In this document: one piece after another, positions 1 to 64,000 of the stretch
How positions within the stretch are numbered: the first letter of the stretch is position 1
Layout: each line of letters opens with the position of its first letter
Source of the DNA: Methanospirillum hungatei JF-1
GTDB lineage: Archaea > Halobacteriota > Methanomicrobia > Methanomicrobiales > Methanospirillaceae
Length of the DNA: 64,000 nt
Direction of reading: 5' to 3'
Assembly: GCF_000013445.1 (NCBI RefSeq)
Contig: NC_007796.1
Span: 3,012,936-3,076,935 of the forward strand
The notes under the pieces: generated by a model
Databases searched by the model: none
What the model saw: the letters and a program-made list of their open reading frames with translations, nothing else
Told to the model about the DNA's origin: nothing
Position numbers and translations under genes: made by a program

Positions 1-104
1 ATATATTGATATGCTGGTTTTCCGATCTTTGCAAGATCAAGCGCTACGGAGCATTTTTCTGCTTTGTCGCAGGATACAAGACGTTTATAATGCGTTTCGG
101 GCAT
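1..104 (-). CDS. N-terminal fragment of an unidentified protein (runs off left edge)
   Basis: An open frame on the minus strand starts at ATG 104 behind a purine-rich site (aggtgat, 5 nt upstream) and stays open to the window edge, giving 34 residues. They begin MPETHYKRLVSCDKAEKCSV and continue with a helix-like ALDLAKIGKPAY stretch. The composition is protein-like. The plus strand has two shorter open frames over the same bases, so the strand choice is a judgement. No family is recognised. Confidence 0.45.
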   Translation of the reverse strand, partial: MPETHYKRLVSCDKAEKCSVALDLAKIGKPAYQY

Positions 105-490
105 AACTATCACCTATGGGAGAACCAGGACGAACAGCACACAGGAAAACTGTCCGCATGATTGTTCCCGACCTCCCTACTCACAACTCTTGTGAGAACC
201 GGTTATTAAGCATACGCCATGCGTATACGAAATGCAATTGTGCATATCAAAAATCAGAGAGTAATCAATACTACTGAACCAAAGGGATTTTATTAAGCTT
301 GAATATCATACTGAGCGAGAGCTCATTGAGAGATTTCTCATGATTTTCTGATCTCGAGTATCATACGCAGTCTGTCAGTCAGCTCTGATCACTGCGCCAT
401 GACGAATCCTCTCTGATCATGATCATCCAACTGGGAGATTTCAGGGGAATGTAATGCATGGAGTCATGCCTTTTCTGTATAAGAAATGCA
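105..490. other. Intergenic region without a recognised gene
   Basis: No frame of convincing length or composition is present on either strand. There are short inverted repeats, for example atacgc/gcgtat near 213-230 and tctgatcatgatca near 412. None is followed by a T-tract or resembles a known element. Confidence 0.5.
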
Positions 491-493
491 TAG

Positions 494-504
494 AATATAT
501 AGAT
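494..504 (+). promoter_or_regulatory. TATA-like promoter of SLOG cassette 1
   Basis: The AT-rich box aatatatagat lies about 68 nt before the leader hairpin. The same distance recurs in the other two cassettes. The motif aaaggactcc follows it and recurs as aaggactcc in cassette 3. Confidence 0.55.
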
Positions 505-561
505 AACCCTAAAGGACTCCAATTAAACCTTTTTCAAATAATTTTACACCAAAGGAAGTAT

Positions 562-600
562 GTTCACCCGTGGCATCATGGTGCTGGTGACACGGCGAAC
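562..600 (+). promoter_or_regulatory. Structured 5' leader hairpin, cassette 1
   Basis: The stem is nested: GTTC/GAAC at the base, CCGTG/CACGG in the middle and CATCA/TGGTG at the top, around loop TGGTGC. The middle stem differs from cassette 2 (ATGTG/CACAT) on both sides, keeping pairing. It ends 14 nt before the start codon, leaving the ribosome site ggagag free just downstream. A cis-acting RNA or protein-binding element is inferred. Confidence 0.6.
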
Positions 601-614
601 AAAGGAGAGAAGCC

Positions 615-1028
615 ATGAAAAGACTCATCGTTTCAGGACTTCGGACCTGTGACCGAAAGGACATCGTCGAAGCTGAAATCTCGAAATATATTATGGAGAT
701 AGGAGGCGTCGATGAGATCGTGTCCGGTGGTTCAGAAGGTGTGGACCTCTTTGCCAAAGAATATGCACAGGAGAATGGAATTAAGTATGTTGAGTTCCTT
801 CCAGACTGGCAGAGTCATATCAATGCAGCCAGTTTTATCCGGGATGCCCGAATGGTTGAGTATGGCACTCATCTGCTTGTCCTCTCAAACGGAATCAGCA
901 AAGAATCTTTAAACCTTATCGAAGAGGCCAGAAGAAACCGCCTCACTATCAAAACAATCGGCGTCTTTAAAGGAATGCCCGGACATGAAAGCGGGTATGC
1001 CGGTGCATATCCGGGAACATTCTATTAA
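615..1028 (+). CDS. DUF2493 / SLOG-domain protein, copy 1
   Basis: This 137-aa protein has a SLOG-type Rossmann fold signature of the DUF2493 (YspA-like) kind: an N-terminal beta strand KRLIVSGLRTC, the glycine motif GGSEGVD near residue 38, a central conserved INAASFIRD segment and a final VLSNGISKES loop. SLOG proteins are thought to bind nucleotide-derived ligands; no specific ligand can be read here. It is a single soluble domain with no signal peptide. Start 615 follows ggagag by 5 nt and matches the start inferred for both paralogues. It is the most divergent of three local copies, each with the same leader and 3' hairpin, so the cassette was duplicated as a unit. Family assignment is firm, function is not. 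Confidence 0.85.
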   Translation: MKRLIVSGLRTCDRKDIVEAEISKYIMEIGGVDEIVSGGSEGVDLFAKEYAQENGIKYVEFLPDWQSHINAASFIRDARMVEYGTHLLVLSNGISKESLNLIEEARRNRLTIKTIGVFKGMPGHESGYAGAYPGTFY

Positions 1029-1073
1029 TGCCATACGGTATCTCCTCCGTCCCTCCAAATACATACCCGGATG

Positions 1074-1093
1074 CATGAGACCCTCCTCTCATG
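1074..1093 (+). terminator. 3' hairpin after SLOG copy 1
   Basis: A perfect 7-bp stem CATGAGA/TCTCATG around CCCTCC is followed by tctttt. The same design with a CCCTC-containing loop follows copies 2 and 3. Function as terminator or mRNA-stability element is inferred. Confidence 0.5.
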
Positions 1094-1250
1094 TCTTTTG
1101 TTTCTGTTGACTGACTGTCCCACCCTTTTTTTCGCATATCATGATTACTCCTGAGAGAGAATATCGGATTATGAATAATCTAAAGAAGAAAATGGAACCA
1201 AGAGATATTCGGGAAGAGAGAATTGCAGGATTTTATTTTACGTTTTAATT

Positions 1251-1262
1251 TAATATATAAAA
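1251..1262 (+). promoter_or_regulatory. TATA-like promoter of SLOG cassette 2
   Basis: The box taatatataaaa lies about 69 nt before the second leader hairpin, matching the spacing in cassettes 1 and 3. Confidence 0.55.
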
Positions 1263-1321
1263 GTATTTTTTATGGAGTTTAGATAAGATACCTATTTTTA
1301 ACCACAAATGCAAGGATGTTT

Positions 1322-1356
1322 GTTCACATGTGCATCGGTGCTGATGCCACATGAAC
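1322..1356 (+). promoter_or_regulatory. Structured 5' leader hairpin, cassette 2
   Basis: The stem is GTTC/GAAC at the base, ATGTG/CACAT in the middle and CATCG/TGATG (one G-U pair) at the top around a short GTGC loop. The paired changes relative to cassette 1 support RNA structure. The sequence before it (atgcaaggatgtttgttcac) is identical in cassette 3. Confidence 0.6.
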
Positions 1357-1371
1357 CAGGAGAGAATGATC

Positions 1372-1782
1372 ATGAAGAAACTCATTGTAACCGGCCTTCG
1401 GACCTGCGAAAGAAAAGACCTCGTATATGCAGAAATCAGCAAGTATATCTCTGAAATTGGCGGAGTTGACGAGATTGTATCAGGTGGATCCAAAGGTGTT
1501 GACACCTATACCAGACAGTATGCAGAAGAACACGGCATTAAGTTCAAGGAGTTCACCCCTGACTTCCAGAGCCATATCAATGCTGCAACCTTCATCCGTG
1601 ATTCAGAGATGGCAGAATATGGAACTCACCTGCTTGTCCTCTCAAACGGAATCAGCAAGGAATCAAAGAACCTCATCGCTGAAGCACGATCACACAATCT
1701 TCAGGTAAAAAGTGTCGGAGGATTTGAAGGACCTTCAGAGAGTGAGATGTACAGACCTGGTACCGTCCCGACCCTTTACTAA
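1372..1782 (+). CDS. DUF2493 / SLOG-domain protein, copy 2
   Basis: This 136-aa paralogue has the motifs GGSKGVD, INAATFIRDSEM and VLSNGISKES of the DUF2493 SLOG family. It is closest to copy 3, and whole blocks of nucleotides are shared, which suggests recent duplication or gene conversion. An upstream ATG at 1351 would add seven residues but lies inside the leader hairpin. Start 1372 behind ggagag matches copy 1. A possible ATG at 1366 is also in frame. The C-terminus ends in a GFEG-like segment followed by a short variable tail. Cytosolic, ligand unknown. Confidence 0.85.
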   Translation: MKKLIVTGLRTCERKDLVYAEISKYISEIGGVDEIVSGGSKGVDTYTRQYAEEHGIKFKEFTPDFQSHINAATFIRDSEMAEYGTHLLVLSNGISKESKNLIAEARSHNLQVKSVGGFEGPSESEMYRPGTVPTLY

Positions 1783-1820
1783 ACACCATCCCCAAATTCC
1801 TCGGGATCTCTATCACCATA

Positions 1821-1848
1821 CATGGGAGATACCCTCCTTTATCCCATG
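1821..1848 (+). terminator. 3' hairpin after SLOG copy 2
   Basis: Stem CATGGGA/TCCCATG encloses a loop containing ACCCTCC and is followed by ttt. The stem differs from that of copy 1 on both sides (AGA/TCT against GGA/TCC), so pairing is conserved over sequence. Confidence 0.5.
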
Positions 1849-1906
1849 TTTCATGAAATAAAACGCATGGAACGTTTTTATTCTTCAAAAGCTCATCATT
1901 TCTGAC

Positions 1907-2791
1907 ATGGATGCTTTTTTGCCTGAAGATATCTCCCCACAGACGACGGATGAAAAACCTCACCCGCTTCTGAAATATCTGAAGGGCTTTCAGGCAGGTT
2001 ACGAATTTTCTGAATTATCACCAGAAGAGCAGTCCCTCTCAACAGAGATCATTGATGATTTCTCTTATTATATGTGGTTGTATCAGGATCAGACACCGGG
2101 CAACTGGACAAAGGATGGAGTTGAAAGGACATTGCTCATTCACTATCCCAGGTCGCTCATCCATTGCGAGGAGTATATTCTGGCGGTCCCGATCATTTTG
2201 TCCCGTTTTTTTGCATACTGTGCATCAGATAACCAGATGATAGGAGAAGAAGATCTTCCGGACCATATGCCGGCTCTGACCACTCAGTATTATTGCCGGA
2301 TGGATGAATCACAGTATTGGGGACCGAGAAAAGCATTCATCTTCCTTGCGCTCGCCGCCGGCGTTGATAGTTCCCGGGATGATGCCATGTCCACCTTTAT
2401 CTACCGATTCATTCAAAACCAGGTTCCAGGAAAAGATGAACAGACCATACGCTCCTTAACGCACGTCTTATACGAATGGCTGTTCCCTTTCTCTGACTCC
2501 AGGGAGCTCGCATCCCTGGATCCGGATTCCTACCGGCATTGTGCACCAGTTATCAGCACACTTATAAAATACCTGGTTATTGGATGCGGGATTCCTCCCA
2601 TGGAATGGACAGGGGCAGATATATCGCGATCTCTTACCGATCTTCTCATCACAAGCCCGGACCTTGAAAACAGGCAGCACTATATCGTCCCCATCCTCCT
2701 ATCTTTCTTTACCTTCCTTTCAAAAGAGCAGTTACAACCCCATGCTGATGAGATATGTCATGTATTGGCTTCTCCTGACCGGAAGATATGA
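1907..2791 (+). CDS. Hypothetical protein, 294 aa
   Basis: No family is recognised. The protein is soluble, rich in aromatic and acidic residues, and looks all-helical, with segments such as DDFSYYMWLYQDQTPGNW near residue 50. There is no signal peptide and no clear membrane helix. It starts at ATG 1907, 58 nt after the hairpin of SLOG copy 2, and ends before the promoter of copy 3. It lacks the leader hairpin and good ribosome site of its neighbours, so it is probably a separate unit. Its position between two near-identical cassettes could reflect insertion or functional pairing; the sequence does not decide. Confidence 0.7.
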   Translation: MDAFLPEDISPQTTDEKPHPLLKYLKGFQAGYEFSELSPEEQSLSTEIIDDFSYYMWLYQDQTPGNWTKDGVERTLLIHYPRSLIHCEEYILAVPIILSRFFAYCASDNQMIGEEDLPDHMPALTTQYYCRMDESQYWGPRKAFIFLALAAGVDSSRDDAMSTFIYRFIQNQVPGKDEQTIRSLTHVLYEWLFPFSDSRELASLDPDSYRHCAPVISTLIKYLVIGCGIPPMEWTGADISRSLTDLLITSPDLENRQHYIVPILLSFFTFLSKEQLQPHADEICHVLASPDRKI

Positions 2792-2895
2792 CCAGCCCCC
2801 CCATAATCACCTTCCGGTTGGATACTCTGTTATAAACAATAATTTTATCCTTCAGCCATGTCAGTTAAGCAGATAAGGATAAATGCTACTTTATA

Positions 2896-2905
2896 ATTTA
2901 TAAAA
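2896..2905 (+). promoter_or_regulatory. TATA-like promoter of SLOG cassette 3
   Basis: The box tttataaaag lies about 68 nt before the third leader hairpin and is followed by aaggactcc, also seen in cassette 1. Confidence 0.55.
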
Positions 2906-2964
2906 GTATGCCATAAGGACTCCTGAAAAAATATCTATTTTTAACGTCAAATGCAAGGATGTTT

Positions 2965-3002
2965 GTTCACAAGTGACATCATGGTGCTGATGACACACGA
3001 AC
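2965..3002 (+). promoter_or_regulatory. Structured 5' leader hairpin, cassette 3
   Basis: The stem is GTTC/GAAC, GTG/CAC and CATCA/TGATG around loop TGGTGC. The outer part of the middle stem is weaker than in copies 1 and 2. The ribosome site aggagag follows directly. Confidence 0.6.
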
Positions 3003-3020
3003 CATAAGGAGAGAATGACC

Positions 3021-3431
3021 ATGAAGAAACTCATCGTGACAGGACTTCGGACCTGCGAAAGAAAAGACCTCGTATATGCAGAAATCAACAAGTACATCTC
3101 GGAGATCGGTGGAGTTGATGAGATTGTATCCGGAGGATCCGGTGGAGTTGATATGTTCACGAAAGAATATGCACTGGAACATGGCATTACGTTCAGGGAA
3201 TTTGCCCCGGATTTCCAGAGCTATATCAATGCAGCCACCTTTATCCGTGATTCAGAGATGGCAGAATACGCGACCCACCTGCTTGTCCTCTCAAACGGAA
3301 TCAGCAAGGAATCAAAGAACCTCATCGCTGAGGCAAAGGCAAACAATCTTCAGGTAAAAAGCGTCGGTGGCTTTGAAGGACGTTCCGAGGCAGATTACTA
3401 CCACACCGGTGCAGTCCCGACCCCATACTAA
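3021..3431 (+). CDS. DUF2493 / SLOG-domain protein, copy 3
   Basis: This 136-aa protein is very similar to copy 2, with GGSGGVD, INAATFIRDSEM and VLSNGISKES motifs. An in-frame ATG at 3015 adds two residues; 3021 is preferred because it aligns with copy 1, which has only that start. Changes from copy 2 concentrate in the surface helix after the glycine motif (MFTKEYALEHGI) and in the last 15 residues. That pattern would fit different ligands or partners for otherwise identical folds. Confidence 0.85.
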   Translation: MKKLIVTGLRTCERKDLVYAEINKYISEIGGVDEIVSGGSGGVDMFTKEYALEHGITFREFAPDFQSYINAATFIRDSEMAEYATHLLVLSNGISKESKNLIAEAKANNLQVKSVGGFEGRSEADYYHTGAVPTPY

Positions 3432-3470
3432 CCCTATACCAATCTTTCTGATTCCTCACCTATCACATAC

Positions 3471-3501
3471 CATGAGAAATACCCTCTATTTCTCTTACAT
3501 G
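3471..3501 (+). terminator. 3' hairpin after SLOG copy 3
   Basis: Stem GAGAAATA/TATTTCTC, extended by CATG ends, surrounds CCCTC. It is the third instance of the cassette 3' hairpin and is followed by tttatta. Confidence 0.5.
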
Positions 3502-3626
3502 TTTATTATCAAGCCTTTTCCCGATTATTCATAGTATATCATTTTTTGTGCCCTGGATTCAAATCATCATCTTCATCTGTATACACAGCATGATGTTTTT
3601 AAAAGGCATGTAGGATATGCTCGTCT

Positions 3627-4937
3627 ATGAAATCAAATCCTGACACCTCACTACACATCCTGATCGTTGAGGATAACCGGACTCAGGCAGAATATCTCCG
3701 CCATCTCCTTGAAAAACGGGGACATCAGGTTACGGTATCACAGAACGGTTTTGAAGCTTTGGAGAGAATTGAAGAGAAGAGACCGGATATCATCCTTACT
3801 GATGTGATGATGCCTGATATGGACGGGTATACCCTGTGTAAAACGGTAAAACAGCATGAAAAGTTTCACGACATCCCTGTCATCCTGGTGACGCATCTGT
3901 ACAGCCCGGTGGATGTGATCAAGGGTCTTGAAGCCGGTGCTGATAACTTCATCATTAAACCCTATGATCCTGAGTATATCTTCTCCCGGATAACGGGCAT
4001 CATGCAGGCAAAGAATCATCCAGGCACACAAGAGCCTGTCCAGCCGCTTGATGTGGTATTCTCCAGTGAAGTACATACCATCGCATCAAGCCGGATGCAG
4101 ATCCTGAACATTCTTCTTTCAACCTATGAAACCGCGGTCAAGAATAACAGCGAACTGCAGGTAGCCCATGAACGGCTCCATTATACGAACGCACAGCTGC
4201 AGAAACTGATTGAAGATCTTGAGCAGACAAATGAGTCACTTCATCTGAAAAATCTTGAACGAGGCAGGCTCGAGACCGCACTGGCTGCCGCACATGAAAA
4301 GATCGAGATTCTCTCAGAGGCGCTCAAACAGATATATCAGATTCGGGTGCAGCCGGCAGACGAGATTCTTTCAGTACAGGCATCATTACCGGATGTAGGA
4401 GAGGGGATCAGTACTGCTTCTTCGCACCTGCATGCCGGTATGATCGCCCTGAAAAATATCCGGCAGTATATCAGAACAGGAACAATGCCCCGGACATGGC
4501 TGGGTATCAGAAACAGTATTAATAATACGATTGACCGGGTGCGCAGGCAGTCAATCAGGTATGAAAATCTCATTCCTGAAGACATTGAGATTTATGCCGA
4601 TCCCTGCTTTGAACACGTCCTCTCAGATCTCATCGTTGCCCTTCAGGATGGAGATGAGAAGCCAACGGAGATGCGGTTCTCGTTTCATGTGAAAGAGAAC
4701 GGATATGTCATCATCTGTGAAAACAATGACCAGGGAATAGCAGAGACTGACAAGGAAAAGATATTCACCTTTCACCATGGTCTGTTGTCACATCCATCCC
4801 TCTGTCTTATCAGGGAGATGCTGGCACTCTCCGGCATGGATATTGCAGAGACGGGGATACAAGGCCATCGGACACGATTTGAGATCGGGTGCCCGGAATC
4901 ATCAGTCCGGTTTGGATCAGATATTCAGGACCTCTAA
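3627..4937 (+). CDS. Response-regulator receiver with degenerate histidine-kinase-like C-terminus
   Basis: Residues 9-125 form a canonical receiver domain: acidic pair E15/D16, phospho-acceptor D59 in ILTDVMM, T89 and K111. A coiled coil follows at about 165-230 (HERLHYTNAQLQKLIEDLEQ). The last 200 residues resemble an HATPase domain, but the N-box asparagine region reads DPCFEHVLSDLIVAL. The G1 region reads NNDQGIAETDKEKIF, and no phospho-accepting histidine box is visible. The tail resembles that of the broken kinase at 31204-32892. It probably receives phosphate from another kinase and relays by protein contact. Monocistronic, cytosolic. Confidence 0.8.
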   Translation: MKSNPDTSLHILIVEDNRTQAEYLRHLLEKRGHQVTVSQNGFEALERIEEKRPDIILTDVMMPDMDGYTLCKTVKQHEKFHDIPVILVTHLYSPVDVIKGLEAGADNFIIKPYDPEYIFSRITGIMQAKNHPGTQEPVQPLDVVFSSEVHTIASSRMQILNILLSTYETAVKNNSELQVAHERLHYTNAQLQKLIEDLEQTNESLHLKNLERGRLETALAAAHEKIEILSEALKQIYQIRVQPADEILSVQASLPDVGEGISTASSHLHAGMIALKNIRQYIRTGTMPRTWLGIRNSINNTIDRVRRQSIRYENLIPEDIEIYADPCFEHVLSDLIVALQDGDEKPTEMRFSFHVKENGYVIICENNDQGIAETDKEKIFTFHHGLLSHPSLCLIREMLALSGMDIAETGIQGHRTRFEIGCPESSVRFGSDIQDL

Positions 4938-5215
4938 AACATGGGGTTTTAATCCGATTCAGAAAAGAACAGCCCTTTCAAAAACAGGGGATATCGAGGA
5001 AGGGTTATTCATACCAGAATGAACACATGTTCGGTGATTGTGATATATTGGCCCCTGTTTTCCTGTGTGTGATTTTAGCGTTCAGAGCAGACTCCGGCTC
5101 AATAGCGTGAAGACCTCGCCTCACACATGAGCATACAAAATTCGCCCTATGGAGATTAATAGGTAAATAAACGGGTGGCCGAAAGAATAAATCTTATTAA
5201 CAAAAACATAAAACC

Positions 5216-7867
5216 GTGGATTCCGGTAGTTCAAAAATAAATCAGGATATCCTGGAGACCTTTACCAAGGGAAAAAAATCCCTGAGTATATCAGATATCT
5301 CCCGTTTATCCGGCCATCACAGACACACCGTTGCCCGGTACTTAGACAACCTGGTATCATCCGGAAAACTTGAGATGCGCCAGCATGGGCAGAAGAAGAA
5401 GTACTATTTGTCAGATATCCAACCGGAATCCTCCATACTCAACTTTTCGCCTCACATGCTCATCATCCTGAACATGGATCTCTCCATTAGATGGGCAAAT
5501 GATTCATTTTTACGGATGATACATTCAACAATTGAAGCCATCTCCAACCTGAGCATTGAAGCACTACATCTTGATGACCTGTTTGGCCCTGACCTTGTTG
5601 CAGCAATCCGGATGGTCCGACCTGGTGAAACACGATCAGAAGAGGCACGAATTATCCGTGAAGAGAAAGAGACGCTGTACCTGTTTACCATATCCGCCGT
5701 CTCGTTCTTCCAGGAACGTCCTGCGCTTGTGATCACCGGGGAGGACATTACTGAAAAGAAGGCCCTTCAGGAGGCAATACGTACAAGTGAGTCAAATCTT
5801 CGTCTTATCACCGAATCAGTTCATGACATGATCATCAGGTGGGAGCCTGACGGAATGATATCCTATGTCTCACCTGCATGTGAACTGCTCACCGGGTATG
5901 TCTCCCAGGAACTGATGGGAAAGACGATATCAGAATTTATTCATCCCGAAGATCTCCCCCGGTTTCAGAATGGTGGTGAAACCGAGACGGTGAACTGGTC
6001 CCGCCTCCCTTCATCATTCAGATTCCGGACGCTGAAAGGGAAATGGATATGGTTTGAGACCACCACAACCCCCCGGCTTTCAGAGACCGGCGAGATTCTG
6101 GACTATATTTCGGTCTGGCGGGATATTACCGCATGGCTTGAGGCAGAGACCAAGCTGGCACTGAGTGAAGAAAAATACCGCCGTCTTTTTGAGGGTGCAA
6201 AAGATGCCATTATCCTTATGGAACTGACCGAGAACTTAAAGCATGCACGATTTCGTGAAGTAAATAACCTGACCTGCCAGCTGACCGGGTATACCTATCA
6301 GGAGTTTCTGACCCTTTCCCTGTCTGATATCATTCCTGAATCCATGGAGGAGTATTTTAATGAGGTTACTGAAAAGTTCATGCAGAATGAACAGGGGTTC
6401 TTTGAGATAGATCTCGTTCGCAAGGATGGGAGTCTGGTCCCGGTTGAAGTAAATGCCCACCTCTTTTACCTGCAGGGAAAACCGGTTGTTCTCGCAATTA
6501 CCCGTGATATCACTGAACGGAGAAAGACTGAAGCAGCGATTAAAGAAGCACACCAGCGTCTTGAAGACATACTTGAATTCCTCCCCGACCCGGTCTTCGT
6601 GCTTGATACTGAAGGAACAGTGACGGCATGGAACCGGGCTATGGAAGAACTAACCGGGACAAAAAAGGAGGATATTATCGGATGTGGAGATTATGCCTGT
6701 GCAGTCGCCTTTTATCATCAGAAACGGCCGGTCCTCGCAGATTATATCCTCCATCGCGATGAAACCGTCCTCTTTCGGTATAACAATCCGGATATCGACG
6801 GAGACCGGGTCACGGTTGATGTTCAGACCCTGCATCCGGTTACAAAACAGCGAATCTGGCTGTGGATAAAGGCAGCTCCAATATATAATCTCAACGGGGA
6901 CATCATCGGAGTCATTGAGACCCTGAGGGATATCAGTGAACGAAAGATAATGGAGTTGGAGATTCGAAAACAGAACGCGATTTTCGAAGCGGTAAGCCGG
7001 GCTGCTTCAGATATTCTCCAGTCAGCAAACTTTGAAGATGCTGCTCTTCGGACCATCGGCTTGATTGGAGAGGCAACATCCGTCAGTCGTGTCTGCCTTC
7101 TTGAAAAGGCACCCTCATCCAGTATCCAGCTTATCAGATCAGAACTTGAATGGAATGCGAAAACAGGAATTGTCGGACGGACCCGGTCTCCCTTATCAAT
7201 GAGACTGAAAAATGACGATGAAGGATCGATCATAGAGGATGTGTTCGTACAAGAGAAGACCATCTACAGTCTGGTAAAAGATCTCAAGGGAAGTGATCGT
7301 CGGATTCTTGAACCGGAAGGAGTAAAATCAATCCTTCTCGTCCCTATCAAAACCAAAACTGATATCTGGGGTGCTGTCGGGTTTCTTGAAACAAACTCTG
7401 AGCGTATCTGGAGTCGAAAAGAGATTAGTGCTCTAGAAATCGGATCATCGCTCATCGGAAGTGCTCTCATGAGATTTGAAGCCGGGGAAAATCTTGAAAA
7501 GAGTGAGAAACAGTTCAGAACCCTGGCTCAGAACATTCCTGGGATCGTGTTCAGGGTCTCACTTGCCGGTTCAGACATGGAGTTTTACAACGACCATCTC
7601 GAATCGGTGACCGGATACACCGCAAAAGAACTTGCAAGCGGACAGATCAGCTCTCTTATCCCACTTATTTTTCCTGATGACAAACAGCGGGTTATTCAGG
7701 CAAAGAAAGAGTCAATCAAAACAGGAGAGCCATACGAGATAGAGTACCGGATTATTGACAAGTTTGGACATATAAGGGTCATGAGCGAGCGTGGCAGACC
7801 AGTCGCTGATGAAACCGGACTTGTCGTCAGTATTGACGGCATTATTCAGGAAGTTGGATCAGGATAG
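5216..7867 (+). CDS. HTH-multi-PAS-GAF sensor protein without kinase domain
   Basis: This 883-aa cytosolic sensor starts with a winged-helix/HTH segment (about 20-67, SISDISRLSGHHRHTVARYL). Five PAS-type repeats follow at about 70-180, 190-305, 318-425, 438-565 and 745-880, with a GAF domain at about 570-735 between the last two. PAC-like ends (ITEKKALQ, ITERRKTE, ISERKIME) mark the repeats. There is no HisKA or HATPase domain, so it is probably a DNA-binding one-component sensor. The start is GTG 5216, chosen because a TATA-like aataaatctta lies about 25 nt upstream and no ribosome site is present, as in leaderless archaeal genes. It ends in TAG with no coding continuation after it. Confidence 0.85.
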   Translation: MDSGSSKINQDILETFTKGKKSLSISDISRLSGHHRHTVARYLDNLVSSGKLEMRQHGQKKKYYLSDIQPESSILNFSPHMLIILNMDLSIRWANDSFLRMIHSTIEAISNLSIEALHLDDLFGPDLVAAIRMVRPGETRSEEARIIREEKETLYLFTISAVSFFQERPALVITGEDITEKKALQEAIRTSESNLRLITESVHDMIIRWEPDGMISYVSPACELLTGYVSQELMGKTISEFIHPEDLPRFQNGGETETVNWSRLPSSFRFRTLKGKWIWFETTTTPRLSETGEILDYISVWRDITAWLEAETKLALSEEKYRRLFEGAKDAIILMELTENLKHARFREVNNLTCQLTGYTYQEFLTLSLSDIIPESMEEYFNEVTEKFMQNEQGFFEIDLVRKDGSLVPVEVNAHLFYLQGKPVVLAITRDITERRKTEAAIKEAHQRLEDILEFLPDPVFVLDTEGTVTAWNRAMEELTGTKKEDIIGCGDYACAVAFYHQKRPVLADYILHRDETVLFRYNNPDIDGDRVTVDVQTLHPVTKQRIWLWIKAAPIYNLNGDIIGVIETLRDISERKIMELEIRKQNAIFEAVSRAASDILQSANFEDAALRTIGLIGEATSVSRVCLLEKAPSSSIQLIRSELEWNAKTGIVGRTRSPLSMRLKNDDEGSIIEDVFVQEKTIYSLVKDLKGSDRRILEPEGVKSILLVPIKTKTDIWGAVGFLETNSERIWSRKEISALEIGSSLIGSALMRFEAGENLEKSEKQFRTLAQNIPGIVFRVSLAGSDMEFYNDHLESVTGYTAKELASGQISSLIPLIFPDDKQRVIQAKKESIKTGEPYEIEYRIIDKFGHIRVMSERGRPVADETGLVVSIDGIIQEVGSG

Positions 7868-7919
7868 CCTGAAGGACGAATCAGGTGCAACCGGGGAGTA
7901 CCCGGAAAACAACCGTCGC

Positions 7920-8162
7920 TTATTCACAAAATGCCTGTTCAAAGGCCATCTGGTTATGAGAGTACCGAAAATGTCTTCGAATGGCAACACTTTTACTGAT
8001 TGGATTTATCCATGACGGGTGGCGATTTGCCAGAGGCGATGCGTGATAAATGAAAAATTCGCCATTCCCTGTTTTATACATAAATGAACCCCGTTCTTCT
8101 CGTTCTCCAATCAGAATGGAGGTTCTCGTGTCATATATATGACCATTTATTATCTCTTTCAC
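7920..8162 (-). CDS. Small hypothetical protein with INGxxYDT-type N-terminus
   Basis: This is an 80-aa protein starting at GTG 8162 behind caggtg; GTG 8168 would add two residues. The opening (KEIINGHIYDTRTSILIGE) and the following FMYKTGNGEFFIYHAS resemble small stand-alone proteins with the theme KxINGxxYDTxTAxxI, followed by an aromatic strand and a GxFFxH segment. Such proteins are seen in phage and plasmid settings; that comparison is from memory and has no assigned function. It is oriented like the adjacent hemerythrin but is read separately. Confidence 0.55.
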   Translation of the reverse strand: MKEIINGHIYDTRTSILIGEREERGSFMYKTGNGEFFIYHASPLANRHPSWINPISKSVAIRRHFRYSHNQMAFEQAFCE

Positions 8163-8242
8163 GTGCACCTGCGCAACGATGCGCCTGAAATAAACGGCCT
8201 TTGAGAATATAATACTGATGGAGGAGAGATGGAATACCTAAA

Positions 8243-8650
8243 TCAGGAAATATTCGCATTTTGCAGCGCCGGGACATATTTCTGGTCTATCGTGGAGAGA
8301 TGCTCATTAAGCCAGTTGGTGAGGAAAATGGTCACTTCTGCACTGAGCGCTTCATCATTCTGATTGTATTTAAATAAAAAATCATTCACCTTCGAGATAA
8401 ATGCATCATGAAAGATCCGGTGTTCGGCCAGATCAGAATAACCTGCCCTCTCCATGAGAGATTCCTCGGTCTGGAAATGGTACTCTGCGTACCGGTTCAT
8501 CTCCTCAATCACATACGATACTTCCTCTTTACCCCGTTTTTGCAATAATGCCTCAAACATCCGGTTCAGAAGTGAGATAAGATGTTTATGCTGGTCGTCG
8601 ATTGATTGAATACCGGTCGAATATACCTCATCCCATACAATAAATGCCAT
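8243..8650 (-). CDS. Bacteriohemerythrin-type O2-binding protein
   Basis: This 135-aa four-helix protein has all seven diiron ligands of the hemerythrin family visible: H21 (DQH), H58 and E62 (YHFQTEE), H77 and H81 (EHRIFH), H117 and D122 (NEHLSTID). Length and the opening FIVWDEVYSTGI are typical of single-domain bacteriohemerythrins, which bind O2 reversibly in the cytoplasm and may buffer or sense it. In a strict anaerobe this suggests oxygen scavenging or delivery to a detoxifying enzyme; no such enzyme is adjacent. It appears monocistronic. Confidence 0.93.
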   Translation of the reverse strand: MAFIVWDEVYSTGIQSIDDQHKHLISLLNRMFEALLQKRGKEEVSYVIEEMNRYAEYHFQTEESLMERAGYSDLAEHRIFHDAFISKVNDFLFKYNQNDEALSAEVTIFLTNWLNEHLSTIDQKYVPALQNANIS

Positions 8651-8718
8651 GCACGATTCTCTATCTCAAATGATATGAAACCTGTGATATCATGCGTTGG
8701 AAAAAAATAAAATGTAAT

Positions 8719-9243
8719 TTATTTTCGGATATAAAACCTGACCGTTCCCTCCTCTTTTCCCGGTCCGTCCGGAATAAACCCGTTCTTTTGAAGGACCCGG
8801 ACTGATGGATAGAGGTGCGGGTAAGTAGTCGCATACACCGTCCCGAAATCTCCCTGTGAAAACACAAAGTCAAGGATGGTGCCGACCGCTTCGGTTGCAT
8901 ACCCCCGGCACTGGAATGCCTCAAGCACTGAATAGCCGATCTCACAGGTCCCATCCTCGTTTATATAGAGCCCGCCACTTCCAATCAGAACCGGGCGACT
9001 GCTTCTCCCATCCGATTTCAAAATCCAGTACCAGGCACATAACCGGCAGGATGACGGATCAGTGAGCATTCCGATAAATTCATGAAGGGTTTCTTTGGTG
9101 ACAAGTGGCGGAGGCCAGTCTCCTGGAACATCTGCATCCAGCAGGAGGGATAATCCGTAGTTTTCTTTCAGTTCTGCAGTACAACTGGCGACCGTTACCG
9201 GAACCAGACTCAGTCGATGACTCGAAAGTTCGTGTGCTATCAT
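8719..9243 (-). CDS. GNAT-family N-acetyltransferase (RimJ/RimL-like)
   Basis: This 174-aa protein has the GNAT core. The strand-turn EIGYSVLEAFQCRGYATEA around residues 105-125 carries the acetyl-CoA pyrophosphate loop (Q/R-x-x-G-x-A form), and a late SVRVLQKNGFI segment matches the fourth motif. The N-terminal half has the RimJ/RimL-like pattern starting with SSHRLSLVPVT. The substrate cannot be deduced. It stands alone between the hemerythrin and a divergent lipoprotein gene. Confidence 0.85.
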   Translation of the reverse strand: MIAHELSSHRLSLVPVTVASCTAELKENYGLSLLLDADVPGDWPPPLVTKETLHEFIGMLTDPSSCRLCAWYWILKSDGRSSRPVLIGSGGLYINEDGTCEIGYSVLEAFQCRGYATEAVGTILDFVFSQGDFGTVYATTYPHLYPSVRVLQKNGFIPDGPGKEEGTVRFYIRK

Positions 9244-9470
9244 GGATAATTGATTCTGTTATTCGCATACGCTACTGAAATCTAAAAGCCAGGAGAACCA
9301 GTATAACGGGAGTTTTACAAGAAAAACACACCATCATGCACGGAAGATGCTTCCCGGAAAAGTCCTGACAGAAGGGAGATCAACCGGACAATCATGGCAT
9401 CACCAGAGAAATATTGGATATAATACAATATACCGCTTTTTTCCCCTGTCAAAGAAAACAAAAGACAAAT

Positions 9471-10403
9471 ATGAAGAACCGAAAACGGTATATGATGAGC
9501 GGGCTGTCGCCGTTATACCGAATACTGTTTGCTATCCTCCTCATTTTTATATGTGTTGCAGGGTGCCTTGATGAAAAATCTGAACAGGGGAGAGTGATTG
9601 AGAACGAGCAGAACAGAGGTGTTGTTCCGGTATTCTCACCAGCCAGGGTATCGCAACAACAGACTATTGAAGATGCCCGGAATGTCTGTGATGCGGTCAC
9701 ACAAACCCTGACAGCCGAACTTGAGACCATCAATATCGCCCTTAGGAAAGGCGCGGACTATCTGGTAATGCAGGGGGTGAACAGCCCTCATGCAGAGAAG
9801 GTTTTGTCAGAGACCAGGAACGCTTCACCATATACATATAGTCCCATTCTCCTGAATCATGAACTTATCATAACCGGCGTTGCATCAGACGAGTATGCCG
9901 GGATCATCGGATCTGATCTCTCAAACCAGGGACATCTGCAGGACGCAATCACCCTGAAAAAGCCGGTCATGGGAGGACTCATCCAGACGGTTGAGGGAAT
10001 TTTGGCAACTCCCATCAGCTACCCAGTCATTGTGAACGGTACGGTAACCGGAGTTCTTTCAGTCCTTATCGAGGAGAAAGAGATCTTTTCAGATGCCATC
10101 CTTATGGCTGATCCGGAGAGGAGATATGAGACATTCATCATGCAACCGGACGGTCTCGTCATCTATGATACCGATCCACTCCAGATCAATAAAAACGTCT
10201 TTACAGATTCATTCTTCCAGAAGCATCCATCCCTCACTGCAATTGTTCATCGGATAAAGAATGAGACCAGTGGAACCGGCGCATATGAATTCCAGAACGA
10301 TATGTCACCTGATCTGGTGACAAAAGTAGTAGTCTGGAACACCACCGGCCTGTATGAAGGAGCCTGGCGGATAGTTGTCAGCCGGGTAATCTGTGAGACC
10401 TGA
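9471..10403 (+). CDS. Lipoprotein with Cache-like extracellular sensor domain
   Basis: The preferred start 9471 gives a 310-aa protein with a basic N-terminus, a hydrophobic stretch and a lipobox ending in VAGC near residue 30, so it is predicted to be exported and lipid-anchored. The body (about 70-290) has a Cache-type pattern: a long first helix, then strands around SPILLNHELIITGV and ATPISYPVIVNGTVTGVLSV. No signalling domain follows, so it may be a stand-alone ligand-binding protein. The longer frame from 9414 adds residues before the signal peptide and is unlikely. Confidence 0.75.
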   Translation: MKNRKRYMMSGLSPLYRILFAILLIFICVAGCLDEKSEQGRVIENEQNRGVVPVFSPARVSQQQTIEDARNVCDAVTQTLTAELETINIALRKGADYLVMQGVNSPHAEKVLSETRNASPYTYSPILLNHELIITGVASDEYAGIIGSDLSNQGHLQDAITLKKPVMGGLIQTVEGILATPISYPVIVNGTVTGVLSVLIEEKEIFSDAILMADPERRYETFIMQPDGLVIYDTDPLQINKNVFTDSFFQKHPSLTAIVHRIKNETSGTGAYEFQNDMSPDLVTKVVVWNTTGLYEGAWRIVVSRVICET

Positions 10404-10412
10404 CCCCCAGGT

Positions 10413-11117
10413 TTATTCCAGGGAACCGGTCAGGAGGGTTGCATCTGCTTCACACTCATCTCTTGCTACACGAAGGCGTTCCTGGGCATCCATATCATCG
10501 GGTTTTATCCGCATGACCTCTTCAAATGCTCTGACAGACTCACAATATCGTTTAGTTGCAAAGAGCAGAACACCACGATTATACCATGCCTGGGTGAGAT
10601 TCCGATCTGAATCCAAGGCTTTGTTGTAGACCTTGAACGCCTCGTCATATTCACCACGCTGCATATGGACATTGCCGAGGTTATTCCATGCCAGGGCAAA
10701 TGACTGATTCAATGCAAGAGCCTTGTGAAAATATTCGATGGCTTTTTCATACTGGTTCAGTTCATAATATGCAGTCGCAGCATAGTACCAGGCGATGGAA
10801 TTTTGGGTATCCAGTGCTGTTGCTTCGAGGCACATCTCAATGGCTTTGTCATACTCCCCCAGCAGAAATAACGTCCGGCCGATATTTCCGAGGATGACAG
10901 AATCACCCCCTCCACTATCCCGTGCCGCCTCGTACCGGGCAAGTGCCCCCGTATGATTACCCTGATCAGACAGGACATTTCCCAGGTTGTTGAGAAGAGC
11001 GGAATTATTCGGATCACAGACCAGGCCCTGCTCATAGGCTTCTTTTGCTTCAGATAATCTGCCCTCCTGATGGAGCAGCATACCGGCAAGAAACCAGTAC
11101 TCATAAGAATCGTCCAT
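10413..11117 (-). CDS. TPR-repeat protein
   Basis: From ATG 11117 the protein has about 234 residues and consists of six tandem 34-residue TPR units with the usual W/Y-L-G-A-Y-A-P pattern, for example SIAWYYAATAYYELNQYEKA. TPR proteins are scaffolds for protein contacts. The same frame continues upstream through a hydrophobic stretch (LFQSILIVILFNQVGVAD), which would suit a signal peptide, but no ATG or GTG starts it after the end of the acetyltransferase gene at 11188. The true start may be a rare codon or the export signal may be lost. Confidence 0.75.
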   Translation of the reverse strand: MDDSYEYWFLAGMLLHQEGRLSEAKEAYEQGLVCDPNNSALLNNLGNVLSDQGNHTGALARYEAARDSGGGDSVILGNIGRTLFLLGEYDKAIEMCLEATALDTQNSIAWYYAATAYYELNQYEKAIEYFHKALALNQSFALAWNNLGNVHMQRGEYDEAFKVYNKALDSDRNLTQAWYNRGVLLFATKRYCESVRAFEEVMRIKPDDMDAQERLRVARDECEADATLLTGSLE

Positions 11118-11187
11118 TCCGATATCAGCAACACCTACCTGATTGAAGAGAATAACAATCAGGATACTTTGGAAAAGTCTCTGCGTA

Positions 11188-11637
11188 TCAGGGAGGATAA
11201 ACAATAAACCCTTCCTTTTCTCCCCGGAGAAAACCAGCCTGCTCATAAAACCTGAATACTGCCTCACTCTTTCTACCGGATAACAGCATAACCTTGTAAC
11301 AGTTCTTCTTCCATGCACAGTCAAGCACATGACAGATCAATGCAGTACCATAACCCTTATTCCGAAACTGCTTTCCGGTCACTACATTCTCAATTATACC
11401 AAATGGTCGTGCCCCCCTGGAGAGGTTCGGGACATAAATAAACATGCATGTAGACACCGGAACAAAATCCACCTCCAGGATAAAAGGCATCAACGCAGGA
11501 TTATCCATGATCTCCTTCCAGGCATAGGACAATTCCTCCTCACCTGCCTGCTCATCATAATCATGCATGTCAGCATAGAGGGAGAGAAGAATGGGGAGAT
11601 CCGAAGGATCAGCTGTTCGTATATGCAGATGAGCCAT
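11188..11637 (-). CDS. GNAT-family N-acetyltransferase
   Basis: With start ATG 11637 the protein has 149 residues and begins MAHLHIRTADPSDLPILLSL, the standard GNAT first strand and helix. The acetyl-CoA loop is KQFRNKGYGTALICHVL near residues 95-110, and the fourth motif is SEAVFRFYEQAGF near the end. It differs from the RimL-like enzyme at 8719. A longer frame from 11688 adds unlike residues and is rejected. It lies upstream of the TPR gene on the same strand and may be cotranscribed. Confidence 0.85.
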   Translation of the reverse strand: MAHLHIRTADPSDLPILLSLYADMHDYDEQAGEEELSYAWKEIMDNPALMPFILEVDFVPVSTCMFIYVPNLSRGARPFGIIENVVTGKQFRNKGYGTALICHVLDCAWKKNCYKVMLLSGRKSEAVFRFYEQAGFLRGEKEGFIVYPP

Positions 11638-11775
11638 AGAATATATGAAAAACAGGTCTCTCTTCGATAATAAATTGAAAGGTATCACTCAAAAGATTCG
11701 AAAATAAGAACTGAACGCCATTCGGCATATCGCCCTCCATGATCCTTTCCGGAATCAAACGAGAAGATAATGGGG

Positions 11776-11904
11776 TTACATTGGTGCAGGAACCCCGGAA
11801 TTTTCAATCTGACTTTTCAGATCCGCAATTCTCATCTCATACCGGTCAATTGCCCGCTCCAGAATCTCTTTCTTTATCCTTTGGATATCCGGCTCCTGAT
11901 TCAT
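11776..11904 (-). CDS. Small coiled-coil protein, 42 aa
   Basis: A short frame starting at ATG 11904 behind ggggaa encodes 42 residues opening with MNQEPDIQRIKKEILERAID and continuing with heptad-like ADLKSQIEN. The composition is strongly helical and charged, unlike a random frame. No family is recognised. The 400-nt gap between the acetyltransferase and the PEGA gene holds nothing else convincing. Confidence 0.45.
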   Translation of the reverse strand: MNQEPDIQRIKKEILERAIDRYEMRIADLKSQIENSGVPAPM

Positions 11905-12097
11905 TATTATTCCCCTGCCTGCTATGTCAGCAATGTATTCAATGCACTATCCGGGTATATCAGAGTTTGCCATGCAATAGTGCCAAACAATACGATTTTG
12001 ATTCAAATGGAAAAATAATGCCGGGATTATGATTATTGCGTAATCTTCCCCATGACCAGACCGAAAACCATATCTCTGCACAGGGCACAACCCGGTT

Positions 12098-13738
12098 ATG
12101 AACAGACGATATCAGATCGTATTCTGTTTCTTGTTAATTCTTATCCATCTCGCCCTGTGGCAGGTCCTGGCTGAAGAAGAGAGCATGCCTGAACCATTCC
12201 TCGATCCCGACGATATGCCCGGACCCATTGATGATATGTTCTTCCCTGATCCCTTCCCACCAGTCATCGGAGGTGATGTTGGATGGTTCCGGATTACCTC
12301 AGAACCTTCAAATGCAGAGGTCATCTTTGATGGCTCTCTGGTAGGGTATACACCGGTGACGGTTGAAGTATACACCACAGGTGCTCCATACCATACCGTC
12401 AGGATCGAAAAAAGCGGATACAAACCATGGAGCCGTGAACTGCATGAAAACCCGGCAGCAGGAGAGACAAAGCCGGTACATGCAACCCTGGGCCCTGATC
12501 CCTGCTGTAAAAGTCTTCGGATAACGTCAGCACCATCCGGGGCACAGATAACCCTGAACGGAGTATACCAGGGAACCACCCCAAAAACCATTGATAATCT
12601 GATAATTGGCTCATATCAGGTCACCCTGACCAGATCCGGGTATGAGACCTGGAATGGGAATATTGAGGTACGGCCGGACTCGGACAATACTATATACGTG
12701 GTTCTTGAGCCGAGCTTTGCCCCAATCACATCAGGTACACTCATGATCGAATCATATCCGGAGGGGGCAGAGATTGTTCTTGACCGGACCAGCCGGGGAA
12801 CCACCCCCCGAACCCTGACCCTCCCTGAAGGTTCCCATACCCTTGTCCTGAACCTTGCCGGATATCAGCAGTATACGACATCCGTATTTATTCGGGACAA
12901 AGAGAATGCACGTATTACCGCGTACCTGGTGCCTGTAGGATCCATCCCAGCACAAACTCCGAACCCGGTCATCGTTGCATCACCGGTCAGTGACACTCCA
13001 TCATATCCTCCATCATATGTAAGTCTCACCGTTCTTGGAGAGAAGGCGGCATCTCAGGCTCATCAGAACAAAAACTCATTCCTCGCGGCAGTCAATGATC
13101 CTCAGGGGGCGTTTGCGGGCGATACAGAATTTGTGAGTGTCCTTGCAGTGAATGGGACCCTTCTAGCCGACCCGGCTGCAGCGACCTGGATTGGAGAGGA
13201 GATTGCCACCTACATGGATCAGAACACAGTTCCCTATGGACAGGCAAGACATGCACTTGCCAGGCACGGGGGTGGAATGCTCTATGAAAATAACTATAAC
13301 AATGCCTCTTCTGCTGGTGAACTGCTCATATCAGAAGTCAGGGCTGAAGAAGATGGGCTCATCATTACCGCATCCCGCCGCATGCAGACAGCAATTCCTA
13401 TGATATCAGAAGCGACCATCAGATCCCTCTCCTCTGTGTCAGAAACTGATGCAGATAAGACCGGTGTCCCGTACCAGCAGGTGGTTGTCCCTGCAGAACC
13501 CAAAGACCCGACAGGTCCCGGAGATACTATCCTTGGGCCTGACAGAAACGGAATCAGTCTGTTTCCGGCGATTTATGCTCTCGCATCAGAAGGAGGAGGA
13601 CTCTTATATGGTATTGAACCGGACGGAACTGATATTACCCTCTTTTATGTGTTCCCTGAAACAGACGGACAGATACTGGTCAGGTGGGTGTCTGAACCAG
13701 GGAGGGAGCACAAGGAAGAGGACCTTATTCATTCATAA
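12098..13738 (+). CDS. Secreted PEGA-domain protein
   Basis: This 546-aa protein has a signal peptide at residues 1-26. Three PEGA repeats of about 70 residues follow at roughly 65-130, 140-200 and 215-275. Each has the pattern S-x-P-x-x-A-x-V/I near its start and a GYTPVTV or GTTPxTL turn. After a Pro/Ser-rich linker (about 280-310) comes a unique 230-residue C-terminal region with a cystatin-like look (AVNDPQGAFAGDTEFVSV) and no membrane anchor. PEGA domains are common in methanogen surface proteins. It opens the same-strand envelope cluster. Confidence 0.85.
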   Translation: MNRRYQIVFCFLLILIHLALWQVLAEEESMPEPFLDPDDMPGPIDDMFFPDPFPPVIGGDVGWFRITSEPSNAEVIFDGSLVGYTPVTVEVYTTGAPYHTVRIEKSGYKPWSRELHENPAAGETKPVHATLGPDPCCKSLRITSAPSGAQITLNGVYQGTTPKTIDNLIIGSYQVTLTRSGYETWNGNIEVRPDSDNTIYVVLEPSFAPITSGTLMIESYPEGAEIVLDRTSRGTTPRTLTLPEGSHTLVLNLAGYQQYTTSVFIRDKENARITAYLVPVGSIPAQTPNPVIVASPVSDTPSYPPSYVSLTVLGEKAASQAHQNKNSFLAAVNDPQGAFAGDTEFVSVLAVNGTLLADPAAATWIGEEIATYMDQNTVPYGQARHALARHGGGMLYENNYNNASSAGELLISEVRAEEDGLIITASRRMQTAIPMISEATIRSLSSVSETDADKTGVPYQQVVVPAEPKDPTGPGDTILGPDRNGISLFPAIYALASEGGGLLYGIEPDGTDITLFYVFPETDGQILVRWVSEPGREHKEEDLIHS

Positions 13739-13831
13739 GTCAAAAACTCTTTTTATTCAGGAAAATATGAGCATCCGGCTGGATTTTTCCTGCCCGGAAA
13801 GTTCATCCCTTCCTGCACCTAAGCCTGCCAT

Positions 13832-16534
13832 ATGTATTCTCGTCTGGTGTGGCTCATGCTCATTCTGATACTTCTCAGTGTACCGGTTCTGGCAGGTCCG
13901 GTTATTGTTCCTCCAGGGGGAGAGGTCTATTTGGGAGAAGAGGGACTTGACATCCACTATGCTGTTCCGTACCCCTATACATCCATCGCATATTTTCCGG
14001 CAGGATCTTCCCCTGGTCGTGACCAGCCGCTTGACATCATGCAGGTGAATCTGGGGAGATTCAGTGTAATTCCTGACCTCTTTTATGACCGGACCGGTGC
14101 ATGGTACCAGTGGGACCAGGTACGGGGAACTCCCGGCCAGGTTGCGTTTATCGTCAGGAACCCGCGAATATCGTTAAAGGTTATGGACCGGAACACGATG
14201 GGAGATCGGTCATATGGCACGGTATCGCGGGGAACGCCCCTGGTCATCCAGGTTGAAACAAATCTTGCCGGTATTACCCGGAGACCGGATTACTCCTACA
14301 ATGACGGGCCGGTGAAGATCCAGATAAAAACTCCCGGAGGAGGGACGCTTGCCGGAGTAAAGACACCCGGTGGTGGCCAGTATGTCTTCAGTTCATTCAT
14401 GCCAACCGGGGAACTCGGGTATGCCCCTCCGATTGAGAGCGGTGGATGGGACACCGGCTGGAGCGGGTATGAATCAGGCCTCTATCATATAGAACCAAAA
14501 TTTGCGGTGAACCGGATGGAAGACAATCTCAGGTCCTATGAGGGCGGATATACCCTCCGGGGCACCGACATTACGCTCGGAACCGAACGGGCGGGACTTC
14601 ATCTCTCAGAAGAGACCGTGGTGAGAGGAGATCCATTTGGTGTAACGATTACCGGATCTCCGGGATCCCCCTATATCCTTTGGATTGAGGGAGGAAGCAG
14701 AACTGGTTCTCCAGGTGACCAGCCACCGATGATCATCACCTCACAGGAAGGGGTGAGACAGGATAATCCTGATGGACCCTATATCATCGGATCCTATCGC
14801 CCCTCCGGAAAACACACTACGATTCGTGACCTCGTTCCTTCATACCCGTTTGGCGGGGTATATTACTATGCAGAAGTGACGCCTGACCGGACCGGCCGAC
14901 GGACGATTGAGTGGAGGACAACACAGGAGACTGGTGACCGGCGATACACCATCCATATCGAAGGCCCTGCAGGATCAGTACATCCACGATCAGACACCAT
15001 AGACGTGCAGATAGTCAAAGGGTCCGTATCCCTCACTACCGGGAGCGAGACCTTTACCATTGGTGACGAGGTAATGCTCAGGGGAACAAATACAGGCTCG
15101 TGTGAGACGTACCTCTTCATCACCGGTCCAAACCTTCCGTCAGCGGGTGGCAGACTGGATGCCCCACGACGGCAGGTCTCTGATGGAAATCCGGGAAGTT
15201 TCACGACGGCATCCGGTGACTGCGATACATGGGAGTACAGGCTTTATACCGGCGAACTGGGCCTGGATACCGGGACGTATACCATATATGCCGTGTCTGC
15301 ACCACGTGACCGGTATCACCTGGAAAGCACCTCATGGCAGGCGATTCCCATAACACTGAAACGTCCGTATATCTCGGTCTCAAGCAGGAGAATGACAGTT
15401 GCACAGGGTGATGAACTATCGATAACCGGATCGAGTGGCGGGCGGACTGATGCTGGGGTAGCCATCTGGATATTTGGCAGGAATTATTTCAGGTATGACA
15501 CGGTGCAGATCGAGCGGGGAGGATGGTTCTCGTATGAACTTTCCAGTTCTGTCACCCGTGATATGGCACCAGGTGAATATTCTGTCATCATCCAGCACCC
15601 GATGGCCAACGGGAACTTTGATCTCTGGCCAGACCGGAATCGTGAGATGGTGCTCGGAGCAACTCCCTGGTATGGCGCTCCGGTGTTCAGAATTGCAGGC
15701 CCGGGGGCTCTTCAGGGTCCTGCTGCCGCTGCTGCCCTGATTACCGCCCTGCAAAGCCAGTTTATTGATGATACCTATACCGAGTACTCAATCTTTGTGC
15801 AGAACCCGAAGATTACCATCACAGCAGGATCACTGAACGGAACGACAAAGATGCCGATTGTCCTGTCAGGGACAACGAACCTTGCATCAGGTTCACGCCT
15901 CCTTGTGGAGATAACCGATGAGCGGTTCGGGCCTACCCAGAAGGGCGGTGAGGGGAGCTGGTCCGGCTATTCAGGAACGACAACAACGTATCCGGGATCA
16001 GAAGAAGAGCGGGAGTTCTCATTTGAGATCCCGGCAGGAACACTGAAAGAAGGACGATACCAGGTTCTTATCCAGGCGGTCTCCTCTCCTGGTACTGCAT
16101 CAGGTGTTCTGCAGGTCACAATGCCGGTAACGCCTGTACAGACCATGACGATGAACCTGACACCACCCCAATCCCCGGAACCAATCCAGACACAGATACA
16201 GATCCAGACATTGGAACCAGAGCCGACAACCGCGGAGCCTGTCCAAACGGAGAAGCCGGCATCGACACCAGATCAGGTCCACGAGACTCCGACTGCGGAT
16301 ACGAATGGAATGATACCGAACATTATGCGGACAATGCGGGAACCACCTGTCCTGCTCGGTTTTGGGATTCTCTTCGGCCTGTGCGTAGCAGGACTTATTG
16401 CAGCACTGGTTACATGGATGCGCAAAGAGAGAGATGAAGAAGAGAATGATTCAGAGGGCAGTGATGAAAAGAATGTGAAACTCGCTGAAAGTAAAGAGGA
16501 AATGGACGAGGATTCCGATTCATACGGGAGATGA
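13832..16534 (+). CDS. DUF3821-type surface protein with C-terminal membrane anchor
   Basis: This 900-aa protein has a signal peptide (about 1-21), then a segment typical of DUF3821 surface proteins (GGEVYLGEEGLDI, near residue 30). Several immunoglobulin-like beta repeats of about 100 residues follow, each with V-x-x-G-D-x-x-x-I/V-x-G cores such as VAQGDELSITGSSGG. A Pro/Thr/Glu-rich stalk lies at about 770-825, a membrane helix at about 840-862 (VLLGFGILFGLCVAGLIAAL), and the tail is acidic and cytoplasmic. This is the layout of a cell-envelope or S-layer-associated protein. Confidence 0.85.
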   Translation: MYSRLVWLMLILILLSVPVLAGPVIVPPGGEVYLGEEGLDIHYAVPYPYTSIAYFPAGSSPGRDQPLDIMQVNLGRFSVIPDLFYDRTGAWYQWDQVRGTPGQVAFIVRNPRISLKVMDRNTMGDRSYGTVSRGTPLVIQVETNLAGITRRPDYSYNDGPVKIQIKTPGGGTLAGVKTPGGGQYVFSSFMPTGELGYAPPIESGGWDTGWSGYESGLYHIEPKFAVNRMEDNLRSYEGGYTLRGTDITLGTERAGLHLSEETVVRGDPFGVTITGSPGSPYILWIEGGSRTGSPGDQPPMIITSQEGVRQDNPDGPYIIGSYRPSGKHTTIRDLVPSYPFGGVYYYAEVTPDRTGRRTIEWRTTQETGDRRYTIHIEGPAGSVHPRSDTIDVQIVKGSVSLTTGSETFTIGDEVMLRGTNTGSCETYLFITGPNLPSAGGRLDAPRRQVSDGNPGSFTTASGDCDTWEYRLYTGELGLDTGTYTIYAVSAPRDRYHLESTSWQAIPITLKRPYISVSSRRMTVAQGDELSITGSSGGRTDAGVAIWIFGRNYFRYDTVQIERGGWFSYELSSSVTRDMAPGEYSVIIQHPMANGNFDLWPDRNREMVLGATPWYGAPVFRIAGPGALQGPAAAAALITALQSQFIDDTYTEYSIFVQNPKITITAGSLNGTTKMPIVLSGTTNLASGSRLLVEITDERFGPTQKGGEGSWSGYSGTTTTYPGSEEEREFSFEIPAGTLKEGRYQVLIQAVSSPGTASGVLQVTMPVTPVQTMTMNLTPPQSPEPIQTQIQIQTLEPEPTTAEPVQTEKPASTPDQVHETPTADTNGMIPNIMRTMREPPVLLGFGILFGLCVAGLIAALVTWMRKERDEEENDSEGSDEKNVKLAESKEEMDEDSDSYGR

Positions 16535-16803
16535 GAGAGGGAGTGAATACGAACGTGTGCGGCATGACATGGATATTATTTCCTCTTTCTCTTTTCAGGC
16601 AGATGTTTCAAAACCACTTTTTACCGGAATGCCAGAATGTGTATCAAAAATTGCGCGCCGACAGGAGGAAAGATACCGGGTATTTTCCGACAAACAAAGA
16701 GGGGATTACACCACCATATAAAATTTTACCCGGTGCCCTGGCATAAAGCGGCATTGTACCTTATAATGTTCAAAAATATACCGGTAAACAGGTGGGGAGG
16801 CAC

Positions 16804-18504
16804 ATGACTGAAGAAGATCCTCTATCAATAGTGCAGGTGCGGTATGCACGGGGAGAAATTGATACTGCAGAGTATGAAGAATTTCTCTCCTGGTTTTTGA
16901 AAAATATCTCATTCCAACAGGTTCCTTCTCTGAAGATAGCTTCAGAGCGGTACGCAAACGGAGAGATTACTATTGGGCAGTATAAAGAGATCATCTCTCA
17001 TCTTCTCAATGATATCGGCAATTATCAGCAGAGTGCTCCGCTCAGGGCAATTCATCTCAGGTATGCAGAAGGGGATATCGACACTGCTGAATTTGAGGAG
17101 AAGGTTGGGGTTCTCATGCGGGACATTCCTGCATATCCCTACAATCCGCCACTTGCGGTCCTGTTTATGCGGTATGCAAAAGGTGAGATCGATAACCTGC
17201 GGTACCAGGAGATGCTCACCCATCTGTCGACATACTGCACGCCAAATCTCCCCAGTACGCCAAAGGAGGCATCCACTCCTCCTGAACCACAGAAAACTTC
17301 TGCTCCCTCCCCAAAGCCCGCAGCACCCCCTGTTGGACAAAAACCTCCTGCCTCATCCCCTCCACCTGAAGCACCCCAGACACCGGATCCCTACCGTTTA
17401 AATTTCGCAGCAGTTCAGAACCCTCCCTCTCCCTCTCCGGTTGGTGATGTCAGTGCAGTCCACCCGGACATACATGGCGGATTACCCCCGGAGATGGACA
17501 TCGGAGGACTGGGAGGATCAGGTTCCGGAGTCATCAGTGAGCAGCAGGTGATGATGGAGCCGGCCCGGGACATCACGGCTGAACGGGGATCATACCATAT
17601 TACCGATATCAGTACATCTGCCACCCCGGTCACGGTTCTGGTAAAACCGGACATGGAAATCCCGAAGAAAGAGACGACCATCTCATTTAAGCAGAACGTA
17701 TCAGAAGTTAAGCCTGAAGAGGAGATTGGCGCAAAATCTGATCAGGAGTCGGCACCATCTGCACCAGCCCCGGAACCTGACAACATCATATCAGAGGTTG
17801 CCACTTCACCCTCAGGGAACCATCAGAAGATTAAGGCACTCATTAAGCAGGGTAAATACTATGAAGCCATTACCCGCCTTGATGAGATGCTTCTTGAGTC
17901 TTCTGATGACTACCGGTCATTGTTCCTGAAGAGTATTGCACTTTTTAATATCGGGAAAGGTGATGAGGCACTTGAAATATTAAGCAAAGCGAAGGAGTCC
18001 TGCACCAACAAGGATGATGCGAAAGAGATAGAGCGGATCTACAGCCATATTGTGCAGAAGGGCGGAAGCAAGAACGGACAGAAGAAAGAGAAGGAGAAAG
18101 AGAAGGAGAAAGAGTCTGCACAGAGTGCACAAAAGGACGTGGGCAAAGTCCCTTCCCTGACAAGTCATCCTGAACGGGTAAAGAACGAACACTCAGATTT
18201 GATCGAGAAGATCTGTAATCAGGCCCAGAGCCTGATTGACACCGGCGATTATAAAGGAGCAAATGAGATCTTAGCCGATATCCAGGGCCTTGTTAAGGAT
18301 ATTCCGGTTGAAATCATGCAGAAAGAGTCTATCGACGACCTTTTTGCAGCAAAAGGATTTGTCCTGTATCAGCTGAAAGAGTTTTGTGAGGCGAAAAAAT
18401 TCTTCAAGGAAGCGACCAGGATAAATCCAAAGAATGAGACCGCGATACATTACCTGAATGACATCAGGGTTCGTGACTGTAACAAGTTTGTCCGGCACGT
18501 ATAA
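16804..18504 (+). CDS. SHOCT-repeat and TPR protein
   Basis: This 566-aa protein starts at ATG 16804 behind a strong site (ggggaggcac). Four SHOCT-like repeats fill residues 5-145, each with RYAxGEIxxxEYxE (RYARGEIDTAEYEE, RYANGEITIGQYKE, RYAEGDIDTAEFEE, RYAKGEIDNLRYQE). A Pro-rich linker follows (about 155-200), then a low-complexity region. TPR-like helices at about 345-420 and 470-555 are separated by a Lys/Glu run near 430. No signal peptide or membrane helix is visible, so it is probably cytoplasmic. It may organise the envelope proteins encoded on both sides. Confidence 0.8.
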   Translation: MTEEDPLSIVQVRYARGEIDTAEYEEFLSWFLKNISFQQVPSLKIASERYANGEITIGQYKEIISHLLNDIGNYQQSAPLRAIHLRYAEGDIDTAEFEEKVGVLMRDIPAYPYNPPLAVLFMRYAKGEIDNLRYQEMLTHLSTYCTPNLPSTPKEASTPPEPQKTSAPSPKPAAPPVGQKPPASSPPPEAPQTPDPYRLNFAAVQNPPSPSPVGDVSAVHPDIHGGLPPEMDIGGLGGSGSGVISEQQVMMEPARDITAERGSYHITDISTSATPVTVLVKPDMEIPKKETTISFKQNVSEVKPEEEIGAKSDQESAPSAPAPEPDNIISEVATSPSGNHQKIKALIKQGKYYEAITRLDEMLLESSDDYRSLFLKSIALFNIGKGDEALEILSKAKESCTNKDDAKEIERIYSHIVQKGGSKNGQKKEKEKEKEKESAQSAQKDVGKVPSLTSHPERVKNEHSDLIEKICNQAQSLIDTGDYKGANEILADIQGLVKDIPVEIMQKESIDDLFAAKGFVLYQLKEFCEAKKFFKEATRINPKNETAIHYLNDIRVRDCNKFVRHV

Positions 18505-18651
18505 GTCATGGTAAACCCATGACCATTTTTACACCTGAAGGGCGGTTCACTATCAAACACTATCTTTTATATAATATATTGGATAATTGGATCATACAGA
18601 TATCTGGCCTGTTTGTGGGATGTGAGCCCCCGGTATCCGGAACGGAGGTAT

Positions 18652-20103
18652 ATGATGAATGATGAAGAGGACATGCTCGAGCTTCTCGACGATGAGGGGA
18701 CGGCTGATCAGCTTGACCTGGAGCTTGATGAGCCGGAAGAGGAAGCTTCGCCTTACGTTGACGAGAGTATAGAAGAAGCAGCGCCTGAACCTGAGGAATC
18801 CGAAGAACCGGAGGAGACCGGCGGGCGCGAACTAGAGATCGATATCAGGTTAATTATTGTTGCAATTGTCGCAATAGCAGCGATCATTCTTGCAGGAGTA
18901 TTTTTTGTTATGCCCATACTGATGCCGGCTGGTCCGCCGACGGTTACCATGACGCCAAGTCAGTCTGGAGAAGACGTATTCCTGTATTATGAATCCGGCC
19001 CTGAGCTTCAGGAACAGGATGTAAGATTTACGCTGGGCGGCGCTGAAATACCACGGGAAAAGATCATGCTGATGGGGGGCGTGACATGGCCGTGGACACA
19101 GGGGACGGTCCTCAAGGTTGACACCTCCGGATATGAAAAACCGGCATCTGTGGCGGTAATATATACGAAAGGGGAAGGTGAAACTCTGCTGTTTTCAGCA
19201 CCAGCAGAGCCCACGCCGACACCAACACCGACTCCCACCCCTGAGCCTACACCTGAACCGGTTATGACCCCGGAGATCCTGGTTCCGTCCCAGCCGATTC
19301 CTGTTCAGCCGGTTCAGATGGAGGATTTCATGAACCAGACCCTGATCAGGTTTGATGCCCAACCGACCACCGGCATTCAGCCACTGACCGTTCAGTTCGC
19401 TGATCAGACACAGGTGTGTGCACAGAACCGGTCATGGAACTTTGGTGATGGGATGACATCCAATGCACGATACCCTGAGCACATCTATCCCTTCCCGGGT
19501 ACCTACACCGCAAGCCTTGACATGACCTTCTGTGACCCTGATGAGTCATCAGAAACACCGGTAAAAGAGATCACCGTGCTCCCGGTTGACAGGCAGGACA
19601 CGCTTCTTTCAGGCCCCGGAGCAGCAAGTATTGATGCAGGAGGATCATTATTCTTCACCGTCAGGGGCCCTGCGATGTTGATTCGAATAGGAGGAAAGGA
19701 TTACTATCTGAAGAAGGGGGACCTGGTCAGAATTGACCTGAACGATGGGGGCACCGGATATATCTCTATCATAAACAATGCAATTGTCCAGTTCAACTTT
19801 GAAAACGTATCAATCTGGGTAAATGACAAGGAATTTGGATCCGGATGGCTTACAAACATCAATATCAATCAATATGAGCAGATTGCATCGGCTGACATCA
19901 CCATCCGGATCATCGCCCAGGAACCTGGTCTGAAAGGACTGGTAAACGGGATTCCGGCGATTGTGGCAAGTCCGGGTCAGATGGTAACCCTGCACAATGT
20001 CGGAACCGATTCAACCGGCAAGTTCCTCTTTAGTATCCAGGATGGGGCAGGATTTTCCTTCAGGGGAGGCATTGAATCATATGAAGTCACTACTCCCTTT
20101 TGA
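18652..20103 (+). CDS. Membrane-anchored pilin-like PKD-domain protein 1
   Basis: This 483-aa protein starts at ATG 18652 behind cggaggt. It has an acidic cytoplasmic N-terminus (1-60) and one membrane helix (about 65-90, IIVAIVAIAAIILAGVFFVM). A strand-rich domain with GGVTWPWTQG follows, then a Thr/Pro stalk at about 190-215. One PKD domain lies at about 230-310 (RSWNFGDGMTSNARYPEHIY), and the C-terminal domain of about 160 residues is shared with the next gene. Export and surface display are inferred. A TATA-like tttatataatata lies at 18565-18579. Confidence 0.8.
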   Translation: MMNDEEDMLELLDDEGTADQLDLELDEPEEEASPYVDESIEEAAPEPEESEEPEETGGRELEIDIRLIIVAIVAIAAIILAGVFFVMPILMPAGPPTVTMTPSQSGEDVFLYYESGPELQEQDVRFTLGGAEIPREKIMLMGGVTWPWTQGTVLKVDTSGYEKPASVAVIYTKGEGETLLFSAPAEPTPTPTPTPTPEPTPEPVMTPEILVPSQPIPVQPVQMEDFMNQTLIRFDAQPTTGIQPLTVQFADQTQVCAQNRSWNFGDGMTSNARYPEHIYPFPGTYTASLDMTFCDPDESSETPVKEITVLPVDRQDTLLSGPGAASIDAGGSLFFTVRGPAMLIRIGGKDYYLKKGDLVRIDLNDGGTGYISIINNAIVQFNFENVSIWVNDKEFGSGWLTNININQYEQIASADITIRIIAQEPGLKGLVNGIPAIVASPGQMVTLHNVGTDSTGKFLFSIQDGAGFSFRGGIESYEVTTPF

Positions 20104-20190
20104 ATATTTTTAAACCAGCTAATAATCAATGAATAAAGGCAATCTGTGCGGGGGTGCAGAAAGGTGAGGAAATCGGGATGGGTTTGGTAC

Positions 20191-21693
20191 ATGAATAAAG
20201 AACACGCAATGACGCAGATTCAGACAATCGTGGTCATGACCGTTATCATGGTTGTGCTGTTTCTTCTTGGTGTGATCCTGGTGGTATGGAATCCGATACC
20301 TGAACGGATACCCCAGGCCACTATCAGTATTGAAGGCGAAGGCGACTCGATCGTGATGCAACACATTGATGGTGATTCGTTCTCATCAGACCGGCTTATC
20401 ATCAAGGTGAACGGGGATGTTCAGCCGAACACAAATATGAACTTCCAGGGCGGTACATGGCCCTGGTCACCAGGAGAACGGATGCAGTTTTATTACCCGG
20501 CACCGGATGCACCACGACTGGTAGAGGTGCTGTACGTGACCGACAAGGGAGACAGTGTTCTGATAGACAAGGCTCGACTTGATCCCCCACCGGTGGTATC
20601 GGCAACTCCCCTTCCGGTTGAGATGGTCCTTCCGGTCACCCCGACTCCGCTTCCGACCAACATCCCGGTAAATTTAAAGGATGCAAACCCGTTCCAGCCA
20701 CCCATCAGTGATTTTACCGCTGAACCCAGGGTTGGCGATCCACCACTGACGGTGACGTTCCATGATCTCAGTTACGGGCAGGTTTCCGAATACCTCTGGA
20801 GCTTTGGAGACGGCTCGACGTCCACCCTTCAAAACCCGGTTCATACATATTTTGTACCAGGAGCATACACTGTCAGCCTCCTCGTGACCAATGCGTATGG
20901 ATCAAACCGCCGGACTGCCGGGGACTTTATCGTGATTGGATCCCCGCCGGTCGCAAAATACCTTGCCGAACCATCAAGTGGACAGGCCCCCCTGACCGTT
21001 CAGTTTACTGATCTCTCAACCGGCAGCCCGAAGAGCTGGGAATGGTCATTTGGCGATGGGACCCAGTCATCTGAGAAGAACCCGGTTCACATCTTCCAGT
21101 ATGCCGGAGTATACAATGTCACCCTCCGGGTCACCAACGCTTATGGAACAGACAAGTACTCCCAGGAGGCTGGTATTAATGTCACTGCCCCGACCAAGAT
21201 GGATGTATATCTTGCAGGAAGTATAAACGGAGCACTCATCCCTGATGGATATGTTAGGCTCAGAGTGACTGATCCGGCAAGTTCCATGAAGATAGCCGGG
21301 AAGATTTTTACCTTTGAACCAGGAGATATGATCCAGCTCATCTACGGGCCGGGATCCATGGATGGAACCATATCCACCGATAAGAACAGGTTTACCGCAT
21401 TCAACTTTAATGATATCACCCTTGTCAAGAATGGGGAGACGCTGGCACGTGGCCCGGTCAACAGTTTCTCTCTTGGCGGGTTTGACAGCTATGCATCAAC
21501 CCTGAACCTCACCATACCAAGAGGGGATCCCTATTCAACGCTGTATATCAATTCTGAACCGTACAAGTATGTTGAAAGTCCGAAGTTCACGTTCTCCGGA
21601 ATCGGACCGGATAGTGCTGGCCGGTTCTTTTATCAGAAATCAGCCCAGGCTATGAACTTCCAGGGCGGGATTGCCGAACTTACCATGGGATAA
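20191..21693 (+). CDS. Archaeal type IV pilin-like protein with two PKD domains
   Basis: From ATG 20191 the protein has 500 residues. A short basic/polar N-terminus and one hydrophobic helix (about 9-33) precede a segment resembling the archaeal type IV pilin N-terminal domain (ATISIEGEGDSIVMQHIDGD, then SFSSDRLIIKVNG). The motif GGTWPWSPG matches GGVTWPWTQG in the previous protein. Two PKD domains follow at about 175-255 and 260-340, each with WSFGDG. The C-terminal 165 residues form the domain shared with the upstream protein, ending in a D-S-A-G-R-F and F-x-G-G-I pattern. A class III peptidase site is not obvious. Confidence 0.8.
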   Translation: MNKEHAMTQIQTIVVMTVIMVVLFLLGVILVVWNPIPERIPQATISIEGEGDSIVMQHIDGDSFSSDRLIIKVNGDVQPNTNMNFQGGTWPWSPGERMQFYYPAPDAPRLVEVLYVTDKGDSVLIDKARLDPPPVVSATPLPVEMVLPVTPTPLPTNIPVNLKDANPFQPPISDFTAEPRVGDPPLTVTFHDLSYGQVSEYLWSFGDGSTSTLQNPVHTYFVPGAYTVSLLVTNAYGSNRRTAGDFIVIGSPPVAKYLAEPSSGQAPLTVQFTDLSTGSPKSWEWSFGDGTQSSEKNPVHIFQYAGVYNVTLRVTNAYGTDKYSQEAGINVTAPTKMDVYLAGSINGALIPDGYVRLRVTDPASSMKIAGKIFTFEPGDMIQLIYGPGSMDGTISTDKNRFTAFNFNDITLVKNGETLARGPVNSFSLGGFDSYASTLNLTIPRGDPYSTLYINSEPYKYVESPKFTFSGIGPDSAGRFFYQKSAQAMNFQGGIAELTMG

Positions 21694-21750
21694 CCCGGGT
21701 ACGATCGGCAACCTTTCATTCTTGGGATACGATACCATAGGCACACACGT

Positions 21751-22701
21751 ATGCCAGACCCCCGATTAATATTTTCAATCCTCATTCTTTCATTGATATT
21801 CTCCCTCCATGGAGGCGTTATTGCCGATATAACCCTGTATACAACAGACTTTTCAGACGCAACCGGGTGGGAAACGAACAGCCCGTCGTCATTTTATCTG
21901 GATGAAGGGAAGGGACAGTACCATTACCAGATAACAGGAGGTACCGGATCCTATGCCTATTATCCCCTCTCAGGGCCATTCACCGGTCCGTTCACCCTGG
22001 AATTTGATGTGCACCCGGTGCTGACCGAAGAGAAGAGTTCATTCAGGTTTGGTCTTGGAACGGAAGGATATGACAGTCAGAAAGGACCGGTTGTCCTGGC
22101 CGAGCTTTATAATCAGAATGGAGAAGGGGCTTTTGCTCTCACTGCAATATCTAAGGAAAACCTCCGTTCCCAGACGTACTCCATTCCAGGGAAAGCAAAT
22201 TATAGTGGAAAAACCGTGCGATTTGTGGACGGGGAGGAGTATCATATCAGGCTTACCTGGTACCCGGTTGAAAAGCGGGTCAGTATGACGGTCACTGCTC
22301 CAGGTGATGATACCCCGTTGTTTAGTCATTTTGTAATGGTAACCGGTAAGATGGAAGAGTTTACCCACCTGTTTTTGACTTCCATCGGTGAGGGACAGAA
22401 CGGAAGAAAGGCCCACGGGTATATCGACAACATCAGTCTGACATCTCCAAGTTCAGTCCTTGCAACCCCTGAACCTGTCATCACGTCACAGGAACCAACA
22501 CCTACACCAACTCTGGTGACCAGTGTAACAAGCGTCGTTCCCGGACAGAATGGTGAACCGGTTGATATAACACCTGATCCGATCCCCAAAAGAACCCCTC
22601 TTCCTGCACCACCGACCCCTGTCCCCACTGAAAAGTCAGGATTATTACCCCTCATCGGGATTTTGGGAGTTGGATTCGTTCTCCTCCTTTTCAGGAGATA
22701 A
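21751..22701 (+). CDS. Surface protein with jelly-roll domain and C-terminal anchor
   Basis: This 316-aa protein has a signal peptide (1-25) and a beta-sandwich domain of about 200 residues resembling concanavalin-like families: DFSDATGWETNSPSSFYLDE, then FTLEFDVHP and YIDNISLTSP. A Thr/Pro stalk follows at about 235-290. It ends in a short membrane helix with a basic tip (GILGVGFVLLLFRR). It closes the envelope cluster. The binding target is unknown. Confidence 0.75.
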   Translation: MPDPRLIFSILILSLIFSLHGGVIADITLYTTDFSDATGWETNSPSSFYLDEGKGQYHYQITGGTGSYAYYPLSGPFTGPFTLEFDVHPVLTEEKSSFRFGLGTEGYDSQKGPVVLAELYNQNGEGAFALTAISKENLRSQTYSIPGKANYSGKTVRFVDGEEYHIRLTWYPVEKRVSMTVTAPGDDTPLFSHFVMVTGKMEEFTHLFLTSIGEGQNGRKAHGYIDNISLTSPSSVLATPEPVITSQEPTPTPTLVTSVTSVVPGQNGEPVDITPDPIPKRTPLPAPPTPVPTEKSGLLPLIGILGVGFVLLLFRR

Positions 22702-22704
22702 ATT

Positions 22705-23553
22705 ATGGATGAACATATCATAGAAGCAGCCGGACGTTGCAGAGTCGTCGTCAGAGATGGTAAAGTGGTCGAAGTAGGAAGTCCTCTTATAACCGAATGC
22801 CCTCTTGCACGCAGATTTGCCTGTCCGGTCAATGAGATGACATCTGAAGCAATACGGGATAATATTCAGAACCGTATAGACTCGTTTGGGATGTGCACCC
22901 CAGGTCGTGAGCTTACTTCAGATGAGGTGTTTGTCGGATTTGGAGCGTCAGAAATAATCAGCACTGCCCTGAAAAGCCGGTTTATTGATGCAGCGGTCAT
23001 CGTCTGTGACGGGGCCGGTACCGTTGTTGTCACGAAACCGGAGATGGCACAGGGTATAGGAGGGAGAATGTCAGGACTTATCAGTACGTCACCGATTCCT
23101 GATGTTATCCGGAGAATAGAAGATGAAGGAGGGATCGTTGTTGATCCTGACCATGCCTTCCTTGATCCCATTGCAGGCGTCCGTGCTGCGAAAATGGCCG
23201 GATATGAGCATCTTATCGTGACCATCCATAATCCGGAGGATGCACGGGCGATCAGGGAGTATGATTCAGATGCTATCATCATCGCCGTGCATACTACCGG
23301 TTACTCTCACGAGGATGCAGAGAAGGTTAAACAATATGCTGATATCGTAACCGCATGTGCCTCACAGACTATCCGTGAGATCTGCGGACCATGCGCCATT
23401 CTTCAGGCAGGATCCACAGTGCCGGTATACGCCCTCACCTCTGGCGGAAAACACCTGATCCTTCTGCGAATGGCCGCGATAGAATACCCGCTCTTTGTAA
23501 CCCATGCAGATCTGCCTGTCTCCGGGGAGAAGAGTCCACACCCCCTGATCTGA
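22705..23553 (+). CDS. Methanogenesis marker protein 8 (DUF2099)
   Basis: This 282-aa protein matches the methanogenesis marker 8 family in length and motifs: an early CPLARRFACPV segment, GFGASEIISTAL, the DGAGTVV region, and CASQTIREICGPCAILQAGS with conserved cysteines near the C-terminus. The family occurs almost only in methanogens; its biochemical role is not settled. It starts 3 nt after the stop of the surface protein, so it may be cotranscribed with the envelope cluster. Confidence 0.9.
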   Translation: MDEHIIEAAGRCRVVVRDGKVVEVGSPLITECPLARRFACPVNEMTSEAIRDNIQNRIDSFGMCTPGRELTSDEVFVGFGASEIISTALKSRFIDAAVIVCDGAGTVVVTKPEMAQGIGGRMSGLISTSPIPDVIRRIEDEGGIVVDPDHAFLDPIAGVRAAKMAGYEHLIVTIHNPEDARAIREYDSDAIIIAVHTTGYSHEDAEKVKQYADIVTACASQTIREICGPCAILQAGSTVPVYALTSGGKHLILLRMAAIEYPLFVTHADLPVSGEKSPHPLI

Positions 23554-23594
23554 GAGTCATCTATTTATCTCCACACGCAAAAATCCAAAAGCTG

Positions 23595-24800
23595 ATGAGA
23601 TCTATACGGACCGGAATGCTCATTGCACTGTGCATTTCCCTCTTTTCATCTCTTTCCATGGCCGTACCGATGCCTGATGACATGATTTTTTTAACCGAAG
23701 AATATCCACCATTTAATTATCTTGAAAACGGAGTGCCTTCCGGCCTGTCTGTGGAACTTCTCAGGACAGCACTTGAGAGAGCCGGGATTTCCTTCTCCAC
23801 CGAAGATATCAGTCTTATGGCCTGGTCTGATGCATACCGGATGACAGAATCCAGGAACAATACCGGGCTTTTCTCAATGGCACGAACACCGGAGCGTGAG
23901 GCACGCTTCAAATGGGCTGGGCCCCTCATGCAATGCCCTCTTGTTTTCTTTGCTGAAAATGAATCTCTGAAGACGGCACGGCCGGAGAACAAGGATCTTC
24001 GGGCAGTTGTCATCAAAGATGATATCGGCCTGTATGTCGGCAGAGAGGCAGGAATTCCGGATGAGAACATATTCCAGGTGACAACCCCTGCTGAAGCAGT
24101 TCAGCGGCTGATCGATGGAACATCAGATGTATGGGTTTATGCCCTGTATCCTGGTGAGAGCCTGATTCAGACCATCGCAGAAAATCCGGAATCATTCTAT
24201 ATCCTTGATGATCTGGGCAGGTCAACCTACTACATTGCATTTAACCTGAATACTGATCCAGACATCATCGATGCCATCCAGACCGAACTGGATGCGATGA
24301 AAACGGACCGCAAGGATGAGGGAATTACCACCTATGAAAAGATTGTCGGGAAATACGTAGGTCCGATTTGTGCTGAAAAGTCACAAACACGGCAACAGAT
24401 AACCAACCTTGTCAATCTCACTGCGGATGCCATCAGCCGGGATGCAACCGGAACCCTTGCAGATATTCAGAACGGGCGACATCCGTACAAGGATCGGTCT
24501 GACCCTTCATTATATGTGTATGTCTTTGATACCGGAGTCACTCTTATTGCCAATGCTGCACAGCCTTCCCTTGCCGGGACGAACTTTTCAGGAAAAGTAG
24601 ATGCGTCGGGGAAGAAATTCAGGGATGAGATCGTGACCGGAGCTATGAAGCAGGGTTCAGGTATTGTGACATACACCTACTCAAACCCGCTTGAGACGGG
24701 GATTTTCTACAAAGAGGCCTATTATACCCTCGTGACAGGGAGTGATAAAAAGCAGTACATCGTCTGTGCCGGACGGTATCTCTCCTGTGACGAGATCTGA
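23595..24800 (+). CDS. Secreted SBP_bac_3 plus Cache sensor protein
   Basis: From ATG 23595 the protein has 401 residues: a signal peptide (1-23), a family 3 periplasmic solute-binding domain (about 28-245, opening FLTEEYPPFNYLENGVPSGL), then a single-Cache domain (about 260-395). The Cache part is preceded by the helix TRQQITNLVNLTADAIS and has YVYVFDTGVTLIANAAQPSL. No transmembrane anchor or signalling domain follows. It is probably an extracellular amino-acid or small-acid binding protein. The longer frame from 23391 overlaps marker 8 and is rejected. Confidence 0.8.
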   Translation: MRSIRTGMLIALCISLFSSLSMAVPMPDDMIFLTEEYPPFNYLENGVPSGLSVELLRTALERAGISFSTEDISLMAWSDAYRMTESRNNTGLFSMARTPEREARFKWAGPLMQCPLVFFAENESLKTARPENKDLRAVVIKDDIGLYVGREAGIPDENIFQVTTPAEAVQRLIDGTSDVWVYALYPGESLIQTIAENPESFYILDDLGRSTYYIAFNLNTDPDIIDAIQTELDAMKTDRKDEGITTYEKIVGKYVGPICAEKSQTRQQITNLVNLTADAISRDATGTLADIQNGRHPYKDRSDPSLYVYVFDTGVTLIANAAQPSLAGTNFSGKVDASGKKFRDEIVTGAMKQGSGIVTYTYSNPLETGIFYKEAYYTLVTGSDKKQYIVCAGRYLSCDEI

Positions 24801-24801
24801 C

Positions 24802-25431
24802 CTATTTCCATCTTTTTTTCACATGAAACAGCCGCGACTGCTCTTCCCGCTCCAGTTCTTCCCGGCTTGCCGTAATCGTTGCGATAGACGCTTCGAGTGA
24901 TGGTATTACCACATGCTCGAGTGCCTTTACCCGGCGGGAAATCCGCTCTATCTCGGTTATCAGGTGATTGAGTGCCGCGGCATTTCCGGCATATGCAATA
25001 ATTGCATCAACGAGCTTCTCATACGCATCTGCCATATCATCAATGACCAACGAAGTACCGAGGAGTCCATATCCCCGATCCACGAGATCTGTCCTCACAT
25101 TACTCCCGGTAATCACCGGGACCCGGATACCAAAGAGGTTCTTTTCAGAGACTTCAATCTCGGTCTTTGATTCAACCGAGTATGCCGCAATTGTGACATT
25201 AAGCATCCCCTCAATCATGTAGGCAGGGGCCAGAAGATGCCTGACCCGCCGGTACCTGACCATGAGAAGATCATATTCTGCCTTCACGAGAGGAGCCAGC
25301 TTTGTGACTTCCAGAATAAGGCCATCACGTTTCATCTGCAACGTCTTATAAGACCTGACGGCGATTTTAAGTCTTGACTTTAAAACAAGGAGTTCTGATT
25401 TTGTCGGCCTGATATCACGAAGATATGACAC
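24802..25431 (-). CDS. atpD: A-type ATP synthase subunit D
   Basis: This 209-aa protein is subunit D of the archaeal A1Ao ATP synthase, the central-stalk coiled coil that rotates inside the A3B3 head. The N-terminal signature (DIRPTKSELLVLKSRLKIAV) and the terminal helix RRVKALEHVVIPSLEASI are diagnostic, and length is normal. It starts at GTG 25431, one nucleotide after the atpC stop, so the two are translationally coupled. Subunits A, B, E, F, H, I and K are not adjacent in this window. Confidence 0.93.
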   Translation of the reverse strand: MSYLRDIRPTKSELLVLKSRLKIAVRSYKTLQMKRDGLILEVTKLAPLVKAEYDLLMVRYRRVRHLLAPAYMIEGMLNVTIAAYSVESKTEIEVSEKNLFGIRVPVITGSNVRTDLVDRGYGLLGTSLVIDDMADAYEKLVDAIIAYAGNAAALNHLITEIERISRRVKALEHVVIPSLEASIATITASREELEREEQSRLFHVKKRWK

Positions 25432-25432
25432 C

Positions 25433-26548
25433 TTACATCACCAGATGCTGTCTAATAAAATCCGGATTAACCCCGAACTGCTTCCCTCTCGCTATAGCCC
25501 GAAGGTTTGCAATCTCATACCGCTTGTGCTCAAGATAGGATATGATGGGAAGAACAGAGAACTGGTGTCGCCGTGCAAGTCCGTCCAGATGATGAAGGAG
25601 CATGGCATTCACCGAGAGCATGACGGTGTATAAGGGTGTCTTGTGAGCCGCCCATCTTCGCCAGACGACATCTGCTGCATCAGCCTCACAGACATTCTCA
25701 TCACATCGCAGGTTTTTGAGTGCTTCGGTGAGTATTGACAGGATCCCGGCACGGGACAGTTCATTCACAAAGGTCTCCCGGTCTGTCACCCCATAGAGCC
25801 TTTGAAAGTCTTCCGGAGTCATATATCCGCCTGTCACCATAAACGGGGTGATATCAGACACGTTGCTCCCGGCACGAAGCCTGAATATATTTCTGATATT
25901 GAGGATATCTATCTCAAACCGCAGGTGGGGAAGGATGACATCACCTCCCCTGATACCAAACCTGGCATCGGAGAGCAGATTTCCATAATACGCAAGGTAA
26001 AGTTCGTTCTCCAGGGAGGCGAAGAGGCCACGACGGTATCCGTCAGTAATCCGGGCTGAGAGAATATTATAATGAATCCATGAAGAGAGACTATCGGTGA
26101 TCTCATGAATGGACCGCAGGGTCAGGAGATGGTCAAGATGGGAGGGGGACAGGACACCGGCAGGAATGAGCACGGCCCGTATCCGGTCACCAGGGATGTG
26201 AAACTGGCATCCCCGCAGAATAAGCATGACATTCTCGATATCCCATCGCGAAAAGTATTGCTCAGCAAGTTCTTGTAAGGCTCCGGGGGCAATAGAGAGG
26301 ATACTCCGGTATGTTTTTGCGAGATTTTCAGTAAGAGCATGTTCAATTAACTCAATGTCTGAATAGGCAGAGGAGAGCGTATGCACCTCTTCATGGTATC
26401 CGGATTCTCCGATAAACCGGATGATCTGGGAAAGCTCCATATTCAGGAGCCGGTTGTACTGGTCAGGCGAAATGAGAGACTTCTTCTTCAGCCCAATCCG
26501 GGTACAGATATACCGGTACGAGGAAGGGGTTACCAGATAATGGTGCAT
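25433..26548 (-). CDS. atpC: A-type ATP synthase subunit C
   Basis: This 371-aa all-helical protein matches subunit C, which caps the membrane ring and links it to the central stalk. Three repeats of the family's fold are visible, with segments such as YFSRWDIENVMLILRG and LRFEIDILNIRNIFRLRAG. A TATA-like aatatataag at 26576-26585 lies about 30 nt upstream of ATG 26548 with no ribosome site between, suggesting a leaderless mRNA. The pair atpC-atpD is separate from the usual operon order, in which C is followed by F, A, B and D. Confidence 0.92.
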   Translation of the reverse strand: MHHYLVTPSSYRYICTRIGLKKKSLISPDQYNRLLNMELSQIIRFIGESGYHEEVHTLSSAYSDIELIEHALTENLAKTYRSILSIAPGALQELAEQYFSRWDIENVMLILRGCQFHIPGDRIRAVLIPAGVLSPSHLDHLLTLRSIHEITDSLSSWIHYNILSARITDGYRRGLFASLENELYLAYYGNLLSDARFGIRGGDVILPHLRFEIDILNIRNIFRLRAGSNVSDITPFMVTGGYMTPEDFQRLYGVTDRETFVNELSRAGILSILTEALKNLRCDENVCEADAADVVWRRWAAHKTPLYTVMLSVNAMLLHHLDGLARRHQFSVLPIISYLEHKRYEIANLRAIARGKQFGVNPDFIRQHLVM

Positions 26549-26642
26549 GATAGGAGTGATTTTCTATTCTGCTACAATATATAAGTCAGGTATTTCATAT
26601 ACCCTGTCATATCGTATGTCATGAGAGCGGAGGTGACGAACC

Positions 26643-27413
26643 ATGCATTCCCTGGCTATAGCTGCCATCACCAACACCGGGCTGTACCGAAGACGCAATG
26701 AAGACAGTCTGCTGGTGGGCAGAGATGTTCTTGCCTGCGTATCCCTGACTGAACCAAAAACATGGAGGATTGATTCATATCCGGTCATCCTTGCAGTTGC
26801 AGATGGTATCGGCGGCAGTGTGGCCGGAGATATTGCAAGCAGGGAGGTGATGAGATGTCTGGCACGACCACTTTGCCCTGACCGGGAGGAGACCCTTCAT
26901 AACCTGATACACGCAGCACAAACCCATCTTGATCACCTGGTTGAAACCCGGCCAGACCTTGACGGGCTCGGAACAACCCTCGCAGGTGTGCTCGCTCTTC
27001 ATGACCGCATAATCATCTTTTCATGTGGTGACTCCAGGGTGTATATGAACTTACCTGGAAATGAGGGAATACAATGCATGACAAAAGACCATTCAGTTGT
27101 CCAGGAGATGATCGAGACCGGACGGCTGACTGAAAAAGAGGCACGATCCCATCCACTTGGTCATATCATCACCTCATGCCTGTCCGGGGGACGAAGAAGA
27201 AGCTCACTTGATATCAGAATGTCAACTCACCCCATACAGAAGGGGACACGACTGGTTCTCTGCACCGACGGGGTTTGGGATTACGGAGGGGAACTCTTTC
27301 TCAAGGCAGCATTGAGAGGGGATCCAACCTCCGCAACACAGGAGATTCTTTCCATCTGCTATGATGCAGGAGCTCCGGATAATATAACCCTCATCATCGC
27401 TGATGTTGAGTAA
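26643..27413 (+). CDS. PP2C-family serine/threonine phosphatase
   Basis: This 256-aa cytosolic phosphatase has the PP2C metal ligands in NEDSLLV (about 18), VADGIGG (about 55), CTDGVWD (about 207) and DNITLII near the end. The GTTLAGVL and GDSRVYM motifs lie between them. It would dephosphorylate Ser/Thr-phosphorylated proteins in an Mn/Mg-dependent reaction. The ribosome site ggaggtga 6 nt before ATG 26643 is strong. It is divergent from atpC, and no partner kinase is encoded nearby. Confidence 0.92.
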   Translation: MHSLAIAAITNTGLYRRRNEDSLLVGRDVLACVSLTEPKTWRIDSYPVILAVADGIGGSVAGDIASREVMRCLARPLCPDREETLHNLIHAAQTHLDHLVETRPDLDGLGTTLAGVLALHDRIIIFSCGDSRVYMNLPGNEGIQCMTKDHSVVQEMIETGRLTEKEARSHPLGHIITSCLSGGRRRSSLDIRMSTHPIQKGTRLVLCTDGVWDYGGELFLKAALRGDPTSATQEILSICYDAGAPDNITLIIADVE

Positions 27414-27418
27414 AAAGG

Positions 27419-27946
27419 TTAAAAGTCGTCCCAGCTTTTGTTCTTGTCTTCGATGACCACCAAAGACAGGGTCGAGAGTTCATTTATTCCGTCACCGGTT
27501 TCTTTCCTGGTATTCCATGGATCTATCTTTATCGTCAGGTGATTTGGAAGCCGTGGGATATCATGGGGAATCATGAACCGCAGGTCAAACATGGCGGATG
27601 TTCCTCCTTTCAGGGGCGGAAAGGTATCAGTGACCGGAATGAGCCTGGTATCACCAATCCATGCCTCTACCGGGACATTGCCAGGGGCGATGTCATCGCC
27701 TCCCTGATTTGTGATGATGATCCGGGGAGTAACCGACCTTCCCGGGCGGGTATACGCATAATCACCTGCCAGAGAGACCTTTTCCAGAACATAGTCATGT
27801 CCAGCTGACTGAGGCGATACCACCTGGGCAGGGGCGGTGAAGACGATAGGCGATGTAAGTGACTTGTTTGTATCGGCGACGACAGGACCGGTGAGCATCA
27901 GAAGAAATCCGATGCTGATGACCAGAAGGGTAAACCTGATATTCAT
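27419..27946 (-). CDS. Secreted protein with CARDB-like domain
   Basis: From ATG 27946 the protein has 175 residues: a signal peptide (1-24, FTLLVISIGFLLMLTGPVVA) and a single beta-sandwich with the CARDB-like pattern RPGRSVTPRIIITNQGGDDI and a closing LPNHLTIKIDPWN. Such domains act in adhesion or as surface modules. The upstream extension to 28033 has unlike composition. It is convergent with the phosphatase gene, with a 5-nt gap. Confidence 0.7.
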   Translation of the reverse strand: MNIRFTLLVISIGFLLMLTGPVVADTNKSLTSPIVFTAPAQVVSPQSAGHDYVLEKVSLAGDYAYTRPGRSVTPRIIITNQGGDDIAPGNVPVEAWIGDTRLIPVTDTFPPLKGGTSAMFDLRFMIPHDIPRLPNHLTIKIDPWNTRKETGDGINELSTLSLVVIEDKNKSWDDF

Positions 27947-28010
27947 ATTATGCCTCGATAATCCTGTATAAGTTAGATTATCTATTAGGAAATGGTTTCC
28001 TCTATGGGTT

Positions 28011-28205
28011 TTAAAGCAGCCCGAACCATGCAATATACGAGGTGATGACCATGATGACCAGGATGATTATCAAAACCTTATAGATGCAGGAATGACAGAT
28101 ACCACTTCCCATATGGATACATGCAGAGCAGTGATTTTCTTTGCAAATACGACAGGTATATTCTCCGTCATGATCTTCATGATGTATACAGGGAGTGACT
28201 GACAT
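28011..28205 (-). CDS. Small zinc-binding membrane protein (B-box-like)
   Basis: From ATG 28205 the protein has 64 residues. The first 42 carry a dense Cys/His pattern (C-I-H-H-x-x-H, then CRICKENHCSACIH and CHSC) resembling a B-box or small zinc ribbon. The remainder is one membrane helix (VLIIILVIMVITSYIAW). The zinc knuckle would face the cytoplasm if the helix is inserted N-in. Similar small zinc-plus-helix proteins are common in methanogens, without known function. The upstream extension to 28271 is not supported. Confidence 0.65.
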   Translation of the reverse strand: MSVTPCIHHEDHDGEYTCRICKENHCSACIHMGSGICHSCIYKVLIIILVIMVITSYIAWFGLL

Positions 28206-28383
28206 ACCATATACTGGCAGGTTCTTTTGTAAAAATCCTTGGTGTACTCCCTGATCATTACGATACCCCACCGGGATCTAAATTTTTCTACAGGAACCCA
28301 TATCTCTCATATGTATTTGGAGTTATATTCCTCCTGTATTCAGAATAAGGAATATGGTTTCATCTCAAACTATCTACACGGAT

Positions 28384-28480
28384 TCTGAAAATCTGGCTTG
28401 AAGGATACACTGCATTCAGAGTCCTGGATTTGAAAAGCAATCTTTTCACCTTGATTACCGAAACCTTTTCCAGGCACGAT
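28384..28480. repeat. Diverged repeat, copy 1 (upstream of ion channel gene)
   Basis: About 97 nt (from gaaaatctggcttgaagg to caggcacgataac) resembles the stretch at 29603-29700 with substitutions and small indels. Read on the minus strand both encode an SFKP motif after SEC, but copy 1 needs a frameshift to stay open. It is probably a decayed gene fragment or old duplication. The rest of 28272-28623 shows nothing recognisable. Confidence 0.4.
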
Positions 28481-28623
28481 AACGTCACCCACAGAGAGAT
28501 CCCATCATCTGGAATGGTTCGACCTCCGGCGATATATGAACAATCCTGATAGCAGGTTTCTTCTCATTTCAATGAAAGATAGATTGAGCAACCAAATGTC
28601 AGCATGTCACATGTGAGATAAAG

Positions 28624-29502
28624 ATGCAGTCACTGAAAAGAAGAGTCTTTGATAGTATCGATGATAAGGATGAGGGAGGGAAACCGAACAACATCTTTGA
28701 CTTTTTCATCATTTTCATCATTATTGTCAACACCTTCGTCATCTTCATTGAGACATATCCGACCATCCGGAATAATTACACAGAATATCTGGATCTTATT
28801 GAATACATCACCATTATTGTCTTTACCACAGAATACCTGCTCAGAATCTGGACCTGCACCTGTTATCCGGAGTATTCACACCCCGTTACCGGAAGGCTGC
28901 GTTATGCCTGTTCCCTCACGATGATCATAGACTTTTTCGCAGTTTTTCCATTTTACCTGATGTTTGTCATACCCCTCAGTCCATATGTTGTTCATTTTCT
29001 CCGCCTGTTCAGACTGTTCAGGGTTTTAAAACTTCTGAGATATTATGGATCCATTGATGTGATATACCGGGTGATTAAAAGAGACAGCCAGTATCTCTTC
29101 TCGATTATCATTATCCTGCTGGTTTTTCTCTCCTTCAGCTCATACCTTATTTATATCTTTGAAGCTGAAGCACAACCTGATAAAATCAAGGACTTTGATG
29201 ATGCTCTCTGGTGGGCTATCGAGACGACGAGCACGGTTGGATATGGTGATGTTATTCCGGTCACAGAGATAGGGAAATTTTTTTCTTTCCTCATAATAAT
29301 TGTAGGAATCGGGATAATTGCACTTCCAACAGGGATTATTGCTTCAGGATTTCTCGAAGAACTCCGTGCTTCAAAAGAAGGATCATATGATCTCTCTGAC
29401 CTGCATCTAGCAGATGAGATAAGGAAATTAAAAGAGCTGCTGGATGAAGGGATCATTTCAGAGGATGAGTTCAGGCGAGGGAAGGAAAAGATCCTGAAAT
29501 AA
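28624..29502 (+). CDS. Voltage-gated potassium channel with C-terminal SHOCT motif
   Basis: This 292-aa protein has six membrane helices. S1 is near residues 20-41, S4 (about 120-140) carries regularly spaced arginines (RLFRLFRVLKLLR), and S5 is near 160-185. The pore loop holds the K+ selectivity filter TVGYGD near residue 206, and S6 follows. The cytoplasmic tail ends in a SHOCT-like helix pair (LLDEGIISEDEFRRGKEKIL). It should form a tetrameric K+ channel gated by membrane voltage. It stands alone between two diverged repeats. Confidence 0.92.
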   Translation: MQSLKRRVFDSIDDKDEGGKPNNIFDFFIIFIIIVNTFVIFIETYPTIRNNYTEYLDLIEYITIIVFTTEYLLRIWTCTCYPEYSHPVTGRLRYACSLTMIIDFFAVFPFYLMFVIPLSPYVVHFLRLFRLFRVLKLLRYYGSIDVIYRVIKRDSQYLFSIIIILLVFLSFSSYLIYIFEAEAQPDKIKDFDDALWWAIETTSTVGYGDVIPVTEIGKFFSFLIIIVGIGIIALPTGIIASGFLEELRASKEGSYDLSDLHLADEIRKLKELLDEGIISEDEFRRGKEKILK

Positions 29503-29532
29503 TCGTATATCTGATATTGCTGGAATTATTCG

Positions 29533-29558
29533 TATTGGTTTGGAAACCGATACCAATA
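29533..29558 (+). terminator. Inverted repeat after the ion channel gene
   Basis: A 7-bp stem TATTGGT/ACCAATA encloses 12 nt that can add a GG/CC pair. It lies 31 nt after the channel stop codon. Terminator or processing function is inferred; no long T-tract follows. Confidence 0.35.
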
Positions 29559-29602
29559 ATCGTAAGGGTTTAATGTAATGCCAACTTTCTGTACAAATCC
29601 AG

Positions 29603-29700
29603 AAAATATGGCTTAAAAGATGAATTGCATTCAGAATGCAGGCTTTGGATTAACCACGGGTTTCCATTGATTATTACAGGACTTTTTACCGGACACGATA
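29603..29700. repeat. Diverged repeat, copy 2 (downstream of ion channel gene)
   Basis: It resembles 28384-28480, with the shared plus-strand reading K-x-G-L-K-D-x-L-H-S-E. On the minus strand this copy sits in a longer open frame (29570-29911), but the composition beyond the repeat is poor. I treat it as a decayed sequence. Confidence 0.4.
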
Positions 29701-29750
29701 AACCGGCAGATTTTTTGAAACTGTAAACATATACCCATTCTGGAAATAAT

Positions 29751-29930
29751 ATGGAAGAATGTTCATCGTTCCGGGAGATTGACATGATTGAAAAACAGAT
29801 AGATCCTGAACGAGTCAGAAACCTGGCTGAAACATGGGGGATCGCGGTCACTGCTGACGGAAAGGTCAGGATTCCGATCTGCAGGTATAGTGATGTGCTG
29901 CCTCTCATCAAAAAGAGGCCGGAACGTTAA
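29751..29930 (+). CDS. Small hypothetical protein, 59 aa
   Basis: An open frame from ATG 29751 encodes 59 residues; an internal ATG at 29784, behind gggag, would give 48. The sequence (DPERVRNLAETWGIAVTADG, then KVRIPICRYSDVLPLIKK) has a helix-turn-strand look and normal codon use. No family is recognised. It lies 59 nt before the MBL hydrolase gene on the same strand. Confidence 0.45.
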   Translation: MEECSSFREIDMIEKQIDPERVRNLAETWGIAVTADGKVRIPICRYSDVLPLIKKRPER

Positions 29931-29989
29931 AATTTCATAAAAACTGCCTGCCATATATCGTGTTCCTGCTCTCAAACGGATACCTATAG

Positions 29990-30763
29990 ATGAACCACAC
30001 CAGAATTTTCGTAATTTTTTCCCTGATACTCATAATTTCACCAGTCTCTTCCCTTTCAGTTCATTTCCTTGATGTTGGTCAGGGTGATGCTACGCTTATC
30101 AGGCATAATGGCCATACCATGCTTATCGATGCAGGGGATATGGATGCTGGCCCTGACATTCTCTCTTATCTTCAGTATCAGGGAGTTACTCGTCTGGACG
30201 TTCTGGTCTCCACTCATCCGCATACTGACCATATAGGGGGAATGAGCGATATTCTGCAAGCGCTACCGGTCAGTCTCTATGTGGATAATGGAGCGACCCA
30301 TACCACCCCGGCCTACCGTAATCTGGAAAAAGCCCTGATAAAAAAACAGATCCCATATGCAACCGCGAAAAAGGGTGATACAATTCCCTTCACCGATGAT
30401 ATCACTATTCTTGTCACCTCTCCGGATGAGCTCACCGGTGATTTGAATGAGGACTCACTTGCCCTTCTGCTTACCTACGGAGAGGTCAGGATCTTCTTCA
30501 CCGGGGATTGTGAGAGTTGTGATGCTTCATGTGATATCGTGAAACTTGCACATCATGGCTCCAAGGGATCTGCGACCCGTGCCATCCTGAACGGAGATAT
30601 TCCTGACTGTGCAATCATCTCGCTGGGCATAGACAATGAGTATCATTATCCGGCCCCTTCCACGATCAATGCCCTGAAAAAGGCCGGGGTTGAGGTATTC
30701 AGGACTGATGAAGAAGGAACGATTGTTTTGAGGACTGATGGAGAAAAATACTGGTTCGTCTAA
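29990..30763 (+). CDS. Secreted metallo-beta-lactamase-fold hydrolase (ComEC C-domain-like)
   Basis: This 257-aa protein has a signal peptide (1-21) and a metallo-beta-lactamase fold: the opening strand SVHFLDVGQGDATLI, metal-binding THPHTDH near residue 75, FFTGDCE near 170 and KLAHHGSKGS near 185. The VGQGD start and HHGS motif are those of stand-alone relatives of the ComEC competence hydrolase. The substrate outside the cell is unknown. It is followed after one base by a DUF3006 gene. Confidence 0.88.
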   Translation: MNHTRIFVIFSLILIISPVSSLSVHFLDVGQGDATLIRHNGHTMLIDAGDMDAGPDILSYLQYQGVTRLDVLVSTHPHTDHIGGMSDILQALPVSLYVDNGATHTTPAYRNLEKALIKKQIPYATAKKGDTIPFTDDITILVTSPDELTGDLNEDSLALLLTYGEVRIFFTGDCESCDASCDIVKLAHHGSKGSATRAILNGDIPDCAIISLGIDNEYHYPAPSTINALKKAGVEVFRTDEEGTIVLRTDGEKYWFV

Positions 30764-30764
30764 T

Positions 30765-30983
30765 ATGGTCCTGGCGATTGTTGACCGGGTTGAGGATGAT
30801 GTATTGGTACTGGTCACCCCTACCAAGCCAAATCGGGAGATCCATCTCCCCTGTTCACTCTTTCAGGGAATGAATGAAGGAGACGTGGTAAGGATAACCG
30901 TAGAGAAGGACGAGGAGAAGAGGAAAGATATTGAGAAAGATATCAAAGACCAGAGAACAAGACTGAAGCGGGTAAATCTTTAA
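30765..30983 (+). CDS. DUF3006 family small protein
   Basis: This 72-aa protein starts at ATG 30765, one base after the hydrolase stop. It has the DUF3006 layout: a small beta-barrel start (AIVDRVEDDVLVLV), an EGDVVRITVEKDE turn, then a charged helix. DUF3006 genes often follow ComEC-like MBL genes, as here, and the two are probably cotranscribed. Function unknown. Confidence 0.8.
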   Translation: MVLAIVDRVEDDVLVLVTPTKPNREIHLPCSLFQGMNEGDVVRITVEKDEEKRKDIEKDIKDQRTRLKRVNL

Positions 30984-31203
30984 TTTTTCTGGTGTGGGAG
31001 CAGGATCTCTTTTGCTCATCATTGTGTGAGAGCCCTCATTCAATCATTCCTGAATATATGGCTGCAACGCCTGACAGAACGTTATTCTCCCATTTGGTAT
31101 GTCAGACATGTGCAAACAATTACTACCCGCCCAAACAATTAAACTTTCAGAGCCGAATTAAAGTATCATCACAGTCCGACTCCAAAGTCCCAGTCTGACG
31201 CAT

Positions 31204-32892
31204 ATGATTCCGATTTTCCATTCCAAAACCAGGAAAAGACCTCCGCGGTGGGCATTGGTACTTCTGGCTCTCCTGTGCATCATGGCAGTATGCTGCTCTC
31301 CTGCTCTTGGTGCTCGAGATGTCAGAGTACCTCTGACTGAGCTCAGGCCCTCCCTGTTCACCGATGAGCAGGGAAACCCGGCCGGGTTTTTTGTCGACCT
31401 TATCGAGGATCTGGCTAAAAAAGAAGGTTGGAGTGTCATCTGGGTAAGTGGTACACTCTCTGAGAGCTGGGATCGCCTGTCACGGGGTGATGTCGATCTC
31501 ATGCCTGCGGTGACGGTCACGCCAGAACGGCTCATACTCTATGATTTCACAAATGAATCGGTTCTCTCGATCTGGTCACAGGTCTATGCACGCCCTGATT
31601 CGGGCATCAATACCATCCTTGATCTGGAAGGTAAACGAGTCGCAATGGTCAGGGGAGCATCCAGTGGGGTGGGACTTCGGGACTATGCAGAAAAATTCGG
31701 AGTAACTGCCATATATCTGGAGAAGGACACAGCGACCGATATTTTTACCGCTGTTTCAGAAGGAGAAGCAGATGCCCTTGTGATGTTTAACTCTGCAGGT
31801 CAGGAGGAGGTGAAGGAATACGGGCTTGCCACAACCCCGGTTATGTTTAACCCGGCACAGTTTGGGTTTGCGGCATTATAGGGGAAGAACCAGGATCTTC
31901 TCAAGGCGATCGATCCCTATATTGCAGAAAGCAAGAAGAATCCATCCTCCATCTACAGCATGTCAATGCAGAGATGGTATAGCATTACAGCCGAAGAGAT
32001 AATACCTGCTTTTCTCTGGTGGATTCTTGGAGGAGTTGCCAGCCTTGCCTCTCTCTTTGTTATGATGAGTTATCTTCTCCGGCGTGAGGTAAGACGGAAG
32101 ACGGCTGAACTTGCCAGACAGAACGAGGAACTGGTTCGGAAAAATGAAGAGTTACGAGCTGCATATGACCAACTTACCGCGATGGATGAAGAACTGAAAG
32201 ATAACTTTTATCAACTGAGAAAAAGTGAAAGTGCACTCATTCAGGCTCGGAAAAAACTAAACCTCCTCCATACACTCATCAGCCAGGATATCAGGAATGC
32301 ATTCTTTAACCTGGCAGGGTTTATCCAGATTTCAAAGGAATCTGAATCCTTTGATGAAGCAAAGATAATTTTCGAGAAGGAAGAGAAGATTTTACAATCG
32401 GTTCAGGACAACCTCTCCTTTTCAGAGAAATATCAGAATCTCGGGATCAATCAGCCACGATGGCAGAATTTTGAATATGTTCTTCTCAGTGCCATATCCC
32501 ATCTTGATCTTTCACATATCTCAAGGAGAATAGATCTGCCTGATATCGAAATATTTGCAGATCCCCTGCTTGAGGATGCATTTTTGTCAATCATGGATGC
32601 GATCGCTAGGCAAGGGGATCAGGTTACCAGAATCGGGCTTTCGTGTCAAAAGAACGCAGACACCATTACCATCATCATTGAATCTGATGGTCAGGGAATA
32701 CCGGCAAACGAGAAGGAGCAGGTTTTCAAATGGGAATATTTGGGAAAAAGCGGGACCAGCCTCTTTCTTGCCCGGGAGATACTCTCAATAACGGACATAT
32801 CACTGCAGGAGACCGGAGAACCAGATGCGGGGATTCGTTTTGAAATTACGGTACCGGAGAGTGAATACCGCATCGTGGAAACGAATGAGTGA
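31204..32892 (+). pseudogene. SBP_bac_3 sensor with degenerate kinase module, interrupted by in-frame TAG
   Basis: One frame of 563 codons contains a single TAG at 31879-31881 (codon 226). Before it are a signal peptide and most of a family 3 solute-binding domain ending FGFAAL. After it the domain continues without shift (GKNQDLLKAIDPYIAESKKN), then a membrane helix (IIPAFLWWILGGVASLASLF), a coiled coil, and an HK-like module. In the module the expected phospho-acceptor histidine is glutamine (LISQDIRNAFFNL). The ATPase part resembles the tail of the protein at 3627. A Lys codon (AAG) one change from TAG is expected there. Restart at ATG 31960 is possible. TAG ends normal genes elsewhere here, so a nonsense mutation is more likely than pyrrolysine. 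Confidence 0.75.
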
Positions 32893-33186
32893 GTGGAGAT
32901 CCTGGACATTACCACAGAGAAACTTTCTGAGTACCGGATCTATAGCCGGGCTGAAATTCGAATTATCCTTATAGTGCCCAACAAAACGTATTGGAATAAT
33001 CGGTTTGAAAAAAAGGTTATTCCAAGACGTGCATTCGAATTGCACTTCATAGGAATAAGCAAAATTTTTGAATTACTTCAGAAAATTTTGCATTATCCTA
33101 TAATCATACATCTTTTTTAGGGCTATGAGAGATAACGGTGCTTTTATTACCTGACAACATCGTCGTATCAGATTCTCTGTGTACAG
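32893..33186. other. AT-rich gap with several inverted repeats
   Basis: Between 32980 and 33115 are GGAATAA/TTATTCC around 17 nt, the near-palindrome gtgcattcgaattgcac, and an AAAATT-rich repeat pair. No coding frame is convincing. They may be terminators or remnants of a small element. Confidence 0.35.
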
Positions 33187-33504
33187 GTGAACAATGAAGC
33201 GGATTATCCAGGGAAAGGCATCGTTCTTTTTCTCACTACATTCATCCTTATTGCAGTTTTTGTATCCGGTATTCCGGCAGATCCCGCATCAGGTGGCGAT
33301 GCTGTCATCCCTCCATTTGGATGGGTTCAGGTCCCGAAACTGGTCTGTGATACCTGCACTGAAAATCCAATGGCCTTGTTATATAATTATTCGAATATCT
33401 CGGTCACCAGACAATATCCAACTTTTTTGCGAAAAAAAGTCGCTGATTGTGATAAAAAACAGGTGACCGGTAGAGATCCCGGCATCTTCCTTTCGTCGCA
33501 ATAA
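33187..33504 (+). CDS. Hypothetical exported or membrane-anchored protein, 105 aa
   Basis: The frame from GTG 33187 has a hydrophobic stretch (IVLFLTTFILIAVFVSGIPA) after a short polar N-terminus. A globular segment with CDTC and the look of a surface domain (FGWVQVPKLVCDTC, then YNYSNISVTRQY) follows. An overlapping frame from ATG 33194 is less protein-like. It has no recognised family. It converges with the C45 hydrolase gene. Confidence 0.5.
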   Translation: MNNEADYPGKGIVLFLTTFILIAVFVSGIPADPASGGDAVIPPFGWVQVPKLVCDTCTENPMALLYNYSNISVTRQYPTFLRKKVADCDKKQVTGRDPGIFLSSQ

Positions 33505-33511
33505 GGCTGCC

Positions 33512-34642
33512 TTATGACGCCTCATTCCCGAATAAGGGGGCCAGATCAACCTTCTGCCACTCCTTGTCCATGACATTCATCCAGAGCGTCTGGTTCTGTG
33601 GCTCGAAGACAACCTGATGGTTGCTTGAGTACTTCCCGCCTCCGAGGTCAGAATGACAGAACTTTGATCCTCCATCCTCGATACAGACGTCACGGATCTC
33701 CATCATCTTCTCTGCATCGATCATTCCCTTCGCCTCTTCTGCCTGGCGGAGGAGGTTGTTATACCGGGAGAGTGAGTGTTCAGGGGGCTCTGGGAGGTTC
33801 CAGGATGGATCAACAAAATGGTTTGCAGCTGCAATAACTCCGTCACCGGTCCTTTTTACCGTCCGGTCGGTTGATTTCTCAAGCACAAATGCCTCGTCCG
33901 GCCCTGCAACATCCACGATCCAGCCAACATCAGGGGCAGTTCCGTTTATTGCCGCCTCCAGGGCATTCAGGTCAGAGTAATCGAACATGAACCGGTAGTA
34001 TTCAGTGATGAATTCCGGTCTGGTCTCGGGGGCATTATCTTCCCGGCCACAGTTATCATCAGCAATGAAGAGTCCTTTGTTGTTCATGAAGGTCTCTGGT
34101 CGTGCTCCGGCAGGGCTCCAGGTCGCAATGCTGTTGCTGCCATCCGTGGGGCGGTATATGGCAAGGACATACCATTCTGTGAGCGGCATTATAGAATCAG
34201 CAAGATCCCAGTTGCGGGAGACTACCGGGGAACCATCGGTTGTGTAATTGTCCCAGGCGGCAAGGTATGAACATGATGCAGGAACCGGTTCTGGGTTTGA
34301 AGAGGATAATAACAGGAAGATTGGCCCGTAATAGAGGAATGCAATATCATCATAGGTGAGCCCTGATGTCTCTGCCATACCGGTAAAGATCTCCCTTACC
34401 CGCTCGGGATAATATGCCGGAACCATTCTGGCATCCTTCATGATCTCTTCCTTTGTCATTCCCTGGCTTGTGATAGTGTTCATGAGGAATGCGTATTCTT
34501 CAGTCAGTTCTGTTTTCATAAGACCGCCATACTGACGTCCCATCTCACGATACGAACCGGTAAGGACAATGACCGGATAGAGACCAGCCTGATACCGTTG
34601 TCCGTCCTCAAAGGTGGCGATGAGAGGGAGATCAGTCGGCAT
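33512..34642 (-). CDS. C45-type (acyltransferase/NTN) hydrolase
   Basis: This 376-aa protein resembles the peptidase C45 / acyl-CoA:6-aminopenicillanate acyltransferase family of N-terminal nucleophile hydrolases: GSYREMGRQYG near residue 29, then the candidate nucleophile in PASCSYLAAWD near 123. SPVVSRNWDLADS and a late NHFVDPSW segment follow. Relatives cleave amide bonds in peptides or lipids. The preceding in-frame codons encode an export signal, but a TGA at 34643-34645 separates it from this ATG. As read, the enzyme would stay in the cytoplasm. Confidence 0.8.
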   Translation of the reverse strand: MPTDLPLIATFEDGQRYQAGLYPVIVLTGSYREMGRQYGGLMKTELTEEYAFLMNTITSQGMTKEEIMKDARMVPAYYPERVREIFTGMAETSGLTYDDIAFLYYGPIFLLLSSSNPEPVPASCSYLAAWDNYTTDGSPVVSRNWDLADSIMPLTEWYVLAIYRPTDGSNSIATWSPAGARPETFMNNKGLFIADDNCGREDNAPETRPEFITEYYRFMFDYSDLNALEAAINGTAPDVGWIVDVAGPDEAFVLEKSTDRTVKRTGDGVIAAANHFVDPSWNLPEPPEHSLSRYNNLLRQAEEAKGMIDAEKMMEIRDVCIEDGGSKFCHSDLGGGKYSSNHQVVFEPQNQTLWMNVMDKEWQKVDLAPLFGNEAS

Positions 34643-34732
34643 TCAGGTGGGAGATTGCTCCTGCTCCGATGAAAAGACGGCAGCAGTGATGGCCAGCAAA
34701 CAGAGGAGTAAAGTAACGAGAATTGCTTTCAT
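34643..34732 (-). other. Signal peptide segment severed from the C45 hydrolase by TGA
   Basis: The codons from ATG 34732 encode 29 residues with a basic start and hydrophobic core (KAILVTLLLCLLAITAAVF), then SSEQEQSPT, TGA, and directly in frame the hydrolase ATG. A TATA-like tttatata lies about 26 nt upstream on the minus strand. The natural gene therefore probably began here. Loss by a point mutation is the simplest reading. Confidence 0.65.
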
Positions 34733-34923
34733 AATGGTATGAGTTCTTTTTAAGTATATAAAGGGGCTGATGGTAGAGGGATGCACCGGATTTATTGGAG
34801 GATGAGCGTTTTTTAATTTTGTCTGATTATAATTTAGGGAGTGTTTTTTGAGGATAGTATCTAAACGATCCCCGTACACAATAATCATAATCACATAGAA
34901 ACTAAATATTATTGAGAAGAGGA

Positions 34924-35142
34924 ATGTTCCAAAAATTCAACATACTCATAGAACCTGGAGAGGATGGATGGTTTGTTGTAACCGTACCGGGGCTTCCTGG
35001 CTGCATCACACAGGGAAAGACAATAGAAGAAGCTACAGATAATGCAAAAGAGGCAATTGAAGCATATCTGGAAGCAAATCCAAATCATATTACTCTTCAG
35101 GCTAATCAGGTTTGCGTCAGAGAAGTGCAGGTTAATGTCTAA
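34924..35142 (+). CDS. hicB: HicB-family antitoxin
   Basis: This 72-aa protein has the HicB fold: FNILIEPGEDGWFVVTVPGL followed by PGCITQGKTIEEATDNAKEA, the partial RNase H-like core of HicB antitoxins. No DNA-binding C-terminus (HTH or RHH) is present, so it is a short form. The ATG at 34924 is chosen over TTG 34912. It should neutralise HicA and repress the operon, although the DNA-binding part is missing. Confidence 0.85.
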   Translation: MFQKFNILIEPGEDGWFVVTVPGLPGCITQGKTIEEATDNAKEAIEAYLEANPNHITLQANQVCVREVQVNV

Positions 35143-35147
35143 TAGTA

Positions 35148-35378
35148 ATGAGTAAATTTCCTCTTCTTCCCGCCCGGAAAGTAATAAATGCCATGATTCG
35201 GTTGGGATATTTCATCGATCATCAGAAAGGGAGTCATGTTGTTCTTAAAAGAAACGATGGACAGAGAACAGTCGTAATTCCTGACCTTAATGAACTGGAT
35301 AGAGGGACTCTGAAAGCAATTCTGAAGCAGTCCGGAATTGAAATCGAGGAGTTATTGTCGGTTCTTCTATTGCAATAA
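35148..35378 (+). CDS. hicA: HicA-family mRNA interferase toxin
   Basis: This 76-aa protein is a dsRBD-like HicA (YcfA) toxin: LPARKVINAMIRLGYFI, then KGSHVVLKRNDG with the catalytic histidine, and a closing ELDRGTLKAILKQSGI. It cleaves mRNA when not bound by HicB. It starts 5 nt after hicB, so the pair is an operon. The order is antitoxin first, the reverse of the usual hicAB. Confidence 0.85.
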   Translation: MSKFPLLPARKVINAMIRLGYFIDHQKGSHVVLKRNDGQRTVVIPDLNELDRGTLKAILKQSGIEIEELLSVLLLQ

Positions 35379-35413
35379 TTGATTGGATAATACACATTCT
35401 GATAGATAGTAAC

Positions 35414-35456
35414 TCACCCTGCAACTGCCGAACAGAGTAACTCCGCCTGTTGCATC
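35414..35456 (-). other. Severed 3' end of hsdR, including left target-site duplicate
   Basis: Joining these bases to the hsdR frame at 37182 (one copy of the duplicate kept) gives VMQ followed by QAELLCSAVAG and a TGA stop at 35414-35416. That is the standard HsdR ending. The bases GTTGCATC at 35449-35456 recur at 37174-37181 on the other side of the IS. Confidence 0.85.
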
Positions 35457-37173
35457 CCACATTCGCCAGATCTTTTTTCAACAATAGAATTTTTCGTACT
35501 CCGGCCCAAGCAATCGCAATATCTTCAATAGTTCTCGATCCAAATTCTGGATAGATGAATGGAGTGCATCATTGACAGAAATAATACATGACTTAATCTC
35601 TCTGAATTTAAAAAAAATCCATTTGAGCGTTGGACGAGAGGTAGGTTTCTTCTTCTGATTCAACACCGTTTCATCTTCTTCTTTCAGCCTTTTTCGCAGC
35701 AGCATTTCAGTATATGAGTAAACCATGAGGCAGAGAACCATAACCATACATAAAGCCTCGATCCTTTTTTCACTTTTCAGATAAACTTCAGCAACCCGGA
35801 ATGATTTGTCCTTTAAAAACCGGAAACCTTTTTCGACAAGCATCTGTCCTTTATAGTGATTCAGAACCGTTTCAGAATCCAAACTCAAAACATTCGTTGC
35901 AAGAATAAATCTGCCCAGATACTGTTTTTCACTTTCAACGAAATCCTGAGCAAGTTCAACCCTTGCATCGATCGAATATTGTGGGATTAACGTTTCTCCT
36001 GCTTTTGGGCGCCCCTTCTTACCATTTTCCCGTTTATAACTGACCTTGATCCTTGAATCCACCAATTTTACTAAAGGTGTTTCATTAAGATAGCGTAAGA
36101 GAGCGTTATTGGCATCTGTTTCACATGCATAGCATACTTTAGAAATCTGTTTTAACCCTTTTAATGCGGCTTTGAACCTCACAGGGAGGTTTTTCTCAAA
36201 CGTCTTCAATTCTCGAGCTTTCATCTCTTCAGATGAGACAACAATCCATTTTTGAGGAACACCACCATAATGTGAGTCAACGCTACTGCAAGAATACCGT
36301 GGATCTGAGGTAGGAGTGAAGAGAAGATCAGATTTGAGTAACTCTGTCATCTCATTTATTGTGGCTGGGACATTTGATATCCACCTTGTTTCCGGACCGA
36401 GGGTTTTGATGTTTTTATCAGTATACAGGGCACTGTCACCCATGAAGATTACATCAGGATCAAATGTGAATGAATCTTGCAATGATAGGATTGTTTGCAC
36501 AAGAACTTCCTTATCTGATTCGTTGCCATCGTGTGCACGAGCAAAAATCGGTATCCCGTGTTGGTTAACCACCATACTTAAGGCAAATCTGTTTAAATCC
36601 CAGCGTTTGTCTTTTGGATGTCCCTTTGTAATTTTGATACATCCATCTCCGGATTCATTTCCATATTCACCATGAACACTGAAATTGGTTGTATCAACAT
36701 GACAAAGCTGTACTCCATCTTTGTAAACAGTAAACATCTGGGTGACAAGATCAGTAAAGAGCTTGCTGGGGCCATATGCATATATCTTATCCAAAAGGCG
36801 ACCAATGACTGATTCATTTAGATTTTTTGCAGAAATATCCGGACCTATGAGACGTTCCAAATCAAGATGCTTGCAGTATTCGGGAAAAAGATAGAGTCGT
36901 CTCTCTGTGAATCCAAGTCCGTTGAGAATGAGGGCTAATAAAATTTGAGAACTTGATATTTGATGTTGACCAATTTTAGGGATTGCCCGGTCAATTATAG
37001 GAGCTAAACCAAGCTTATGGAACGTGCCTGCAACTATTCCAAGATGATCAATGGTTTTTATGGAGTCTATTTCTAATGAAACATCCTCATCTTTCATTAA
37101 TTATAGTAATGGAGATCTTCTTAGTTATATAGTTTACTATTATATAAAATTTTAATAGATCTGACGAATATAG
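35457..37173 (-). mobile_element. IS1634-like insertion sequence
   Basis: This 1,717-bp element is bounded by 17-bp imperfect inverted repeats: left ccacattcgccagatct (35457-35473), right agatctgacgaatatag (37157-37173), 14 of 17 matching. An 8-bp direct repeat GTTGCATC (35449-35456 and 37174-37181) is a target-site duplication. It carries one transposase. Family is inferred from the transposase. Insertion removed the last 11 codons of hsdR. Confidence 0.88.
35478..37097 (-). CDS. IS1634-family transposase (DDE)
   Basis: This 539-aa transposase has an N-terminal DUF4277-like region (HLGIVAGTFHKLGLAPIIDR), then the DDE/DDD RNase H-like core: VDTTNFSVHGEYG, FMGDSALYTDKN, and a C-terminal region with VEKGFRFLKDK supplying the catalytic glutamate. 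These are typical of the IS1634 group of the IS4 superfamily. The frame is intact, so the element may still be active. It lies between the element's terminal repeats. Confidence 0.9.
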   Translation of the reverse strand: MKDEDVSLEIDSIKTIDHLGIVAGTFHKLGLAPIIDRAIPKIGQHQISSSQILLALILNGLGFTERRLYLFPEYCKHLDLERLIGPDISAKNLNESVIGRLLDKIYAYGPSKLFTDLVTQMFTVYKDGVQLCHVDTTNFSVHGEYGNESGDGCIKITKGHPKDKRWDLNRFALSMVVNQHGIPIFARAHDGNESDKEVLVQTILSLQDSFTFDPDVIFMGDSALYTDKNIKTLGPETRWISNVPATINEMTELLKSDLLFTPTSDPRYSCSSVDSHYGGVPQKWIVVSSEEMKARELKTFEKNLPVRFKAALKGLKQISKVCYACETDANNALLRYLNETPLVKLVDSRIKVSYKRENGKKGRPKAGETLIPQYSIDARVELAQDFVESEKQYLGRFILATNVLSLDSETVLNHYKGQMLVEKGFRFLKDKSFRVAEVYLKSEKRIEALCMVMVLCLMVYSYTEMLLRKRLKEEDETVLNQKKKPTSRPTLKWIFFKFREIKSCIISVNDALHSSIQNLDRELLKILRLLGPEYEKFYC

Positions 37174-40100
37174 GTTGCATCACCGTCTGAATAGCATTCT
37201 CCTGTTTGTCCGGAGGATACCCGTTCACCCGGAGGATTCTCTTTATCGCAACCCGCATCTTTGCCCGAACCGATTCACGTGATGACCAGTCGATCGTAAC
37301 ATTCTCCCTGATGGTCTTTACCAGGTCCTGGGCTATCTTTTTGAGTATGTCATCACCGAGAATCACCACCGCACTGTCATTCACACCGAGTGCATCGTAA
37401 AATGCAAGTTCTGCCTCGGTAAGTCCCAGATCCTCTCCTCTCTGCTGAGCCTCCCTGATCTCCCGTGCAATCTGCGCAAGTTCTTTTAAGATCTCCTGGG
37501 TCGTGACCTTCCGGTTATTGTACTTGTTTATCGTCTGCTCAAGCATCTCGGAGAATTTTCTTGCTTCGGTTGTGTTTTTCCGGGTTCGTGCCCGGATCTG
37601 ATCATTCAGCAGCCGGGTCATGGCAGCAATTGCCACATTCTGATTTTTGTATTTCAGGAGGTCATTGAGGAACTCTTCGGAGAGGACTGAGATATCTCCG
37701 ACATCCTTTCCCATCTCCTTGAAGATATCGACAATACCAAGGGGGACAATGGATTTTGAAACTATCTGCTTTACCGCCAGATTCAGTTCGTACTCTGATT
37801 TTCCTGCTCCTTCTGATGTCTTTATGATTTGTGCCCGAACGGCCTGGAAATACGCGACATCTTCCCGGATCTCAATGGCTTTTTCATGGGGGAGAGCAAG
37901 GGCAAAAGCCTGGGAGAGTTCAAGCACGTGCTGCATAAAGTCTGATTTCCGTTCAGGATCATCAAGGACATAGTTGAATCCTGCCTGAAGGATGGAAAGA
38001 CGAGTCGCTGCCGGAGCTCCCCGCCAGCCTGACCAGTCAAATCCATGGAAGAGATGACAACAGACCTCGTACTTCTCCATCATCTTATCGACTATCCTCT
38101 CCTGGTCAAATACGGGATCCCCTTTGCCTTTACTCTCCGTGTAGGTGACCAGGGCTTTTTTCAGTTCTTCGGCAAGACCGATGTAATCAACAATAAGTCC
38201 ACCAGGCTTATCTCTCCATACCCGGTTTACCCTGGCGATTGCCTGCATAAGAGTATGGCCCTTCATGGGCTTGTCGATATACATAGTATGCAGACAGGGA
38301 ACATCAAATCCGGTCAGCCACATATCACGGACAATTGCGATTTTGAATGGATCTTCCGGATCTTTAAACCGTTTTGCAAGGAGTTCCCGGCCTGATTTGG
38401 GTCTGATGTGTTTCTGGAAATCTTTCTCATCGCCTGCTGAACCGGTCATGATCACCTTCAGGAACCCCTCATTGTCTGAATGAGAATCCCAATCAGGTTG
38501 CCTCTCAACCAGTGCTTTGTAGAGCTCCACACAGATCCGCCTGCTCATGCAGACGATCATCGCTTTCCCTTCGATGGCATCTGACCGCTGCTTAAAGTGG
38601 CGGATGAGATCATCAGCAACCTCATTGATTCGTTTCTCATCTCCGACGATGGCCTCAAGGGCAGCCCATTTTGTCCGGAGTTTCTCTTTTCTGATGACTT
38701 CTTCGTTCTCAGTGACTTCTTCAAACTCCTGGTCAATGAGCGGTTTTATCTGCTCATTCATCCTGATATCGACGATACGGCTTTCGTAATAGATAGGAAC
38801 GGTTGCCTTGTCCTTGATGGCCTGCTGGATATCATAGACGCTGATGTATTCACCAAAGACGTTTCTGGTGACTTTATCCTGAAGGTCGATGGGTGTCCCG
38901 GTAAATCCGATAAATGAGGCGTTTGGGAGAGCATCACGGATGTACTTGGCAAATCCGTAACTTATCTCTCCTTTCTTGCTTACTTTTCCATGCATCCCGT
39001 ACTGGCTCCGGTGTGCCTCATCTGCGATGACAATGATGTTCTTCCGGTCAGAGAGGAGGGGATAGGTCTCCTTGTTCTCATCTTCGGGGAAGAACTTCTG
39101 AATGGTAGTGAAGACGACACCACCAGATGCGACACTGAGCAGTGTCTTCAGATGGTCCCGGCCCTCTGCCTGGATGGGCGTCTGGCGGAGGAGTTTTCTG
39201 CACCGGGAGAAGGTTCCGAAGAGTTGATCGTCAAGATCATTCCGGTCGGTGATGACCAGGATCGTCGGGTTCTGGAGTGATGGAGTCTGGATGATCTTTC
39301 CTGAGTAAAAGACCATGGTGAGACTTTTTCCTGACCCCTGGGTATGCCAGACGACTCCGCACCGGCGGTCTCCGACGTCACTGATAGCTGTCTCGGTAGA
39401 CCTGACCGCCAGGTTTACGGCATGATACTGGTGGTATCCGGCCAGTTTCTTGATGGTGTTTCCCCGTTCATCCTCTTCAAATACGATAAAGAACCGGATC
39501 AGGTCAAGAAGCCGCTTTTTGTTACAGACACCCCGGATGAGCACTTCGATCTCAGGGATATGATTCGGGGCTTCCTGTGCTCCGTCAATCGTCCTCCACC
39601 GGGAGAACCGTTCAAGTGATGCGGAGAGGGTTCCAATCCGTGTCTGGATTCCGTCTGAGATGATCGCCATGGTATTGTATGAGAAGAATGAGGGGATCTC
39701 CTGCATATACGTCTGGAGCTGGTTATGGGCAATGGTCAGGGTGGCCCGTTCATCGGTGGGGTTTTTGAGTTCAAAGATGATGACCGGGATTCCGTTGATG
39801 AAGAGGACGATATCAGGCCTTCGGTGGTTTTTCCCTTCCTGAATGGTGAACTGATTGACGACAAGGAACTCGTTGTTCTCCGGGTGTTCAAAGTCAATAA
39901 GCCTGACCTGATCTCCACCAACGGATCCATCCTTCCGCCGGTATTCAACCGTGATTCCACCGGAGAGCATCTCATGAACGGTCTTATTATTCTGTATGAG
40001 GGTGGTATGACCGGGATTGGTGAGGATCTTCTGTGCTGCTTCATGGGCATCACAGGGGAGCGTTTTGTTGAGCCGGAAGATGGCGTCTTCGAGTCTGGAC

Positions 40101-40249
40101 CCAAGGAGGTATTCTTCAAACGAGTTTCGGATCTGATCCCGTTCTCCGGGTGCGACCTCATACCCATAGAGGACCTCGTACCCAAGGTCACGAAAGATAT
40201 CAAGTGCTGTTTCTTCTACGTCAGATTCACATAATCCCGTTGTTGCCAT
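37121..40249 (-). CDS. hsdR: Type I restriction enzyme R subunit, C-terminus altered by IS insertion
   Basis: This 1,042-aa motor/nuclease subunit has an N-terminal PD-(D/E)xK nuclease ([11 protein letters not shown] then IIFELKNP), helicase motif I in [11 protein letters not shown] near 305, DEAHRSQYG near 400, GFTGTP and the [13 protein letters not shown] region. The complex cuts DNA at a distance from unmethylated sites. The natural ending is lost: after VMQ the IS end supplies 17 foreign residues ([17 protein letters not shown]). Since the nuclease and motor are intact, activity could survive. Confidence 0.93.
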
Positions 40250-40254
40250 GATTG

Positions 40255-41670
40255 TTACCGTTTGTCGGCAGTGATTTCAGAGAGATATTCGTGTAATACT
40301 TCTTTTCCAGCAGGGGTTATCCGGTACTTCTGATTTTTGCTTGTTGGTCTGTCCGGAATGGTGAGCTCAAGAAGACCATCTTCTACTAATGGCTGGAGAA
40401 TATGTTTTCGGAATTTAGTCCTATCAGTTCTCCCAAAATATGAGAGTATTTCAACTAATGTACTCTCCTTCTGGCATATCTTCAGGAGATCCATCTTCTC
40501 TCTTCTTTGTGCTATCTTAGTGCCATCTTGGTGTCGGTCATCTTCAGGAGTCTCCATCGGAGTGAAGGTTACGGTGAAAAACCCATCTGCATCAAAGACC
40601 GGTTCCGGGCACCCAGATTCCCGTGCTCCTTCCCTCATCCGCTCGATTCCGGTCCCGGCCTTTTCGATAAACCCTATCCGGTGATAGAGGTCAGCAATGA
40701 TGGGGTTCCTTCTGACGCTCTTATGTCCGAGATCGGTCTGCTGCATCCCCGGAGGAAGGCCGCCAGGACTTATTATCTCAATCCGGTCAGAGAAGATCTG
40801 GACAAAGACGTTCGCACCTTCGATAAACCAGTCCCGGTGCATGACCGCATTGGTGATTGCCTCCCGATGTGAAGCCATCGGGTATTCAGGGATCTCTTCT
40901 CTTTTCAGGCCTTCGATCTTGTACGCAAGCCGGGTATTTCGCTCGATAAAGCGGAGACTATCCTCGATATCGGCAACTGCTCCACCTGCGAAGTCCTTCC
41001 GGTCAAGGATACGGACATTGGTCGTCCCCTGAAAGAGGATGCAGGTGATGTATGCCTGGTTGAAGAACCTCCGGGGATCTTTTGCAAAGAAGAGGATGCC
41101 GACATTCCGGAAGAGAAGTTTTCCGCCTGATCGCTCTGTTGTTTCGATATTGACGAGAATATTTTCCTGGTTTCCATTCGGTGATATCCCACTCTGTGAG
41201 AGCCAGTTCGTGAATTTTTCTTCGTCTAAATCTTCCGGATACCTGAATTTTGGTGATACGGAGAGTTCAAACCTGATGGCTCCTTCTTTCTGGAAGAAGG
41301 TCCGGATCTCTTCACGGGTGAGTTTCTGGGTGACGGCCCCCTGTCGCCAGAAGAACCCGTCGCTGCACTGGACTGGTTTTTCAGAACTCTCCCGGACCGT
41401 GATGATGGTGACGGTGTCGATGTGGGTGAGAAGGATCTTGACCGGCGGGTCACAGTTCCGGGCGATGTCCTGTATTCGTGCCCTGATGTCATTCGTGTCT
41501 GTGATACCCTTGACCGATCCGTCGTCCCTGACTCCGAGGAGGATTTTGCCTCCGGTTGTGTTGGCAAAGGCTACGAGTTCCCGTGATAAAGCAGAGGAGA
41601 GAGATTCCTTGTACTCGAGCATGGAGCCTTCGCCTTCTTGGAGCAGGATCGAGAGATCAGTACGGTTCAT
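40255..41670 (-). CDS. AlbA_2 (Schlafen AAA_4)-domain regulator with winged helix
   Basis: This 471-aa protein has an N-terminal AlbA_2 domain ([11 protein letters not shown], then [18 protein letters not shown]), a central HATPase-like segment ([14 protein letters not shown], then [15 protein letters not shown]) and a C-terminal winged helix (near 400-465). It matches the COG2865 type of predicted regulator. Such genes often lie in type I RM loci. The role is inferred as nucleic-acid binding or regulation. Start ATG 41670 overlaps the region of the hsdS stop; an upstream GTG at 41682 is possible. Confidence 0.85.
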
Positions 41671-41671
41671 G

Positions 41672-42631
41672 TCAGGATACACCGGTGAATTGTTCGGGGT
41701 TGTCTATGGGAAGTTCGCCGGAGAGGAGTTTGGGGAGGAGGGTATCACGTGTTTGCGACAATTCTTGATTTTGTATTAAATTAGATTTTATTTTCGTAAA
41801 AATCGGGTTTATCAATAAACTATATGCCTGCATTAGTTTTTTTGGTGGTAAACATAGTGATAAGGGCTTAAAATTCTTTTTACTTATCTCTAAAAAAGTA
41901 GTTCCATTGGCATTTCCTATGATCAACTCCATATTTGCTTTAAGCCATTCAAAGATGAAATAATTATTACAGGATTCATTCGGAATTAACGCAATAAAAC
42001 CTTGATTAATTGAGATTGGGGCAATTGTTATTGAGACATATCCAATAGGAGCTCTTGATGATAAAAGAACTGTACCAATAGGTAAAATCCCAGAACTTAT
42101 TTCTCCAACACCTAATTCAGTGATTGTTCTTTCCGTTGATAATATGAAGGGTGTTTTACTATTTGACAAATCTTTAGGAGTGCAAAACGGAATATTTCCG
42201 CCCCAATAAGATTCATTTTCAGTTGAAGGAGTCGAACCACCTTTTACTTCCAGTATATCTCCAATCGGTTTGATCTGCCACCCTTTCGGGATCTCCTGCC
42301 CCTCAACTTCTTCAAACTCGCTCGGAAACAGGGCCGCCGTTGCCGCATCCATCCCCTCGGGCTGCCGTCCTTCGGCCTTGGCCCGGACCGGGTCGAAGTC
42401 GATGAACCAGCTCGTGAAGATGGCCCGGGCGATGGATTCGAGGGTTTCGTTCATCCGGCGGTTGAGTTCGATCTTATCGTCGAGGGTGCCGAGGATGTGG
42501 GCGATGGCTTTTTGGGTGGGGAGGGGAGGGAGATTTATAGATATTTTACGAGCTGAACCTACGTTAAAATGCTGTTGGACTGCACCTACCAAATGGGATT
42601 GAATATGAGAATGAGTAATTGAGTTAATATA
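41672..42631 (-). pseudogene. hsdS: Type I specificity subunit, 3' fragment
   Basis: These 319 codons hold the end of the first recognition domain, the central conserved region (LPPLPTQKAIAHILGTLDDK, then KIELNRRMNE), the second recognition domain (GGSTPSTENESYWGGNIPFC) and the final conserved helix. Joined to 44760-45122 they give a 440-residue HsdS of normal length. The frame continues upstream into intron sequence to 42775, which is not natural coding. The join is exact in frame (E codon 44760-44762 next to Y codon 42629-42631). Confidence 0.85.
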
Positions 42632-43018
42632 GTGCGACAAGAAGCAGTAAATCGGATTGCGAACCCGGTTTAAAATCGGTAACGCCACCCAATCCATTCT
42701 GGGCGTCCCTACCTGCACGTGCGTGTTTAGCAATAAACGGGTGCGAAGCTGCAGGAACAACGTGGTGATTCCCATAGTCTCTTTGGGATAAGCTGCCAGG
42801 GAAAGGTATCATGGACAAACAAACGTTGAACCGCTGCAGGATCGTTAATTATATCAGGAGGAAAGAGATTTGCCCCTGTCCCCACTGAGGGAGAATCACG
42901 GTATCAGTAGCTTGAATTATGCTGGTACGAATGGACGAAGCTGATTCCGGTCTATGGGCGGGTCCTAAAATACCACAATTATCCGATTTATTGAACTTGG
43001 AAAACCCAATACGCTCCT

Positions 43019-43046
43019 AAAAAAAAAAAAAAAAAATTTTTTTTTA
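43019..43046. repeat. A19T9 homopolymer palindrome in the intron
   Basis: Nineteen A are followed by nine T, flanked by cct and agg, so the outer bases can pair in a stem (CCT and AAAAAAAAA with TTTTTTTTT and AGG). It lies in the 5' part of the intron before the reverse transcriptase gene. The homopolymer length could be an assembly artefact. Confidence 0.7.
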
Positions 43047-43207
43047 GGTAAGAACCTTGTGAGAGGAACCACATGCGTAGTGGGAGTAGGAGGCTGCAAA
43101 ACGCGAATGCCCGGCTGTAATGGCTGTGGATAGGGGTTCAAACTTTGCCCTGACCTGAAAGGGTGCCGACGTGCAGCTGGTTTTTCACGGCGAACAGGAT
43201 GGTTTCA

Positions 43208-44680
43208 ATGAACGGGATAAGTTCAATTACGCATAAAAGCGAGGACATCTCGGACAGAAAACTTGCAAAACAATGGAAGAAATTTCCATTTGCTAAAGCA
43301 AGAGATTATGTAAAGCGACTTCAGACACGTATCGCAAAAGCAGTGAAGAACGGCCAATATCGACTTGCAAGACGACTCCAGTATCTGCTTACACATTCGT
43401 TTTATGCAAAAATGTTGGCAGTACAACGAGTAACCAAAAACAGAGGTAAAAGAAGTGCAGGAGTAGATGGGGAAAAATGGACCACCCCTGAACAGAAAAT
43501 GAAAGCAGCATTAACGCTTTCGGACAAGGGCTATCGGGCAAAACCTCTCCGGAGAATCTACATCCCTAAACCGCAATCGAGTAAAATGCGACCTCTTTCG
43601 ATTCCAACCATGTATGACCGTGCTATGCAAGCTTTGTATGCAATGGCTCTTATGCCTTGGGCTGAGACCACAGCAGACAAGACATCATTCGGATTCCGAA
43701 TGAAGCGAAATGCACAGGATGCTGCTTCATACACTTTTCAGTGCTTAAGCAGAAAGACTTCAGGTCAATGGATATTAGAAGGTGATATCCGCGGGTGCTT
43801 CGATAATTTCGCACACCAATGGATGCTTGATAACATCCCTCTTGACCAAAGAATCCTTAACCAATTCCTGAAAGCCGGTTATATTTATGATGGAATACTC
43901 TACCGTAACAAGTCAGGTACGCCCCAAGGCGGCTTAATTTCCCCCTTATTGGCTAACATGGCTCTTGACGGCATGGAAAGAATGTTGAAAGAACACTTTC
44001 CCGGAAATAAGGTTCATCTCATACGGTTTGCAGATGATTTTCTCGTAACGGCAGACTCACAGGAAACGGCACTCCAGTGCAAGGAACTCATCACTGAATT
44101 TCTTCATGAACGAGGGCTTGAACTCTCTGAGGAAAAGACCAAAATCGTTCATATCAACGAGGGGTTCGATTTCCTGGGCTGGAATTTCAGAAAATTCAAA
44201 GGCAAATTCCTGATACAACCTTCGAAGAAAGCTATTGCCGCAATCATTGATAAAGTAAGGGTAATCATTAAGTCGGCGAAGGCCTGGAAACAGGAAGACC
44301 TTATCAAAGCCCTAAATCCCGTAATTAAGGGATGGGCAATGTATCACCGGACGGTTTCTGCAAGTATGACCTTTGGGAAACTTGACTGGGTTGTCCGAAA
44401 TATGTTGTGGAGATGGGCAAAGCGCCGTCATAATAATAAAGGGAAGAGATGGATTGCCAGAAAATACTGGCACCCAACACTTACCAGAAAACAGGTCTTT
44501 AGAACCTCTACTCTTACTCTCGAAAACTTCTCCAACACCAAAATTCAATACCGAAAATTCATAAAACTGGATGCAAATCCGTTTATTGATACCGAGTATT
44601 TTGAAAACAGGCCAGGAGTTTTCCTCTCAAAGCAAAGATCGATACGGATGTTCCTTCACTACGCCCATAAAAGCGGGTAG
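43208..44680 (+). CDS. ltrA: Group II intron-encoded reverse transcriptase/maturase
   Basis: From ATG 43208 (behind ggatgg) the protein has 490 residues. Reverse transcriptase blocks are clear: RSAGVDG (block 1), RRIYIPKPQSSKMRPLSIPT, GTPQGGLISPLLANM, and the catalytic FADDF with two aspartates. A domain X (maturase) follows, with SKKAIAAIIDKVRVI and WAMYHR. No HNH endonuclease with paired CxxC motifs is present, so it would rely on reverse splicing with alternative priming. Longer starts (GTG 43163, ATG 43199) are possible. It assists splicing and mobility. Confidence 0.92.
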   Translation: MNGISSITHKSEDISDRKLAKQWKKFPFAKARDYVKRLQTRIAKAVKNGQYRLARRLQYLLTHSFYAKMLAVQRVTKNRGKRSAGVDGEKWTTPEQKMKAALTLSDKGYRAKPLRRIYIPKPQSSKMRPLSIPTMYDRAMQALYAMALMPWAETTADKTSFGFRMKRNAQDAASYTFQCLSRKTSGQWILEGDIRGCFDNFAHQWMLDNIPLDQRILNQFLKAGYIYDGILYRNKSGTPQGGLISPLLANMALDGMERMLKEHFPGNKVHLIRFADDFLVTADSQETALQCKELITEFLHERGLELSEEKTKIVHINEGFDFLGWNFRKFKGKFLIQPSKKAIAAIIDKVRVIIKSAKAWKQEDLIKALNPVIKGWAMYHRTVSASMTFGKLDWVVRNMLWRWAKRRHNNKGKRWIARKYWHPTLTRKQVFRTSTLTLENFSNTKIQYRKFIKLDANPFIDTEYFENRPGVFLSKQRSIRMFLHYAHKSG

Positions 44681-44690
44681 TGAAAAACTT

Positions 44691-44724
44691 GAGCGGATTG
44701 CGGTGAAAATCGCACGGTCCGTTC
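44691..44724 (+). ncRNA. Group II intron domain V
   Basis: These 34 nt form the catalytic domain V hairpin: gagcggattgcg at the 5' side, a GAAA-type tip (gtgaaaat) and cgcacggtccgttc at the 3' side. The pattern is conserved in bacterial-type group II introns. Domain VI follows directly to the intron end. Confidence 0.88.
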
Positions 44725-44759
44725 TTGGAAGGCTGGGTTAGGGTAACCTAACCTGGCTA

Positions 44760-45122
44760 TTCGACATACACCAAAAAACGATTAGAAACTGAAGATTTAG
44801 GTCGGAGAATTACTACATCGGAACAATTTGAATTGTGAAAATCATGTGGAATAATCGCACAGGCTCCAGGTTCGCCAGTTCTTACAATTACAATATCACC
44901 ACTCCGTAGCGATGATTTTTTTAATTTTTCATGGAATTCAGGTGAAATATATTTCAAATCTTCCTTAATGATTCGAAATGGTTTAACGTTTAAGGAACGA
45001 AGGAAAGGAATACCTGAGTCTACATACTCATTTGCCATTGATCCAACATGGCCAACAGTAATATCATCACATAATTCTTCCAAATTCACTTTAATCCAAT
45101 CATTTCCGTAATTATTCATCAT
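44760..45122 (-). pseudogene. hsdS: Type I specificity subunit, 5' fragment
   Basis: These 121 codons encode the first part of the HsdS target recognition domain 1 (WIKVNLEELCDDITVGHVGS, then GIPFLRSLNVKP). The frame ends in TAG (44757-44759) at the intron border. As a stand-alone half recognition domain it should be inactive. Together with the 3' fragment it shows the gene was intact before intron insertion. It starts 3 nt after the stop of the 237-aa gene. Confidence 0.85.
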
Positions 45123-45125
45123 TCC

Positions 45126-45839
45126 TCATTGATCAGGGTTAAAAGGACTTTTGATAAATTTTAAAAATTTTTGTCCTAGAATTGTAGTCCTTCTCCGTTG
45201 GTTCGTTTTAGGGTTGATAGCTTCATCAGGTAACTTATCTTCGTAAATTAAACCATCATTAACAAGATCTTTCTCTATTTTATAAGATAATTCAAAATTA
45301 TTTTTAAATTCAGGTATTAATATTGATAAATCACTTTTAATTAGAGAACCTGAAGAATGTACAAGTAATTTGTGAACATCTCTTGAATGAAATTCATCCA
45401 TTTTTTCTAATAATTTTAAATGTAATGGAGTATATCTATCTATTAAATTGAGGAAAATAAATTGGATGTCATCCTCTAAGGGAAGATCAGTTGCTGAATT
45501 AATTACAGCATTTCGCAATGCTTCGATCTTTTCCTTTTGATGCGTTCTCATTGCAATATTTGTGGCATACAACAAGACACTGATGAATTGCTCATTATCC
45601 TTGAGATTATCAATTCTAAATCCATCAATTTCTGTTTCTAACCTCACTAACTCTTGATATATTATTCCCATCCATTCCTCGCGTCTTTTTGATAATGGTG
45701 GTGCAATAATCATTGAGAAAAATTCTGAAATTGGACCTCCAATTATTGGAAATAAAGATAAACCCGCTTTCACTCCTGCATGTGCATAATCGCTATAACC
45801 CGGTTTCAAATCCTCATGGATATCTTTCCCTTCACTCAT
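45126..45839 (-). CDS. Unknown 237-aa protein in the RM operon
   Basis: This protein has a Gly/Pro-rich hydrophobic segment near residues 22-50 (GLSLFPIIGGPISEFFSMII, then APPLSKRREEW), which could be a re-entrant or membrane-inserted hairpin. A helical body and a charged C-terminus follow, with a possible winged helix (EKDLVNDGLIYEDKL). I have seen similar segments in unnamed proteins of defence islands but cannot name a family. It overlaps the DUF1016 gene by 8 nt and precedes hsdS by 3 nt, so it belongs to the operon. A/T content is higher than in its neighbours, suggesting separate acquisition. Confidence 0.75.
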   Translation of the reverse strand: MSEGKDIHEDLKPGYSDYAHAGVKAGLSLFPIIGGPISEFFSMIIAPPLSKRREEWMGIIYQELVRLETEIDGFRIDNLKDNEQFISVLLYATNIAMRTHQKEKIEALRNAVINSATDLPLEDDIQFIFLNLIDRYTPLHLKLLEKMDEFHSRDVHKLLVHSSGSLIKSDLSILIPEFKNNFELSYKIEKDLVNDGLIYEDKLPDEAINPKTNQRRRTTILGQKFLKFIKSPFNPDQ

Positions 45840-46944
45840 CCCGGATAACCCTCTCTACAAATTCCCGGCTCTCCTCTGTCCCCGGCAGTCTGACCTGATA
45901 CTTCGATACAAACACCTGATTATCTATTCCGGCACAGGCATATTGCACAAGGGCATGATTCTGGGTAGTACACAGAAGTAACCCGACCGGAGGATTATCC
46001 CCCTCGGTCATAAGATGAGCCTTGAAATAATTCAGATACGTATTCAGCTGCCCCAGTGCCTCATGCGAAAACCCGCCGGTCTTCAGTTCAATAATCACAT
46101 GACACTTCAACACCCGGTGATAAAACACGAGGTCAACAAAGAAGTACTCATCACCGATCAGAATCCTCTTCTGCCGAGCCTCAAAACAGAACCCGTACCC
46201 AAGTTCAAGAAGGAATGACTCAAGTTTGCGGAGAAGAACCTGCTCAAGATCAGACTCATACATGACCTCCTCACTTTTGATCCCGAGAAAATCGAACACA
46301 CATGGGTCGCGAATTATGAGGTGGGGTGAATCTGTCTGTGCTCCGGCTTGAACATGTTCAGATAATGCTTGTTTATCCTGTGAAAGAGCGGATCGTTCAA
46401 AGTACAGACTCTCGATCTGTCGTTTCAGTTCTCTGACCGACCAGTTCCCCCTGACACACTCCACCTCGTAAAACCGGCGTTTCAGGGGATCGTCTAACGG
46501 CATCAGGAGGGTAAAATGGCTGAATGAGAGGTTCATCAGGATATCATCCCGCCCGGCATTCATACTCTGAATCGGGATTTCCTCGCCGCATGGTTGCAGA
46601 AGATGAGAGGGATTGAATGTGGCAAACAATGATTGCCATTTTTCAGGACCTGCAGATTCGGCAGACAGTGTTTGCCAAATGTTCGGATATACCAGATAGA
46701 ACTGGCGATATAATCGGAGAGTACGGGCTGAAAATCCGGAAGTATCAGACAAACGGGCCGCTATCAGGTCAAGGAGGGATTCACCATATAATGCCCGATC
46801 TGACCCATGTTGCTCGAATTCACGTATATAATACCCAATAAGCCAGTTTCGCAGGGTCAGTGATCGGTTTACCGCTTTTACAGCCTGCTTTGTGAGCTCA
46901 GTATTGACCTCCGAGATGCAATGAACCAGGTCTGAAAAATCCAT
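45832..46944 (-). CDS. DUF1016 (YhcG) PD-(D/E)xK nuclease, first paralogue
   Basis: This 370-aa protein has an N-terminal DUF1016 helical domain (YGESLLDLIAARLSD, then GFSARTLRLYRQFYLVYP) and a C-terminal PD-(D/E)xK-like nuclease domain with VDLVFYHR and IIELKTG as the active-site strand pair. The family is linked to type I RM loci, and to recombination or end-processing roles that are not settled. It is the second of a tandem DUF1016 pair, clearly diverged from the upstream copy. It starts directly after the TAG stop of that copy. Confidence 0.88.
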   Translation of the reverse strand: MDFSDLVHCISEVNTELTKQAVKAVNRSLTLRNWLIGYYIREFEQHGSDRALYGESLLDLIAARLSDTSGFSARTLRLYRQFYLVYPNIWQTLSAESAGPEKWQSLFATFNPSHLLQPCGEEIPIQSMNAGRDDILMNLSFSHFTLLMPLDDPLKRRFYEVECVRGNWSVRELKRQIESLYFERSALSQDKQALSEHVQAGAQTDSPHLIIRDPCVFDFLGIKSEEVMYESDLEQVLLRKLESFLLELGYGFCFEARQKRILIGDEYFFVDLVFYHRVLKCHVIIELKTGGFSHEALGQLNTYLNYFKAHLMTEGDNPPVGLLLCTTQNHALVQYACAGIDNQVFVSKYQVRLPGTEESREFVERVIRDE

Positions 46945-48054
46945 CTAGCGTCCCACCTTCTCTGAATAAATATCCTCATCCTCTTTCCCGAACTGATTCT
47001 GTGCCCTCTTCATCGCACTCTTCAGTTTCGCCTCAAGGAGTTCCCTCGGCGGTAGTTCAGTCAGGTATTCAGCAACCCGTATCCCACTGTCCGAAAGCCC
47101 GAGCAGCTCCACATGCTCAGTAGACTTCCCGGCACAGAGAATCAGACCCATCGGTGACTCTTCACCCGGAACCCGTTCATATTTGTCAAGCCACCGGAGA
47201 TACAGTTCCATCTGACCCTTATCAGCAGCCTGAAACTTTCCCAGTTTCAGGTCAATCGCAATCAGGCACCGAAGCCGGCGGTGAAAGAAGAGGAGATCAA
47301 TATAATAATCCTCTGCGTCGATGGTGATTCTCTTCTGCCTCGCGATAAACGAGAAATCAGAACCCATCTCAAGAATGAACCGCTCGATCTCCCGGATAAT
47401 ACCCGATTCAATATCCTTTTCAGAGTAGGTATCAGAAAGCCCGAGGAAATCAAGGAAATACGGATCCCGAAAGACCAGGTCCGGACTCATCTGATCCTCT
47501 TTCCGGAGAGCTTCGAGCTCCTGCCTGGCTAACTCTTCCGGTTTTCTTGAAAGGGCTGTCCTCTCAAAGAGCATGCCCTGGATCTTCTCCCTGAGATGAC
47601 GGACACTCCATCGCTCAATCCGGCACATCTCTGCATAAAAATCCCTTTGTAATGAATCCTTCAGAGGAAGAAGAGCTACAAAATGCGACCAGCTTAATTG
47701 TCGTGATAGTGTCGTGACAATATCCTTGTCAGGAAAAAGTTCTGAAAACTGAATCATCTTTCGAAGATTTTTCTCTGAAAAACCAGTTCCATATCGGGTA
47801 ACCAATTCTCGTGACAGTGTCACGACAATGTATTCTCCATACGAGGCTCGATCATCATGAAGTATTTCGGTGCGAACACTGCTCCCAATACTCCAGTACA
47901 GCTGAACCATCTCGTAGTTGATACCTGAAGCAATCCGAAGATGAGTCTTATCAATATACGAGGATAACTCAGTTAGCAGAGCAGAGATTCGCTCTTTAGA
48001 AATCTCATCAAAACCGGACAGGCTCTTGATTGACTTGTCTGCCTGCTTTCTCAT
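46945..48054 (-). CDS. DUF1016 (YhcG) PD-(D/E)xK nuclease, second paralogue
   Basis: This 369-aa protein shares the layout of its neighbour: a DUF1016 helical domain ([20 protein letters not shown], then [17 protein letters not shown]) and the nuclease motifs IDLLFFHR and IAIDLKLG. In the last motif aspartate takes the place of glutamate found in the other copy. ATG 48054 overlaps the hsdM stop by 4 nt. It ends in TAG immediately before the next ATG, indicating translational coupling. Confidence 0.88.
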
Positions 48055-49649
48055 ATGGTGTATCCTAAGCCCCCCAGATTCTTCTTAATCTCCTCGTCAA
48101 GCCGGGCACCATCCTCCATCTGTTCAGATAACTGTTTTGTCAGCCGGGTCATCTTTTCAGCAAACGGCTCTCCGTCATCCTCGGCATCTTCGGCCCCCAC
48201 ATATCTACCTGGAGTAAGAACATGCCCGTGTTTTGCTATCTCCTCTAGGGTTGCCGAAGCACAAAAACCCGGTACATCCTCATATTCCCCGGCACTCGCA
48301 TCTCCCCGCCAGGCATGATACGTCCCGGCAATCCTCTCGATATCCTCATCGGTCAGCTCCCGGTGGGTCCTATCCCGCATAACACCCATCTTCCGGGCAT
48401 CGATAAAGAGCACTTCACCTCTCCGGTCCCTGAACCTCCCGTTTGATCTGTTCCGGGCAACAAACCAGAGACAGGCAGGAATCTGGGTAGAGTAAAAGAG
48501 CTGACCGGGAAGGGCCACCATGCAGTCCACAAGGTCAGCTTCGAGGAGGTTCTTTCTGATCTCTCCCTCTCCTGACTGGTTTGATGACATCGATCCATTT
48601 GCCAGCACAAACCCGGCTATCCCGGATGGGGAGAGATGATGGATGAAATGCTGAATCCAGGCATAGTTCGCATTCCCGGTCGGGGGGATACCATATCTCC
48701 ACCGGACGTCATCCTTGAGGTTCTCCCCTCCCCAGTCTTTCATATTGAAAGGAGGATTGGCAAGGATGTAATCCGCTTTCAATGTTGCATGGAGATCCCG
48801 CCTGAAACTATCCGCATGTTCAGCCCCGAGATCATGATCAATCCCCCGGATGGCAAGATTCATCTTTGCCAGTTTCCAGGTGGTTGGGTTGGACTCCTGC
48901 CCGTAGATGGAGATATCACCAATCCGGCCACCATGAGCCTCAACAAACTTCTCACTCTGGACAAACATCCCGCCAGACCCGCAGCAGGGATCATACACCC
49001 GACCCTTGAAGGGAGAGATCATCGCAACAAGCGTCTGAACAACACAACGGGGCGTATAGAACTGACCGCCGTTCTTCCCTTCCGCACTCGCAAACTCGGA
49101 GAGGAAATACTCATACACTCTGCCGATGATATCCTTTGACCGGTTTTCAGAGTCGCTCAGGTTCAGGGTTCCGATGAGATCGATGAGTTCTCCCAGTTTC
49201 TCCTTATCAAGACCGGGACGGGCATACTCCTTGGGAAGGATGTTTTTCAGAACCGCATTATCCCGTTCGATGGCATACATCGCATCATCGACGATCTTCC
49301 CAATCTCCGGACGCTTCGCATTCTGCTGGATATAGGACCAGCGTGCCTCCTTTGGAATCCAGAAGATGTTCTCCGACCTGTACTCATCCGGATCCTCAAT
49401 CACCCCGTACCGGACTTCAGGTTCAGCAATATACCAGGTGCTCTGGGGATCCGAGTATGCCTGCTCAAGCGAGGAGTGCTTCTCTTCAAATGCGTCGGAA
49501 AGATATTTCAAAAAAATGAGACCAAGGACGACATGCTTATACTCAGCCGCATCCATATTGTTCCGGAGTTTATCAGCCGCTGCCCAGAGGGTTGCTTCAA
49601 ACCCAAGATTTGCTGCGGTTGTTTCCTTTGTCTTTTTCGCACGGGCCAT
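48051..49649 (-). CDS. hsdM: Type I restriction-modification methyltransferase subunit M
   Basis: This 532-aa N6-adenine methyltransferase has an N-terminal HsdM helical domain, SAM-binding motif I ([12 protein letters not shown] near residue 225) and catalytic motif IV NPPF ([14 protein letters not shown] near 300). It methylates the recognition sequence chosen by HsdS and is the first gene of the seven-gene operon. Without an intact HsdS it should have no target specificity unless another specificity subunit exists elsewhere in the genome. Confidence 0.94.
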
Positions 49650-49722
49650 ATTCAGAGATTAGAGGGTTAATCGTGACAAACGATATATGTTTTCAAATAC
49701 TGGTGCGGCCTACATAGATACT

Positions 49723-50160
49723 ATGGCAATCTGGATAGCATCAGGGAACAGGCAGAACTGGGAGGTTGTGAAAAAACACAACATATGGGGTGTTCCAAAG
49801 CGAAGCAAAGGACTTCATTCGAGGGTAAAACCAGGAGATACTATTCTCATGTATGTCAGGTCCGAAACACATGGAGATACTGTCCTTCCCTCTGCTATCA
49901 TGGGAGAGTTCAAAGTAACCGAACTATTTGAAGATGGAAAACCGCTCTTCACCGCTCCACCCCAGATGGGTGACGAGGGATTTCCATACCGGTTCAGGCT
50001 GAAACCAGTGAAGATATTCAAAGAGCCGGTGGAGATTAAACCGTTAATTCCTGACCTTGGGTTTGTGACGAATAAGACCATGTGGTCCGGGCATTTTAGA
50101 CAGGCTATGCGGGAGATACCTGACGAGGATTACCGGAAAATACTCTCTGCCGGAAAATAA
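49723..50160 (+). CDS. EVE-domain protein (modified-base reader fold)
   Basis: From ATG 49723 the protein has 145 residues and matches the EVE/PUA-like (DUF55) family: MAIWIASGNRQNWEVVKKH, then WGVPKRSKGLHSRVKPGDTI and FRLKPVKIF, with the aromatic cage region near the end (MWSGHFRQAMREI). EVE domains bind modified bases or tRNA and are often attached to modification-dependent restriction systems. It is divergent from hsdM across a 73-nt spacer with gatatatgt as a possible TATA box. It may monitor the host's modified DNA. Confidence 0.85.
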   Translation: MAIWIASGNRQNWEVVKKHNIWGVPKRSKGLHSRVKPGDTILMYVRSETHGDTVLPSAIMGEFKVTELFEDGKPLFTAPPQMGDEGFPYRFRLKPVKIFKEPVEIKPLIPDLGFVTNKTMWSGHFRQAMREIPDEDYRKILSAGK

Positions 50161-50496
50161 ATTATCAATATCCTATCAGAAATGAATATGAAATCTGAAG
50201 GAAACCGATTAATTCTAGAAATATTATGAGATTTTTCTTTAATGGGAATTATGGATCTAACAAATAAATTCTCCGAATTATAAAAAGAGACATCTATTAA
50301 AAAATCATGTCACATTGGAAATTCTTCTAAACAAATTTAGTTCAATAGATGAACAAGATGACTAGTTAGAGAACCTTAACCATTACTAATATTGTCCTCC
50401 TAAAAAATCGATTCTGGAGAAAAATTGTGAATTTTATGATTTAGTCGTAAAGAGCCATAATCTGTATCGATTAAAAACTACATTCAATACCATTGA
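50161..50496. other. AT-rich intergenic region with no gene seen
   Basis: This 336-nt stretch is strongly AT-rich and shows no long frame or clear hairpin. It separates the EVE gene from the convergent TPR gene. Confidence 0.5.
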
Positions 50497-51204
50497 TTAC
50501 ATCAAATCATTCAATTCATTAAGAGATTTTGAATATACACTGTTTTTTGGGTCAAGATCTAAAGCAGTCGTATAGTATAATATTGCTTCTTGGGTTTTTC
50601 CCTGTTTATCCAATGCATATCCCTTAACATACCACCCATGAGCATTTTTACTGTTCAGTTTAATCGCCATTTCGGCAGCAGTTATTGCATCTGAATACTT
50701 ACCGATATTATTTAATGCAGCACCTTTTACTGACCAAAAATATTCTTTGGTGGGGGCAAATTCTATTACTTTATCTGCAATTTCAATTGCTTTAATCCAT
50801 TCTTCAGTAGAATAAAGATAATCTATCGCTTTTTCATATGCCTCAATGGCTTTTTCTGTCTCTTTAAGTTCTAAATAACTATTTCCAATATTATACCATG
50901 CATAATCAGCATAAGAATATTCCGGGTCTATTTCGAGTGCTTTTTTGTAAGCCTCTATCGCTTCTTTATACTCTTTAAGATGATACAAAGCATTACCTTT
51001 ATTATACCATGCATAGGCAAAATCGGACTCTGTTTCGAGTACCTGTTCAAATAAATCCAACGCTTCATCATAATGACCATCGTCATACAAAGCAATCCCC
51101 TTTGTCGTTAATTCGGCTGTTGTTTCTGCTACACACAGAGATGTTCCACCAAGAGTCACAGTAAGAACAACCAAAAACAGAAAAGAGTAAGTGGTCTTTT
51201 CCAT
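50497..51204 (-). CDS. Exported TPR-repeat protein
   Basis: From ATG 51204 the protein has 235 residues: a signal peptide (YSFLFLVVLTVTLGGTSLCV) and about five TPR units (for example AYAWYNKGNALYHLKEYKEA and NAHGWYVKGYALDKQGKTQE). It should act as an extracytoplasmic scaffold. It is A/T-rich like the flanking insertion and intergenic DNA. It differs from the TPR protein at 10413. Confidence 0.82.
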   Translation of the reverse strand: MEKTTYSFLFLVVLTVTLGGTSLCVAETTAELTTKGIALYDDGHYDEALDLFEQVLETESDFAYAWYNKGNALYHLKEYKEAIEAYKKALEIDPEYSYADYAWYNIGNSYLELKETEKAIEAYEKAIDYLYSTEEWIKAIEIADKVIEFAPTKEYFWSVKGAALNNIGKYSDAITAAEMAIKLNSKNAHGWYVKGYALDKQGKTQEAILYYTTALDLDPKNSVYSKSLNELNDLM

Positions 51205-51405
51205 AAAAATAATAAGGGGAATCTGCATATATAAATATGCATACTAATGACTAATCTCCTAAATGGGAACTTCAGGAGCCTTTGATCTAATGTTCCAATC
51301 AAACAGAAAGAAAGGATGAATTACAGATTTTTTGATTGAATTGTCCATAAATAACATGTAAAATTATTGTCAGCTTTGAAAGAATCCAATAAAGAATTAA
51401 TTACA

Positions 51406-53147
51406 GAGGGTGTTGCATGACTAAAATTTGGAAAATTTTTGGTAAGTACTTTTTCTTATCAACATCTTTAGAAAATTGTCTCCGATCATTCTGCCCAAAG
51501 ATGATAATGCATCGGACAATATTGAATAAGGTATTCTAATACCCACTCCCTTATTACAGATAATATGCCGCTTCTTTTGCAGGATCAGTTCTCTGAATTT
51601 CTTCAACTCCCCTCTTGAACAGACCTTCCGAAGATTCTGTGTTAAACAAATCAAACTCCATTCATCCTGACAATGTGATATTCCCCTTCTCTGCAATTTT
51701 CTTAAATTGCGATTTTCTTTAATCCATCCAAATGCGGGTTCAACAATCGTTTTTCGTTGTGAATATGTCTTTTTGGCACCATACGGAGTCATTGTCACTT
51801 CTATAATCCCTTTAGCAATAGAAGCGGGTGTTGGAATATTATCATCTTGAATGAGATTTCTCGTACACCAATCACCAATAGATGCTAACGTTGGAATACT
51901 GCAAATGCCATCAAAAAGTTGATCGGAAATTCGTTCAAGTTCAAGTAAACTTCTCTCGAGGCCTCTAATACTGAAAATATCTGGTTCATGGCATGTAGAA
52001 CAGAGAAATCCAATATCCTGCTGTTTCATATACAGATAGTTTTCATAGCTCCAATAACCAGCATCAGTAAGTAAATTAAGATATTCAAGCGATAAGCCGG
52101 TTAATTGAGCAATTTCCTCTAATCTTTCATAACATGGTTGAAGTAATCTGTAATCAACGGGTGAATTACTTAAAAACGGAACCAGAATATAGCCATCCTG
52201 GTTTACAATTATCTGGCCATTATATCCTTGAATACAACCAGGCCCACTTTTCATTATTGAACTATCAGGATCTGTAGTGTTTGCAAGACTTTGTTCATCA
52301 GGGTTTTTTGCAGGCTTTTTAGGTTTTCTACCTCGTTTCCTTTTTCCAGACTCTCTCTCCTCTTCCTCCCTTTGGGCAATCTTCTCTTCCTTTTTTTGGG
52401 ATTTCTCCTTATGTTCAGCCTCAAGTCGTTCTTTTGCTTGAATGAATCGTTTTATCCTTTTTGAGTGAGTCTTAAAATCATCGGGAACCTCGTTACCTGA
52501 TTTATCCGGGCCATAAAGACGATCCTCGACATCATCTTTTTCTTGGACTTCCTTTAGATATTTTTGAATTTCTCCCTCAATCTTTTCATATGGCATGTTC
52601 GATCCAAGTGAAGCATTCGCCTTTAGTTTTGTTCCATCCAAGGCGAGAAGGACGTTATTGATTAATCCTGCTTCATTAAGGAGAGTCAATACTGGAATGA
52701 AAAGTTGTCCAATAAAAGAACTGTTTTTCTTGATAAATCGCGAGATTGTGGAATGGTCTGGGAGAGAATTGCGGGTTACTATTCTAAATCCTACATCGTA
52801 TCTGCATTTATTCTCTATTTGACGGCTTGAACGAACTCCATTAAAATATGAGTAAATGATCAAACCAGTCATTATTTCTGGATGATAAAATGCCGCACCT
52901 TGGCCGTCTTCCCGGTATTCCTTATATAATGGGGATAGGTCGAGAATTGAGATTAAATCAATTAATATATGACAGAAATCATCACTCGGAACCCAGTCTC
53001 TAATATCCTCAGGGAGAAGGTAAAGTTGTTCAAAATCCCGACCTATCGTATTATACATTGAGTATATGTTGGACGTACTAAGGTAAAGTACTTTTGATTG
53101 ACCTTAGTTAAAAAATTATGGGGGGATCTGAGTTGTGCAACACCCTC
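51406..53147 (-). mobile_element. IS1182-like insertion sequence
   Basis: This 1,742-bp element has terminal inverted repeats GAGGGTGTTGCA (51406-51417, and reverse complement at 53136-53147), extended by a partly matching -AC. A 4-bp direct repeat TACA flanks it (51402-51405 and 53148-53151). One intact transposase fills the interior. It sits in intergenic DNA. Confidence 0.88.
51421..53058 (-). CDS. IS1182-family transposase (DDE)
   Basis: This 545-aa protein has an N-terminal DUF772-like domain (YHPEIMTGLIIYSYFNGVRS, then SSRQIENKCRYDVGFR) and an HSTISRF motif. The RNase H core includes LLALDGTKLKANAS and LTDAGYWSYENY, with a C-terminal DDE_Tnp_1_6-like segment (SQRKTIVEPAFGWIKENRN) carrying the catalytic glutamate. 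A long charged linker near 185-250 (EREEEERE) is a family feature. The frame is intact. Confidence 0.9.
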   Translation of the reverse strand: MYNTIGRDFEQLYLLPEDIRDWVPSDDFCHILIDLISILDLSPLYKEYREDGQGAAFYHPEIMTGLIIYSYFNGVRSSRQIENKCRYDVGFRIVTRNSLPDHSTISRFIKKNSSFIGQLFIPVLTLLNEAGLINNVLLALDGTKLKANASLGSNMPYEKIEGEIQKYLKEVQEKDDVEDRLYGPDKSGNEVPDDFKTHSKRIKRFIQAKERLEAEHKEKSQKKEEKIAQREEEERESGKRKRGRKPKKPAKNPDEQSLANTTDPDSSIMKSGPGCIQGYNGQIIVNQDGYILVPFLSNSPVDYRLLQPCYERLEEIAQLTGLSLEYLNLLTDAGYWSYENYLYMKQQDIGFLCSTCHEPDIFSIRGLERSLLELERISDQLFDGICSIPTLASIGDWCTRNLIQDDNIPTPASIAKGIIEVTMTPYGAKKTYSQRKTIVEPAFGWIKENRNLRKLQRRGISHCQDEWSLICLTQNLRKVCSRGELKKFRELILQKKRHIICNKGVGIRIPYSILSDALSSLGRMIGDNFLKMLIRKSTYQKFSKF

Positions 53148-53229
53148 TACAATCGGTTTTTATTTATACACAATGTAACAACGCTTATAGGATCACAGAT
53201 TAACCCATAATAAAATTAAAAATTTCGAC

Positions 53230-53940
53230 TTATTCTCCATTTTCACTCCAATATCCCTGCTCCTCAACCTTCCGGATAAAGGTCTCCTCATCCGGAATCC
53301 TGTTCTGAAGATCTGTGACAGATTCCCGCAAGCGGGAGAGTATTTCTCGTATCAACTCTGAATCCGGCTCATCAAGAAGATCCATATCCGCAATTTGGTC
53401 AAGCTCATCCCAGGGGATGGTCGGGAGTGTCATTCTCATCTCCGGAGAAACGAGCTGTGCTATTCGTGAAAGGCGGATTACCTGATACACCAATCCATCA
53501 TGAATTAATCTTCTGGATACCGAATCAGGAGCGTTTTCTTCCTCGTTGTTCACATATACCCGTTCAATAGAACGAATATAGAGCAGAATATCAAGAAGGT
53601 GCGAGATCTGCCGGTAGGTTGGCTTTAAGTTATTCAGCATCCCTATCCGGCGGATGTAGTTTTCACCTGCCTCAACCTGCTTTCTATCAGCAATATCCAC
53701 CTTTCTCTCAAAGATCTTCTCCATCTCTTCGATCATCTCATGGTACGTAAAGAGATCCGGGTGAAACCCTGACTCATACGTGATCATGATGTCTATATCA
53801 CTGTCAGGCCGGAGAGTCCCTGTGCTGGCTGATCCAAAAAAGGAAAACGTGGAGATATGATGACGTGTGCAGAAATCAGTGATCTGGTCTTCTGTAATCG
53901 GAAGCCCATCAGGAATAATCGGCCGATGTATCAATGTCAT
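53230..53940 (-). CDS. MNT-type nucleotidyltransferase fused to HepT-like domain
   Basis: From ATG 53940 the protein has 236 residues. The first 100 are a minimal nucleotidyltransferase of the MntA antitoxin type (FGSASTGTLRPDSDIDIMI, with the third acidic residue in ERKVDIADRKQ). The rest is a helical DUF86/HepT-like domain (ISHLLDILLYIRSIERVYV). HepT toxins usually carry R-x4-6-H-x-Y; this motif is not visible near IPWDELDQIADMDLLDE. A single-chain MNT-HepT with a degenerate toxin half is inferred. Confidence 0.8.
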   Translation of the reverse strand: MTLIHRPIIPDGLPITEDQITDFCTRHHISTFSFFGSASTGTLRPDSDIDIMITYESGFHPDLFTYHEMIEEMEKIFERKVDIADRKQVEAGENYIRRIGMLNNLKPTYRQISHLLDILLYIRSIERVYVNNEEENAPDSVSRRLIHDGLVYQVIRLSRIAQLVSPEMRMTLPTIPWDELDQIADMDLLDEPDSELIREILSRLRESVTDLQNRIPDEETFIRKVEEQGYWSENGE

Positions 53941-54069
53941 GTTAATTCTCCATTTCGGGAAACAGGATATATGCGCAAGAGTGGTCTGCCATATCACATA
54001 CACAGGGGAAAGAGATATTTCTCCCCGGAATACCCCGCTCATAACGAAAAGGGAGCAGGGTTCAGGTAA

Positions 54070-54900
54070 TTACCGACTGCTCAACTGCCCGGAGAGAGGG
54101 AAATAGAACGTCACCAATGCAAAGACCAGGAGGTAGATGAACGATATCAGGATCTCCGTGCTGCTATAGATGAATTCCAGCCCAAGAGCACTGAAATGAT
54201 CGCCCATTGAGAAGTACCTGAGCCCGTTTGAGAGGTGGGTCAGTGGATTTATGAGAGCAATCTCCTGCAGAACGGGGGGAAGTCCTGCCGATGGAGAGAG
54301 AGCATTAGACGCAAAGAAGACCGGCATTGAGAGAACAGTCGTGACGCCCTGGTACCCTTTCGATGATGATGTTTTGAATGCAACATAGAGTGAGACACAG
54401 AGCACCGCTGCTGAAAAGACAGCAACAAAGAGGACCATGCCGACGAGTGAGATGAGCACTCCACCAAAGTTCTCTCCGGAGAAGAACGTGACACCAAGGA
54501 CTATCCCGAAGACGATGATGATAACCGTCTGAATCAGTGACTTTGTGACTGATGAGAGGGATATCCCGATGATCAGATCACGCCTCGGCATTGGGCTGGC
54601 CATGATCTCCCGGAGAATTCCCCAATTCTTGTCAAAGAGCACTGAGAATCCCCCGTACAGATTCGCAAAGAGAATGGTAGCAGCAATCATCCCCGGACAC
54701 ATGAAAGTAGGGTAATCATAGGAGATCATCCCAGCCGGAGCAGAACCACAACCAAGAATACGTTCAAAATTTCCTGCCATCCCAAGACCGAAGAGAGCAA
54801 GCCAGAGGATAGAATGAAGCATCGAGGTGAAGAGTTGATCCTTGAATCTGACATACCGGCGAATATCCCGTTTGAATACCGCAATAAATCCTGAAACCAT
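54070..54900 (-). CDS. ABC-2-type transporter permease
   Basis: This 276-aa protein has six membrane helices and the ABC-2 membrane domain signature (LREIMASPMPRRDLIIGISL, and LPPVLQEIALINPLTHLSNG). It would export drugs, polysaccharides or lipids together with an ATPase. ATG 54900 is preferred; GTG 54909 is possible. The ATPase gene just upstream survives only as a fragment, so the permease is orphaned unless another ATPase serves it. Confidence 0.88.
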   Translation of the reverse strand: MVSGFIAVFKRDIRRYVRFKDQLFTSMLHSILWLALFGLGMAGNFERILGCGSAPAGMISYDYPTFMCPGMIAATILFANLYGGFSVLFDKNWGILREIMASPMPRRDLIIGISLSSVTKSLIQTVIIIVFGIVLGVTFFSGENFGGVLISLVGMVLFVAVFSAAVLCVSLYVAFKTSSSKGYQGVTTVLSMPVFFASNALSPSAGLPPVLQEIALINPLTHLSNGLRYFSMGDHFSALGLEFIYSSTEILISFIYLLVFALVTFYFPLSGQLSSR

Positions 54901-54911
54901 ATCGATCACTG

Positions 54912-55079
54912 TTAGTCCCGGATCTCCGTTCCGGTGAAGTGCATATAGACATCATCCATCGTGGGTTTCTTCAGACTGACCGTTTAGATCTTCTTGATCT
55001 TGTTTGTATCGGTGACTGTCAGATTTACGTCAACGAGCAGTTTCATCTCGAGTTTTTCCAGAACTTTATAGATGCATGG
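54912..55079 (-). pseudogene. Remnant of an ABC transporter ATPase gene
   Basis: The minus strand encodes only the C-terminal ~55 residues of a DrrA/NatA-type ATPase: a stretch with KVLEKLEMKLLVDVNLTVTD, a TAA stop at 54984-54986, then in the same frame TVSLKKPTMDDVYMHFTGTE and a final IRD. The ending fits the family (KPTLDDVF-like). The P-loop, signature and Walker B parts are absent upstream, so the gene is truncated and carries a stop codon. Confidence 0.75.
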
Positions 55080-55312
55080 TAAAAACAGGAAATTATGTAG
55101 GTATCAATGGGCATAATCAATATCAGAAGTTAAACAATAGTCCATGAAAGAGTTGGATAAATAATGTATTATCTTGATTCCAATATGGTCATCTGTGCAT
55201 CAGGTGACTCTGGAAGGTGATTGGTGTAGATCTGTTATTTCCAAACAAAATATATGAGCAATATGAAAAGTTAAGAAATAACCGTAATTCGCAAGAACAT
55301 TTTTAAGAAGAA

Positions 55313-55397
55313 TGCGAGGGAAGCGATTTGAACGCTCGAACGCCTTCGCGACAAGGCCCTCAACCTTGCTCCTTTGACCTGGCTCGGATACCCTCGC
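55313..55397 (-). tRNA. tRNA-Leu (anticodon GAG)
   Basis: The minus-strand sequence folds into a class II tRNA of 85 nt. The acceptor stem is GCGAGGG/CCCTCGC with discriminator A, the D-arm lies around gagccaggtc, and the anticodon stem is CAAGG/CCTTG with loop TTGAGGG giving GAG. A long variable arm (about tcgcgaaggcgttcga) and a T-arm with TTCAAAT complete it. CCA is not encoded. No intron is seen. Decodes CUC/CUU. Confidence 0.92.
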
Positions 55398-55558
55398 TCA
55401 ATGAACAATAATTGCACCGTATTACCGGAGATCAGAATGTATCCTGAACATCGGGTCTCTGTGCCTGAATAAGGTCGATGTAGTACGTAAAGAACTTATC
55501 TATTCCACTCGCGGAGAAGACCCACTGTCTAATACCAATGAAGAACAGAAAAAGATCT

Positions 55559-56056
55559 ATGTGGTCTGCGATTCTCGGTTGGTTTGAAGATTCCCCGTCA
55601 CAAACACGGGTCGTCAGGTTTCTTCTCGAAAACGGATTCGGAGTAAATCAGGACGGGAAAATCGCATGTAATACCATCGCGGTGGCAGCGACGCAGGTTG
55701 CCGCCAAACTCCATGTTGACCGGAGGGTCGTCGAAGCCACTGCCCGCCGCATCCTCACCTCACCCTTTCGGGACATCTTCATAAACATGCGGGCCACCCC
55801 GGATCTCTCCGTCATTGCTGAGAGTCTCTCCCTCTCTGTCATCACCGTTATACCTCAGGACGCGAGCAGGCCGGGTATCGTAGATGCCTGCATTCACATA
55901 CTCTCATCCCACAACATAGGCCTGCGGCAGGTTTTTGTCACTGATCCCCACCTCTCTGAAGAGCCGCGCCTGGTTATTATCGCTGAAGGAAAAATGCCCC
56001 CCGGAGTCATCGATGAGCTCAGGGAGTTACCGGTTGTAAAGCGACTCATTCTATGA
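55559..56056 (+). CDS. ACT-domain amino-acid metabolism regulator (COG2150-like)
   Basis: From ATG 55559 the protein has 165 residues: an N-terminal helical domain opening MWSAILGWFEDSPSQTRVV with an HTH-like segment (VAAKLHVDRRVVEATARRIL), then an ACT domain (SLSLSVITVIPQDASRPGIV, with ILSSHNIGLRQV). Archaeal proteins of this build are annotated as predicted amino-acid regulators. The start 55538 adds seven residues. It converges with the HD gene, overlapping by 6 nt. Confidence 0.8.
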   Translation: MWSAILGWFEDSPSQTRVVRFLLENGFGVNQDGKIACNTIAVAATQVAAKLHVDRRVVEATARRILTSPFRDIFINMRATPDLSVIAESLSLSVITVIPQDASRPGIVDACIHILSSHNIGLRQVFVTDPHLSEEPRLVIIAEGKMPPGVIDELRELPVVKRLIL

Positions 56057-56578
56057 AGATTCTGGATCAGGCGTTTTCAGCCGCTCCAGTTCATTCGCCA
56101 GTGCAAGAAACCGTTCCCTGATCGGCTCATCAAACCGTTCCAACGATGATTTAAACTCTTCATCGCTTATCACCCGGGTTCCTTTCACGAGGTTATCAGC
56201 ATGAGCCACAATCTTCTCCTCCAGCGTTTCAGGAATCCGATCAACAGCAGAAAGCCCGAACCCTGCCCGTTCGTCAGCCTGAAGACCGGCCCCGATATGC
56301 CGCTCAACAATTCGGCAGAGAGGCTCATCAAACCCAAGTGACCGGCAGATAATCCCTCCTTCATCAGCATGGCCCATCCCATGAGTCCTGGACCGGCCGA
56401 TGTCATGAAGGATCGCTCCTGCAGCAACTAATTGCGTGTCTACTATTCTTCCTGCACCGGTAATGTCAGATGCAATCCGGACAGCAACATCACGAACAAC
56501 ACGGCAATGCTCAATGACTCCGGGATCACACCCGGCCTCGTTAAGAAAAGATAAATATTCGTCTCCCGGACTACACAT
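56051..56578 (-). CDS. HD-domain phosphohydrolase (HDIG type)
   Basis: This 175-aa protein is an HD hydrolase with metal ligands in HCRVV (first His), GAILHDIGRS (HD) and the following HGMGHADEGG region, then VERHIGAG and IVAHADNLV. It resembles the small HDIG family of archaea that hydrolyse phosphate esters; the substrate is unknown. The ATG at 56578 overlaps the end of the tfe gene by 8 nt, so the two are translationally coupled. The upstream extension to 56623 lies wholly inside tfe. Confidence 0.85.
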   Translation of the reverse strand: MCSPGDEYLSFLNEAGCDPGVIEHCRVVRDVAVRIASDITGAGRIVDTQLVAAGAILHDIGRSRTHGMGHADEGGIICRSLGFDEPLCRIVERHIGAGLQADERAGFGLSAVDRIPETLEEKIVAHADNLVKGTRVISDEEFKSSLERFDEPIRERFLALANELERLKTPDPESS

Positions 56579-57095
56579 GACCGAGATTCTCTTCAATACG
56601 TGCAATACGTTTCTGCAGAGCATTCACCAGCAGGTCATTGTCAAAATGAACCATCTTGTTTTCACATTCCTGACAGACAAACTGTGAATCCATTGCATCC
56701 GAAAATGTGATGGTGTTTCCGCAGTTCGGACAGTTATAGAATGCGTTCTCACTCTCGTATTTGTACCGCTTACGAAGTTTTTCCAGAATTATCTCAAGAT
56801 CCTTTGAGACTGAATCATACATATTGTCCAGTTCAAGTTCCCAGAGATAGGTCAGCCAGCCGGTCTCATTATTTTTTATTCTGCGATATTTTGCCAGCCG
56901 GTGTTCATACAGAGTGTACAAGGTATTCCGGACTGAGTTCAGGTTTATCTTTGTGACCTCTGCAAGTTCTTCATCACTATATTCCTTATCTGTCGGAAAC
57001 CGTCGGATGAGTTCAATTCCCTCATCCCCAATCATTCGGTGAAGGTATGCAAAAATAGCCTTGTCAGCCAGTATCTCCTCGTGGGAAGCCATCAC
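56571..57095 (-). CDS. tfe: Transcription factor E (TFIIE-alpha homologue)
   Basis: This 174-aa archaeal TFE has an N-terminal winged helix (PTDKEYSDEELAEVTKINLN, then NSVRNTLYTLYEHRLAKYRR), a coiled linker and a C-terminal zinc ribbon (CPNC near 120 and CQEC near 140). It helps open the promoter with RNA polymerase, TBP and TFB. Start is ATG 57095 or 57092, overlapping the stop of the ATP-grasp gene. The length is normal. Confidence 0.95.
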   Translation of the reverse strand: MMASHEEILADKAIFAYLHRMIGDEGIELIRRFPTDKEYSDEELAEVTKINLNSVRNTLYTLYEHRLAKYRRIKNNETGWLTYLWELELDNMYDSVSKDLEIILEKLRKRYKYESENAFYNCPNCGNTITFSDAMDSQFVCQECENKMVHFDNDLLVNALQKRIARIEENLGHV

Positions 57096-58192
57096 CGTAT
57101 ATATTGCCCCACTACCCTGATAGTAGTATCCAGTGCTCTTTGTGCAGACGCTGGATCAGGCCCGGATCCATACACGCTGATAACCGCACTTCCTTCTTCA
57201 AATGAGGCGGGGGGGACAGGAATGTCGGCAACTCCCGGAGCAAGGAAGGAGAGATCATCCAGAACGGCGCATTGCCGGTCAGCAAACAGAATCCGGCGGA
57301 GTGCATACTGCTTTGGAATCGGCATCGCATCAGGCAGAACTCCCTGACAGGCATCCAGGTGTATTTGTACCAGATTTATTCCGGTAGCAGCCTCGATGGT
57401 ATCAAGGGTTGCAACAAACCGGGGGTTGAGCTCAATTGCATAGACCTCGCTATCGCTGACCATGAAATCAATCCCAAGAATACCAAGACACCCGGACGCT
57501 GCTGCTGCTCGTTCTGCATAGGAGATCATCTGATCCTTTAGCGGATGGTCAAAAGGGGTCAGAGAGCCGGCGTATCCGAACCTGTACTGGCCTTCACCCC
57601 GGAGAATCTGACGATTTACCGCAAGTGCCTGTGCCCGGCCACATCCGGCAACAACACAGACCGATGCAGGAATTCCCTGCACTATCCTCTGCAGTAGGAA
57701 CGGCTCATCCGGAAAGGCCTCTTTCCATACATCGATATCCGCCTGGGAACTGACTACGGTATTACGCCATCCCCCTGAACCGGAGAGTGGTTTGAGCATT
57801 GCCGGGAACTCTCCTGGCCCTGCAAGCGGAGGAACCGGAATAGCAAGTTCTGAGAACCATTCCTGCACAAACCCCTTGTTCAGAAACTGTCGCGCCGTAT
57901 GAGCATCGGTCCCGAAGACCGGAGCGGGAAGATTCTCAAGTGTCTCAGCCCCGGAAGTTGGAATTATCGCATCGATGGCATACCTCCCGCATATATCCCT
58001 GATACAGATGGGGAGCTCTGCCAGCTCCTCAAACGGCATGCAGCAGACCGTATGTTTCCGGAGATCAGCATCACAGAAATGATCAACCGCACAGACCTCA
58101 TACCCGGCCCGACTGGCAGACAACACAACATGCCGGGTCGAGAACCCGGCCACGAGAATCCGCTTCAGAGTTCTTCCACCGTCTTTCCGCAT
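57092..58192 (-). CDS. ATP-grasp carboligase (COG2232-type)
   Basis: This 366-aa protein has an N-terminal nucleotide-like fold ([20 protein letters not shown]), then an ATP-grasp domain with [19 protein letters not shown] as the lysine/glycine loop and [20 protein letters not shown] supplying the metal-binding Glu-x-Asn. The family includes predicted carboligases related to biotin carboxylase; a role in methanogen cofactor synthesis (for example MfnD-like amide formation) is possible but not shown. It overlaps trm56 upstream and tfe downstream. Confidence 0.85.
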
Positions 58193-58680
58193 GGATTCGG
58201 AAACACCCGGACCTTGGCCCCCGGAAACTCACGATGGAGTGCATTTGGAGCGATATGATCAAGGAACACCGCAAGCCCTGCAATCTCGGAGTGCGGCTGG
58301 TTCGTGACCGCAACGTTATAATCTGCCATCTGGTAGAGATCCCCTGGAACCTTTTCTGCACCGACAATGACCAGGATCTTCTCCTTTGTCCTGATCTCCT
58401 CCTCAACATCAGGCAGGTTCAGGCCAAACATGGTAAGATGGACCACAACCCCGCCATCCTGTTTCCACCTCTTAATACACGAATTCCACCCGACCTTATC
58501 TTCGACAAAGAACTCGCCACCAAACCGGTCGGCAACATCCCGGATACTTGTCACAACACCGCGGTCATCTGCAGCAATATACATCCCGTCTGCACCAAGA
58601 GCCCGTGCCGTAAGGCCAACATGGGTGGTAACCCGCATATCCCGCTGGGGCCGGTGACCAATCCTCAGAACTACTATCAT
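58165..58680 (-). CDS. trm56: tRNA (cytidine(56)-2'-O)-methyltransferase aTrm56
   Basis: This 171-aa SPOUT-family enzyme methylates the ribose of C56 in the T-loop of archaeal tRNAs using SAM. The opening [20 protein letters not shown], then ARALGADG, and the knotted SAM site ([20 protein letters not shown], then [18 protein letters not shown]) are diagnostic. The ATG at 58680 overlaps the wHTH gene stop by 4 nt. The adjacency with other translation or transcription genes is typical of a core housekeeping operon. Confidence 0.95.
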
Positions 58681-58994
58681 TTCTTCTCCTCTCCGGAGGG
58701 CCTGTACCTGATTACTCCACCTGATAATTCAAGCCCGTCTGAAAATATATCTGCCATCTGATGTCTGAGCACAATCTCCTCCGTCGAGCAGGCACGCCAG
58801 GCATTATCCCGAATATCCACGAGACAATACCGCTTCAGCCGCGCCAGTGACGCATTGACGATATCCTGGGCATACCCGGTCTGTTCAATAAGTGTCTCAC
58901 AGGTACACCCTGGATTTCCTAGTATAAGATGATATAATGTCCAGTCGATATCCTCGTCTCTCACTATTCCCACATATTTACTCTCAACTGCCAT
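58677..58994 (-). CDS. Winged-helix protein upstream of trm56
   Basis: From ATG 58994 the protein has 105 residues with an HTH/winged-helix pattern: [20 protein letters not shown], then [20 protein letters not shown]. It is a predicted DNA-binding regulator or tRNA-processing helper; no ligand domain is present. Its 4-nt overlap with trm56 indicates cotranscription. The longer frame to 59273 is a shadow of the divergent SIMPL gene. Confidence 0.8.
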
Positions 58995-59045
58995 GAGTAC
59001 TTCCCCCGGATAATTACCAACTTTGTTGAAGTCACAGGAAAAGGT

Positions 59046-59822
59046 ATGAAGATAGCATTCAACTCTGATGGTATGCACAGTCACGCACGTATCACCGGCC
59101 TGGTGCTCATCCTCCTGATCACCAGTATGATGTCCGTCAGTGCCACGGAGACAAAAGACGATGGCATCCCGCTCATTCATGTCACCGGAAGCGGAACCAT
59201 CAAGGCGACCCCTGACCGGGTTCAGATTGAACTCACCGTTGTGACTAAGAATCCGGATGTAAAGGCGGCACAAAAGGAGAATGCACGGAAGATGGAAACC
59301 GTCATGTCAGCACTTCGTGATCCCTCCAAGGGGAACCTGACCGGACGGGAGATTGGCACTACCTCTTACTACATCTCTGAAGTATACTACCCGGATGACA
59401 CCCTCAAAGCAAAATACGGCGATAATATCACCATCTACCAGGTATCAAACACCATCTCCATCGAGACAGAGAAGATTGACCGGGTTGGAGATCTCATTGA
59501 CCTTGCCGTTGCAGCAGGTGCAAACTCCGTAAGCTCCCTGCAGTTTACCCTAAGTCAGCAGAAGACCGCAGAGCTTCGAAAAGAGGCACTTGCCATCGCC
59601 GTGAAGAAAGCACAGGCAGATGCTGAGACCGTGATGGCTGCCATGGGCAAGTCACTTGGAGATGTTCACGAAGTTACCGTGGATGAAAGTTACCAGCCGC
59701 CGGTCTATTACAACCAGGACTCCCGATCTGTGCAGATGGCCGCTGGAGCTCCGTCAACTCCTATAGAACCGGGGTCGGTTGAAGTAACTGCACGGGTTAC
59801 CACAGGATACCGGATCCTTTGA
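59046..59822 (+). CDS. SIMPL/DUF541 exported protein
   Basis: This 258-aa protein has a signal peptide (about 10-33) and the SIMPL (DUF541) domain: IHVTGSGTIKATPDRVQIEL, a long helix with KVDRV-like IDRVGDLIDLAVAAGAN, then SVSSLQFTLSQQKTAELRK and a conserved VEVTARVTTGYRI ending. The family forms oligomeric periplasmic or surface assemblies of unclear role. ATG 59046 follows ggaaaaggt. It is divergent from the wHTH gene. Confidence 0.88.
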   Translation: MKIAFNSDGMHSHARITGLVLILLITSMMSVSATETKDDGIPLIHVTGSGTIKATPDRVQIELTVVTKNPDVKAAQKENARKMETVMSALRDPSKGNLTGREIGTTSYYISEVYYPDDTLKAKYGDNITIYQVSNTISIETEKIDRVGDLIDLAVAAGANSVSSLQFTLSQQKTAELRKEALAIAVKKAQADAETVMAAMGKSLGDVHEVTVDESYQPPVYYNQDSRSVQMAAGAPSTPIEPGSVEVTARVTTGYRIL

Positions 59823-59883
59823 CCGGAAAATCCATACCTGGAAAACCCATAAACCCCTTTTTCTCACAGGTCTTATACGTAAT

Positions 59884-60288
59884 ATGAATGATGAACCCAT
59901 CCCCTTTGCAGTACTCTCTGAAGTTGTGGATAGAATCCTCGAGGACTGTGACGAGGATGTTGTCTGCACCCGGATGCGCCTTACTGCCCTTGATCCTGCG
60001 ATGAGGGATGCTATTGTCGTTTCTGATCTGCTCAATGCCTGGCAGGTCTTCTATTACTTCTTCCAGGAGCAGCCTTTTGACGATGCATTTGAGATTCTTG
60101 CATTCACGCCGGCATCGGTGTTGCCGCAGGGGATATCCATCGGTGAATACCGGGAATGCACTCTCACCTTTGCGGTAACCAACGGCCGGCCAGTTATCAT
60201 CGTCTCTGATGACCTGCAGGAGATGAGACGGTTTTCCGGACCACATGCATACCAGGAAGCAATCAGGTTTATCGATACTGAAGAATAA
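59884..60288 (+). CDS. Conserved hypothetical protein, 134 aa
   Basis: A soluble protein with alternating helices and strands (FAVLSEVVDRILEDCDEDVV, then FEILAFTPASVLPQ and FAVTNGRPVIIVSDDL). No signal peptide or motif is seen. It ends 4 nt before the convergent antiporter gene. No family is recognised with confidence, but codon use and composition are like the core genes around it. Confidence 0.75.
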   Translation: MNDEPIPFAVLSEVVDRILEDCDEDVVCTRMRLTALDPAMRDAIVVSDLLNAWQVFYYFFQEQPFDDAFEILAFTPASVLPQGISIGEYRECTLTFAVTNGRPVIIVSDDLQEMRRFSGPHAYQEAIRFIDTEE

Positions 60289-60292
60289 AAAA

Positions 60293-62278
60293 TCAGGCGG
60301 AAAATGCCCTGATGATATCCTCAGGACTTCCAAGGACCATCACCAGGTCTCCGCCACAGAGCATCTCATCTCCACCCGGACTGACCGTCATCTGTTGACC
60401 TCTCCGGATGGCAACGATCGATACCTGATACGTACTCCGGATCATCGTCTCTTTCAGCATTTTTCCGGCATATTGTGAATCTTCAGCAATCCGGATTGTC
60501 CGCATCTCCACGTCAGGCACTAAAACCCGAAGATCATCAAACGAGTAGGACGGGGTGTTAATACTCCGGAGCATCTGGTATCCACCTGCCCGAATCTCAC
60601 TGACCAGCCGGTCAATCTCGCTTGTCGGTATCAGGTAGGTGTATAAAATCCTGGTAAAGATCTCAACCGCCGTCTCAAACTCCTCTGGGATGACCTCATC
60701 GGCACCAAGATCCATAAGGGTGGCGACCTCTCCCATGTACCTGGTCCTGACGATGATATGAATAGCCGGATTGAGCATCCGTGCCGTCTGGACAATCTGC
60801 TGGGTTCCGAAGGGATCGTTGACGACGATAACCAGAACACGGGCCTTTGCTATCCCGGCCTTTTTCAGCACCTCACCCTGGGCTGCATCCCCAAACATAA
60901 TCGGCTTTCCTTTCGCCTTCTCGTCCCGTACGGTATCAGGATTCATCTCAATGATTCGGTACGGGACACCAGCGATATCTGCTGATCTTGCCACGTTCTT
61001 CCCGTTCAGACCATATCCGACGATGATGATATGATCCTCCGGCCCCTGTTCTTCGGTCTCCTCCACATGGCTCCGGTCGGGCATAATCCGGCAGAGGGGA
61101 GAGGAGAGCGGGGCTGCAATCTTTCCTGACAGACCTATGAGAAGCGGAGCAACGCCCATGGTTACAATTGACACATCAAGGAAGAGCTGAAAGGAGTCCT
61201 GGGCGAAAAATCCAAGCGAGGTTCCGGTTGTCGCAAGGACAAAGGAGAACTCTCCGACCTGAGCAAGGGAGATACCGGTCATCACACAGGCCCTGGGGGC
61301 AAGACCTGCCAGCAGGGATGCAAGAGTTCCGGTCGCATATTTGACTCCGATGACCAGCAGAACCAGTTCTGCGATAATAAGCGGATTTTCAATGAAGAAC
61401 TGAAGGTTAAAGATCATCCCGATGGAAATAAAGAAGAAACTGGTAAACAGATCCCGGAACGGGAGGATACTGGACATCGCATGGGTGCTGTACTCCGACT
61501 CTGATATGATGATACCGGCAAGGAATGCACCAAGGGCCATCGACAGCCCAAACTCACTGGTCAGGTATGCAACGATAAGACAGGTCCCCATAACGATGAA
61601 GAGGAACATCTCACGATTCTTAAGCCTGGCTGCATGAAGAAGAAGGGCCGGGACCACATACTTTGCAGCAACATACACCACCGCAATGATCACAAAACTC
61701 CCGATAAGAAGCCGGGCAAGGGAGACGTCCGTATCTGTCGTGCCGGCAAGGACCGGGGTAATCATGACCATGGGAATGACGATCAGGTCCTGAAAGATGA
61801 GAATACCAAGTGTTGCCCTCCCATGAGGACTATCAACCTCCATCCGGTCAGCAAGCACCTTCATCACGATGGCCGTTGATGACAAGGAGACCAGCATCCC
61901 CCAGAAGAAGGCATGGGCAAGATCCATCCCGGTAATCTGCATAAGGGCGGTGAAGATGACAATGGTAGATAATACCTGAACCACCCCCCCGATAAGGACA
62001 TATCGCCTTGATTTGAAGATCCGTGATACTGAAAACTCAAGACCGATGGTAAATAGCAGAAATATAACCCCGAGTTCTGCAAAAAAACTGATAGACTCTT
62101 CATTAGTGATGAGGCCAAGACCGGACGGTCCTGCCAGAAACCCTGCGATTAAAAAGGCAACGACTGATGGGATCTTCACCCGGTACAGGACGATGAGGAG
62201 GAGGACGGCGATGAGAAAAACCACCACAATCCCGGTAAACAGAGTTGCTAACTGCCCTTCCATGAACTGACCTATCAT
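60293..62278 (-). CDS. CPA2-type cation/proton antiporter with TrkA domains
   Basis: This 661-aa protein has about 12 membrane helices over residues 15-385 (with FLIAGFLAGPSGLGLITNEE and MALGAFLAGIIISESEY). A TrkA_N domain follows (HIIIVGYGLNGKNVARSADI, about 410-530), then a TrkA_C domain near 580-660. The plan is that of KefB/KefC-like antiporters, which exchange K+ or Na+ for protons under control of the cytoplasmic nucleotide-binding domain. Start ATG 62278 is chosen; 62293 and 62263 are possible. It is divergent from the ROK kinase gene. Confidence 0.9.
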   Translation of the reverse strand: MIGQFMEGQLATLFTGIVVVFLIAVLLLIVLYRVKIPSVVAFLIAGFLAGPSGLGLITNEESISFFAELGVIFLLFTIGLEFSVSRIFKSRRYVLIGGVVQVLSTIVIFTALMQITGMDLAHAFFWGMLVSLSSTAIVMKVLADRMEVDSPHGRATLGILIFQDLIVIPMVMITPVLAGTTDTDVSLARLLIGSFVIIAVVYVAAKYVVPALLLHAARLKNREMFLFIVMGTCLIVAYLTSEFGLSMALGAFLAGIIISESEYSTHAMSSILPFRDLFTSFFFISIGMIFNLQFFIENPLIIAELVLLVIGVKYATGTLASLLAGLAPRACVMTGISLAQVGEFSFVLATTGTSLGFFAQDSFQLFLDVSIVTMGVAPLLIGLSGKIAAPLSSPLCRIMPDRSHVEETEEQGPEDHIIIVGYGLNGKNVARSADIAGVPYRIIEMNPDTVRDEKAKGKPIMFGDAAQGEVLKKAGIAKARVLVIVVNDPFGTQQIVQTARMLNPAIHIIVRTRYMGEVATLMDLGADEVIPEEFETAVEIFTRILYTYLIPTSEIDRLVSEIRAGGYQMLRSINTPSYSFDDLRVLVPDVEMRTIRIAEDSQYAGKMLKETMIRSTYQVSIVAIRRGQQMTVSPGGDEMLCGGDLVMVLGSPEDIIRAFSA

Positions 62279-62331
62279 GGCACCTGATACCACTAGGTTC
62301 TTTTCATCATACGGCAGATCATCAGAGGAGC

Positions 62332-63252
62332 ATGCAGCATGGTGAAGGACGGATCGCCGGTGCAGCAGATATCGGGGGAACCAATACCCGTGTCGGCCTG
62401 ATTCGTGAGGACGGAAAGATTGTCAGGATTGAAAAATTTCCAACGCCGGTCAGCGGGAACGCAGAGGACATACCCCTGGCTATTGCCCGGGCCCTCATGG
62501 ATATTGCAGGAGATATCCCCCTTGCCGGTCTTGGCATTGCTGCTGCAGGGCCGCTCAATATCAGGGAGGGGATCCTTGACCATCCCCCGAACATCCCCTT
62601 TGACTTCGTCCCGATTGTTGCCCCCCTCAAAGAAGCAACCAACCTTCCGGTGATATTCCAAAATGACTGCCGGGCAGCCGTTCTGGGTGAGGTCTGTGCC
62701 GGAGGGGCCAGAGGATATGAAACCGTTGTCTACATCACCATCTCAACCGGAATCGGGGGCGGAATATGTACCAATGGAAAGGTCATCACCGGCCGGGGAG
62801 GAAACGCAGGGGAGATCGGTCATTTCCCGGTTGATACGACGTATAATCTCACCTGCACCTGTGGTCTTTCTGGTCACTGGGAAGGGTATGCTTCAGGGAG
62901 AGGAATTCCATTCTTTTTCAGGGAGTGGTGTACCGCACATGATCTTCCCTGTATTTATTCAACGACACCCGAAATTCTCCGGTTCTCAGCTACTGATCCC
63001 CGATATGCTGGATTTCGGGATGCCCTTGCACAAGTGAATGGCCGGGGACTCTCATCGGTGATTGTCGCCTATGATCCTGACTGTATCATCCTTGACGGAA
63101 CGGTCATCCAGAGGAATCCAGACCTGCTTGACCAAGCACTTGTCTATACTGACCGGTACCTTGACCTCCCACCCTGCATATTCAGCCCCCTGAACGGAGA
63201 TGCACCACTTATTGGTGCTGCGATGGCCGTATTTCATCCGAAGATGATTTAA
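62332..63252 (+). CDS. ROK-family sugar kinase (glucokinase-like)
   Basis: This 306-aa kinase opens with a phosphate loop AADIGGTNTRVGLI (DxGGTN), has the catalytic aspartate in FQNDCRAAVLGE, then TISTGIGGGI and the ROK zinc-type motif with HFPVDTTYNLTCTC and GLSGHWEGYASG. It would phosphorylate glucose or a related hexose with ATP. The usual ENDANA reads QNDCRA here. ATG 62332 follows gagg at a short spacing. Confidence 0.9.
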   Translation: MQHGEGRIAGAADIGGTNTRVGLIREDGKIVRIEKFPTPVSGNAEDIPLAIARALMDIAGDIPLAGLGIAAAGPLNIREGILDHPPNIPFDFVPIVAPLKEATNLPVIFQNDCRAAVLGEVCAGGARGYETVVYITISTGIGGGICTNGKVITGRGGNAGEIGHFPVDTTYNLTCTCGLSGHWEGYASGRGIPFFFREWCTAHDLPCIYSTTPEILRFSATDPRYAGFRDALAQVNGRGLSSVIVAYDPDCIILDGTVIQRNPDLLDQALVYTDRYLDLPPCIFSPLNGDAPLIGAAMAVFHPKMI

Positions 63253-63300
63253 ACTGATTTAATAAAGCTGGAAAAGCTATTGAAGATTACGGAAAAACCG

Positions 63301-64000
63301 ATGAGGGCAGCACACATTTTTGTCCTTCTCCTGCTACTTTGGATAACTCCGGCAGGGATGGGGGAAGAAACACAGGATGACATATCACCAGCACAGACAC
63401 ATAACCTCCTTGTCATCTACATGATAGCCGGTGATCTGGAGACAGAAACACAGTCAGCGACCATGAATATCGCGGAAATTCTTGACGGGTATGGCAAGAC
63501 CAGCGAACAAAATCTCCAGATTGTTCTTGGGTATGGGGGATCAAAAACGCCAGGATTTGGTGGGATTACCTATGTCACCGTCAAAGAACTGATGGAGGAT
63601 GCATCAGACGGTGTGATCGGAAATACTGAGGATGTCTTGTATCATGACCCGGATGCAGACATGGGTGATAAGAAAACCCTTGAGCACTTCCTCTCATGGA
63701 TCGGAGAGAATTTTCCATCTGACCGGAAGATCCTTGTATTCTGGGATCATGGCGGGGGGTATGACGGATTTGGTGTTGATGAGGTCACCGACGGGCAGCT
63801 CTCACTCACGGATATTTCGCAGGCACTTGAGGCATCCGGCAGTACATATGACCTTATCGGGTATGACGCCTGCCTTATGGGAGCGCTTGAAGTTGCCAAA
63901 GCCATGGAACCATACGGAATACTCCTGATCGGATCAGAAGAGACGGAACCAGGGACCGGATGGGAGTATGAAACCTGGATTAAAGCTCTTGGGGAAAACC
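63301..64000 (+). CDS. Clostripain-family (C11) cysteine peptidase, N-terminal part
   Basis: An open frame from ATG 63301 runs off the window. A signal peptide is present (HIFVLLLLLWITPAGMG), then the C11 core opening LLVIYMIAGDLETETQ. The catalytic histidine is in VFWDHGGGYDGFG near residue 150, and the catalytic cysteine in YDACLMGALEV near 195. The enzyme would be exported and cleave after basic residues if typical. The rest is outside the window. Confidence 0.88.
   Translation, partial: MRAAHIFVLLLLLWITPAGMGEETQDDISPAQTHNLLVIYMIAGDLETETQSATMNIAEILDGYGKTSEQNLQIVLGYGGSKTPGFGGITYVTVKELMEDASDGVIGNTEDVLYHDPDADMGDKKTLEHFLSWIGENFPSDRKILVFWDHGGGYDGFGVDEVTDGQLSLTDISQALEASGSTYDLIGYDACLMGALEVAKAMEPYGILLIGSEETEPGTGWEYETWIKALGEN

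Follow-up and report, generated by a model that had tools for sequence, protein, structure and literature searches.

The sensor gene at positions 31204-32892 (+ strand) of the window, i.e. the 64,000-nucleotide stretch of Methanospirillum hungatei JF-1 DNA analysed here, raises the question of whether the TAG codon that interrupts it is read as an amino acid or marks a broken gene. The genome is a single contig of 3,544,738 bases. The TAG occupies 31879-31881 (+), which makes it codon 226 when numbering begins at the first ATG (31204). With the TAG read through, the frame comprises 562 codons, contains this one internal TAG and closes at the TGA at 32890-32892; an open run as long as the 336 codons after the TAG would arise by chance with a probability of about 1e-9, given the local base composition. 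Under standard translation the frame 31204-31881 (+) gives 225 amino acids and ends inside a solute-binding domain, leaving a remnant at 31882-32892 (+) that carries the end of this domain, a membrane stretch, a coiled coil and an HATPase-like domain. The TTG at 31255 is preceded by a Shine-Dalgarno-like 4-mer and the first ATG is not; if the TTG is the true start, the TAG becomes codon 209 and not 226. The promoter and terminator scan, built for bacterial sigma-70 sites, gave only chance-level results.

The Pfam search of the read-through protein showed an SBP_bac_3 domain (PF00497) over residues 47-247 (31342-31944, + strand), with 55.3 bits against a gathering cut-off of 26.4, an NMT1 match of 29.9 bits overlapping the same region, and a marginal HATPase_c match over residues 459-553 (32578-32862, + strand; 26.6 bits against a cut-off of 26.4). 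An N-terminal signal or anchor, a membrane stretch near residues 269-290 and, following it, the coiled coil were recognised by eye. The nine best relatives of solved structure align as far as residues 251-263 of the interrupted protein, and solved binding proteins extend 25-37 residues beyond the TAG column, so that the stop falls inside the binding fold. In 6h30 a Lys residue is aligned at this column in both of its domains. An AlphaFold prediction for the protein read through the TAG had a mean pLDDT of 48.5, and no inference was therefore drawn from it.

Eleven other genomes of the genus were searched for orthologues, defined as matches covering the binding domain at 60% identity at least. 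Uninterrupted orthologues were found in four of them (G002, G004, G006 and G011), none of which contains an internal stop. Across the TAG, the identity to the full-length orthologues is 76% for G004, 64-65% for G006 and 60-61% for G011; the orthologue of G002, which is taken as the metagenome-assembled genome (MAG) M59, is present as two pieces on two contigs with 78% and 73-74% identity. It was claimed in the first-pass annotation that domain and sequence continue across an in-frame TAG and that a lysine would fit its position. The frame and the orthologue identity on both sides of the codon bear out the former, and the latter agrees with the presence of Lys in this column in all four orthologues (AAA in G004, G006 and G002, AAG in G011).

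In the other seven genomes only weaker matches were obtained; five of these assemblies are incomplete (64-88%), but G003 and G010, at 99% completeness, are without the orthologue as well. The G006 locus C66:11907-13439, with 27% identity across residues 47-558 and among the matches listed, was classed as a paralogue. For two of the four, orthology is backed by gene order, since five upstream genes are common to JF-1 and G002 in the same order and the convergent downstream gene is common to JF-1 and G004; for G006 and G011 none of the 12 neighbours tested was matched within the 13-14 kb compared. The contig scan returned one orthologue piece, in the MAG Methanospirillum hungatei isolate M59, and a distant match (25%) to the kinase part in a Patescibacteria MAG.

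The surroundings of the gene differ in their divergence from M59. Four upstream genes show dS values of 0.15-0.23, the values from the DUF3006 gene (30738) through the sensor gene are 0.68-1.28, and the next genes common to both genomes, at 37121-40249 and 40255-41682, have dS of 0.38 and 0.48, respectively. The region of about 30740-37100 is a divergence island, which possibly arose by homologous replacement in one lineage. Within it lie a HicB/HicA pair (34912-35378) and, at 35478-37097, a DDE transposase with DUF4277, all unmatched in the corresponding M59 contig, and a gene at 33512-34642 which matches this contig in three short pieces only.

The best reading of the locus is an ordinary one: a recent nonsense mutation that leaves a 225-residue product and makes the gene a young pseudogene in JF-1, to which we assign a probability of about 0.9. 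This preference, already expressed in the first-pass annotation, is supported by the Lys found at the site in 4/4 orthologues, by the orthologues being uninterrupted, and by the failure of the searches described below to find pyrrolysine machinery. In a sensor gene that is otherwise intact, a substitution would have converted Lys codon 226 into TAG, at which release factor would terminate translation. The resulting fragment would miss the last part of the binding domain (21 residues according to Pfam, 25-37 judging from the solved relatives), together with the membrane stretch and everything cytoplasmic, and for this reason the function of the product is probably lost. No ribosome-binding site is evident near the start of the 3' remnant, which is probably untranslated. 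When intact, the protein would be expected to capture a solute on the outer side of the membrane and to pass a signal inward, though probably in another way than an ordinary histidine kinase, since catalytic residues are missing (see below). For annotation, a single pseudogene describes the frame best, neither two genes nor a pyrrolysine protein; beyond annotation the significance of this result is small.

The age of the stop was approached through the constraint on both sides of it. Compared with the two nearest orthologues, dN/dS is about 0.18 before the TAG and 0.16-0.18 after it. The changes unique to JF-1 are 14 nonsynonymous to 8 synonymous before the TAG and 12 to 14 after it; the same ratios on the two sides of the TAG column are 14:13 and 38:27 for M59, and 25:23 and 20:24 for G004. 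Neither a second stop, nor a frameshift, nor relaxed selection was detected after the TAG. This lack of decay suggests that the mutation is young, or that it represents a clone variant or a base-call error; it fits a young mutation and equally fits a protein that is still made in full.

An error of sequencing, or a mutation of the sequenced clone alone, would leave the gene of the species intact. The undecayed downstream part and the breaking of the frame by one codon only are what such an event would produce, but the JF-1 genome is reported, in the accessible portion of its description, as a finished Sanger sequence of 14.5x (PMC4704411), and we consider this explanation unlikely. The present data do not distinguish an error from a clone variant or from a young mutation that has become fixed.

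Since both parts of the gene remain constrained, and in-frame ATG codons occur at 31960 and 31966, just upstream of the membrane stretch, fission into two functional products, a binding protein that is secreted and a membrane protein with a start of its own, was also considered. The split into two working genes was rejected as highly improbable: the cut lies inside the binding domain rather than between domains, no stop divides any of the four orthologues, and neither ATG is preceded by a Shine-Dalgarno-like 4-mer. The last point is weak evidence, because the ATG at 31204 lacks such a motif too, and only 23 of the 39 window ORFs used as a control (from a set of 46, with a start accepted anywhere within the first 40 codons) possess one.

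It is equally hard to credit that a near-cognate or unrecognised suppressor tRNA reads the UAG leakily, without pyrrolysine machinery, and that enough of the full-length solute-binding pseudokinase is still made in this way. If true, such read-through would explain the undecayed 3' part, in which no relaxed selection is visible. Against it, we know of no archaeal precedent for UAG read-through outside pyrrolysine, and no CTA, TTA or TCA anticodon was present among the 48 tRNA genes obtained by a tRNA search, whose 47 loci were read with ARAGORN, a list that is incomplete, as the tRNA-Leu(GAG) of the window is missing from it and the genome paper, in its accessible portion, counts 51 tRNA genes (PMC4704411).

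The insertion of pyrrolysine at the TAG by PylRS and tRNA-Pyl, giving a full-length protein, is the explanation that we regard as least credible of all. Pyrrolysine is a lysine derivative, which suits the Lys found at this site in the orthologues, and the host is a methanogen. On the other side, pylS, pylD and pylT, which were among the genes that the first-pass annotation had named for a check, were sought and not found. The three PylS matches in the JF-1 genome are weak, the best scoring 32.5 bits where the cut-off is 178.15, and look like class II synthetases cross-matching; PylS matches were likewise obtained in 13 of the 14 control genomes, one of them over the cut-off. At a strict threshold PylS was over the cut-off in none of the 232 genomes of the order that were screened, 135 of which are at least 90% complete, and Methanosarcina acetivorans was the one positive among the 14 controls. 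PylD gave no match in JF-1 (one of the 14 controls was over the cut-off), and a Methanosarcina pylT query, to which 59 of the 392 genomes screened across the phylum gave a match, remained unmatched in the JF-1 genome, where two of the four first-look candidates were scored. According to Pfam the protein is not a methylamine methyltransferase. The RNA fold after the TAG is unremarkable (z -1.54, with 12 of 200 shuffles as good), and a recoding RNA element of a known type was rejected for this site, because the three Rfam matches obtained there (E 0.39-0.92, all on the - strand) are far below their gathering scores. Pyrrolysine is not mentioned in the accessible text of the genome paper (PMC4704411), nor are the words "pseudogene", "pyrrolysine", "histidine kinase" and "tRNA" in that of PMC11346949. 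The ranking of pyrrolysine below a nonsense mutation, made at first from the letters of the DNA, is thus upheld: with PylS, PylD and pylT not found, the nonsense mutation is much the likelier.

The use of TAG as a stop has less bearing on this decision. It was confirmed as an ordinary terminal stop of the frames 5216-7867 (+ strand) and 46945-48054 (- strand), and it ends 8 of the 46 window ORFs that overlap little and reach 150 amino acids or more; the interrupted gene contributes two ORFs to this set, one of which belongs to the eight. In archaea that bear pyl genes, UAG serves both as sense codon and as stop, according to the available part of PMC2933860, and stop use in JF-1 would therefore be compatible with pyrrolysine; ordinary TAG stops alone are weak evidence against it, and the case rests on the missing machinery. 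Among the matches of the sensor protein listed in its own genome, 5 of 67 contain an in-frame stop (two TAG, including the gene studied here, two TAA and one TGA), a mixture which indicates that the interruption of kinase-like genes is not TAG-specific. On re-extraction of the two TAA paralogues the stop was located inside the match in one (L024) and not in the other (L026). The former (G000:C1:365457-366164) encodes a paralogous kinase that has both the His and the Asn box, and is broken by the in-frame TAA. A total of 99 pseudogenes is given for JF-1 in the accessible portion of the genome paper (PMC4704411).

The kinase-like part was compared in an alignment of the JF-1 gene, its three full-length orthologues and 39 paralogous loci, from which M59 was left out; the paralogues were taken from the best-scoring matches, 19 from the same genome and 20 from relatives, and some are mutually orthologous. 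The H-box position is occupied by Gln in JF-1 (codon 361, 32284-32286, + strand) and by Q, K and R in the three orthologues, and by His in 22 of the 39 paralogues. The N-box Asn, present in all 39 paralogues, is missing in JF-1 and its three orthologues (Ala, residue 466, in JF-1), and the G2 Gly, kept in 38 of the 39, is Ser in these four proteins (residue 519 in JF-1). The pieces of M59, inspected by eye, have R, M and S at the H-box, N-box and G2 positions. Paralogues without the His and with the Asn account for 3 of the 19 from JF-1 and 14 of the 20 from relatives. The kinase-like part of the JF-1 gene and its orthologues (loci L028, L029, L030, L031 and L039) thus has none of the three residues and is nevertheless under purifying selection, as a likely conserved pseudokinase joined to a solute-binding sensor would be.

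As these catalytic residues are gone and dN/dS is well below 1, the sensor is likely to be related to histidine kinases and conserved, but non-catalytic, so far as can be judged from sequence. Of the initial description as a solute-binding/kinase protein, the solute-binding half stands on the 55.3-bit SBP_bac_3 match; the kinase half, with the H-box His, N-box Asn and G2 Gly all missing, is doubtful even for the intact relatives. The phrase "histidine pseudokinase" was absent from the papers listed by our literature search. The loss of catalytic residues across constrained sensor orthologues offers a small lead on signalling without phosphotransfer in methanogens.

In comparison with known systems, the JF-1 gene shares with the mtmB, mtbB and mttB genes of Methanosarcina an in-frame TAG, a methanogen host and a lysine position, and differs from them in encoding no methyltransferase, in having orthologues with plain Lys codons, and in a genome where pylS, pylD and pylT were not found. 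It is like an ordinary nonsense-mutated pseudogene in its single stop, its uninterrupted orthologues and the lack of detected recoding machinery, and differs from one in that decay is not visible so far. The non-enzymatic kinase-like proteins of an archaeal two-component census keep the His and are without HATPase, as described in the accessible part of that work (PMC5847659), an arrangement different from that of the JF-1 sensor group. The binding domain is common to the gene product and to its best matches of solved structure by sequence, 6h30 (glutamine transporter binding domains, matched over residues 49-263) and also 3h7m, named "Sensor protein" (residues 48-237); what sets the JF-1 protein apart from such SBP_bac_3 binding proteins and sensors is a kinase-like part that has lost its H-box His, N-box Asn and G2 Gly.
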